Source: Verrucomicrobiota bacterium
GTDB lineage: Bacteria > Verrucomicrobiota > Verrucomicrobiia > Chthoniobacterales > SZAS-18
Length of the DNA: 35,485 nucleotides
Assembly (NCBI GenBank): GCA_019241085.1
Contig: JAFAXH010000094.1
Location: 1-35,485, forward strand
Direction: 5' to 3'
A program made the position numbers and the translations under genes. The notes beneath the pieces were generated by a model, which was not told where the DNA came from, did not search any database, and was given only the letters and a program-made list of their open reading frames with translations. Below, one piece after another: positions 1-35,485 of the stretch. How positions within the stretch are numbered: position 1 is the stretch's first letter; every line of letters starts with the position of its first letter.

Positions 1-178
1 CCGCGATCTCCGGCTCGTCGGGCAGATCGACGCGTTTAAATTTCAACCCACTGCCGGCTGCCGCGGGCCGCAAGGTGAGCTTGACCTGCGCGCCGGTGTG
101 CAGCGCGACGCCCGCGAGGCTGGCGGGTTTGCCCAAGGTGTGTTGAAAAGCAGCGGAACTGGCGTCGGTCGTCGGCAT
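1..178 (-). CDS. lpxC: UDP-3-O-acyl-N-acetylglucosamine deacetylase, N-terminal fragment
   Basis: Only the first 59 codons are in the window; the gene runs off the left edge. The ATG at 178 opens a peptide containing QHTLGKPASLAGVALHTGAQ and later KRVDLPDEPEI. This is the characteristic LpxC N-terminus (a 'GVGLHTG'-like motif, then a 'RVDLP' segment). LpxC is the zinc enzyme that commits UDP-acyl-GlcNAc to lipid A synthesis, so the cell should have an outer membrane with LPS. The metal-binding and catalytic residues lie outside the window. In some Bacteroidota and PVC bacteria lpxC is fused to fabZ, which cannot be judged here. The gene is the last of a minus-strand series that follows the cNMP-binding protein by 29 bp, so co-transcription is likely. 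Confidence 0.85.
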   Translation of the reverse strand, partial: MPTTDASSAAFQHTLGKPASLAGVALHTGAQVKLTLRPAAAGSGLKFKRVDLPDEPEIA

Positions 179-207
179 GGAGAGCGGGGAAATTTTTAAT
201 GAAAAAA

Positions 208-708
208 TCAGTCGTTGATGAGGTCGCGCATCAGCGCGCGGTTGCGGCCGACGAGAAAGAGCGAGTCGATGTAGCGGGCGTTGGTTTTGCGCATCCGGGT
301 GACGACGACACGGGCCACGGCGACAAAAAACTTCAACGCCGCCGCTGGTTGCACGCCGGCGAGCACGCGGAACACCGCCTGCGATGCCTTCAGGCAGACG
401 CACTCAGTCTCGGCGAGGACATCCGCCATGCGCGGGCCTTCATCGACCAGCGCCAGTTCACCGAGGAAATCGCCCTCGCCGAGGACGGCCAGGTCGAATT
501 CCTGATTTTTGCGCCGATGCCGCACCCGCGCCTTGCCGTCGAGGATGACGAACATGCAGTCGCCCGCTTCGTCCTGGCGCACGACGTAGCTGCCAGCGGT
601 GAAACGCACGGTGTCCGTGAGTTCCAGAAATGTTTTCAGCTCGTCGAGGGTGAATTCCGCAAACAGCGGAATGCGTTGCAACAGCGCGAGGGTTTCGGCG
701 GGGTCCAT
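208..708 (-). CDS. Cyclic nucleotide-binding domain protein without a DNA-binding domain
   Basis: This 166-residue protein is essentially one cNMP-binding beta-roll (about residues 8-125). It shows the family pattern: LLQRIPLFAEFT at the start, GDCMFVILDGKARV in the middle, and a phosphate-binding-cassette-like GEGDFLGELALVDEGPRMAD with the conserved Gly-Glu. After the domain there is a helical tail (FFVAVARVVVTRMRKTNARY) and no helix-turn-helix. It is therefore not a CRP-type transcription factor and more probably a stand-alone sensor or regulatory subunit. I chose the ATG at 708; an in-frame GTG three codons upstream (717) is also possible. It lies between a LolD-like ATPase gene (93 bp upstream) and lpxC (29 bp downstream). 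Ligand and partner are unknown. Confidence 0.8.
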   Translation of the reverse strand: MDPAETLALLQRIPLFAEFTLDELKTFLELTDTVRFTAGSYVVRQDEAGDCMFVILDGKARVRHRRKNQEFDLAVLGEGDFLGELALVDEGPRMADVLAETECVCLKASQAVFRVLAGVQPAAALKFFVAVARVVVTRMRKTNARYIDSLFLVGRNRALMRDLIND

Positions 709-810
709 AGTGGGCACGGGGCGGGGAGCGGGCAGCGGATCTGGGCTGGCTTCACGATGAACACGAACTGCCAGCGGAGGAAAGCAAAAGTTCGCGGCGG
801 AAAATTTCCC

Positions 811-1518
811 TCACGCGCCGCCGGATTCCAGCCGGCCATCGCGCAGGCGGATGCGGCGGCTCGCGGCGCGCGCGACTTCCTCGCTGTGCGTGACGATGAG
901 CAATGTCGTCAACCCCGCGGCGGCAACGCGGGAAAAAACCTCCACCACGCGCGCCGCGCCTTGGCTGTCGAGGTTGCCCGTCGGCTCGTCGGCGAGCAGC
1001 AGACGCGGGCGATGCACGAGGGCGCGGGCAATCGCAGTGCGTTGCAGCTCGCCGCCACTGAGTTGGTGGACGAAGTGGTTGGTCCGGTGCGCGAGACCGA
1101 CTAATTCCAGCAGTTCCAGCGCGCGCGGCCGAATGCGGGCGGGCGATTCGCCGGCGAGCAGGCGCGGCAGACACACGTTTTCCAGCACGTTCATCGTCGG
1201 CAGGAGATTGAAGAATTGGAACACGATGCCGAGATCGTGCCGGCGATAGCGCGTCAGCGCCCGATCATCGGCAGAGTGCAGCGCGAGATCGCCGACGAAA
1301 AGCTCGCCGCTCGTCGGCTGATCCAGACCGCCGAGCAGATGGAGCAGCGTGCTCTTGCCGCAGCCGCTCGGGCCGGTGACGGCGACGAAATCCTTTTCCG
1401 CAATCTCCAGCGAAAGGTCGTCCAGCGCGCGCACGGGCTGGCCCGCGGCGTCAGCCGGCGCAGGATCGCCGTAAGCGCGGCAAACGCGCACGAGACGGAT
1501 CAACGGCGGCGGCGTCAT
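811..1518 (-). CDS. ABC transporter ATP-binding protein, LolD/MacB type
   Basis: This is a 235-residue ATPase subunit with Walker A GPSGCGKST (residues 49-57), the Q-loop VFQFFNLLPTMNVLENV (about 99-115) typical of the LolD/MacB/FtsE class, signature LSGGE (153-157), Walker B LLLADEP followed by TGNLD, and the H-loop His in IVTHSEE. Members of this class energise FtsX/MacB-type permeases that extract lipoproteins or move other envelope substrates; they act on the cytoplasmic face of the inner membrane. No permease gene adjoins it in the window, so assignment to lolD itself is not safe. It starts 9 bp after the stop of the FIST gene, which suggests translational coupling. There is an insert of about 10 residues before the Walker A strand (PAPADAAGQP). 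Confidence 0.9.
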   Translation of the reverse strand: MTPPPLIRLVRVCRAYGDPAPADAAGQPVRALDDLSLEIAEKDFVAVTGPSGCGKSTLLHLLGGLDQPTSGELFVGDLALHSADDRALTRYRRHDLGIVFQFFNLLPTMNVLENVCLPRLLAGESPARIRPRALELLELVGLAHRTNHFVHQLSGGELQRTAIARALVHRPRLLLADEPTGNLDSQGAARVVEVFSRVAAAGLTTLLIVTHSEEVARAASRRIRLRDGRLESGGA

Positions 1519-1527
1519 CCGTGATGG

Positions 1528-2778
1528 CTAAGGCTCGCTGAGCAACGCAATCGAGGCCGTGTAGCCATGCACGTAGTTGTGCGCGCCGACCGGGCCGATC
1601 TCGCCATTGCAAAAAAATCCGGTGCCGGGCAGCGGGCCGAAAACCTCGCCGAGCACGCCAGCGTCGTGATCCGGCGCCCGGAACAATCCGCGTCCGCGCC
1701 CGGTGCAGGGAAAGAGCAGACTGGCGAAGGCGCGGTCACCGATCTGCTCGCGCGCGGCGTGACACAACTCGCGCAAATCCTCGTCCGCGCTGTCGCGGTC
1801 GCGGAGCTGGTATTGCAACGTTTGTCCGACGCGCAGGTGGCTGCTGATCGCGACGGCGCCGGTCTTTGGGTCCGCACCGAGAATGTTGCGGATGAGGAAA
1901 TCGCCGCGCTTGTATTCTTCGAGATATTCACTCATCGCCAGACCGGCGAAGAGGTTGCCCTGCGCGCGGGCTTTCTCCTTTTCACTCAAGCCTTGGAAGA
2001 CGGTGTTGAGCACTTCGTAAGCGGGCCGGGAGCCGAGCGTGAGCAGGTGATTTCCCTTCGCGCCCGTCACCGTGAGCGGCTCGCCGATGGGCCGGCAGCC
2101 CTGGCTGACGATGGTTTGCACCCGCACTCCGCCGCCGCTGAGCGCGAGCGCCAGGGCGTCCCCGCGGCTGGCATGGCCATCGCGGAAAAGGACGATTTCC
2201 TCCGCCGGCCCACTTTCCGCCTCCGCGCCGTCGTCTCCGTCGTTGTTTCCAGTTTGCCCGCCTTTGCCCCTGGGAGTGCCGCCGCTGGCCAGGCCGCCGA
2301 TGGACGGCACGCCGGGGTAGGCGGCGTTCCACTCGCCCAACCAGCGGTCCACGGACAGTCGGAACGGATTGGCCAGCACGATCCAGGTGTCCACGTCCTC
2401 GGCGCCCAGCCCGCTCTCGCCATGCCAGAACGCCGGGCCAGTCGATGCTTCCAACTGTCCTTGCGTGAACTCAAACGCCGTGACGCGCGTCTGTGGCAAC
2501 GAGAGCAGCAGTAGGGAAAAACCGGGTTTGTCCTCGGCTTCCAGATTCGTGCCGATGAGGCCGGCGCCGGTGGAACCGATCAGGAGCGGCGCGCGGCCAT
2601 ACACGCGCACGAGTTCGAGAAAATCTTCCAAATGAGCGAGGTAATCGCTGGTCGCGAAGACGATGGCAACGCTCACGTCCGCGCCCAATTCTGCGCGCGC
2701 CTCCTTGGCGGCAGCGATGACTTTCTGCTCGGAAAAAGCCGAGACGACCAGACGGGAAGCAGCGCGGTTTTTTGTCAC
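1528..2778 (-). CDS. FIST domain signal-transduction protein
   Basis: This 416-residue protein matches the FIST_N plus FIST_C architecture. The N-terminal half contains DVSVAIVFATSDY and LLIGSTGAGLIG. The C-terminal half contains GNLFAGLAMSEYLEEYKRGD, GRGRGLF and, at the end, FFCNGEIGPVGAHNYVHGYT, the conserved FIST_C terminus. FIST proteins are predicted small-ligand (possibly amino acid) sensors, and the domain often occurs fused to or near signalling proteins. Here it is a stand-alone protein heading a minus-strand series with a LolD-like ATPase and a cNMP-binding protein. The start is a GTG with no visible Shine-Dalgarno sequence. A glycine/acid-rich low-complexity insert (GGTPRGKGGQTGNNDGDD, near residue 170) separates the two halves. 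The ligand cannot be predicted. Confidence 0.85.
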   Translation of the reverse strand: MTKNRAASRLVVSAFSEQKVIAAAKEARAELGADVSVAIVFATSDYLAHLEDFLELVRVYGRAPLLIGSTGAGLIGTNLEAEDKPGFSLLLLSLPQTRVTAFEFTQGQLEASTGPAFWHGESGLGAEDVDTWIVLANPFRLSVDRWLGEWNAAYPGVPSIGGLASGGTPRGKGGQTGNNDGDDGAEAESGPAEEIVLFRDGHASRGDALALALSGGGVRVQTIVSQGCRPIGEPLTVTGAKGNHLLTLGSRPAYEVLNTVFQGLSEKEKARAQGNLFAGLAMSEYLEEYKRGDFLIRNILGADPKTGAVAISSHLRVGQTLQYQLRDRDSADEDLRELCHAAREQIGDRAFASLLFPCTGRGRGLFRAPDHDAGVLGEVFGPLPGTGFFCNGEIGPVGAHNYVHGYTASIALLSEP

Positions 2779-2863
2779 GGACTAAAATTTCGCAGGGAAC
2801 CGCCTCGCGCGCAATGGCCGGCCGGGGTCGGTTGGGTTGAAAATTTCACGCGCGGCGCGCGGG

Positions 2864-4009
2864 TCATGCCAGCGCCAGGGCGAGTTGCTGGCCTTCCGGG
2901 CTGTCTGGCGCGAGCGATCCGATGCCGTCGGTTGGTTCCATCGTCAGAGCAAAACGCACGCCCAGCCCGAGCAGACGCACGCTCTGTTGCGCCGGCTCGC
3001 GCCGCGCCCAACCGGTGGCGAGCAGCGCGCGGAAAATTTCCAGGTCCGGCGAATGCCCGACGCGTTCGACGGTGGTGCGCGAGAAATCGGCGAAGCGGAT
3101 TTTGACGAATAATTTGTGCAAACTCCGCGCCGGCTTGCCCGCGGCGGTTTCCTTCGCCGCCGCCTTGGCGAGGTCGTCGAGCAGCCCGGCGTGGAGTTCG
3201 CCCAACTGCTCCTGGCATTCGCGTAGCGTGTCGAGGTTGAAGGAAAACGTGTTCTCCGTGCTCAAACTTTTCCGCAGCCGATCCGGCTCGACCGGGCGGT
3301 CGTCCAGGCCGCGGCAGCGGTCAAAAAGCTCCGAGCCGAACTTGCCGAATTGCGCGTGCAGCTCGACGCGCGAGAACGCTTGCAACTGCCCGCAAGTTTC
3401 GACGCCCAGCGCCGCCAGCCGGCGCGCGGAAACGCCGCCGACGCCGGGTATCCGCCGCACGGGCAGTTCGCGCAGGAACGCGGCGACCGCACTCGGCTTG
3501 ATCGTGTGCTGGCCGTCCGGCTTGCGCCAGTCGCTGGCGATTTTGGCGAGCATTTTGTTCGGCGCGATGCCGGCGGAAGCGGTGAGCTGGGTTTCGGAAA
3601 AAATGCGGGCGCGAATCTCGCGCGCCACCTCGGTCGCGGGCCGGTCGAGGTGCGTCACGTCAAGATACGCTTCATCCAGCGAGAGCGGCTCGACGAGCGG
3701 TGTGTATGCCAGAAAGATGGCGCGAATCCGGGCGCTCTCGGCGCGATACACGTCGAAGCGGGTGGGCACCACGACGAGGTGCGGGCATTTTTCCAGCGCC
3801 AGAAACGTCGGCATCGCCGAGCGGACGCCGAACTCGCGCGCGAGATAATTGCAGGTCGTCAACACGCCGCGCCGTGAACGCGAACCGCCGACGCCCAGCG
3901 GCACGTCGCGCAATTCCGGCCGGTCGCGCATCTCGATTGCCGCGTAAAAGCAGTCCATATCGAGATGGATGATCTTGCGGCTGCCGAGATGTTCGGGAGC
4001 GGCTTCCAT
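2864..4009 (-). CDS. dinB: DNA polymerase IV (Y-family translesion polymerase)
   Basis: This 381-residue protein has the Y-family catalytic core. The first metal Asp lies in HLDMDCFYAAIE (D17), the steric-gate region follows, then RRGVLTTCNYLAREFGVRSAM, and the SLDEAYLD motif (S110, D112, E113) carries the other catalytic acids. The helix-hairpin-helix-like thumb segment (RRIPGVGGVSARRLAALG) and the little-finger domain follow. The last residues contain QLALAL (375-380), which fits the QLxLxL beta-clamp-binding peptide found at the end of E. coli DinB. The enzyme copies past damaged template bases with low fidelity. The length is slightly over the usual 350. I did not recognise an SOS box upstream. 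The start ATG at 4009 gives a short N-terminal leader before the first beta strand. Confidence 0.95.
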   Translation of the reverse strand: MEAAPEHLGSRKIIHLDMDCFYAAIEMRDRPELRDVPLGVGGSRSRRGVLTTCNYLAREFGVRSAMPTFLALEKCPHLVVVPTRFDVYRAESARIRAIFLAYTPLVEPLSLDEAYLDVTHLDRPATEVAREIRARIFSETQLTASAGIAPNKMLAKIASDWRKPDGQHTIKPSAVAAFLRELPVRRIPGVGGVSARRLAALGVETCGQLQAFSRVELHAQFGKFGSELFDRCRGLDDRPVEPDRLRKSLSTENTFSFNLDTLRECQEQLGELHAGLLDDLAKAAAKETAAGKPARSLHKLFVKIRFADFSRTTVERVGHSPDLEIFRALLATGWARREPAQQSVRLLGLGVRFALTMEPTDGIGSLAPDSPEGQQLALALA

Positions 4010-4095
4010 GTGTGCTGGTTCAATCCGGGATTAACGGCAAGCGAGAAGATGCGGGCTAGCTTTGTTCCCAATGCCTGCGAGTGCGGAGAGATGAA

Positions 4096-4770
4096 TCAAA
4101 CCATCATTTCCACGAACACAAACCGCCGGTCGAACCGCCCGCCGGCGTGTTGCCGGCAGCAATCGCGGCAGGCCAGCGGACGTCGCGGCGGGATCGGCCG
4201 CACGCGGCGCAAAATCATGCCGCATCGTGGACATTGATACACATGCCGGCGGGCGACGGCGCGGCGCGGCAGCGGCAACTGGTGGCAGCGTTCCTCGCCG
4301 GCGATGCCAAGCTCGACGCAAGCCCGGCGCCACTCCGGTCCGTGCGCCGCGATCTTGCCGCGACGCCGCGACCGATGATGATGATGGCCACCCGTCGCGA
4401 TGCCCGCGCGCCAGTGCGCGACCAGGTGCGCCAATTCGTGCCGCAGCGTTCGCTCAACCTCGCCGGGCAGCGCACGCAGCATCGGATTCAACACCACGGC
4501 CCACCGCGCCGGAAACGCCTGGCCCGCCGTGCTGACCAGCCGCGGATTCCAACGGGCGGTGACACTTTTTGCCAGCGCTTCGCAGCCGGGCAGGTTCAGG
4601 AGCAGCGCCTGTGCGCGGCTGGTCAATTCCGGGTCCTCCGGGTCGGCTTCCAAACCGTGCGCGCCGCGACGCCGCAGCGTGGGCGCAGCCACGGTCGCCG
4701 GTCGCGGCGGAGATTGCGCGGCTTTGAAAAGAAATCCAGGAAAAAGGAGCTGTTGTAATCCGTAACGCAT
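4096..4770 (-). CDS. SprT-like zinc metalloprotease-family protein
   Basis: This is a 224-residue protein with the SprT signature: HELAH (residues 111-115) inside TLRHELAHLVAHW, then a third metal-ligand candidate in HGPEW (from H143), and a C-terminal zinc ribbon with two Cys pairs (CPRCG and CRDCC). The family includes bacterial SprT and the eukaryotic DNA-protein-crosslink protease Spartan; the function of the bacterial members is poorly defined. A histidine/arginine-rich stretch (GGHHHHRSRRRGK) separates the HExxH helix from the HGPEW segment. I chose the ATG at 4770; a TTG start at 4824 would add 18 residues. It lies 86 bp upstream of dinB on the same strand, which would fit a repair role but does not prove one. 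Confidence 0.8.
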   Translation of the reverse strand: MRYGLQQLLFPGFLFKAAQSPPRPATVAAPTLRRRGAHGLEADPEDPELTSRAQALLLNLPGCEALAKSVTARWNPRLVSTAGQAFPARWAVVLNPMLRALPGEVERTLRHELAHLVAHWRAGIATGGHHHHRSRRRGKIAAHGPEWRRACVELGIAGEERCHQLPLPRRAVARRHVYQCPRCGMILRRVRPIPPRRPLACRDCCRQHAGGRFDRRFVFVEMMV

Positions 4771-4898
4771 TTGCAGCGATTGGGACTGGGAGCGCGAGCA
4801 GCAGCAGCCTAGCACGACTGGCAAGTCTCCAGGTTTGTGGCAGCAATCGGCGCATGGATTAACCCACGTCGGGCAGCGGTAGTCTTCGTGGTTTTTTA

Positions 4899-4992
4899 AG
4901 ACAGAATTAACAGAATTTTACCGAATTTCGCGGCGCTAAATCCTGACCTTTTTGCCTCTGCCTAATTCTGTTTAATTTTGTTAATTCTGTCT
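4899..4992. repeat. Inverted pair of 9-10 bp-unit repeats (CAGAATTnn family), copies 1 and 2
   Basis: The left arm begins AGACAGAATTAACAGAATTT at 4899. The right arm, read on the minus strand from 4992, begins AGACAGAATTAACAAAATTA. Each arm is three units of CAGAATT-like sequence spaced 9-10 bp apart, and the arms face each other across about 40 bp. The element is AT-rich against a GC-rich background. It sits in the divergent gap between the SprT-like gene and the phzF-like gene. The same three-unit arm recurs at 8289-8320 and at 18255-18406. No coding capacity is seen. Confidence 0.8.
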
Positions 4993-5058
4993 GAAATCTG
5001 GCCGCGCCCTAACTTCTGGCGGCTGGCATCCTCGGATTGCCAGTGCGATTTTGCCATC

Positions 5059-5964
5059 ATGCCCACGACGCACACCTTCCTGCAAATCGACGCCTTCACG
5101 AGCGAGCCGCTGACCGGCAACGCCTGCGCGGTGGTCTTCGACGCGGACGATCTCGACGGGAAAACCATGCAGGCCATCGCGCGCGAGATGAATTTGTCGG
5201 AGACCGCTTTTCTGCGGCGTTCGGCCGTCGCCGATTTTGGCGCGCGTTATTTTACGCCCACGGTGGAAATCCCGCTGGCCGGTCATCCGACCATCGCCGT
5301 CGCCTGCGCGCTCGTCAGCAGCGGCCGGCTGAAGTTGCACGAAGCGGAAACGACGTTTTCCCTGGAACTGCCCGTCGGACCCATCCGCGTGGACGTGACG
5401 AAATCCGCGACCGACAGCGGTTTCCACGAAGCGAGCATGTGGCAAATGCAGCCGGTGTTTGGCGCGACCTACGCGGCCGACGAAGTGCTCCCGATTTTTG
5501 GTTTGTCGAAGGCGGACGCGCTGCCCGGCGCGCCGGTGCAAACCGTGAGCACGGGCACGTTGCAACTGATGCTGCCGCTCCGCGACCTCGCAGCCTTGCG
5601 CCGCGTGCAAATCGACCAGCCGGCGCTCGCGGCGTTTTGCGAACGCACGGACAACGAATTCTTCAGCACGCACCTGTTTTGCCCGGAAGGCGCGACGAAG
5701 CAGGGGCGGACGTTTGCGCGGCATTTTACCAATCCGCCCGGATTGTTTGAAGACCCGTTCACCGGTTCGGCGACCGGCGGCATGGGCGCGTATCTGTGGC
5801 ATCACGGGCTGATCGACTCACCGCGATTTGTCGCCGAACAAGGCCATTGGATGGGTCGGCCCGGACGTGCCCGCGTGGAAGTCGTCGGGCCGCCCGACGC
5901 CATCCAAACCGTGAAAGTCGGCGGGCCGGCGGTCGTCGTCTTGCGCGGAGAGCTGTTAATCTAG
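5059..5964 (+). CDS. PhzF family isomerase/epimerase-like protein
   Basis: The 301-residue protein starts at the ATG at 5059 (MPTTHTFLQIDAFTSEPLTG), the usual PhzF N-terminus; an upstream ATG at 4978 lies inside the repeat and is unlikely. Family marks are the catalytic Glu in NLSETAF (E48), VEIPLAGHPT with the GHPT motif (75-78), and EDPFTGSATGGMGAYLWHHG near the C-terminus. PhzF itself isomerises trans-2,3-dihydro-3-hydroxyanthranilate in phenazine synthesis, but most family members are of unknown specificity. Nothing nearby suggests phenazine production, so only the fold and an isomerase/epimerase-type chemistry can be asserted. It is a single-gene unit, with a divergent neighbour on the left and a convergent one on the right. 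Confidence 0.88.
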   Translation: MPTTHTFLQIDAFTSEPLTGNACAVVFDADDLDGKTMQAIAREMNLSETAFLRRSAVADFGARYFTPTVEIPLAGHPTIAVACALVSSGRLKLHEAETTFSLELPVGPIRVDVTKSATDSGFHEASMWQMQPVFGATYAADEVLPIFGLSKADALPGAPVQTVSTGTLQLMLPLRDLAALRRVQIDQPALAAFCERTDNEFFSTHLFCPEGATKQGRTFARHFTNPPGLFEDPFTGSATGGMGAYLWHHGLIDSPRFVAEQGHWMGRPGRARVEVVGPPDAIQTVKVGGPAVVVLRGELLI

Positions 5965-5994
5965 GTGGATCGCACGCTCCGTTGCGCGATCCAC
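5965..5994. terminator. Hairpin between convergent phzF-like gene and larA
   Basis: A perfect 9-bp inverted repeat, GTGGATCGC and GCGATCCAC, with a 12-nt loop begins directly after the phzF stop. It is followed by only three T residues on the plus strand and by no T-run on the minus strand. Its position between two convergent genes (larA stops at 6001) suggests a shared transcription end or barrier. It is a weak intrinsic terminator by sequence. Confidence 0.55.
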
Positions 5995-6000
5995 TTTGCC

Positions 6001-7281
6001 TTATCCTAGATACGGGATTGTCAGCGGCCCGCGCGGCAGCACGGCGACGCGCGCGGCCGGACCGCGCCGGGCGAGTTCTTTCGCGACCGCGGCGCCGATG
6101 TCGCGGCAGGGCTGGAGATGCGCGGCACGCACCATTTCCTCCGGCAGCGAACTGTGGAGCAGCACGCGCGCTTTGCGTTGCACGAGCGCCTGAATCTGCG
6201 CCTGCCATTGCTCGGGGCGCGTCTGACCCCAGCTAGCCACGCCGGCGAGGATTTCCTCCGGGCTGCGAGCCGCGCGCAGGATTTGGTCGAACGGGCTGCC
6301 GTCCGGCACGCCGTCGCCGCAATCGCAGGCGAGGATGATGAGTCCGCCCTCGCGCACGATGCGCGCGGCGGCGCTCATGCCTTTGACGCCTTGGTAAAGA
6401 TTCATGTCGAGCGGGTAGCCGCTGTTCGTGGTGACGACCACATCGAACGGCGCGTCCACCTTTTGCATCGCTTCCGCGCGCACGGCTGCGCAGCCGCGCC
6501 GGTGCGCCTCGACCATGTCGCCGGCAAAGACGCCGGTGACGCCGCGCTCGTCGTTGAGTGTCACGTTCAAGAGAAAATTCGGACCGACCGCCGCGCTCGT
6601 GGCGATGTCGCGCAATTCCTCCCAAAGCGGATTGCCCTCGGTGACGCCGAAGGTCGCGCGCGGGTCGCCGATGTTGACGGCATTGTGGCTGGCGAGCACG
6701 CTTTCCAAGCCGGCGACGCCGGGGATTATGCCCTTCGGCCCGCCGCTGAAGCCGGCAAAGAAATGCGGCTCGATGAAGCCGGTGACGATGCGCAAATCGG
6801 CCTCGAGCGCGAGCGTGTGAATCAGCGCCGGCGTCCGGCCGTCGCGCATGAGGCCGACGCGCGTCAGCGCCTGCGGATTTTCCGGCTCGTGGTTGCGCAC
6901 GCGATAGTCGCGCACCACGGCGGGCGTGAGCATTTCCTCCAACTCCGCGCGCGTGTTCGGCCGATGCGTGCCGAGCTGGTTGAGGAGCAGGATGTGATCG
7001 CGCGCCACGCCGGCGTCGTTTTCCAAATACTCGAGCAGCCAGGGAATCAGCCGCTCATTCGGCGTGGCGCGCGTGATGTCGGTGAAGGTGATGCAAACGC
7101 GCGTTTTGGCGTGGACGAGTTCGCGCAACGGCCGCGCGCCGATGGGCGAGTCCAACGCCGCGCGCACGGCCGCTTTCTCGTCCGCTAACGCCGCGGCGTG
7201 CGTCGGCTGGATGACCGTCGTGCGGTCATCGGGAAATTCGACAGGCAAATGGCCGCGGCCGTAGGCGAGGAGGATTTGCAT
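6001..7281 (-). CDS. larA: LarA-like nickel-pincer racemase/epimerase
   Basis: This 426-residue protein belongs to the lactate racemase (DUF2088) family. It shows FTDITRATP (66-74), the GTHR segment (H106), and the central block TGFIEPHFFAGFSGGPKGII, which contains His173 and Lys183; His199 follows in ASHNAVN. These line up with His108, His174, Lys184 and His200 of the characterised Lactobacillus LarA, where the lysine carries the nickel pincer cofactor. So the metal and cofactor residues look intact. The substrate may be lactate or another 2-hydroxyacid. I chose the ATG at 7281 (MQILLAYGRG); a GTG two codons earlier is possible. It is last in a minus-strand group after rpiB and a small exported protein. 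The cofactor gene larE is at 14836. Confidence 0.87.
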   Translation of the reverse strand: MQILLAYGRGHLPVEFPDDRTTVIQPTHAAALADEKAAVRAALDSPIGARPLRELVHAKTRVCITFTDITRATPNERLIPWLLEYLENDAGVARDHILLLNQLGTHRPNTRAELEEMLTPAVVRDYRVRNHEPENPQALTRVGLMRDGRTPALIHTLALEADLRIVTGFIEPHFFAGFSGGPKGIIPGVAGLESVLASHNAVNIGDPRATFGVTEGNPLWEELRDIATSAAVGPNFLLNVTLNDERGVTGVFAGDMVEAHRRGCAAVRAEAMQKVDAPFDVVVTTNSGYPLDMNLYQGVKGMSAAARIVREGGLIILACDCGDGVPDGSPFDQILRAARSPEEILAGVASWGQTRPEQWQAQIQALVQRKARVLLHSSLPEEMVRAAHLQPCRDIGAAVAKELARRGPAARVAVLPRGPLTIPYLG

Positions 7282-7329
7282 GACCACAATTTAACTTAAC
7301 GACAGGCTTCGCGGCGGCCAAGAGGCCGG

Positions 7330-7815
7330 TTATTCGAACAGGTGCTTCGATTGCCAAACAAAATTGGGTCGCTGCGTAGTGCGATGATATGTGACGGCCC
7401 CGTCCACACCTTCGACACACCGGAATCGTTTCGTCGTGAGAGCGAGCATAGCACAGCGCGTCGTATAACACGCTGGATGCTCACCGTTGCCAGCCCAATG
7501 CTGAATAAGAACGTCATTTGCAAGTTCCCAAGTCCCGGAACTGAGAAGATGTTCCCAAGTCGGACGCGGATGGTCCAAGGCGTGAAATCTCCGTGCGTAG
7601 AGAAAGCGTCCGTTTGGACGAAACTTCACCACAATATCAATCAGGCAGGCACCTTGGCTGTCGCTGCCTTGCTTCTGCCGTGTCCAGCGACCGAGCAGGC
7701 GATGCCGTAGCGTCGCCGACGAAGCTTTGTGGATGGAAACGTCATCGGCATTGACGGGGCAACCAATCGCCAGGACGAGCGCGCCACAAAGGAGAATTTG
7801 CAAAATTAACTTCAC
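7330..7815 (-). CDS. Small exported protein of unknown function
   Basis: This 161-residue protein has a clear signal sequence (MKLILQILLCGALVLAIGC). LAIGC could be a lipobox, or cleavage could follow the later VNA. The mature part starts with a helix and LLGRWTRQ, then DIVVKFRPNGRFLYARRF and SSGTWELANDVLIQHW. This 'G-x-W ... strand ... G-x-W' layout resembles small lipocalin-like or beta-barrel stress proteins, but I do not recognise a named family. Start is GTG at 7815. It lies 22 bp after rpiB and 48 bp before larA on the same strand. Base composition is visibly lower in GC than its neighbours, which may indicate a more recent arrival or a fast-evolving gene. Confidence 0.6.
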   Translation of the reverse strand: MKLILQILLCGALVLAIGCPVNADDVSIHKASSATLRHRLLGRWTRQKQGSDSQGACLIDIVVKFRPNGRFLYARRFHALDHPRPTWEHLLSSGTWELANDVLIQHWAGNGEHPACYTTRCAMLALTTKRFRCVEGVDGAVTYHRTTQRPNFVWQSKHLFE

Positions 7816-7837
7816 GAAAAATGCTGCCTAGCCTTAC

Positions 7838-8272
7838 CTACGCCGCGTCAATCTCCGCGATGCGCGCGCTGTGGCGGCCGCCTTCAAAGGGCGTTTCGAG
7901 CCAGATTTTTACGATGGTCAGCGCTAAGTCCAGCGGGACGGTGCGTTCGCCGATGCTCAGGCAATTCGCGTCGTTGTGCTGCCGGCCCCAGCGGGCGGTT
8001 TGCTCGTTCCAGCAGAGCGCGCAACGCACGCCGCGCACGCGGTTGGCCACGATGGCTTCGCCGTTGCCGCTGCCGCCGAAGACGATGGCGCGCTCGGCTT
8101 CGCCCTTGGGCACGGCCTCGGCGGCGGGTCGGACAAATTCCGGGTAGCCGTCGCCGGGATTGAGCGTGAAGGCGCCTTTGTCCACGACCTCGTGGCCGGC
8201 GTCGAGCAGGAATTTTTTGACGGCTTCTTTGTAATTAAAACCAGCGTGATCGGAGCCAAGGGCGATTTTCAT
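7838..8272 (-). CDS. rpiB: Ribose-5-phosphate isomerase B (RpiB/LacAB family)
   Basis: This 144-residue protein starts MKIALGSDHAGF with the substrate-binding Asp-His pair and contains GGSGNGE (66-72) and HNDAN (99-103). RpiB interconverts ribose 5-phosphate and ribulose 5-phosphate in the pentose phosphate pathway. The active-site strand reads GGSGNGE, without the cysteine base of the E. coli-type enzyme. This is the arrangement of the mycobacterial type, in which the glutamate at this position (here E72) acts as base. Length is normal. It heads a possible three-gene minus-strand unit with the exported protein and larA. The 70-bp divergent gap to the M32 peptidase gene carries a CAGAATT repeat. 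Confidence 0.93.
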   Translation of the reverse strand: MKIALGSDHAGFNYKEAVKKFLLDAGHEVVDKGAFTLNPGDGYPEFVRPAAEAVPKGEAERAIVFGGSGNGEAIVANRVRGVRCALCWNEQTARWGRQHNDANCLSIGERTVPLDLALTIVKIWLETPFEGGRHSARIAEIDAA

Positions 8273-8288
8273 GGGAAACGGGATGATT

Positions 8289-8320
8289 GGACAGAATTAA
8301 CAAAATTTTCAGAATTGGGC
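8289..8320. repeat. CAGAATTnn-unit repeat, single arm (copy 3)
   Basis: The plus strand reads GGACAGAATTAACAAAATTT and ends CAGAATTGGGC. This is three units spaced 9 bp apart, nearly identical to the arm at 18255. It sits in the 112-bp divergent gap between rpiB and the M32 peptidase gene and appears without a facing partner arm. Confidence 0.75.
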
Positions 8321-8384
8321 AGAAGAAAGATTTTGTTCGCCGATGAGTATCTTCGTCGAGGTTGGGAAAAACAGACTTCTCCGC

Positions 8385-9878
8385 ATGAGCGCCACCGACT
8401 TTGCACCTTATCAAAATCTGCTCGCCCGCACGCGCGAGATCGCGCTGCTCGACTCCGCTGCGCGCCTGCTCGAATGGGATCAGGAAACCGGCATGCCGCC
8501 GCGGGCGGTCGATTGGCGCGCGGAGCAGCTCGCGTTTTTCGGTGGACGCACGCACCGGTTGTTCACGTCGGCGGAGGTTGGCGACTGGCTCAAAGCCTGC
8601 GAGGATCAAGGCTTCGGCGAAGGCACGGCGGCAGCGACCAACGTGGCGGGCTGGCGGCGGAAATACGACCGCGCGACGCGGGTGCCGGCGGCGTTGGTGG
8701 AAGAGTTTGAGCGCGCGAAAACCCACGCACGCACGGCTTGGGTTGAGGCGCGGGCGCACGCGGATTTTCGCCGCTTTCAGCCGCATCTGGAGACGATTTT
8801 CGTGCTGAGCCGGCAACTGGCGGATTGCTGGGGCTACGCGTCGGATCGTTACGACGCCTTGCTGGAAGAATACGAACCCGGCGCGCGGGCGGCCGACCTC
8901 GCCACACTCTTTGCCGCGCTGCGGCCTGCGTTGCTGGAAATCCTCGGGCCGGCGATGGAAAAATCCGCGCGCACACCCGCCGATTTGCTCCGCGGCGAGT
9001 ATCCCGAGGAGCAACAGGCCGCGTTCAACCGGGAGATTGCCGCGGCGTGCGGCTTCGACTTCGAGGCCGGGCGCATTGATACCACTACGCACCCGTTTTG
9101 CACTACCCTAGCGCCGGGCGACTGCCGGCTGACGACGCGCTATGACAGAACGAATTTTTTCGTGTCGCTCTACGGCGTCTTGCACGAGGCCGGGCACGGC
9201 ATGTATGAGCAGGGTCTGGACGCCGCGGCATTCGGCACGCCGGCGGGCAGCGCAGCCTCGCTCGGTGTGCATGAATCGCAATCGCGTCTGTGGGAAAATC
9301 TTGTTGGCCGCGCGCCCGAATTCTGGGAACGCTGGCTGCCGCGCGCGACGCATTATTTTCCCCGACTCGCCGGCCGCACGCCCGCGGAATTGACGGCGGC
9401 CGCCAACCGCGTGGCGCCGACGTTCATCCGGGTGGAAGCCGATCAGGTCACCTACGATCTGCACATCATTTTGCGGTTTGAAATCGAACGCGCGCTGCTC
9501 GCCGGCGACCTCGCCGTGGCCGACGTGCCGGCGGCGTGGAATGCGGCGTTCGAGCGTGCGTTCGGGCTGAAGGTGCCCGACGATGCGCGCGGCTGCTTGC
9601 AGGATACCCATTGGGCCGTGGGATTGGTCGGTTATTTCCCGACCTACACGCTCGGCAACCTCAACGCGGCGCAGCTTTTCACCCAAGCGCGCAAGGAACG
9701 ACCGGAGATCGACGCCGGTTTGCGCGCAGGCCAATACACGCCGCTGCTAGCGTGGATGCGGGAAAAGGTGCATCGGCTCGGCCAACGCCATTTGCCGCCG
9801 CAACTGCTGACGCATGCCACTGGCCGTCCGACGCAAGCCGACGATTACATCGCCACGCTCAGGGCGCGGTTTGGTTGA
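8385..9878 (+). CDS. M32 family metallocarboxypeptidase
   Basis: This 497-residue protein has the M32 zinc site HEAGH (H267-H271) in VLHEAGHGMYEQG, the N-terminal family block SAARLLEWDQETGMPP, the segment ESQSRLWENLVGR (downstream zinc Glu region) and the C-terminal YFPTYTLGNLNAAQ. These enzymes (thermostable carboxypeptidase 1 type) remove C-terminal residues from peptides in the cytoplasm, generally with broad specificity. I chose the ATG at 8385 because MSATDFAPYQNLL matches the usual start of the family; an ATG at 8343 would add 14 residues. It is a single plus-strand gene; the next gene is convergent, 30 bp away. Confidence 0.93.
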   Translation: MSATDFAPYQNLLARTREIALLDSAARLLEWDQETGMPPRAVDWRAEQLAFFGGRTHRLFTSAEVGDWLKACEDQGFGEGTAAATNVAGWRRKYDRATRVPAALVEEFERAKTHARTAWVEARAHADFRRFQPHLETIFVLSRQLADCWGYASDRYDALLEEYEPGARAADLATLFAALRPALLEILGPAMEKSARTPADLLRGEYPEEQQAAFNREIAAACGFDFEAGRIDTTTHPFCTTLAPGDCRLTTRYDRTNFFVSLYGVLHEAGHGMYEQGLDAAAFGTPAGSAASLGVHESQSRLWENLVGRAPEFWERWLPRATHYFPRLAGRTPAELTAAANRVAPTFIRVEADQVTYDLHIILRFEIERALLAGDLAVADVPAAWNAAFERAFGLKVPDDARGCLQDTHWAVGLVGYFPTYTLGNLNAAQLFTQARKERPEIDAGLRAGQYTPLLAWMREKVHRLGQRHLPPQLLTHATGRPTQADDYIATLRARFG

Positions 9879-9908
9879 AAAATGCCACACGCGCCCGCGC
9901 CCGCCGGC

Positions 9909-10958
9909 TCAGCGTCCGTTGCCAGTGTTGCGATTCGTGCGAATCACGATTTCCACCCGGCGATTGAGCTGCTGCGCCTCGACGCTGCCCCCGGCGACGA
10001 GCGGCCGGCGGCTGCCCCAGCCGCGCGTCTGGATGCGCGCTGCGTCGATGCCGGCGTCGCGGACCAGCCAGTCTTTCACGCTGGCGGCGCGCTGTTCGCT
10101 GAGCGTCTGATTGTATTGCGCCCCGCCGAAGGTGTCGGTGTGTCCGTCGATGATGAAGGTCGCCTGCGGGTTCTGCCGGATGAGCTGCCCGAGCTTTTGC
10201 AAGCTGCTGGCCGCGTCGCCACGCAGCACGGCGCTGTCGTAATCGAAGAGCAAATCGGTCGGCAGCAGGATCGGCCCCTCTTTCCCAGTGAGCGGGCCGC
10301 GCTGGCTGAGCAAGCCATCGAGGTTGGAAAAATTCGGCGTGCCGACGTTCGGTCCGGCGTTGGCGCGGGTCTGGTCGTCGGGACCGTTGACGTTGAACGA
10401 CGGGTGCGAGCGCGTGACGTTGGGTTTGCGGGCCAGCAGGTCGCTGGTCAGCGCGTTCAAATCGCTGGGCAGCTCGCTGGTGTTGCCCTCGTGCAAGACG
10501 CGCGAGACGGACTCCGGGTTGTTGTCCACCCGCGGCTTGTCCATCGCCATCGTCTGGTCGGTGACCTTCGGCGCGGCGATCACCTCGTTCGCGCGCGCCA
10601 TGAGCTGGTCGAACGTCGGCTTGTCGCCGGGGATTTGAATGTCCGCCGGTTTCGTATCGGGCGTCGTCGGCGGCTTGTCGAGCGGCTGCGGCTGGGCGTT
10701 GCCGGGGTCAAGCAGCTTCGGGTCGATCTCGACCTGCCGGATGTTGAAGGCCGGCGGCACGATGCGATCGTAAAACGCCGGGCTGAGCGTGTGCAGCCGC
10801 GCCACGCGCACCACGCCGAAGAGCGCGGCGTGAATCGCGAAGGTCAGCAGCAACGCCGGCACGATCCAGCGCGCCACCGGCCCGATGGGTCGGCGCCGCA
10901 CGGCCGCAAAGGTGGGCGTGCGTGCGGAAAATGAACTCGTGGCGCTGCTGGCGGCCAT
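9909..10958 (-). CDS. Inner-membrane-anchored OmpA-domain protein with TonB-like N-terminus
   Basis: This 349-residue protein has a short cytoplasmic head and one membrane helix (IVPALLLTFAIHAALFGVV, about residues 30-50). A proline-rich linker follows (PQPLDKPPTTPDTKPAD), then a low-complexity region. The C-terminal OmpA/MotB domain (about 235-345) has LLFDYDSAVL, IIDGHTDTFG and NRRVEIVI. The OmpA domain binds peptidoglycan, so the protein probably bridges the inner membrane and the wall. The TM-plus-proline layout looks like TonB or MotB rather than an outer-membrane barrel. The ATG at 10958 is preferred; a TTG at 10964 would overlap the stop of the upstream thioredoxin-like gene. The two genes are probably co-transcribed. 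Confidence 0.8.
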   Translation of the reverse strand: MAASSATSSFSARTPTFAAVRRRPIGPVARWIVPALLLTFAIHAALFGVVRVARLHTLSPAFYDRIVPPAFNIRQVEIDPKLLDPGNAQPQPLDKPPTTPDTKPADIQIPGDKPTFDQLMARANEVIAAPKVTDQTMAMDKPRVDNNPESVSRVLHEGNTSELPSDLNALTSDLLARKPNVTRSHPSFNVNGPDDQTRANAGPNVGTPNFSNLDGLLSQRGPLTGKEGPILLPTDLLFDYDSAVLRGDAASSLQKLGQLIRQNPQATFIIDGHTDTFGGAQYNQTLSEQRAASVKDWLVRDAGIDAARIQTRGWGSRRPLVAGGSVEAQQLNRRVEIVIRTNRNTGNGR

Positions 10959-10960
10959 GT

Positions 10961-11422
10961 TCAACTCTGGGGCAACGTTTTCAGTTTGCCGATGAAGGCG
11001 CTCGGGCCGCCGGGTTCGTAGCCGAGTTCACCGACCGGTTTGCCGTCGGCGTTCAGGACGATGATCGTGGGATAACCCTCGATTTTGTATTGTTGCGCGA
11101 GCTTCTGATTTTGCGCTTTCACCGCGGCCGTTTGCTGGACGCTGCGCGGGAAATCGACCTTCACGAGGACGAGGTTTTTCGCGGCGAAATCCTTGAACTC
11201 CGGCGTGGAAAACACTTCCTTGTCGAGCTTCATGCACCAACCGCACCAGTCGGAGCCGGTGAAATCGAGGAGCACCATTTTTTTCTCGTTCTTGGCCGTT
11301 TGGAGCGCGTTTTGGTAGTCGGTCGTCCAGGACGAGTCCTCCGCCGCGCGCGCCGTTTTGGGCGCAACGGTGACGGCAACGAACAACGCAAGGACGGCGG
11401 CGAGAGCAGTGAGGGCTTTCAT
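10961..11422 (-). CDS. Exported thioredoxin-like protein (CGWC)
   Basis: This 153-residue protein has an N-terminal signal peptide ending ...TARAAED. A thioredoxin-fold domain follows with the active site CGWC in TGSDWCGWCMKLDKEV, LVLVKVDFPR, and a cis-proline segment IEGYPTIIVLNADGKPVGE. The CxWC form and the 'DFTGSDWCGWC' context are typical of the thioredoxin_7/DUF255-related periplasmic proteins common in Verrucomicrobiota and Planctomycetota. It likely acts as a periplasmic disulfide reductase or isomerase; the partner is unknown. Start ATG at 11422. Its stop directly abuts the OmpA-domain gene, so the two may be coupled. Confidence 0.85.
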   Translation of the reverse strand: MKALTALAAVLALFVAVTVAPKTARAAEDSSWTTDYQNALQTAKNEKKMVLLDFTGSDWCGWCMKLDKEVFSTPEFKDFAAKNLVLVKVDFPRSVQQTAAVKAQNQKLAQQYKIEGYPTIIVLNADGKPVGELGYEPGGPSAFIGKLKTLPQS

Positions 11423-11694
11423 GGTTATTAAGGTTCGGTCGAGCGTGGAGCAGACGTGGGGTATCGCTCAAAGAACCAATCGCGGGTTTTGACCAGTTCA
11501 CAAGAAGGATTGTTCAACGAATCCAATTCCGTTTCGGTGCGAATCCCCAAGCTCGGAAGATATGTTCGCGTCGACTTCCGCGTGCGAGGGCTGGTGGTTT
11601 TCCTTCTTTTTCCCTTCCGTGCGAAATCAAATTTTGCTTAAACCGACGCAGTCGGCAGAACACCCCCCGCACTCCTACTATTCAACCATTACAC

Positions 11695-13431
11695 ATGAAC
11701 GGCACATCATCCCCTCAAAATTTCGTGACGCCCGCGCGCTTGGAAACCAAGCACTGGCTTGTCATCTTTGCTTCTTCGCTGGGCACCGTGTTCGAGTGGT
11801 ATGATTTTTACATCTACGGGACGCTGGCGGCGTTTTTCGGCAAGCTCTTTTTTCCGCCCGGTAACGACACAGCGGCATTTCTTTCGTCACTCGCTCTCTT
11901 TGGCGTCGGGTTCTCGGTGCGGCCATTTGGCGCGTTGGTCTTCGGCCGCATCGGTGATCTTGTCGGGCGAAAATATACATTCCTGGTGACGATCATCATA
12001 ATGGGTCTTTCAACCGCGCTGGTCGGGTTATTGCCGAGCTACGCGCAAATCGGCTGGGCGGCGCCGGCGTTGCTGATCACCCTGCGCATACTCCAGGGCC
12101 TTGCGCTCGGCGGCGAATATGGCGGCGCGGCGACCTACGTGGCCGAACACGCGCCGCAAGGCCAACGCGGCTCCTACACCAGCTGGATTCAGACCACGGC
12201 GACGCTCGGTTTTTTCCTCTCGCTTGCAGTCATCGGTCCATTGCGCGCTGGCATGACGGCTATGACGCCCAGTCCAGCGGACCCGAAGGCGATGGTTACG
12301 ACCTTCGAGGCTTGGGGATGGCGCATCCCGTTCTTGGTTTCTGTTCTTCTGCTGGCTGTTTCCGTTTATATCCGGCTCAAGCTTCAGGAGTCGCCCATCT
12401 TTGCCGAGATGAAGGCCACGGGTAAAGGTTCCAAGGCGCCGCTAAGTGAGAGCTTCACACGATGGGTTAACTTGAAGATCGTGCTGCTCGCGCTGCTTGG
12501 CGCGGCCGCCGGCCAGGGCGTGGTGTGGTATGCAGGTCAGTTCTACGCGCTTTTCTTCCTCACCACAGTTTTGAAAGTGCGCGTGCTCACCGGCTACTGG
12601 CTTGTAGCGATCGCATTACTCATTGGCACGCCATTTTTTATTCTCTTCGGCAAACTCTCCGACAGGATCGGCCGCAAGATCATCCTGCTGAGCGGCTGCC
12701 TGTTGGCTGTGCTGACATATCAGCCAATCTTCAAGTCAATCACTCACTATGCTAACCCTGCGCTCGAAGAAGCGGTGCAGAGCACACCGATCACGCTCCA
12801 CACGCAAGACTACGAAACTCCGGTTGCTCTGACTTTCTCCGCAATCAAGGATGCTGCCGGCCAGATCATCGGTGCCAAGCGCGCCGACACGCCGACGAAC
12901 AAAGCGCGCGCTTACCTCAACGGCAAAGGTATTCCTTTTACCCTTGAAGCCGCCGAAGGCGATCAACCTCTGGTAATGCACGTCGGCAGCGCGAAAACCG
13001 TTTCCGGCTTCGATGCCAAAGCCTACGACGCTGCTTTGGCCGATACTGGCTACACGAAGATCGTTGACCCGAAAACCAAGGCCGCCGATGAGTCACGAAT
13101 CAATCAGCCCATGCTCGTTCTGCTGCTGAGCATCCTGATGATCTACGTCACGATGGTTTACGGCCCTATCGCCGCATTCCTCGTCGAGTTGTTCCCGACA
13201 CGCATTCGCTATACGTCGATGTCGCTGCCTTATCACATTGGCAACGGTTGGTTCGGCGGATTCTTGCCGTTGATCGCGACTTCCTTTGTCGTCTTCACTG
13301 GCAACATATACAACGGACTTTGGTATCCAATCGTCATTGCCGCGATGACCTGCATTGTAGGTCTCTTTTTGCCGGAAACCAAGGATCGACCGTTGCACCA
13401 CGATCCGGCGTCGCCGGATTATCCGGGTTAA
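11695..13431 (+). CDS. MFS transporter, metabolite:H+ symporter (MHS) family, with soluble insertion
   Basis: This 578-residue, about 12-helix protein matches the MHS branch (ProP/KgtP/ShiA type). It has FEWYDFYIYGTLAAFF in helix 1, the MFS loop-2 motif as GRIGDLVGRKYTF, LRILQGLALGGEYGGAATYVAEHAP, WGWRIPFLVS, and late GKLSDRIGRKII and LFPTRIRYTS. Such proteins co-transport organic acids, betaines or similar solutes with protons. A hydrophilic stretch of about 120 residues (roughly 345-467) interrupts the late helices, so the protein is longer than the usual 430-450. GC and codon bias are a little lower than in neighbours. The gene is followed by a strong intrinsic terminator. Substrate unknown. 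Confidence 0.9.
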   Translation: MNGTSSPQNFVTPARLETKHWLVIFASSLGTVFEWYDFYIYGTLAAFFGKLFFPPGNDTAAFLSSLALFGVGFSVRPFGALVFGRIGDLVGRKYTFLVTIIIMGLSTALVGLLPSYAQIGWAAPALLITLRILQGLALGGEYGGAATYVAEHAPQGQRGSYTSWIQTTATLGFFLSLAVIGPLRAGMTAMTPSPADPKAMVTTFEAWGWRIPFLVSVLLLAVSVYIRLKLQESPIFAEMKATGKGSKAPLSESFTRWVNLKIVLLALLGAAAGQGVVWYAGQFYALFFLTTVLKVRVLTGYWLVAIALLIGTPFFILFGKLSDRIGRKIILLSGCLLAVLTYQPIFKSITHYANPALEEAVQSTPITLHTQDYETPVALTFSAIKDAAGQIIGAKRADTPTNKARAYLNGKGIPFTLEAAEGDQPLVMHVGSAKTVSGFDAKAYDAALADTGYTKIVDPKTKAADESRINQPMLVLLLSILMIYVTMVYGPIAAFLVELFPTRIRYTSMSLPYHIGNGWFGGFLPLIATSFVVFTGNIYNGLWYPIVIAAMTCIVGLFLPETKDRPLHHDPASPDYPG

Positions 13432-13457
13432 ATCCAGAGCGACTGACCCGAGAAAGG

Positions 13458-13513
13458 CGCGGCGCACGGACCGGGCGGGAAAACGCTCGCGTCGCGTGCG
13501 CCGCGTTTTTTTT
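13458..13513 (+). terminator. Intrinsic terminator of the MHS transporter gene
   Basis: A perfect 11-bp stem, CGCGGCGCACG (13458-13468) pairing with CGTGCGCCGCG (13495-13505), is followed at once by eight T residues. It lies 27 bp after the transporter stop and is the clearest plus-strand terminator in the window. It separates the transporter from the hemQ transcript. Confidence 0.88.
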
Positions 13514-13625
13514 GCTATTTCCGGCGACTTGCTTCCCACGGCTGGCGACCTAGGATGAAAGTCACGCGCCCGCGTGCGAATCCCGCGCGTAAGCTCCGTG
13601 CGCGAGCGCGCCAACAATTTTCCAC

Positions 13626-14459
13626 ATGACCGATTCTCAACGCCCATTTGACCCCGTCGTGCCCGCCGCCGGCTGGCACATGCTGCACCTGTTTTACCGC
13701 GTCGAACACGGCCAGTGGCAACTGCTCTCCGACGACGAACAGCGCGCGGCCAAGACCCGTCTCGCTGAGCTGGTGCAGGAAATCCGCGCCGTCGCCGATA
13801 CGCAGCTTTTAACCCTGAGCATCGCCACGCCGAAGGCCGATCTTGGGTTTGTGCTCACCACGCCCGATTTGCAGACGGCCAATGCTTGGGAAAAACGGCT
13901 GAGCCTCTCGCTCGGCCCCGACATTCTCACGCCGGTATTTAGTTATCTTTCGCTCACTGAGTTGAGCGAATACACGACGACGGCCGACGATTACGCCGCC
14001 GAGACGCTGCGCGGCGAACGCGGCCTCGCGCCCGACTCGCCCGAATACGCAGCGGCGCTCACCGAGTTCCAGGAACGCATGAAACACTACGGCCAATGGC
14101 GCCTGTATCCGCCGCTGCCGGCTTGGCCAGTCGTCTGCTTTTATCCGATGAGCAAGCGCCGCGGCAACACGCAAAACTGGTATCGGCTCAGCTACAAGGA
14201 GCGCAAGGAACTCATGGCCGGCCACGCCCGGATCGGACGCACTTGGGCGGGTAAAATCAAACAGATCATCAGCGGCTCGACCGGCCTGGACGATGCCGAA
14301 TGGGGCGTCACGCTCTTCTCCCGCAGCACCGAGGAGATCAAAGGCATCGTGTATGAAATGCGCTTCGACGCGGTCAGCGCGGAATACGCGGAATTTGGCG
14401 AATTTTACATCGGCCTCCAGCTCCCGCTCGGCGAATTGTTCAATCGGTTGCAACTCTGA
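13626..14459 (+). CDS. hemQ: Coproheme decarboxylase (HemQ/ChdC), chlorite dismutase family
   Basis: This 277-residue protein has the family blocks GWHMLHLFYRVEH (N-terminus), CFYPMSKRRGNTQNWY (173 on), MAGHARIGRTWAGKIKQIIS (His200) and STGLDDAEWGVTLF. Tyr173 (YPMSKRR) and His200 correspond to the catalytic tyrosine and proximal heme histidine of HemQ enzymes. The distal Arg characteristic of chlorite dismutases is not evident, so this should be the heme-synthesis branch: it decarboxylates coproheme III to heme b. Possession of HemQ implies the coproporphyrin-dependent heme route in a diderm. There is a roughly 25-residue loop insert around 125-150. No other heme genes are nearby. Confidence 0.9.
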   Translation: MTDSQRPFDPVVPAAGWHMLHLFYRVEHGQWQLLSDDEQRAAKTRLAELVQEIRAVADTQLLTLSIATPKADLGFVLTTPDLQTANAWEKRLSLSLGPDILTPVFSYLSLTELSEYTTTADDYAAETLRGERGLAPDSPEYAAALTEFQERMKHYGQWRLYPPLPAWPVVCFYPMSKRRGNTQNWYRLSYKERKELMAGHARIGRTWAGKIKQIISGSTGLDDAEWGVTLFSRSTEEIKGIVYEMRFDAVSAEYAEFGEFYIGLQLPLGELFNRLQL

Positions 14460-14475
14460 AGCGGTCGCGCGCCAA

Positions 14476-14812
14476 GGGCGCAAAGCCGCAAAGGAGGAGA
14501 AGAAAAAATTAGTGAAATTTAAAAATCCGCCGAGCGCATTTTTCGCCGCCGCTTTCTTCCTGTCATCCTGAGTTTGTCGAAGGATCACTTACTGCCTGCC
14601 TTGGTTCGCAGCGTTTCCTAAACGCGGTTCGGGCATCCACCGAGCCAGACAATAATAAGAGGTCCCTCGACTGCGCTCGGGATGACAAAAAAAGAGACAT
14701 CCTCTCGTGCTCAAATTCCGTTTGGGAACGAGAGAAGAGATTCAGCTTTTGCTGTTGATTCAGCATTCAAATTTTTCCTTCCTTCCTTTGCGGCTTTGCG
14801 ACCTTTGCGCGA
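14476..14812. repeat. Nested inverted repeats of three families upstream of larE
   Basis: The 376-bp gap between hemQ and larE is almost filled with repeats. The outer arms share GCAAAGCCGCAAAGGA: one at 14476-14503, the other on the opposite strand at 14777-14812. Inside lie facing arms TGTCATCCTGAG (from 14571) and CTCGGGATGACA (to 14687), each extended by a GTCGA(A/G)G segment. Within the right half a third imperfect palindrome runs CTCTCGTGCTCAAATTCCG to GGGAACGAGAG (14702-14734). No gene is seen in the gap apart from the likely larE start region at its end. Confidence 0.8.
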
Positions 14813-14835
14813 GGCTTCCTCCGGCATCGCCCGCC

Positions 14836-15648
14836 ATGCAGCCCAAGCTCGCACGACTCACCGAAATTGTAGAAAAAAACGCCCCGCTGCTCGTGGCGTA
14901 TTCCGGCGGCGTGGACAGCGCTTACTTGCTCGCCGCGGCCACGCAAATTCTCGCGCCGGCCGCGGTGCTCGGTGTCATCGCTGACAGCCCAAGCCTGCCG
15001 CGCCGCGCTCTGACCGACGCGCTCGCGCTCGCGCAAGCCATCGGCGCCCGCGTGGAAGTCGTGCGCACGGAAGAAATGGCCGATCCGAACTACGTCGCCA
15101 ATCCACTCAACCGTTGCTATTTTTGCAAAGCCGAACTCTTTACCCGGCTCGACACCCTGGCGCGTGAGCGGGGATTCGCCGCCATCGCCTACGGCGAAAA
15201 TGCCGACGACATGCGCCAGGTGCGCCCCGGCCGGCAGGCCGCCGCTGAATTCCGCGTGCTCGCGCCGCTGCGCGATGCGGATTTAACCAAACAGGAAATT
15301 CGCGCCCTCTCGCGCGAACTCGGCCTGCCCACCGCCGATGCACCGGCCCAGCCGTGCCTTAGTTCGCGCGTGCCGCACGGTTCGCCTGTCACCTTGGAGG
15401 CGCTGGCGCTGATCGAGCGCGGCGAAGAATTTGTCCGCAGCCTCGGTTTTCGCGTTTTCCGCGTGCGTCATTACACCGAGCCGGTTGCGGATGGCGTCAC
15501 GCCGACTCCGCGCGCGCGGGTTCAGATCGCTCCGGAGGAAATGTCGGCGCGCTTGCCCGGTCTTGTTTCCACGCTCGAACGCGGCTTGCGCGACCTCGGC
15601 TACGCGACGGTCGAGATCGATCCGGCCGGTTACCGTTCCACCGCGTGA
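14836..15648 (+). CDS. larE: ATP-dependent sacrificial sulfur transferase LarE
   Basis: This 270-residue PP-loop protein has the ATP-binding motif AYSGGVDSAYLL (from residue 21), RCYFCKAELF (94-102), IAYGENADDM (117-126) and APLRDADLTKQEIR. It also has AQPCLSSRVPHG with Cys174, which corresponds to the sacrificial cysteine (Cys176) of Lactobacillus LarE. LarE donates its cysteine sulfur to the pyridinium cofactor precursor made by LarB, and LarC then inserts nickel; LarA uses the product. I chose the ATG at 14836 because MQPKLARLTEIV is the normal N-terminus; an earlier ATG at 14707 reads through the repeat block. LarA is encoded about 7.5 kb away; larB and larC are not in the window. Confidence 0.92.
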   Translation: MQPKLARLTEIVEKNAPLLVAYSGGVDSAYLLAAATQILAPAAVLGVIADSPSLPRRALTDALALAQAIGARVEVVRTEEMADPNYVANPLNRCYFCKAELFTRLDTLARERGFAAIAYGENADDMRQVRPGRQAAAEFRVLAPLRDADLTKQEIRALSRELGLPTADAPAQPCLSSRVPHGSPVTLEALALIERGEEFVRSLGFRVFRVRHYTEPVADGVTPTPRARVQIAPEEMSARLPGLVSTLERGLRDLGYATVEIDPAGYRSTA

Positions 15649-15718
15649 GGGTCGGCCGATTTTCACGAGGCAGGCGTTCCACCCGTCGCGCCCGCGGTTG
15701 GCATTCGATTGCAAAGAC

Positions 15719-16447
15719 GTGTCTGATGAGATTGTCGAGGACGCCTCGGAAAGCGTCGAAGAGAACGCCGCGGTGGCTGACCTGCCGCCGCTGACGCGCG
15801 CGCCGCGCGCGTTGCGCACTCACTTCGCGCGGCACAACCGGCAGGCGCTGTTCCTTGCGTTCGCTTCGTTGCTCCTGGCCGTTACATTTTGGGTGTTGCT
15901 CTACCTGGCGTTTTACTGGCTTACGCTCGTCGCCACGACCGTGCGCGGCAGCATGAATGCCGAACCGCTGGAACGCATCGGCGACGCGCGGCAACTCGTG
16001 GGACCCTATTTTTTCTGGCTGTTCGCCGCCGGGGCGGGCGCGCTGATGCTGCTCGGCCTCGCGGCGCGGCGTTTTCACTGGAAAGTCGCCTTCGGTCCGG
16101 ACGGACGTTTTTTCCTCTGGCTCGTTTCCGAACTCGTGCTCGCACTGCCCAATCTCACCCTGGCGGCGATTGGAAATTTTCGCGCCTTGATCTGGCTGGA
16201 TCGCCGCGAACGGGCGCAGGCGTGGCAGATTTTGCGGGCAATCCAGGCGGCCGGCGGGCAACTCCGTTTTGCCAATCTCGGACCGGACGCTGGCGACCAG
16301 GGACCGGGCCAGCGGCGGGCGTTGTTTGCGCTGCAACTGACCAACCTGGTCGTCACCCGCGAGGATCGCGAAGGCGGCGGAGGCTGGCTGCTTGCGCTGA
16401 CCAGCGAAGCGAGCGAGACGTTTTTCCGCGATCTGGAATCGCACTGA
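15719..16447 (+). CDS. Membrane protein of unknown function
   Basis: This open frame of about 242 residues follows larE by 70 bp. It has an acidic N-terminus (DEIVEDASESVEENAAVAD), a basic segment, a long hydrophobic helix (ALFLAFASLLLAVTFWVLLY), a second helix near residue 100 (FFWLFAAGAGALMLLGLAA), then a possible third at FFLWLVSELVLALPNL. The soluble C-terminal part, about 80 residues long, ends in WLLALTSEASETFFRDL. I recognise no domain. The start is uncertain: GTG at 15719 is the best in-frame choice, with TTG at 15698 as the alternative. Upstream sequence in this frame reads against the larE frame and looks non-coding. Convergent with the next gene, one base apart. Confidence 0.65.
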   Translation: MSDEIVEDASESVEENAAVADLPPLTRAPRALRTHFARHNRQALFLAFASLLLAVTFWVLLYLAFYWLTLVATTVRGSMNAEPLERIGDARQLVGPYFFWLFAAGAGALMLLGLAARRFHWKVAFGPDGRFFLWLVSELVLALPNLTLAAIGNFRALIWLDRRERAQAWQILRAIQAAGGQLRFANLGPDAGDQGPGQRRALFALQLTNLVVTREDREGGGGWLLALTSEASETFFRDLESH

Positions 16448-16448
16448 T

Positions 16449-17636
16449 TCACCGTCCGCTCCGGCTCGACGCGGCCATCGCCTGGCGGATGAATTCCTCC
16501 GCCCGGCCGCGCGCGTTCAAAGCGGTCAATGTCCCGTCAGGCGCGAGCACCCAGATCGTCGGCAAGGCGTTGAGGCCAACCGAACGGACGGCTTCGCCGC
16601 TCCAGCCGCGGCTGTCGCAATAGACCGGCCAGGCGAGGCGCAGTTGTTTCACCGCCTCGGTCAACGCGGCACGGTCCTCGTCCAGACTGAGCGTGAGAAA
16701 TTCCACGCGGCGCGGATCGCAACGCGCCGAGATTTCTTGCAAACGGACCAACTCGGCGAGCGAAGGCGCGGACCATGTCGCCCAGAAGAGCAGCACCACG
16801 ACGTGACCGCGGTGCGAGGCGAGCGTTTCATCAAAAGTTGCGCCGGCTGCGGCCGGCCGACCCGTGGCCAGAGCGGGGGGCAAGTGGAACTCAACCGGCT
16901 TGCCCAGCAACGCCAGCCGGCGCAGATCGTCGGCGATGCGCATGCGCAAGTTGTCGCTGCCGCCCGTGCTGGCTGACAGGCGGGCGAGGGCTTCGTCGAG
17001 CAACGCTTTTTTTTGCGTCGGCTGGGCGTCATAAAGCGTCGCCAATTCCACGAGCAGCGCTGGCGTTCGCGGATCGGCCGGATACGCGCGGTCGAACGCG
17101 CGGATGGCGCCGGCGAGCGCTTCCCGCCCACCCGGCGCGGTGGCGCTGCCGGCGCTGAAAGCCTGCATGGCCTGGCTGACGCGCGCGTAGGCCGCGTCGG
17201 CGCGATCCTTGGGAGTCGCCGCCGAGTCCGCCTCGACTTCGTCCAACAACTGACGCGCTCGCGTTTGCGCCGCGCCGTCTTGAAGCAATCGGGTGCGGGC
17301 AAAGAGCACGTCGGCGAGGCGCACCCGCGCCGAGAACCGCCGCGGATCACTCGGATGCGCGAGCGGGAAATTGCGCAACGCCATTTCCTGTCGGTCAAGG
17401 TGCTGCCGGACGCGCGCGAGCGCGGCTTCGCGCGTGCGGATCGCTCCCTCCGCGGGCATCGGCGGACCGGCGTCGAGGGCGAGGATGGCACGCCAATCCG
17501 CATCGGCGGTGGATGCTTCGTCCACCTGTGCCGCTGCCGCGCCGCATGGGCACGACAGGAGGAAAAATGCGAGGCAGACGGCAGCAATCCCGACGGTCAT
17601 CGGGAATACAAACCAGTTGCGCACCGGAACTCTCAC
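16449..17636 (-). CDS. Exported TlpA/thioredoxin-fold protein lacking the active-site cysteines
   Basis: This protein of about 395 residues has a signal/anchor (WFVFPMTVGIAAVCLAFFLL, then SC, a possible lipobox), then a helical TPR-like region, and a C-terminal TlpA-like domain (about 250-390). That domain has HVVVLLFWATWSAPSLAELV, FLTLSLDEDRAALTEAV and NALPTIWVLAPDG. The fold and the cis-proline (ALPTIW) are clear, but the usual WCxPC reads WSAPS, so disulfide exchange is not expected. Start choices are GTG 17636 (used here, giving a positively charged signal N-region), ATG 17600, or TTG 17687 overlapping the tatA stop. Downstream of tatA on the same strand. A role in envelope protein binding is only a guess. 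Confidence 0.75.
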   Translation of the reverse strand: MRVPVRNWFVFPMTVGIAAVCLAFFLLSCPCGAAAAQVDEASTADADWRAILALDAGPPMPAEGAIRTREAALARVRQHLDRQEMALRNFPLAHPSDPRRFSARVRLADVLFARTRLLQDGAAQTRARQLLDEVEADSAATPKDRADAAYARVSQAMQAFSAGSATAPGGREALAGAIRAFDRAYPADPRTPALLVELATLYDAQPTQKKALLDEALARLSASTGGSDNLRMRIADDLRRLALLGKPVEFHLPPALATGRPAAAGATFDETLASHRGHVVVLLFWATWSAPSLAELVRLQEISARCDPRRVEFLTLSLDEDRAALTEAVKQLRLAWPVYCDSRGWSGEAVRSVGLNALPTIWVLAPDGTLTALNARGRAEEFIRQAMAASSRSGR

Positions 17637-17683
17637 GCCCGGAGCATAGCGCAATGCTTCGCCAGCCGCGCGGGGCTGCTGCT

Positions 17684-18169
17684 TCAACCCTGCACGCTCA
17701 CCCGCGGCGGCTCGCTGCTCTCCTGCTGCGCGGGAGCGGCAGCCGGTGACGGAGTCGCCACGGTCGGCAAGGGATGCGTCGTCGCGGTGCCATGCGTCGC
17801 AGCCGCCGCGGTGGCGGAAGCTTGGAGCAGTTGATTCTGCCGCTGCACCTCGCGCAACTGCTCCTGCAGTTCGCGCACCTGTTGCTCGATGTTGCTGCCG
17901 GTCGCGGCAGCGGAGTGGACTGGTTCGTTGTAAGCGAGTTGGCGGTCCACCGGTTGCCGCACGGTGACGCTCGAGGCGCTCACCGATGCTGCGCCTTGGT
18001 GCAATTCGCTTTCAAAATCCTCCCGCGCCTTTTTGAATTCCGACATGCTCTTGCCTAGGCCGCGGGCGAGTTCCGGCAGGCGTTTGGCGCCAAACAGGAT
18101 GAGCACGACGAACAGGATGACGACCCATTCGATGCCGTTTGGCATGCCGAGAGCGAGGAGCGCAGTCAT
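17684..18169 (-). CDS. tatA: Twin-arginine translocase subunit TatA/TatE type
   Basis: This 161-residue protein starts at the ATG at 18169. A membrane helix ([14 protein letters not shown]) runs into the amphipathic hinge [20 protein letters not shown], the diagnostic TatA pattern. An acidic [10 protein letters not shown] segment follows, as in the family. TatA multimers form the pore or membrane-thinning patch for folded, twin-arginine-signal proteins. The tail is unusually long. A coiled-coil stretch rich in Gln/Glu/Leu ([20 protein letters not shown]) and an Ala/Pro/Thr-rich end bring it well past the usual 60-90 residues. No tatB or tatC gene is next to it. The TlpA-like gene follows directly. 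Confidence 0.9.
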
Positions 18170-18254
18170 GGTGATAAAACTACCATCTACGGGCCAAAGT
18201 TGCAAAATGGCCCTACGTTGAAGATGCCCTAATTGGGATGCGAACGGATTTTTT

Positions 18255-18406
18255 GGACAGAATTAACAGAATTTACAGAATTGGGCGGAGAGGGAAGAAA
18301 AGCCATTGATGATGGTGCTAAAGACACAAACAACTTTGGCAACAAATGCTCGCCGTCGGCTCAATCCTCTCTTCTGCTAATTCTATAAATTCTGTTAATT
18401 CTGTCC
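18255..18406. repeat. Inverted pair of CAGAATTnn-unit repeats (copies 4 and 5)
   Basis: The left arm (18255-18286) reads GGACAGAATTAACAGAATTT and ends CAGAATTGGGC, three units exactly 9 bp apart. The right arm (18374-18406) is its near inverse, ending CTGTTAATTCTGTCC. Six T residues precede the left arm and six A residues follow the right, so the inverted match extends to the outer edges. The interior of about 87 bp has no gene. The element lies between tatA and the L,D-transpeptidase gene, starting 8 bp past the latter's stop, so it might also fold as a transcript end for it. Confidence 0.82.
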
Positions 18407-18413
18407 AAAAAAT

Positions 18414-19211
18414 TCAGCGCGGTGCCGTCGTGCCGAACGCCGCCGGATCAGGCAAACCCCACGCGCGCCACTTCGTGTCGTATTCCGCGCGCGGCAGGAG
18501 CGCGTAGTGCGGGCGGGCGTCGGCGCGCAGCCAGCGGATGAGCTGCACGAGATTTGGCTCGGCCATCGTGGTGCAGCCGCTCGTCGGCCGCGTCTCACCG
18601 CGGCGGATGTGAAAAAAAATCGCGCTGCCCTCGCCGACGACAGGAGCCGGGTCGGCGTTGTGCCGAATCTCGACGAGCCAACGGTAGGCGAAATCGCCGT
18701 GTCGCATCTTCGCTTTCTCAAACCACGGCGGCGGATTTGCCGGATCGGGGATGGTGACGAAGCGGTTGTAGATTGCCGGCCACTTGGGATCGTCGCCCCA
18801 GGCGTCGGCCGCCGTGACGGTGTGAAACAGCGGGTAGCTCGCGCCGGCGGGCAATGCAGCGTCGTAGGTGTAGATCGTGCCGATTTTGAAAACGCCCGCT
18901 GGCGCGCGGCCGTCGCGTTCCTGCTTGTGCCGGCCCGGCTCCGTGTCGCCGTAGCCCAGCACGCCGCGCCCCCAGGCGAGGCCGTTTTTTCCATAGAGCA
19001 CCGGCCACGGCGCGCTCGCCGCGCGCCACGCGCTGTTGCCACTGGCGGTGTTTGTGTCGCGCTCGAAAAGCTGGAGCTGACCTTGGGCAGAATCCCAGCT
19101 CGGCGCGATGCTCACGATGAGTTGGCGCACGCCCGGATCGAGCGCGCGCGCGGCCGGCGGGGCGGTCGCCAGCAGGAGCAGGAAACCAACGCAACGACGC
19201 AGCCGCCTCAT
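18414..19211 (-). CDS. L,D-transpeptidase (YkuD) family protein, exported
   Basis: This 265-residue protein has a signal peptide (RRCVGFLLLLATAPPAARA), then a catalytic domain. The YkuD signature is present: IFFHIRRGETRPTSGCTTM, with His201 and nucleophile Cys213. LYGKNGLAWGRGVLGYG and DGRAPAGVFKIGTIYTY are the usual upstream blocks. Such enzymes cross-link peptidoglycan 3-3 or attach lipoproteins to the wall through a cysteine acyl-enzyme; some family members instead cleave. The subgroup resembles the 'exported murein-related' type with longer inserts. Start ATG at 19211 overlaps the stop of the DUF1802 gene by 4 bp, so coupling is likely. Confidence 0.87.
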   Translation of the reverse strand: MRRLRRCVGFLLLLATAPPAARALDPGVRQLIVSIAPSWDSAQGQLQLFERDTNTASGNSAWRAASAPWPVLYGKNGLAWGRGVLGYGDTEPGRHKQERDGRAPAGVFKIGTIYTYDAALPAGASYPLFHTVTAADAWGDDPKWPAIYNRFVTIPDPANPPPWFEKAKMRHGDFAYRWLVEIRHNADPAPVVGEGSAIFFHIRRGETRPTSGCTTMAEPNLVQLIRWLRADARPHYALLPRAEYDTKWRAWGLPDPAAFGTTAPR

Positions 19212-19864
19212 GCTTCGGAATGGGCGAGCAAACGTTCGAGCTGCGCGGCGCGCGCGGCGTGTTCCGCGTCGCCCAACACCGGCGTGAAGCGCAGACCTGG
19301 CGGCCGCTCGTCGGCGGGCAGCGTGATCCACGATTTGCAACCGCCGAACGCCGGGCGGTCGGCCAATCGCCACACTGGCTCCAAGCGGTAGGCGCGTCCG
19401 AAACCGACCGTGAGCATCCCGGCTTGGTGCTGGCGGTCGGCGTAGGCGAAACGCTCACGCACGACTTCTTCCCGATACACGTGCCACGGCGCAAGACGCG
19501 CGGCCGTTTCCCAATTTTCCACCCGGCGCGACCATTCCAGATGAAAGGCGTAGCGCACCGTGACGAGATCATCCGCCGCCGCGCCCGCATCCGCCGCAGT
19601 AGCGGTCAGCGCGGCGAGTTCTTCCGCGCGGATTTTTTCCGCCTGCTCGTGGTAGCGGGTCGGGAACAGGAAAAACCGTTCGTGTTGAAAAACAAAACCG
19701 CCGCGCCCTTCCGCCAGCCCGCCTTTGCGCAGGATGACGCTCTGCCGTCCGGAGCCGAGCGCTTCGCAGGCGAGCGCCCAGTCTTTGAACGCAAAGGCGA
19801 CGGTTTCCCACGACGTATGATGCGTCGCCTGGGTCGATGTGGTGATCGGTGCGGTCGTTGTCAC
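19208..19864 (-). CDS. DUF1802 family protein
   Basis: This 218-residue protein matches the DUF1802 pattern: WETVAFAFKDWALACEALGS, then RQSVILRKGGLAEGRGGF, FFLFPTRYHEQAEKI in the first half, and a C-terminal WHVYREEVVRERF / MLTVGFGRAYRL region. The function of the family is not known; it is found in cyanobacteria and in several environmental phyla. No transmembrane helix or signal is present, so it is probably cytoplasmic. Start is GTG at 19864. Its stop overlaps the start of the L,D-transpeptidase gene. The 119-bp gap on its upstream side faces the divergent PHP gene. Confidence 0.8.
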   Translation of the reverse strand: MTTTAPITTSTQATHHTSWETVAFAFKDWALACEALGSGRQSVILRKGGLAEGRGGFVFQHERFFLFPTRYHEQAEKIRAEELAALTATAADAGAAADDLVTVRYAFHLEWSRRVENWETAARLAPWHVYREEVVRERFAYADRQHQAGMLTVGFGRAYRLEPVWRLADRPAFGGCKSWITLPADERPPGLRFTPVLGDAEHAARAAQLERLLAHSEA

Positions 19865-19983
19865 AAGGCGGATTGTATAACGCGCCCTGCGCCGGATGGC
19901 AAAAACGTCACGCTGCGACGGCTCGCCCGCCGCGATTCGTGTTTGCCCTGCAGCGCGGCGGCGGTAAGCTCATCGCATCTCCC

Positions 19984-20715
19984 GTGGCGACCACTTCGAC
20001 TTATCACATTGACCTCCACTGCCATTCGTATTTCTCGGCCGATGGCGTCAGCAGCCTGGAGTCGTTGATCGAATCGGCGCGCGCCAAAGGGCTGCATGGT
20101 TTCGCCATCACGGACCACAACACCTGCGAGGCGGTGAATTACTTGCGCGCCAAAAAACTGCTGCGCGCCGACGGCCAGCCGGTCGATGGATTTCTCGTCA
20201 TCCCCGGCGTCGAAGTCACCACAGCGGAAGGCCATCTCCTGTGCCTTGGCGCGACGTTGCCCGACATGAAAGGACGGCCCGCCGCCGAAGTAGTCACTGC
20301 CATTCACGCCGCCGGCGGCCTGGCAATCCCGCCGCATCCGTATGACCTTTTTCGCGCCGGCATCCGGCGCGCGACGCTGGAGACGCTGCCCATCGATGCG
20401 CTCGAGGTTTTCAACGCCGCGACGACGCTGCGCCGCTACAATCGCAAGGCGTTTGCATATGCGCAGGAGCGCGGCCTGCCGATGACCGCGGCCAGCGACG
20501 CGCACCATGCCGACGCCATCGGCACGGCTTACACGATTTTTGAAACCGACGATTTTTCCGTCGCCGGCATCCTGCGCGGCATCCAGGGCGGCGCGAAGCT
20601 CAACCAGCGTTATCTCACGCCGAAAGACAACATCAAAAAAACCTGGAACAACTGGCTGCGCCTCAAACGCCGCCGGCCGCCGGTGGCGGAGACGACCACG
20701 ACGACGAACGTTTGA
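19984..20715 (+). CDS. PHP domain metal-dependent phosphoesterase
   Basis: This 243-residue protein carries the PHP motifs HIDLHCHSYFSADG (motif I), AITDHNTCEAV (motif II), IPGVEVTTAEGHLLCLG, PPHPYD (motif III) and AASDAHHADAIG (motif IV). These histidines and acids bind a tri-metal centre that hydrolyses phosphoester bonds. The size and the EGHLLCLG element resemble the stand-alone PHP proteins related to YciV/TrpH, some of which degrade nucleotides or RNA 5' ends. The GTG at 19984 puts the first catalytic strand at the N-terminus; no good ATG lies nearby. The HIT-family gene follows 9 bp later, so an operon of two nucleotide-related phosphohydrolases is likely. Confidence 0.87.
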   Translation: MATTSTYHIDLHCHSYFSADGVSSLESLIESARAKGLHGFAITDHNTCEAVNYLRAKKLLRADGQPVDGFLVIPGVEVTTAEGHLLCLGATLPDMKGRPAAEVVTAIHAAGGLAIPPHPYDLFRAGIRRATLETLPIDALEVFNAATTLRRYNRKAFAYAQERGLPMTAASDAHHADAIGTAYTIFETDDFSVAGILRGIQGGAKLNQRYLTPKDNIKKTWNNWLRLKRRRPPVAETTTTTNV

Positions 20716-20724
20716 TTGTTTTCG

Positions 20725-21192
20725 ATGAACCACGACGGCTGCATTTTTTGCAAAATCGCGCGCGGCGAAGCGCCCGCGCATCGCATCTGGGAAGACGCGG
20801 AACACCTGGCGTTTCTCTCCATTTTTCCGAACACGCCCGGCTTCAGCGTCGTCATTCCGCGCACGCACTATTCGAGCTATGCGTTCGAGTTGGACGACCA
20901 AGTTTTAGCCAAGCTCGTGCTCGCGGCGAAACAGGTCGGCCGTTTGCTCGATGCGCGCCTGCCCGACGTGGCGCGCACGGGGATGATCTTCGAGGGTTAC
21001 GGCGTCGATCACGTCCACGCCAAACTTTTCCCGATGCACGGCACCGGCCGGGACAGCGCGTTCCAGCCGTTGCACACGCAGGTCGATAAATTTTTCGACC
21101 GTTACGAAGGCTACATCTCGTCGCACGACTGGAAGCGCGGCGATGATGCGGAGTTGGCGCGGCGGGCGGCGCAGATTCGCGGCGATGAGTGA
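20725..21192 (+). CDS. HIT family (histidine triad) protein
   Basis: This 155-residue protein has the family N-terminus CIFCKIARGEAPAHRIWED with a CxxC zinc pair (C6, C9), a third zinc-ligand candidate in IPRTHY (H48), and the triad region DHVHAKLFPMHG (H96, H98). HIT proteins hydrolyse nucleoside phosphoramidates or dinucleotides through the central histidine (H98 here). The triad normally reads H-x-H-x-H; the third position is Lys100. The catalytic histidine is thus kept but the third one is lost. The long C-terminal helix (DWKRGDDAELARRAAQI) is as in other 'HIT family' proteins of about 150 residues. An upstream TTG (20716) is a less likely start. Confidence 0.87.
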   Translation: MNHDGCIFCKIARGEAPAHRIWEDAEHLAFLSIFPNTPGFSVVIPRTHYSSYAFELDDQVLAKLVLAAKQVGRLLDARLPDVARTGMIFEGYGVDHVHAKLFPMHGTGRDSAFQPLHTQVDKFFDRYEGYISSHDWKRGDDAELARRAAQIRGDE

Positions 21193-21259
21193 GACAAGTG
21201 ATTAAGAATCCAAGAAATTTTTCGCTGTTTTCAGCTCGTCAGTCGGAACACACATTCCG

Positions 21260-21300
21260 AAAAAAAGGCCCCTGAAAACGACAAGCGTCGACAGAGGGCC
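21260..21300 (-). terminator. Intrinsic terminator of the small membrane peptide gene
   Basis: On the minus strand a stem GGCCCTCTG pairs with CAGGGGCC (one bulge). A second inner stem CGAC/GTCG closes on the tetraloop GCTT. Seven T residues follow the outer stem (plus-strand A run at 21260-21266). It lies 26 bp after the stop codon at 21327, as expected for the end of a short mRNA. Confidence 0.85.
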
Positions 21301-21326
21301 ATAACTTGGTTCGCAGGTCGTTTGAG

Positions 21327-21413
21327 CTACCTCTTAAAGTAGTAAATCTCGATAACGACGAGGATTAGGCTAAGTATGGCAATCAAGAGCTTGCCACCAA
21401 GCACGATGTGCAT
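21327..21413 (-). CDS. 28-residue single-helix membrane peptide (novel small gene)
   Basis: The frame runs from ATG at 21413 to TAG at 21327. The peptide begins MHIVLGGK, continues with a run of Leu/Ile/Val/Ala (LLIAILSLILVVI, residues 9-21), then EIYYFKR. This is one membrane helix with a positive C-terminus. Directly upstream is AAGGGAGGTAAAC before the ATG, a near-perfect Shine-Dalgarno at good spacing; most genes in the window have none. A terminator follows. The frame has no other explanation on either strand. I do not recognise a family; size and shape recall small membrane regulators or accessory subunits such as KdpF, but there is no such partner nearby. Function unknown. Confidence 0.72.
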   Translation of the reverse strand: MHIVLGGKLLIAILSLILVVIEIYYFKR

Positions 21414-21430
21414 GTTTACCTCCCTTCCAG
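21414..21430 (-). promoter_or_regulatory. Strong Shine-Dalgarno site of the small peptide gene
   Basis: Minus-strand CTGGAAGGGAGGTAAAC ends at the ATG. GGAGGT is an exact anti-SD match, four bases before the start codon. It decides the start of the 28-codon frame and stands out because neighbouring genes show no comparable site. Confidence 0.8.
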
Positions 21431-21513
21431 TTTCCAGATCGAACGGCACCTATCGTTTCGTTTCGATTGGCACCTCGACCCGCCTCGACAGCTTTCGCTG
21501 GCAAGGTCATAGC

Positions 21514-21547
21514 CCACAAAGAGGCCTGTAACTGGCGCTCTTTGTGG
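21514..21547 (-). promoter_or_regulatory. Perfect hairpin in the leader of the small peptide gene
   Basis: CCACAAAGAG and CTCTTTGTGG form a perfect 10-bp inverted repeat. Inside, GCC and GGC can extend the stem with one bulge around a 7-nt loop. There is no T-run on either side in the right orientation for a terminator. It lies 101 bp upstream of the ATG and 30 bp downstream of the promoter-like sequence, so it may be a structured 5' leader or a protein-binding operator. Confidence 0.55.
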
Positions 21548-21577
21548 TCAAAAAATTATCAATGAACTGGTTCGGTC

Positions 21578-21604
21578 ATTATCTTGGCACGCCATCCGAG
21601 TCAA
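21578..21604 (-). promoter_or_regulatory. Possible sigma-70 type promoter for the small peptide gene
   Basis: On the minus strand TTGACT (21604-21599) is followed after 15 bp by GATAAT (21583-21578). Both boxes are one base from consensus, but the 15-bp spacer is short. It begins 22 bp beyond the tyrS stop, so the small gene could have its own transcript or be read from tyrS. Confidence 0.35.
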
Positions 21605-21625
21605 GATCGAATTCCGAGTAGTCCG

Positions 21626-22843
21626 CTAATAGGCATCAGGTGCCACCCGCACCGCCCGCGTTTTGTCCAAGCGCAACACGCCACCCGCAGACACATCCGG
21701 CGTCGCTTTCGGATCGGCGAGCTTTTCGCCGCGCCATTGCACGCTGCCACCTTCGATCAATCGCCGGGCGTCGCCGCGTGACTTCGTGATTTTGAAACCT
21801 TCCGCATACGCGGCGATCACGAGCGAGACGGCGTCTGGCGCGACTCCCGCGAGCCGCACTTCCGGCAGGTCGGCGTGTTCGAGGTCGCGCTTGGAAAAAC
21901 GCGTGTTGAAATCCGCCAGCGCCGCCGCGGCGTCGGCCTCGGAATGGAAGCGCGCGACGAGACGCGCGGCGAGTTGTTTTTTCGCCTCCATCGGATGCGC
22001 TTCGGCAGCGAGCGCTTCGCCAAGCAGCACCGGATACCAGCGCGCCATCAACTCATCGGAAACGCTCATCACCTTGCCGAACATCTCCGCCGGCGCGTCG
22101 GTCACGCCGACAAAATTGCCGAGGCTCTTGCTCATCTTTTGCACGCCGTCGAGACCTTCCAAAATCGGCACCAAAAGCGCGACCTGTTGCGCCTGGCCGG
22201 ATTGCTTTTGCAGGTCGCGGCCGACGAGGATGTTGAAAAGCTGATCCGTCGCGCCCAACTCCACGTCGGCCTCGATCTTTACGCTGTCCCAGCCTTGCAT
22301 AATCGGGTATTGCAACTCGTGCAAACTCACCGGCTGACCCTTGTCCACGCGGTCGCGGAAATCCTCGCGCTGGAGCATCTGCTGGAGCGTCACGCGGCTG
22401 TTGAGTTTCACCACGTCCTCGAAGCCCATCGGCTCAAACCATTCGCCGTTGAAACGGATCGTCGTGCGCGCGGGATCGAGCACTTTGAACGCTTGGTTCC
22501 GATATGTCTCCGCGTTGTGCATGACTTCGTAGTGCGTGAGCTGCGGCCGCGTCGCCGAACGCCCGCTTGGGTCGCCGATCATCGCGGTGAAATCGCCGAT
22601 GATGAGAATGCCGCGGTGTCCGAGGTCTTGAAACGCGCGCATTTTTTGCAGCGCGATGGTGTGGCCCAGGTGCAAGTCCGGCGAGGTCGGATCGACGCCG
22701 AGTTTCACCCGCAGCGGCCGGCCGAGCCGCAGCTTTTCCAGCAGCTCGGCTTCGCTGAGAATTTGCGCGGCGCCAATCTTGAGCTGGTCCAGCGCGGCTT
22801 CAGGGGAGAGCGAAAGCGGGGACGAAGGGGGAGTAACGGACAT
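21626..22843 (-). CDS. tyrS: Tyrosyl-tRNA synthetase
   Basis: This 405-residue class I synthetase has the HIGH motif as HLGH (58-61) in DPTSPDLHLGHTIAL and the KMSKS loop exactly (236-240) in DGVQKMSKSLGNFVG. In between lie the tyrosine-site block YPIMQGWDSV and ELGATDQLFNILVGRDLQ. A C-terminal S4-like RNA-binding domain (from about 335) contains DARRLIEGGSVQWRGEKL. It charges tRNA-Tyr in the cytoplasm. The sequence is of the TyrZ-like subgroup (long linker before KMSKS, DPTSPDLHLGH). No T-box leader is seen in the 84 bp upstream. The neighbour upstream is an exported protein gene on the same strand. Confidence 0.95.
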   Translation of the reverse strand: MSVTPPSSPLSLSPEAALDQLKIGAAQILSEAELLEKLRLGRPLRVKLGVDPTSPDLHLGHTIALQKMRAFQDLGHRGILIIGDFTAMIGDPSGRSATRPQLTHYEVMHNAETYRNQAFKVLDPARTTIRFNGEWFEPMGFEDVVKLNSRVTLQQMLQREDFRDRVDKGQPVSLHELQYPIMQGWDSVKIEADVELGATDQLFNILVGRDLQKQSGQAQQVALLVPILEGLDGVQKMSKSLGNFVGVTDAPAEMFGKVMSVSDELMARWYPVLLGEALAAEAHPMEAKKQLAARLVARFHSEADAAAALADFNTRFSKRDLEHADLPEVRLAGVAPDAVSLVIAAYAEGFKITKSRGDARRLIEGGSVQWRGEKLADPKATPDVSAGGVLRLDKTRAVRVAPDAY

Positions 22844-22927
22844 GGTGCTTTGCGGAAATCAGCCGACAACGCCGCCGACCGCAAGTAAAAAACCCAACCC
22901 ACCGCGTTGATCGCGTGTGCCGTTGGC

Positions 22928-23554
22928 TCAGTTGTTTTTGTTTAACAACTCGCGCACTTCTTGAATCGTCATCGGATGCTCCCTGGCCCATTCGTCCAGC
23001 GTGTCCTGACGTTTGCCTTGCACCAGGAAAGGGCGCGGTTTGGCATCGCGCGTGGCAAAGGTCCGGTCCGCCGCCGGGGCGGCGCGCACGGCGACATCCC
23101 GCGTGCCGAACGCTCGGCTGGAATCCGTGGCGACGCGGCTCCCGTCTGTGGCGGCGCGATCGCGTTTGGCGAAATCCCTGGTGCCGAAACCCGCCGCGCC
23201 GGCGAAATCCTTCGAAACAAAAGCCTTGGTCGAAGCCGGTTTGCTGAAGCCGAAGGCGCGCAAGGTGGCGTGCTTGTCGAGCGTGGCGCCGCTGGCGGTG
23301 AATTTCTTGATGGCCGGATCATAGCGCATGGTCCGGTCGGGGCTCATAATGCGCTGGAGCAAGCCGCGCTCCTGGCGCGGTGTATCGCGCTCCTGCTGCC
23401 GCGAGCGCTCCTGCATTTGTTCCTGCGTCAGCGCCTGCCCGCGCGCCGCGACGGCGCCACTGCCAGCCGCCAGGCCAACGAAGGTGGCCGCCGCCAGCGG
23501 CAGCAGCCAGCATCGGCGGAAAACCAGCGGGCGGGGAAAACAACGAGGGAGCAT
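22928..23554 (-). CDS. Exported protein with FGTRD repeats, unknown function
   Basis: This 208-residue protein has a signal sequence (RCWLLPLAAATFVGLAAGSG, cleavage probably after AVA). A Gln/Glu/Arg-rich helical part follows (QEQMQERSRQQERDTPRQER), then a segment with three copies of F(G/A)TRD (FGTRDFAKRD, FGTRDVAVRA, FATRDAKPR). The C-terminal helix reads WAREHPMTIQEVRELLNKN. I recognise no domain. The C-terminal 'WAREHP...EVRELLN' helix may be a short conserved motif. Start ATG at 23554. It lies between pyrC and tyrS on the same strand with gaps of about 175 and 85 bp, so it is probably separately controlled. Confidence 0.65.
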   Translation of the reverse strand: MLPRCFPRPLVFRRCWLLPLAAATFVGLAAGSGAVAARGQALTQEQMQERSRQQERDTPRQERGLLQRIMSPDRTMRYDPAIKKFTASGATLDKHATLRAFGFSKPASTKAFVSKDFAGAAGFGTRDFAKRDRAATDGSRVATDSSRAFGTRDVAVRAAPAADRTFATRDAKPRPFLVQGKRQDTLDEWAREHPMTIQEVRELLNKNN

Positions 23555-23730
23555 TGCGCGCGCAATCTGCCTAAAAACCGTGCCGGCTGTCCATCGAATA
23601 GTTCATCGCTCTGCAAATAACCCTATGCTGCGCAATGCGTAATTTTTTTAATCCGCCCACCCTTCGGCGTCGCGCAGGATGGCGGGAAATTAACCGGGCG
23701 GCGATTCGATGCTCCCGTCGCTGCTCAGTC

Positions 23731-25014
23731 TCAGGCCCGCCAAACCGTCTTGCCCGCCACCATCGTCCGCACGGCGCGGCCGCGCAGTTCCCAGCCGTGA
23801 AAGGGCGTGTTGCGCGAGAGCGATTGCGACTCGCCGGCATCGACGGTCCACGTTTTGTTGGGATCAATCAACGTGACATCCGCCACGGCGCCGACGCTCA
23901 ACGTGCCGCGATCCAATCCGAGTAATTTAGCGGGATTGCTCGTGAGCAATTCGATGAGCCGCGGCAACCCGATAGCGCGATGTTTTTCCACCAGCAAATC
24001 GTGGAAAAGGGCGAACTCCGTTTCCAATCCGAGAATGCCGAACGGCGCTTGATCGAACTCCACTTCCTTTTCGTAGCCGGCGTGCGGCGCGTGGTCGCTG
24101 GCGAGCACGGTCACGGTGCCGTCCGCGATGCCGGCGACGAGCGCCTCGACGTGTTCCGGCGAGCGCAGGGGCGGGTTCATCTTGAAGTTTGTGTCAAAGC
24201 CACGCACCGCTTCGTCTGTCAACGCCAGATGGTGTGGGCAGACCTCGCCCGTGATCGGCACCCCGCGGGCGCGCGCTTCGCGCAACACGCGCACGCTGCC
24301 CGCGGCGCTGAGATGCTGGCAATGGATCGGCGTGCCCGTTAATTCGGCGAGCAGCACGTTGCGCGCGACGATGATTTCCTCGCCCGCCGCCGGCCAGCCG
24401 GGCAGACCCAGCAGCGTGCTCCAGTAGCCCTCGTGCATCACGCCCTTGCCGACTAAACCGTAATCCTGGCAATGGTCCATCACCACGAGTCCGAACATGC
24501 CCGCGTATTCCAGCGCGCGTCGCATGACTTCGTGATTTTGCACGCAATGACCGTCGTCCGTGAGCGCAACGACGCCGGCCTTGGCCAGGGAACCAATGGG
24601 CGCCAGCTCTTCGCCGGCCAGGCCCTTGGTGATCGCGCCCGTGATGAAAACGTTCACCTGCGCCTCGCGCGCCGCCTTCTCGTGGATCCACGAGACGACG
24701 CTCGGATTGTCCACCGGTGGATTCGTGTTCGGCATGCAGACGACAGACGTGAAACCGCCCGCCGCCGCGGCGCGCGTGCCGCTGGCAATCGTTTCTTTCG
24801 CCGATTGTCCCGGCTCGCGCAGATGCACGTGGATGTCGATCAAGCCGGGCGCGACGACCAGTCCGCTGGCGTCGATGGTTTCGATCTCCGCAGCATCTAC
24901 AGGCAGCCGGGAAAGCTCGGCGATGCGGCCATTTTCCAGCAACAGGTCGCCGATGTCGTCACGGCCATTGGCGGGGTCGATGATGCGGCCCTGGCGGATC
25001 AGCGTGAAACTCAC
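23731..25014 (-). CDS. pyrC: Dihydroorotase
   Basis: This 427-residue amidohydrolase has the first metal pair in DIHVHLREPG (H62, H64; the Arg and Glu bind the substrate), SGTRAAAAGGFTSVVCMPNT, a metal-His region in HCQHLSAAGSV, and VLASDHAPH with the catalytic Asp. LLTSNPAKLLGL and GRAVRTMVAGKTVW close the chain. It is a class I dihydroorotase that cyclises carbamoyl-aspartate in the third step of UMP synthesis. The start is a GTG at 25014; pyrB ends 21 bp upstream, so the two are one transcription unit. Length and motifs are normal. Confidence 0.95.
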   Translation of the reverse strand: MSFTLIRQGRIIDPANGRDDIGDLLLENGRIAELSRLPVDAAEIETIDASGLVVAPGLIDIHVHLREPGQSAKETIASGTRAAAAGGFTSVVCMPNTNPPVDNPSVVSWIHEKAAREAQVNVFITGAITKGLAGEELAPIGSLAKAGVVALTDDGHCVQNHEVMRRALEYAGMFGLVVMDHCQDYGLVGKGVMHEGYWSTLLGLPGWPAAGEEIIVARNVLLAELTGTPIHCQHLSAAGSVRVLREARARGVPITGEVCPHHLALTDEAVRGFDTNFKMNPPLRSPEHVEALVAGIADGTVTVLASDHAPHAGYEKEVEFDQAPFGILGLETEFALFHDLLVEKHRAIGLPRLIELLTSNPAKLLGLDRGTLSVGAVADVTLIDPNKTWTVDAGESQSLSRNTPFHGWELRGRAVRTMVAGKTVWRA

Positions 25015-25035
25015 GGGGAATGGGCGGAGGTTGAA

Positions 25036-26034
25036 TCAGGATGCAACGGCTTGTTGCCGGGCGCCGGCTCCAGCGCACAAATAGAGCACAGCCATGCGCA
25101 CGGCGAGGCCATTGGCGACTTGGTCAAGAATGACGCTGCGCGCGCTGTCGGCTACCTCGCTGTCGATCTCCACGCCGCGATTGATCGGTCCCGGGTGCAT
25201 GATGAGGCAATCGGGCCGCAACCGCGCCGCGCGCGCTTTCGTCAGGCCAAAGAGCGCGGTGTATTCGCCCAGGCTCGGAAAGTATTCCTTGCGCTGCCTT
25301 TCGTGCTGGATGCGCAGCAGATTGAAGACATCCGCCTCCGGCAACACGGCGTCGAGATCGTGCCGCACTTCCACGCCAAGACGCTCGAAGACCCGCGGAA
25401 CCAGTGTGCTGGGCCCGACGAGCGTGACGCGCGCGCCGAGCTTGGTGAGGGCATGGATGTCGGAGCGGGCGACGCGGCTGAAAAGAATGTCGCCCACGAT
25501 GACGACGTGCAGCCCGGCAACGCGGCCCTTTTTTTCCCGGATCGTAAACGTGTCGAGCAAGGCCTGCGTCGGGTGCTCGTGCGCGCCGTCACCGCCGTTG
25601 ATGACGCTCGCTTCCAGCCGGTCGGCGAGAAATTGCGCCGCGCCCGCGGAGGAATGCCGCAGCACGAGGATGTCGGCGTGCAGGGCTTCGAGATTTCGCG
25701 CGGTGTCCTTGAGCGTTTCGCCTTTGGTCAGGCTGCTGGCGCTGGCTGAAATGTTCACGATGTCCGCGCTCAACCGCGCCGCCGCCAGCTCGAACGAGGT
25801 GCGGGTGCGCGTGCTCGGTTCGACGAAAAGATTGACCAGCGTGCGTCCTTGCAGCGCGGGCACTTTTTTCACCTCACGCGTGCCGACCCGGCGGAATTGC
25901 CGCGCGGTGTCGAGCACCAGCGAGATTTCCTCCGCCGTCAGTTCCTGGATGCCGAGCAAATCCTTGCGCAACCAGCGCGCCGGCCGGCTGGCGGCGGGCG
26001 TTTCGCTGGGCGAGGGGAGCAATGCGGAATTCAT
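25036..26034 (-). CDS. pyrB: Aspartate carbamoyltransferase catalytic subunit
   Basis: This 332-residue protein has the carbamoyl-phosphate site [46 protein letters not shown] (HPTQ motif), and the aspartate domain marks [13 protein letters not shown]. It makes carbamoyl-aspartate from carbamoyl phosphate and aspartate. The ATG at 26034 overlaps the pyrR stop by 4 bp, implying translational coupling. No pyrI regulatory subunit gene is present, which fits control by PyrR instead. A short Ser/Pro-rich N-terminal extension (about 18 residues) precedes the usual start of the family. Confidence 0.95.
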
Positions 26035-26654
26035 GCCGTTTGCGTCGCTCGGGAAATCGTCGCCACGGGCCGCAGCCAGACACCGTCGCCTTCCGCGTCG
26101 TTCGGCCGCAAGCGCACGCGAATTCGATCCTCGAATGCGGTGGCGACACTGGTGCCGGCGAAGTCCGGCCGGATGGGCAGCTCGCGGTGGCCGGCGCGTT
26201 CCACGAGCACGGCGAGTTGCACCCGACGCGGCCGGCCGAAGTCGCGCAGGGCATCGAGTGCCGCGCGGATGGTGCGACCCGTGAAAAAAACGTCGTCCAC
26301 CAGCACAATGTCGCGGTCGTCGAGATCGAGCGGCAGCTCGGTCGTCTGCATGGATTCCAACCGGGGCCGGTGCCAGAGATCGTCGCGGTGCATGGAGACA
26401 TCCAGCGCGCCGACGACGGGCTGCGCGCTCCGCTTCAATTCAGCAAGAGTTGCCGCGAGCCGGCGCGCGATCTCCACGCCGCGGGAATAAATGCCGACGA
26501 GCACGAGTCGTGAAAAGCCCGCGCCGCCGTGCCGGGCATCGACCGACGCCGCGATCTCCTCTGCCAGACGATGCACAGTGCGCGCGATGGCCTCGCCATT
26601 GAGCAACGGCTGCACGTCGGCGACAACGGGAGCTGCTGGCGAATCGGGCATCAT
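26031..26654 (-). CDS. pyrR: PyrR, pyrimidine operon regulator / uracil phosphoribosyltransferase
   Basis: This 207-residue phosphoribosyltransferase-fold protein has the PRPP-binding motif as [31 protein letters not shown] in the N-terminal half and [20 protein letters not shown] in the C-terminal half. That layout is typical of PyrR rather than Upp. PyrR binds pyr mRNA leaders in response to UMP and can also make UMP from uracil and PRPP. It is the first gene of pyrR-pyrB-pyrC. The upstream gap contains a small palindrome and a partial match to the PyrR-binding loop, but no convincing attenuator. The N-terminus is about 20 residues longer than in Bacillus. Confidence 0.9.
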
Positions 26655-26724
26655 GAACGCGCGCGGCGTCGGCCTTCAAGCTGGGCAGCAGCACGCGGGT
26701 TGACAAGCAAATTGTCGATTCGCC

Positions 26725-26743
26725 GCTGCCACGGCAGCCTCAC
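26725..26743 (-). promoter_or_regulatory. Candidate leader hairpin upstream of pyrR
   Basis: On the minus strand GTGAGGCT (26743-26736) matches the 3' half of the PyrR-binding loop consensus (GNGAGGYU). It overlaps a palindrome GCTGCCGTGGCAGC. The 5' half of the consensus (ARUCC) is not there and no terminator with a T-run follows. A second small palindrome, GACAA-GCAAA-TTGTC, lies between this site and the start codon. Support for a real attenuator is weak. Confidence 0.25.
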
Positions 26744-26783
26744 GCCCGTTCCTTTCCGGGCGCCGCGGCCAAACCCCATCGGC

Positions 26784-27083
26784 TCAGCGCGCGGCCGTTT
26801 CGGGACGAGCTTCGCCACTGCCGCCGGCGCCGCCACCATGACGCGCCTGCTGGTCCTTCCGTTTTTCACGCCAGGAAGAACGATGCTTCACGATCCAGTC
26901 GAGCAACGCCTTCTCGAAGCCGATGTCGTGGCCGGCTTTCTCGCTTTCCAGCCATTTGTGGCGCAGGATTTCTTCGCGCTCGGCGAGAAACTCTTTGTAG
27001 AGCACGGAATTGGTCATCAACTCGGCGTCGCGAGTGGCGTTCTCGGGCGAGACTGGTTTGTCCTGTGGGGAAGTTTTGGTCAT
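26784..27083 (-). CDS. Small conserved protein of unknown function
   Basis: This 99-residue protein starts at the ATG at 27083 (MTKTSPQDKPVSPENATRD). The core MTNSVLYKEFLAEREEILRH then KWLESEKAGHDIGFEKALLDW looks well conserved and helical, with the 'HKW-ESEKAG-DIGFE-ALLDWI' pattern that I associate with short uncharacterised proteins or C-terminal modules in several phyla. The tail is low complexity (GGGAGGSGEARPETAAR). No signal or membrane helix. It lies 129 bp upstream of pyrR and 218 bp downstream of mrp on the same strand. Function unknown. Confidence 0.7.
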   Translation of the reverse strand: MTKTSPQDKPVSPENATRDAELMTNSVLYKEFLAEREEILRHKWLESEKAGHDIGFEKALLDWIVKHRSSWREKRKDQQARHGGGAGGSGEARPETAAR

Positions 27084-27301
27084 ACAACGATCAGGGAAAG
27101 AATCGGAACCGGCTGGCAGGCAATGGTCGAGCATCCCCCGAAGGAGGAAAAATCTGAGAAGATGCTGCGTATCGGTCGCATTGTCGCGAGTCCAGTGGCG
27201 GGCAGCTCCGGGGAGCGGCGCTCTCATGAATTACTCCAAGTGCATAACCCATGCCGCGCCGCGCCGGCAAGTGTTAACCGCAGGTTTGCGCCGGCTTTTT
27301 T

Positions 27302-28375
27302 TCAAACCGCCACCGGGCGTTCGACCGCAGAGCGCACCCGCGCGGCAATCGCCCGAAACTCCTGCGCCACCGCGCCCGCCGGTTCGCCGAGCACGATGGG
27401 CCGGCCGCGGTCGCCGCCCTCGCGCGTGGCGATGTCGATGGGCACCTGGCCCAATAAAGCAACGCCCAGCCGTTTCGCCTCGCGCTCCCCGCCGCCCGCA
27501 CCGAAAATATCATAGCGCTGGCCATCACCGGGACAGAGGAAATAGCTCATGTTTTCGACGATCCCGAGCACCGGGACGTTGGTTTTGGAGAACATGCTGG
27601 AAGCCTTGCGCGCGTCGATGAGCGCGACTTCCTGCGGCGTGGTCACGATCACCGCGCCGTCGAGCGCGACGGTTTGCACGACGGTGAGCTGGATGTCGCC
27701 TGTGCCTGGCGGCAGGTCGAGCACGAGATAATCGAGGTCGCCCCAGACGACGCGACGCAGGAACTGTTGCGTCAACCGCGTGACCATCGGTCCGCGCAAG
27801 ATCGCCGGCGCGTCTTCGCTGAGCAAAAAACCCATCGACATCAATTTCAAGCCGTGAGCTTCGACGGGAATGATTTGTTCGTCCTCCGTCGCCGACGCGC
27901 CCTCGCGATCCACGCCGAACATCAGCGCAATGCTCGGACCATAAAGATCGCAGTCGCAAAGGCCGACGCTCCCGCCCGTCTCCGCTTGCAACGCAATGGC
28001 GAGATTGGCCGCGACGGTGGATTTGCCCACGCCGCCCTTGCCGCTGGCCACGGCGATGATGTGGCGCACGCCGGGCAGCGTTTGCGGCCCAACGCCGGTC
28101 TGGGCGGTCACCGGATTTTGAATGTCAAATTCCAGCCGCACGTCGCCGACACCCGGCAGCGCTTGCAAGGCGACTCCGGCTTGATCTTTAATTTGCTGGG
28201 CGATCTGCGGCTGATTGGTGGCAATCTTGAAACGCACCGTCACGTCGCGGCCATTCGGGGCGATTTCGATGGCGCTGATAATGCCGAAAGAAACGATGTC
28301 GCGGCTGAAGCCCGGATAACGGACGGCGCGCAGTTGTTCGCGGATTTGGGCTTCGGAAAAGGCGGGGCTAGGCAT
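27302..28375 (-). CDS. mrp: Mrp/ApbC family Fe-S cluster carrier ATPase
   Basis: This 357-residue protein has an N-terminal MIP18/DUF59 domain (residues 5-90) and a P-loop ATPase domain with the deviant Walker A SGKGGVGKST (111-120), GLCDCDLYGPS, and DYLVLDLPPGTGD. Such proteins carry and deliver [4Fe-4S] clusters to apo-enzymes in the cytoplasm. The cluster-binding CxxC that normally follows NMSYF reads CPGDG here (Cys281, then Asp284), so one cysteine is missing. Start ATG at 28375 is the first after the upstream gene; longer in-frame starts overlap that gene. The stop is 218 bp before the next minus-strand gene. Confidence 0.93.
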   Translation of the reverse strand: MPSPAFSEAQIREQLRAVRYPGFSRDIVSFGIISAIEIAPNGRDVTVRFKIATNQPQIAQQIKDQAGVALQALPGVGDVRLEFDIQNPVTAQTGVGPQTLPGVRHIIAVASGKGGVGKSTVAANLAIALQAETGGSVGLCDCDLYGPSIALMFGVDREGASATEDEQIIPVEAHGLKLMSMGFLLSEDAPAILRGPMVTRLTQQFLRRVVWGDLDYLVLDLPPGTGDIQLTVVQTVALDGAVIVTTPQEVALIDARKASSMFSKTNVPVLGIVENMSYFLCPGDGQRYDIFGAGGGEREAKRLGVALLGQVPIDIATREGGDRGRPIVLGEPAGAVAQEFRAIAARVRSAVERPVAV

Positions 28376-28427
28376 GAGGATAAACAGGCGGTAGGCAACG
28401 TAACGTGCGCTGAGCCTAGATGCCAAC

Positions 28428-28931
28428 TCAGCGGGGATTGGTTTCCTCTGTCTGTAAGACGTGAGTGATGAATTCCCGCAAGAACACATCTTCCCCCCAG
28501 GACAAAAGTTTGCTGAGATGACGCATTCCCAAACCAAAAGGAAAAATGAACAAAATGGAGGGAACGGCTAGCCACTTCATAGACGGTGGTCCGGCGAGAA
28601 CCATACCGGCAAAGGACAAAAGCCCGAAGCAACCCGCGACGAAGAGCAGCACAATCCACATCGTCCGCACCGTTGGATGAATTCCAAATTCTCCGTAAAC
28701 GATGGTGCCCTTGCCATCGGGCACAAAGCTTCCGATCAGGGTCGGTTGAAACGAATTTCGGTAGCAAATGCGTTTCCAGATGACAAAGGAGTCCCGCTTG
28801 ATGTCACCTGCGACAGGCTTTGGTTCAAACGAGGTGCGCCAGCCGTTGTATTCAATCGCACCCTTTAAACGCGCCATGCACTCCGCTGGAGACAAGGGCG
28901 TGCGAAGCAGAACCGCCGCGTGTTGGGGCAT
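28428..28931 (-). CDS. Two-helix membrane protein of unknown function
   Basis: This 167-residue protein has a soluble N-terminal half, which begins MPQHAAVLLRTPLSPAECMA and continues with strands such as FVIWKRICYRNSFQPTLIGS. It then has two membrane helices, MWIVLLFVAGCFGLLSFAG and WLAVPSILFIFPFGLGM, and a short C-terminal helix. The 'RxxYRNSFQPxLxGSF...G..V.G.F' pattern is one I recall from small uncharacterised proteins with a beta-rich domain ahead of two helices. Located 19 bp after rpoN and 52 bp before mrp on the same strand; GC content is lower than in both. Confidence 0.65.
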   Translation of the reverse strand: MPQHAAVLLRTPLSPAECMARLKGAIEYNGWRTSFEPKPVAGDIKRDSFVIWKRICYRNSFQPTLIGSFVPDGKGTIVYGEFGIHPTVRTMWIVLLFVAGCFGLLSFAGMVLAGPPSMKWLAVPSILFIFPFGLGMRHLSKLLSWGEDVFLREFITHVLQTEETNPR

Positions 28932-28950
28932 GAAAGAATAAAAAGCACGC

Positions 28951-30378
28951 TCAGTAACGCTTGCGCATGTTGCTCGGCAGGATGTTCAGCTCATTGCGAT
29001 ATTTTGCCACCGTGCGGCGGGCGATGGGAATGCCGCGTTCGCTCAGGATCGAGACGATTTCTTTGTCACTGTAGGGATTACTCGCGCTCTCGCTTCGCAC
29101 GAGGCCCTCGATGGCTTCCTTCACGCTCGTGTTGCTCATCGACTCGCCCGCGGCCGTCTGGTAGCCGGGAGTGAAGAAATAGCGCATCTCGAATACGCCC
29201 TGCGGCGTGGCGATGTATTTGCCGCTGATCGCGCGGCTCACGGTCGTCTCGTGGACGCCGACGGCTTCGGCGATCTGCACCATCGTCATCGGCCGCAGAT
29301 ACGCGCTGCCTTTCGCCAAAAATTCGAGCTGCCGCTTCACGATCTCGTTGGCGATGTTGGAGATCGTCTGCTGGCGCTGGTGAATGCTCTTGATGAGAAA
29401 TTTGCCGCTCCGGATTTTTTCCCGGATGTAATCCTTCACCTCACCGGAGCCATTGCCGCTGTCCTGCGCCATGATGTCCTTGTAGGTATTTGAGATGCGC
29501 AGATGCGGGATTTGTTCGCCGTTGAGAATGACGGTGTATTCGCCGTCGATCTTCTCCACGCTCACGTCGGGCAGGACGTAATTGTTCGGATCGGGCGCGA
29601 AAATCTGGCCGGGTTTGGGATCGAGCAGGGCGATGGAATTGGCAGCCTCCTGCACCTCATCGACGCCGACGCCGAGCCGGCGCGCGATCTCGGGAAAGCG
29701 CCGTTTGCCCAGCTCATCGATGAACCGGTCGATGATCTGATATTCCATGCTGTCCTGCCGTCCCCGCCGGCGGAGCTGGATGAGCAGGCAGTCCTTCAAA
29801 TCCACCGCGCCGACGCCGGGCGGGTGAAAACCCTGGATCACGTTCAGCACGCGCTGGAGGTCTTCCGCCGGGACACCCGTGTTGGCGTGCATCTCCTCGG
29901 GCGTCGTCTGGAGAAAACCGTTGTCGTCAATGTTGCCGATGATGAGTTCCGCCAGCTTGCGGTCGCCGGGGGAAAGCTCCGCGCCGTTGAGCTGCGACAT
30001 CAGGTGCTGTTGCAGCGTTTCCTGATTTGCGATGGAGTCGAAGAAGAACTGCCGGCGTTCCTCCTCGTCCTCGCTCCGCCCGCTGTAGGCGCTGCTCTGC
30101 GCCATGTATTCGCGCCATTCCTCGTCGAGCTTGGCCAGTTGATCGAATTCTTCCTTGAAATCGTCGTCCGCCGATTCGCTCGTCGTCGATTCCTCGCTGC
30201 TGGAGTTGGATTCTCCCGGCTCTTCTTCGAGCACCGGGTTCGTTTCCATCTCCTGCTGCACGATGTTGCGCAACTCCAGCATCGGCACCTGCAAAATCAC
30301 GAGACTCTGCTGAAGCTGGGGCGCCAGCACCTGCTGCATCGACAGGTTCTGGGTTTGTTGCATGCCTGGACCGGCCAT
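28951..30378 (-). CDS. rpoN: RNA polymerase sigma-54 factor
   Basis: This 475-residue protein has region I (LSMQQVLAPQLQQSLVILQ), which is Gln/Leu-rich and contacts activators. An acidic region II follows (EEEPGESNSSSEESTTSESADDDF). The core-binding domain lies from about 130 (QQHLMSQL, LIGNIDDNGFL). The C-terminal DNA-binding part has a helix-turn-helix (QIAEAVGVHETTVSRAISGK) and the RpoN box RRTVAKYRNEL. It directs transcription from -24/-12 promoters with enhancer-binding ATPases; none of those is in the window. It opens the long minus-strand run after a 133-bp divergent gap with two small plus-strand genes. The acidic spacer is on the long side. Confidence 0.95.
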   Translation of the reverse strand: MAGPGMQQTQNLSMQQVLAPQLQQSLVILQVPMLELRNIVQQEMETNPVLEEEPGESNSSSEESTTSESADDDFKEEFDQLAKLDEEWREYMAQSSAYSGRSEDEEERRQFFFDSIANQETLQQHLMSQLNGAELSPGDRKLAELIIGNIDDNGFLQTTPEEMHANTGVPAEDLQRVLNVIQGFHPPGVGAVDLKDCLLIQLRRRGRQDSMEYQIIDRFIDELGKRRFPEIARRLGVGVDEVQEAANSIALLDPKPGQIFAPDPNNYVLPDVSVEKIDGEYTVILNGEQIPHLRISNTYKDIMAQDSGNGSGEVKDYIREKIRSGKFLIKSIHQRQQTISNIANEIVKRQLEFLAKGSAYLRPMTMVQIAEAVGVHETTVSRAISGKYIATPQGVFEMRYFFTPGYQTAAGESMSNTSVKEAIEGLVRSESASNPYSDKEIVSILSERGIPIARRTVAKYRNELNILPSNMRKRY

Positions 30379-30511
30379 AAAAAACGGGAGGACTCTGTCG
30401 CGACGATGTTAACGTGTCACCGCGCTAGCGCAAGCAAATAGCGCGCCATGCTGACCGGTCTCCGCGCTCGCGCGGCCTCTTGGGAACGCGTCCTGCTTCT
30501 GCTAGTTCAAC

Positions 30512-30823
30512 ATGAGCCTGCTCCCCAAAATTTCTTTTCCGCGCACCGGATTTTTCTGGTTCCGTCCGCTCACGGTTTGCGCCCTTGGCGGCGCGTTCCT
30601 CGTCCTCGGGCTGCTGACGCCCGCGACCACGCCGCGCACCCTGGCCGCCGCGCCGGCGATCAATGCCGACGCGCTCGACGCCCTCATCGGCCAGCTCAAA
30701 CAGCAGCAGGATCAGCAGACCGCCAATCAAACAAAAATTGAGACGCAACTCGCCGCGCTGAAAGAAGAATTGCGGCAGCTAAAAATTTATACCTCGCGCG
30801 CCGGTTCCGGCGGTCGTCGCTGA
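30512..30823 (+). CDS. Small exported or anchored coiled-coil protein A
   Basis: This 103-residue protein has an N-terminal hydrophobic segment (FRPLTVCALGGAFLVLGLL) and then a Gln/Leu/Lys heptad region (LDALIGQLKQQQDQQTANQT and TQLAALKEELRQLK) that should form a coiled coil. The tail is basic (SGGRR). No known domain. It sits 33 bp upstream of a second small protein of the same plan, and the pair diverges from rpoN. Start ATG at 30512. Confidence 0.6.
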   Translation: MSLLPKISFPRTGFFWFRPLTVCALGGAFLVLGLLTPATTPRTLAAAPAINADALDALIGQLKQQQDQQTANQTKIETQLAALKEELRQLKIYTSRAGSGGRR

Positions 30824-30856
30824 AACGGTCGGATCAATCGCCAATTTTTTCTCCTT

Positions 30857-31105
30857 ATGAAAACGCATTCCATCCGTTCCTTCGTTCTCCCGCTGCTGCC
30901 CTTGGCCGTCGGGGCGCTCCTGCTGTTGCCGTCCGCCCAAGTTCGCTCGCAGATGGCGCTTCCGCCGAGTAATCCCGCCGCGGCGTTGCAAGCGCTGCAA
31001 ACCGCCAACGCCGATTTAATCAAACGCCAGGAGGCGACTTTGAAGGAACTCGAGGAAGCCACCAACGTGGCGCGAGAGGCCCGGATTTTTGCCCGCCGGA
31101 GTTAA
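30857..31105 (+). CDS. Small exported coiled-coil protein B
   Basis: This 82-residue protein starts MKTHSIRSFVLPLLPLAVGA, with a signal peptide probably cleaved near RSQMA. A helical stretch follows (AALQALQTANADLIKRQEAT, LKELEEATNVAREARI) that can form a coiled coil. Together with the preceding gene it looks like a two-gene unit of small periplasmic helical proteins. No family recognised. A purine-poor leader (TTTTTTCTCCTT) precedes the ATG, so no Shine-Dalgarno site is visible. Confidence 0.6.
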   Translation: MKTHSIRSFVLPLLPLAVGALLLLPSAQVRSQMALPPSNPAAALQALQTANADLIKRQEATLKELEEATNVAREARIFARRS

Positions 31106-31137
31106 GGACGCCGCCGCCTTCGCCGCCGGCTGCCGAT

Positions 31138-31599
31138 TCAACCGCCCTCCGGCACGAGGAGGTTCGGCTGGCCGACGCGTCGCCGCACCCAGTTCATCGG
31201 CTGGAGCACGGAGCGCCGGCGCACGAGTTTCAACAAGACGCGGCGCTTGGCGGGGAAATCCATGAAGCCGAGGCCGACGATGATGACCAGCATTCCTGGT
31301 CCAGGCAAGGGCAGGAGGGCGACCCCGGTGAGCAGCAAGAGCGCGCCGGCGACGTTGCGTGCGAGCGTCACGAGCCAGTGTCGGGGTGATTCGTCTGAAG
31401 CCCGGCCCTGGCTCAGGCGCAGCAAATAATCGACGGGCAGCCGCGCGGCGATCAGCGGCAGCGCGAGCAGGCCGCCAAGGCAGAGCACCATGGAAATGCC
31501 GCCGCCCCAATAGACGAATGCCTCGTGCTGCCGGAGCCAATGTCGCGTGCTGTGCCAGAGCGCGAGCAGCGACGCATTCGCAAGAGCAAATCTGGCCAT
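31138..31599 (-). CDS. PGPGW-motif transmembrane protein
   Basis: This 153-residue protein has a first membrane segment YWGGGISMVLCLGGLLALPL and a second one, NVAGALLLLTGVALLPLPGP, running into GMLVIIVGL. The LPGPGMLVIIVGL element is the mark of the 'putative transmembrane protein (PGPGW)' family; here the Trp is replaced by Met. A basic C-terminus follows (AKRRVLLKLVRRRS). Function unknown; inner-membrane location likely. It lies 36 bp downstream of glmM on the same strand. Confidence 0.78.
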   Translation of the reverse strand: MARFALANASLLALWHSTRHWLRQHEAFVYWGGGISMVLCLGGLLALPLIAARLPVDYLLRLSQGRASDESPRHWLVTLARNVAGALLLLTGVALLPLPGPGMLVIIVGLGFMDFPAKRRVLLKLVRRRSVLQPMNWVRRRVGQPNLLVPEGG

Positions 31600-31635
31600 G
31601 CTGAGGAACGAAAACCGCGGTTGCAGCTCCCAACG

Positions 31636-33078
31636 TCAGGCGCCGATTGCCTGGGCGAGCGCGTCCGCGATGCGCGACGCTTGAGTTTCTATCTCGGCTT
31701 GGTCGCGCCCTTCGATGAGCAGCCGCACCTTCGGCTCGGTGCCGGAATAGCGCAGGAGCACGCGGCCACGGCCGGCGAGCGCTTTTTCGGTTTCCTGCAC
31801 GAGCGTTTGCACCTCGGTCAATTCCGTCAGCGGCGGCTTGCGCGCGACCTTCAAGTTGCGCTGGGCTTGCGGATATTTCGTCAGGCATTTTTTCAAATCC
31901 CCGAGCGCCTGGCCGGTCTGCGTGATGATGCGCAGGATTTGAAGCGCCGTGACGACGCCGTCGCCCGTCGTCGTGTGCTCGCGAAAGATCATGTGCCCGC
32001 TCTGCTCGCCGCCGACGTTGAGGTCGTCGCGCACCATGCGCTCGATCACGTAGCGGTCGCCGACGGCGGTGCGGATGACGCGGCCACCGGCGGCTTCGAC
32101 CGTTTCGTCGAGGCCGAAATTGCTCATCACCGTGGCGACGAGCGAGTCTTTGGCCAGCCGGTTTTCCTTCAAATAATGCGTGGCCGCGATGGCCATGATC
32201 TCGTCGCCATCGACGATCTCGCCGTTTTCATCGCACAAAATGCAGCGGTCCGCGTCGCCATCGTGCGCGATGCCGAAATGCGCGCCCGTCTGGCGCACGA
32301 GCAGCGCGATTTCGTCGGGATACGTGCTGCCGCAGTCGCGATTGATGTTCGTGCCGTCGGGCGCGTTGTGAAACGTCAGCACGTCCGCGCCCAGCTCGCG
32401 CAAAATCCACGGCGTTGATTTATACGCCGCGCCGTTGGCCGCATCGACGGCGATGCGCATGCCTTCGAGCGTGAGCTTGCGCGAACGCGAAAAACTGGTC
32501 TTGGCAAACTCGACGTAACGCGCCAGCGCGTCGTCAATCCGCTTGGCGCGGCCGATCTTGCCGGCGGTCGGTCGGATAGCTTCGATCTCGCCAGAGAAGA
32601 CGAGCCCCTCGATGCGCCGCTCGATGTCGTCGTCGAGCTTGTAGCCGTCGTAATGGAAAAATTTGATGCCGTTATCCTCGTAGGGATTGTGCGAAGCCGT
32701 GAGCACGATCCCGACATCGGCGCGCAGCGTGCGCGTGATGAAGGCGACTCCCGGCGTCGGCAACGGACCGAGCAGGAAAACATCCGCGCCGAGTGACATC
32801 AAGCCGGCGGCCAGCGCGTTTTCCAGCATGTAACCGCTTTGCCGCGTGTCCTTGCCCAGCACCACCAGCGGCCGATCATTCGCCCGGCCTTCGCGCCGCC
32901 CGACTTGCATGATGACGTGCGCCGCCGCGCGGCCCAGCTTCAACGCCGTCTCCGCCGTGACCGGCTCGACGTTCGCCAGCCCGCGCACGCCATCCGTGCC
33001 AAAAAGGCGCTTGGCCGGCGGCGTCGTGGCGGCTGGAACGGTGGCGGACGGCGCGGGCGAGGGGTGGGGAGTGGTCAT
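31636..33078 (-). CDS. glmM: Phosphoglucosamine mutase
   Basis: This 480-residue alpha-D-phosphohexomutase has FGTDGVRG at the N-terminus, the phospho-serine loop TASHNP (Ser129) with YEDNGIKFF, the metal-binding DGDADR, the sugar loop GGEQSGHMIF and the C-terminal RYSGTEPKVRLLIEG phosphate site. It converts glucosamine 6-phosphate to the 1-phosphate for UDP-GlcNAc, and hence for peptidoglycan and LPS. The start ATG at 33078 gives an Ala/Pro/Thr-rich N-terminal tail of about 22 residues before the family begins; a farther start at 33150 is less likely. Confidence 0.95.
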   Translation of the reverse strand: MTTPHPSPAPSATVPAATTPPAKRLFGTDGVRGLANVEPVTAETALKLGRAAAHVIMQVGRREGRANDRPLVVLGKDTRQSGYMLENALAAGLMSLGADVFLLGPLPTPGVAFITRTLRADVGIVLTASHNPYEDNGIKFFHYDGYKLDDDIERRIEGLVFSGEIEAIRPTAGKIGRAKRIDDALARYVEFAKTSFSRSRKLTLEGMRIAVDAANGAAYKSTPWILRELGADVLTFHNAPDGTNINRDCGSTYPDEIALLVRQTGAHFGIAHDGDADRCILCDENGEIVDGDEIMAIAATHYLKENRLAKDSLVATVMSNFGLDETVEAAGGRVIRTAVGDRYVIERMVRDDLNVGGEQSGHMIFREHTTTGDGVVTALQILRIITQTGQALGDLKKCLTKYPQAQRNLKVARKPPLTELTEVQTLVQETEKALAGRGRVLLRYSGTEPKVRLLIEGRDQAEIETQASRIADALAQAIGA

Positions 33079-33202
33079 GGACGCAAGCCGCCGTGCTGGC
33101 GGAGGAGAAACGCGGACCGGCACTGTGCCCAACCGCCAGGCGCTTGGCAAGCACGCCAGCAGCGCTCGCTCGCGGGGCGATGTCCCCGCGGCGACTTATC
33201 AC

Positions 33203-33236
33203 GGAACCCTACTGCGCAGGGAACCCTACTGCGGCA
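33203..33236. repeat. 17-bp tandem duplication at the end of the Roc-COR gene
   Basis: GGAACCCTACTGCG occurs twice with a 17-bp period (33203-33216 and 33220-33233). The second copy contains the stop codon of the Roc-COR gene. The first copy lies outside the frame in the gap before glmM. Upstream of it, at 33171-33190, is a small palindrome CGCGGGG/CCCCGCG without a T-run. Confidence 0.75.
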
Positions 33237-35485
33237 ACTGGAAATCCGGCCAGATCAGCCTGCCGAGTTGGCCAATCGTTCCGGCGATGTTGCCGGAGAA
33301 ATCTTTCACGAACTTCGACGCCTCCAGCAAGCCCTTGGCAGAAACATCATACCACGGACGATTCGGCTTACTCGCCGTTGCCTGCTTCACCAGCATTGCC
33401 AGATTCTCCGCCACCTGCGGCGCTTCGTCCTGCTTCTCAGGAGGCAGTTGCTCAAGCAGGCGCTTCACCTTCCCCGACAGCGCTTCGAGCAAATCCTTTC
33501 GCTCCCCCGGCGCTTGCTCCTGAATTGTGATATTGCACTTCGATAACGTCTGGCCGACTTGGCTATTGGTCACGTTACCGCCGATGTGGATGCTGTGGTC
33601 GTCTTGGCTCATGGTCTCTTCGTGTTCGTGGTAAACCGCACCGGTCGCGAGGTAGAAGGTTCGGCCGGACTTATCCCTTTCCGCCGCTTCCCTTCGTGTT
33701 GCCGGCCGTTCAATGCAGTCTAGGAAATCTGCGATCGGTCGGTCAAGGCGCTCGTCGTTGATTGTCACCGCCACCGTCGTCTTGCCACGCCGCTCGTCCT
33801 TCACCAAATCCGAATAGGATTGGAGCACATCCGGATGATCTTTCAGCGCCACGAGTTCGTTGGGGTTCAGTTCTCGGATGCGCGCGTGGATCGATCCAAA
33901 GTGATGCCGCACCACCTTCAGCAGACCGCGGCGGGCATCGGCGTGCGGGCCACGCACCCAGACGCTCACCTTGTTCGCGTCGTAGTCTGCTTTGATGAGC
34001 GCCTCCGCGCTGTCGTCAGCCAGCTCCACGCCGGAGCGCCAGCGTTCCCGTCCTTCGCTCAACTGGTGGGTGCGCGTGATGAAGCGCGGCAGCACCCCGT
34101 GCGGCAGCACGGGGTATTGATACAGGAAGACCACGCACTGCTTGGCATTCCAATCGGCCAGGGGCGGCGTCTTGTCTGGCAGCAACTCAGGCACCAGCAC
34201 CGTTTCGTTCCCCTCGCCGACGTAGAAGCACAGTTCGAACTTCTCCATCAGGTCCAGCATGTATTGCAGATGCTTCGGCTTCGGCCAGCGGTCCCTCGGC
34301 AGTAGATTTCGGAGCGCCTTGCACTGGAGTTGTCCGTGACGCTCTTCACGCAGCGGCTCATCCGTCACCACTCGATAGATTCCGTCCGTCGCCCACTCCG
34401 GGTTCAGCACGCTGAGTTCTGCCAGCTTCACGTCATCCGGGAAGCTGACTACCGTGCCGAGGTCAGCGAGGCGGCGCAGCAGCTTCTGTTGCTCGGCGGG
34501 GTCCTCGACGCCGTGCGCGTTGCAGACATCCATGTATTGCTCCTCGGAAAGATAGTCCTCCCCGTGGTTTTTCATCTCCTCCAAGCGCGTCTTCACGTCC
34601 CAGCATTTCGCGGGAAACCGTTCCTCATTCGCCAGCATTCGCGCCGCCTCCGCCAGGATCACCTCGCGCAGTGGATTGATGTCAGCAGGCCGCTCACAGT
34701 CCGTGCGGAAGAAGTGCTCCAGCTTCACGCCGTATTTGTCCGCCAGATATTGCCGGTCCATATCGAAGGGATTTTCCTTCTGTCGGTTCATCACCACCAG
34801 CACCGGCGAATCCCCACCGAACGCCCGCACGAGCTTCAGCCAGTATTCCGCATCCTGCTTCTGGCGGTCGTGCCGCCCGTCCACCATGACCACATACAAG
34901 CTGCGATGGGTGAGGAAGAATTGGTGCGTGCCGTGCATGATCTCCTGTCCGCCAAAGTCCCACATCCACAGCTTCGCCTCCCCGTCTGGCAGTTCCACCG
35001 GCCATGAGGTAATGGCGATCCCGTCCGTGCGCTCCTGACCCTTGATGAACTTCTTCCCTTGGAGCACATCGCTCATCGAACTCTTGCCGACTTCACCGCG
35101 CCCTACGAGGATCAGTTTCACCTCCCGAAGCGCCCGGCCTTTTTTGCCCAAGGTGTCGAAATAGTAATCCAGAATCTCCGCCGGCGGCTTGGGCGGCTTG
35201 ATAACTGATATCTGGTGCCACCTCGGCCCCAAAACTTTATCTGGCAGGCCGAGTTCAGGATTGTCGTGCAGAAAAAGCGCCTTCAAATCCGCAAGCTTCC
35301 GCAACGACTCCGGCAGCGCCGCAAGCTGGTTGCCGGAGAGGTTAAGCTCTTGCAGTTGGCCAAGCTGCCCGAGCGCTTCGGACAGCGCCGTCAACTGGTT
35401 GCCGAAGAGGTTAAGCTCTTGCAATTGGCCAAGCTGCCAGAGCGCCTCAGGCAGCGTCGTCAGTTGGTTGCCGGAGAGGTTAAGC
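33226..35485 (-). CDS. Leucine-rich-repeat Roc-COR (ROCO) GTPase, 5' end beyond the window
   Basis: At least 752 codons are visible and the frame is still open at the right edge. Order: leucine-rich repeats of 23 residues (QELNLSGNQLAALPE type) at 35485-35230 or so; a linker; a Roc GTPase domain with P-loop GRGEVGKSS (visible residues about 128-136), switch WDFGGQE (175-181) and NRQK in place of the usual N/TKxD (233-236); then a COR-like domain (about 270-600); then a C-terminal tail with IHIGGNVTNSQVG, a helical segment and a hydrophobic-rich final helix. ROCO proteins are GTP-dependent dimeric switches (LRRK2 in animals; Chlorobium Roco). The bacterial role is mostly unknown. The lack of a kinase leaves the tail as the candidate output. 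Followed by glmM after 147 bp. Confidence 0.88.
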   Translation of the reverse strand, partial: LNLSGNQLTTLPEALWQLGQLQELNLFGNQLTALSEALGQLGQLQELNLSGNQLAALPESLRKLADLKALFLHDNPELGLPDKVLGPRWHQISVIKPPKPPAEILDYYFDTLGKKGRALREVKLILVGRGEVGKSSMSDVLQGKKFIKGQERTDGIAITSWPVELPDGEAKLWMWDFGGQEIMHGTHQFFLTHRSLYVVMVDGRHDRQKQDAEYWLKLVRAFGGDSPVLVVMNRQKENPFDMDRQYLADKYGVKLEHFFRTDCERPADINPLREVILAEAARMLANEERFPAKCWDVKTRLEEMKNHGEDYLSEEQYMDVCNAHGVEDPAEQQKLLRRLADLGTVVSFPDDVKLAELSVLNPEWATDGIYRVVTDEPLREERHGQLQCKALRNLLPRDRWPKPKHLQYMLDLMEKFELCFYVGEGNETVLVPELLPDKTPPLADWNAKQCVVFLYQYPVLPHGVLPRFITRTHQLSEGRERWRSGVELADDSAEALIKADYDANKVSVWVRGPHADARRGLLKVVRHHFGSIHARIRELNPNELVALKDHPDVLQSYSDLVKDERRGKTTVAVTINDERLDRPIADFLDCIERPATRREAAERDKSGRTFYLATGAVYHEHEETMSQDDHSIHIGGNVTNSQVGQTLSKCNITIQEQAPGERKDLLEALSGKVKRLLEQLPPEKQDEAPQVAENLAMLVKQATASKPNRPWYDVSAKGLLEASKFVKDFSGNIAGTIGQLGRLIWPDFQLPQ
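35278..35485 (-). repeat. Tandem 69-bp leucine-rich-repeat units
   Basis: Three consecutive 69-bp units (35484-35416, 35415-35347, 35346-35278) each begin CTTAACCTCT(C/T)CGGCAACC and encode LNLxGNQLxxLxExLxxLxxLxx. The first two differ at only about ten positions, so the array has probably expanded or been homogenised recently. More units are expected beyond the window edge. Confidence 0.88.

What the first reader, a model, noticed from the sequence alone, without database searches (positions are those of the whole stretch)
21260..21604. Complete but tiny gene: ribosome site, 28-residue membrane peptide and terminator
In a gap between HIT and tyrS the minus strand carries, in order, a possible promoter, a perfect hairpin, an AAGGGAGGT ribosome site, a 28-codon frame coding for one membrane helix, and a stem-loop with seven T residues. 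The parts are seen directly. Such a strong ribosome site is rare in this genome, and the region is AT-richer. That this is a real, expressed small protein, perhaps a membrane-acting regulator or a type I toxin-like peptide, is inference.
Basis: partly seen in the sequence, partly recalled or inferred. Interest (0 to 1): 0.66.

Follow-up and report, generated by a model that had tools for sequence, protein, structure and literature searches.

The report
Tiny membrane gene abutting hammerhead ribozyme
In an uncultured Verrucomicrobia genome, a convincing but orphan 28-residue membrane-peptide gene has a strongly folded leader and a terminator that runs straight into a sequence with all the core features of a self-cleaving hammerhead ribozyme; none of it has been shown to be expressed or active.

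Summary
On the minus strand between HIT and tyrS lie a promoter-like pair (10/12 matches but a short 15-nt spacer), a strongly folded leader, AAGGGAGGT, a 28-codon single-helix frame and a hairpin plus seven T. Shuffles of the gap give a comparable SD + very hydrophobic small frame in about 1 of 10,000. None of 15 neighbouring frames has such an SD.

Two things were missed. The leader (21570-21427) is predicted as a multi-branched domain closed by a 6-bp helix just before the SD (z = -4.8). The T-run is also the start of a complete hammerhead ribozyme motif (21264-21218): 6-bp stem I, CUGACGA, 4-bp stem II, GAA and 3-bp stem III. It is the genome's only RF00008 match at E <= 10 (22.6 bits, E 0.036, below gathering). 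A strict descriptor finds one such motif in 3.86 Gb of random sequence.

No homologue of peptide, leader or locus was found (213 order genomes, plasmids, phages), and tyrS neighbourhoods are not syntenic, so conservation is untestable here. Best reading: an independent small gene for a membrane peptide whose mRNA 3' end is made by terminator and/or ribozyme. Type I toxin remains speculation.

The parts
21578..21604 (-). Promoter-like TTGACT (21604-21599), 15-nt spacer, GATAAT (21583-21578); start site would be about 21571
   Evidence: Relaxed scan, 10/12 matches, spacer shorter than usual; not found by the 16-18-nt scan. Not shown to be active.
21427..21570 (-). Predicted structured leader: P1 (21570-21565 with 21432-21427) enclosing three hairpins (21547-21514; 21506-21483 with GAAA loop; 21482-21435), ending directly before the SD
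   Evidence: MFE fold; 21560-21420 folds 4.8 sd below dinucleotide shuffles, 0 of 300 as stable. No homologue, so no covariation test.
21418..21426 (-). Shine-Dalgarno AAGGGAGGT, 4 nt before ATG; in the fold partly paired with codons at about 21370-21361
   Evidence: Sequence; genome-wide pattern count 82 vs 24 control; pairing prediction
21327..21413 (-). 28-codon ORF, one hydrophobic helix: MHIVLGGKLLIAILSLILVVIEIYYFKR, stop TAG
   Evidence: ORF list; hydropathy 2.76; shuffle test; no Pfam match
21260..21300 (-). Intrinsic-terminator-like hairpin (21300-21267) with TTTTTTT (21266-21260)
   Evidence: Fold -17.8 kcal/mol for 21312-21260; sequence
21218..21264 (-). Hammerhead ribozyme motif, type III arrangement: stem III UUU (21264-21262)/AAA (21220-21218), cleavage expected between 21261 and 21260, stem I 21260-21243, CUGACGA 21242-21236, stem II 21235-21224, GAA 21223-21221
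   Evidence: Rfam RF00008 22.6 bits, E 0.02 over all families, below gathering 48.5; only match in own genome, E 0.036; descriptor null; coordinates
21206..21312 (-). Predicted outer helix GAACCAAG (21312-21305) with CUUGGAUUC (21214-21206), enclosing terminator hairpin and hammerhead as one domain
   Evidence: MFE of 21312-21195; 21312-21200 folds 3.25 sd below shuffles

Best explanation
This is a small independent transcription unit downstream of tyrS, on the same strand. RNA polymerase starts near 21571, makes a 144-nt folded leader that ends just before a strong SD, then a 28-residue single-pass membrane peptide, and stops at an intrinsic terminator at 21260. Transcripts that read through form a type III hammerhead whose stem III uses the terminator's own U-run. 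It would cut between 21261 and 21260 and so give almost the same 3' end, cutting off the part that would run antisense into HIT. The peptide would insert in the membrane as a regulator of a larger membrane protein or as a weak membrane-active peptide. Shown from sequence: the elements and their improbability by chance. Inferred: transcription, translation, self-cleavage, and the peptide's role.
For: SD + hydrophobic small frame improbable in shuffles (1e-4). SD unlike the 15 neighbouring frames. Complete order promoter-leader-SD-ORF-terminator within 345 nt. Leader fold z -4.8. Complete hammerhead core with no mispair next to it (criteria in PMC3088659). 1 strict motif per 3.86 Gb of random sequence, so 2.3e-7 expected in this gap; 2.4e-4 for the loosest descriptor. 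No loose-descriptor hit in 2.57 Mb (strands summed) of other fetched sequence. Only RF00008 match in its genome.
Against: No homologue of peptide, leader or locus, so nothing is shown to be under selection. RF00008 score is far below gathering; it was found by scanning all 4227 families, with corrected E 0.02. Stem III next to the core is only three A-U pairs, and the site is U-U-U. In the minimal 66-nt piece the hammerhead fold (-6.5) is less stable than the MFE (-13.2). Promoter spacer is 15. Rare codons ATA, CTA, AGG; codon index 0.47 against 0.59-0.81 for window genes. Predicted fold hides SD and start.
Confidence: 0.5

Rival explanations
1. Structured non-coding RNA. The leader, terminator and hammerhead belong to a small RNA of about 310 nt; the 28-codon frame is incidental.
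For: Structure is in leader and 3' domain (z -4.8 and -3.25) while the ORF itself folds like its shuffles (z -0.5); no peptide homologue; SD predicted paired; unusual codons.
Against: A strong SD at ideal spacing before a frame that is almost wholly a membrane helix is a 1e-4 event in shuffles. No Rfam family other than the hammerhead clan fits. Single-sequence leader model found no homologue.
Confidence: 0.22
2. Type I toxin-like gene. The peptide is membrane-toxic; the folded leader and SD-hiding structure keep the full-length mRNA silent until processing; an antisense RNA or trans RNA is the antitoxin.
For: 28-residue single helix, structured mRNA with sequestered SD and AUG, complete small unit. 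Type I toxin mRNAs are commonly silent until processed (PMC11228461 abstract).
Against: No antisense promoter of 9/12 or better (best on the + strand 8/12), no second copy, no known family, no plasmid or phage relatives. 3' cleavage does not change the predicted SD pairing.
Confidence: 0.13
3. tyrS 3' untranslated region. No separate gene: tyrS transcripts run on through this stretch to the terminator, and the frame is chance or a second tyrS-operon cistron.
For: Same strand, 213 nt after the tyrS stop, and no terminator-like hairpin followed by T-run between tyrS and the small frame.
Against: Promoter-like pair begins 22 nt after tyrS; 86 relatives' tyrS loci show no such peptide, and the leader is absent from the 30 of them searched.
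Confidence: 0.1
4. The hammerhead match is chance or a dead relic and only the small gene with an ordinary terminator is real (this overlaps with the best explanation and is scored as a doubt about its ribozyme part).
For: Below gathering; weak A-U stem III; similar weak scores (up to 20.9 bits) elsewhere in the order, nearly all failing the core-and-stem descriptor; 8 of 14 control genomes show some match at E <= 10.
Against: Full core and no mispair adjacent to it, placed exactly at a terminator; descriptor null 2.3e-7 to 2.4e-4.
Confidence: 0.25

Closest known systems
Hammerhead ribozyme type III (Rfam RF00008)
   Same: Stem I closed, CUGANGA, stem II, GAA, A15.1-U16.1, H17; ends joined through stem III
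   Different: Below gathering score; core-proximal stem III is three A-U pairs borrowed from a terminator U-run, with the terminator hairpin inside the outer helix; bacterial examples in PMC3088659 are often near prophage integrases, none seen among the neighbouring genes scanned here
Bacterial single-pass small membrane proteins (regulators such as MgtS, AcrZ, CydX; from general knowledge)
   Same: Under 50 residues, one helix, own SD
   Different: No sequence relative found; no larger membrane-protein partner in the adjacent genes (HIT, tyrS)
Type I toxin mRNAs (Hok, TisB, AapA1; general knowledge, PMC11228461, PMC6733600)
   Same: Short hydrophobic peptide, highly folded mRNA, SD in structure, terminator
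   Different: No antisense RNA or promoter seen, no repeats, no family match; toxicity untested
Riboswitch-like leaders
   Same: Multi-branched domain closed by P1 just before an SD
   Different: No Rfam match, no homologues, no ligand candidate

Membership tests
Hammerhead ribozyme (type III) | Invariant core C3 U4 G5 A6 N7 G8 A9 / G12 A13 A14 / A15.1-U16.1 / H17 | tested here: met
   CUGACGA, GAA, A-U, U17 at 21264-21218 (criteria)
Hammerhead ribozyme (type III) | No mispair next to the core in stems I, II, III | tested here: met
   U-A, G-C and A-U close the three stems
Hammerhead ribozyme (type III) | Stems without multiple mispairs or bulges | tested here: inconclusive
   Stems I and II perfect; stem III has 3 A-U pairs, then an internal loop holding the terminator hairpin, then the outer helix
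Hammerhead ribozyme (type III) | Covariance-model score at or above the family's gathering cut-off | tested here: not met
   22.6 bits against 48.5
Hammerhead ribozyme (type III) | Self-cleavage | not testable with these tools
   Needs in vitro transcription
Intrinsic terminator | G+C-rich hairpin followed directly by a U-run | tested here: met
   21300-21260, -17.8 kcal/mol for 21312-21260, 7 U
Small membrane protein gene | SD plus frame with one transmembrane helix | tested here: met
Small membrane protein gene | Conserved frame in relatives | tested here: inconclusive
   No homologue found in order, class, plasmids, phages; but the genus holds only this genome and a 28-residue peptide diverges fast, so absence says little
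Type I toxin-antitoxin | Antisense RNA opposite the toxin mRNA | tested here: inconclusive
   No + strand promoter of 9/12 or better; no RNA data
Type I toxin-antitoxin | Toxicity on overexpression | not testable with these tools
   Needs expression in a laboratory strain

The most novel reading that the evidence does not exclude
A bacterial mRNA for a membrane peptide whose 3' end is built by a composite terminator-hammerhead: the terminator hairpin sits inside stem III and its U-run is the ribozyme's substrate strand, so termination and self-cleavage give the same 3' end and protect the convergent gene from antisense read-through.
Probability: 0.25. Interest if true: 0.8.

Novelty: new variant of a known kind. 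Interest (0 to 1): 0.5.

Why it matters
The biological functions of many bacterial hammerheads remain unclear (PMC3088659). One fused to an intrinsic terminator behind a single tiny gene would suggest a concrete job: making or securing an mRNA 3' end. It is directly testable with one in vitro transcription. The case also suggests that small-gene scans should look past the terminator.

Tried and rejected
Peptide relatives: a 19-nt DNA match in G003 lies in unrelated sequence; L015-L019 hits are longer frames or, in L017, a short frame without a start or SD. GGKLLIAI pattern in viral contigs gave only chance frames; an MHIVLGGK pattern gave none. Synteny: tyrS loci from 86 relatives hold neither HIT nor peptide. 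Leader covariance model from the single sequence: only self; other matches at E 0.05-0.5 over 213 genomes are what chance gives. CTGANGAG...CGAAA pattern over the order is too frequent to be informative. HCV_X3 and RAGATH-33 Rfam matches (E 2.3 and 6.9) rejected as chance. The search for related loci refuses a 28- or 40-residue query. Literature searches found no report of a hammerhead in Verrucomicrobia or one joined to an intrinsic terminator, within the open-access library only.

Full report
Setting. The window is contig C135 of a 3.4-Mb draft genome in 170 contigs, about 87% complete. Close tyrS relatives are Chthoniobacterales/Spartobacteria of Verrucomicrobiota. The genus has only this genome, and the family seven, in the collection. 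The gap lies between a HIT-domain gene (plus strand, ending 21192) and tyrS (minus strand, ending 21626).

Observation. The promoter-like pair TTGACT-GATAAT has 10/12 matches but a 15-nt spacer. The SD AAGGGAGGT is 4 nt from ATG. The frame is MHIVLGGKLLIAILSLILVVIEIYYFKR. The terminator hairpin 21300-21267 is followed by seven T. In 20,000 dinucleotide shuffles of the gap, an SD with a 20-60-codon frame is found in 6%, with a helix-like peptide in 0.17%, with hydropathy of at least 2.5 in 0.01%. Fifteen neighbouring frames lack such an SD when scored from their listed starts, which are not all certain. Genome-wide, GGAGGT-N3-8-ATG occurs 82 times against 24 for the reversed control, and this is the only one of those sites that opens a short membrane-peptide frame.

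Leader. The fold predicts a domain closed by CCAGUU/AACUGG, whose first base (21570) lies next to the expected transcription start and whose last base (21427) directly precedes the SD. It holds three hairpins, one capped by GAAA. It is 4.8 sd more stable than shuffles, none of 300 as stable. The frame itself is not unusually folded (z -0.5). SD and AUG are predicted mostly paired, the SD with codons within the frame. Folding of a single sequence is weak evidence, and no homologue was found for covariation.

Hammerhead. Scanning the gap against Rfam with a loose threshold gave Hammerhead_3 (RF00008), 22.6 bits, E 0.02 over all 4227 families, starting in the terminator T-run. The stretch has a perfect 6-bp stem I, CUGACGA, a 4-bp stem II with AAAA loop, GAA, and three A-U pairs of stem III, with H17 = U. 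This meets the core and core-adjacent rules used by Perreault and colleagues (PMC3088659); their rule against bulged short stems is doubtful for stem III. A random-sequence null with the gap's dinucleotides gave 1 strict motif in 3.86 Gb, 42 at medium and 1028 at loose settings, so 2.3e-7, 9.8e-6 and 2.4e-4 expected in this gap on both strands. The descriptor was written after seeing the hit, so the Rfam E of 0.02 is the fair corrected figure. It is the only RF00008 match at E <= 10 in its genome (E 0.036). Other genomes of the order reach at most 20.9 bits, with stricter filters that also lost the present match. No loose-descriptor hit occurs in 2.57 Mb (strands summed) of other sequence fetched here. 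In context, GAACCAAG upstream of the terminator hairpin pairs with CUUGGAUUC downstream of the core, so terminator and hammerhead fold as one domain, 3.25 sd below shuffles. In the short 66-nt piece the hammerhead fold is not the most stable one.

Homologues. None for the peptide in 213 genomes of the order, 384 of the class, plasmids or phages, none for the DNA, none for the leader. Since the nearest relative's TyrS is only 75% identical, a 28-residue peptide and an RNA could have diverged beyond detection. The absence therefore argues little for or against the gene.

Mechanism. The most economical account is a self-contained small gene. The terminator makes most 3' ends, and the hammerhead trims any read-through at the same place, keeping the antisense extension towards HIT off the mRNA. 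Whether cleavage happens, and whether three A-U pairs plus the outer helix suffice for stem III, is for the bench. For the peptide, a membrane-protein regulator is somewhat likelier than a toxin, because nothing antisense was found; both are inference.

Known kinds. Hammerheads are known in bacteria, often near prophage integrases, mostly without known function (PMC3088659). Small single-helix proteins and structured toxin mRNAs are known kinds too. What would be new is their joining: a ribozyme whose substrate strand is a terminator U-run behind one tiny gene. I therefore file it as a new variant of known kinds, with the ribozyme part unproven.

Noticed in passing
window 21494-21611, plus strand: The leader covariance model also matches the opposite strand (18.6 bits, E 0.0005), probably because the near-palindromic first hairpin folds on both strands.
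   Followed up: partly
L013 (G004:C80:30744-31916): tyrS of a family member is read with one in-frame TGA; sequencing error or pseudogene not distinguished.
   Followed up: no
L108 (G130:C20:269908-269947): Weak RF00008 match (19.6 bits) with CTGACGAGCCCCGGAAGGGGCGACGGAAA, a near-hammerhead with extra bases between stem II and GAAA.
   Followed up: no
order-wide, family f11 (e.g. G122, G123, G140, G147): CTGANGAG-N4-20-CGAAA is commoner than its reversed control in many f11 genomes; possibly codon bias, possibly real ribozymes.
   Followed up: no
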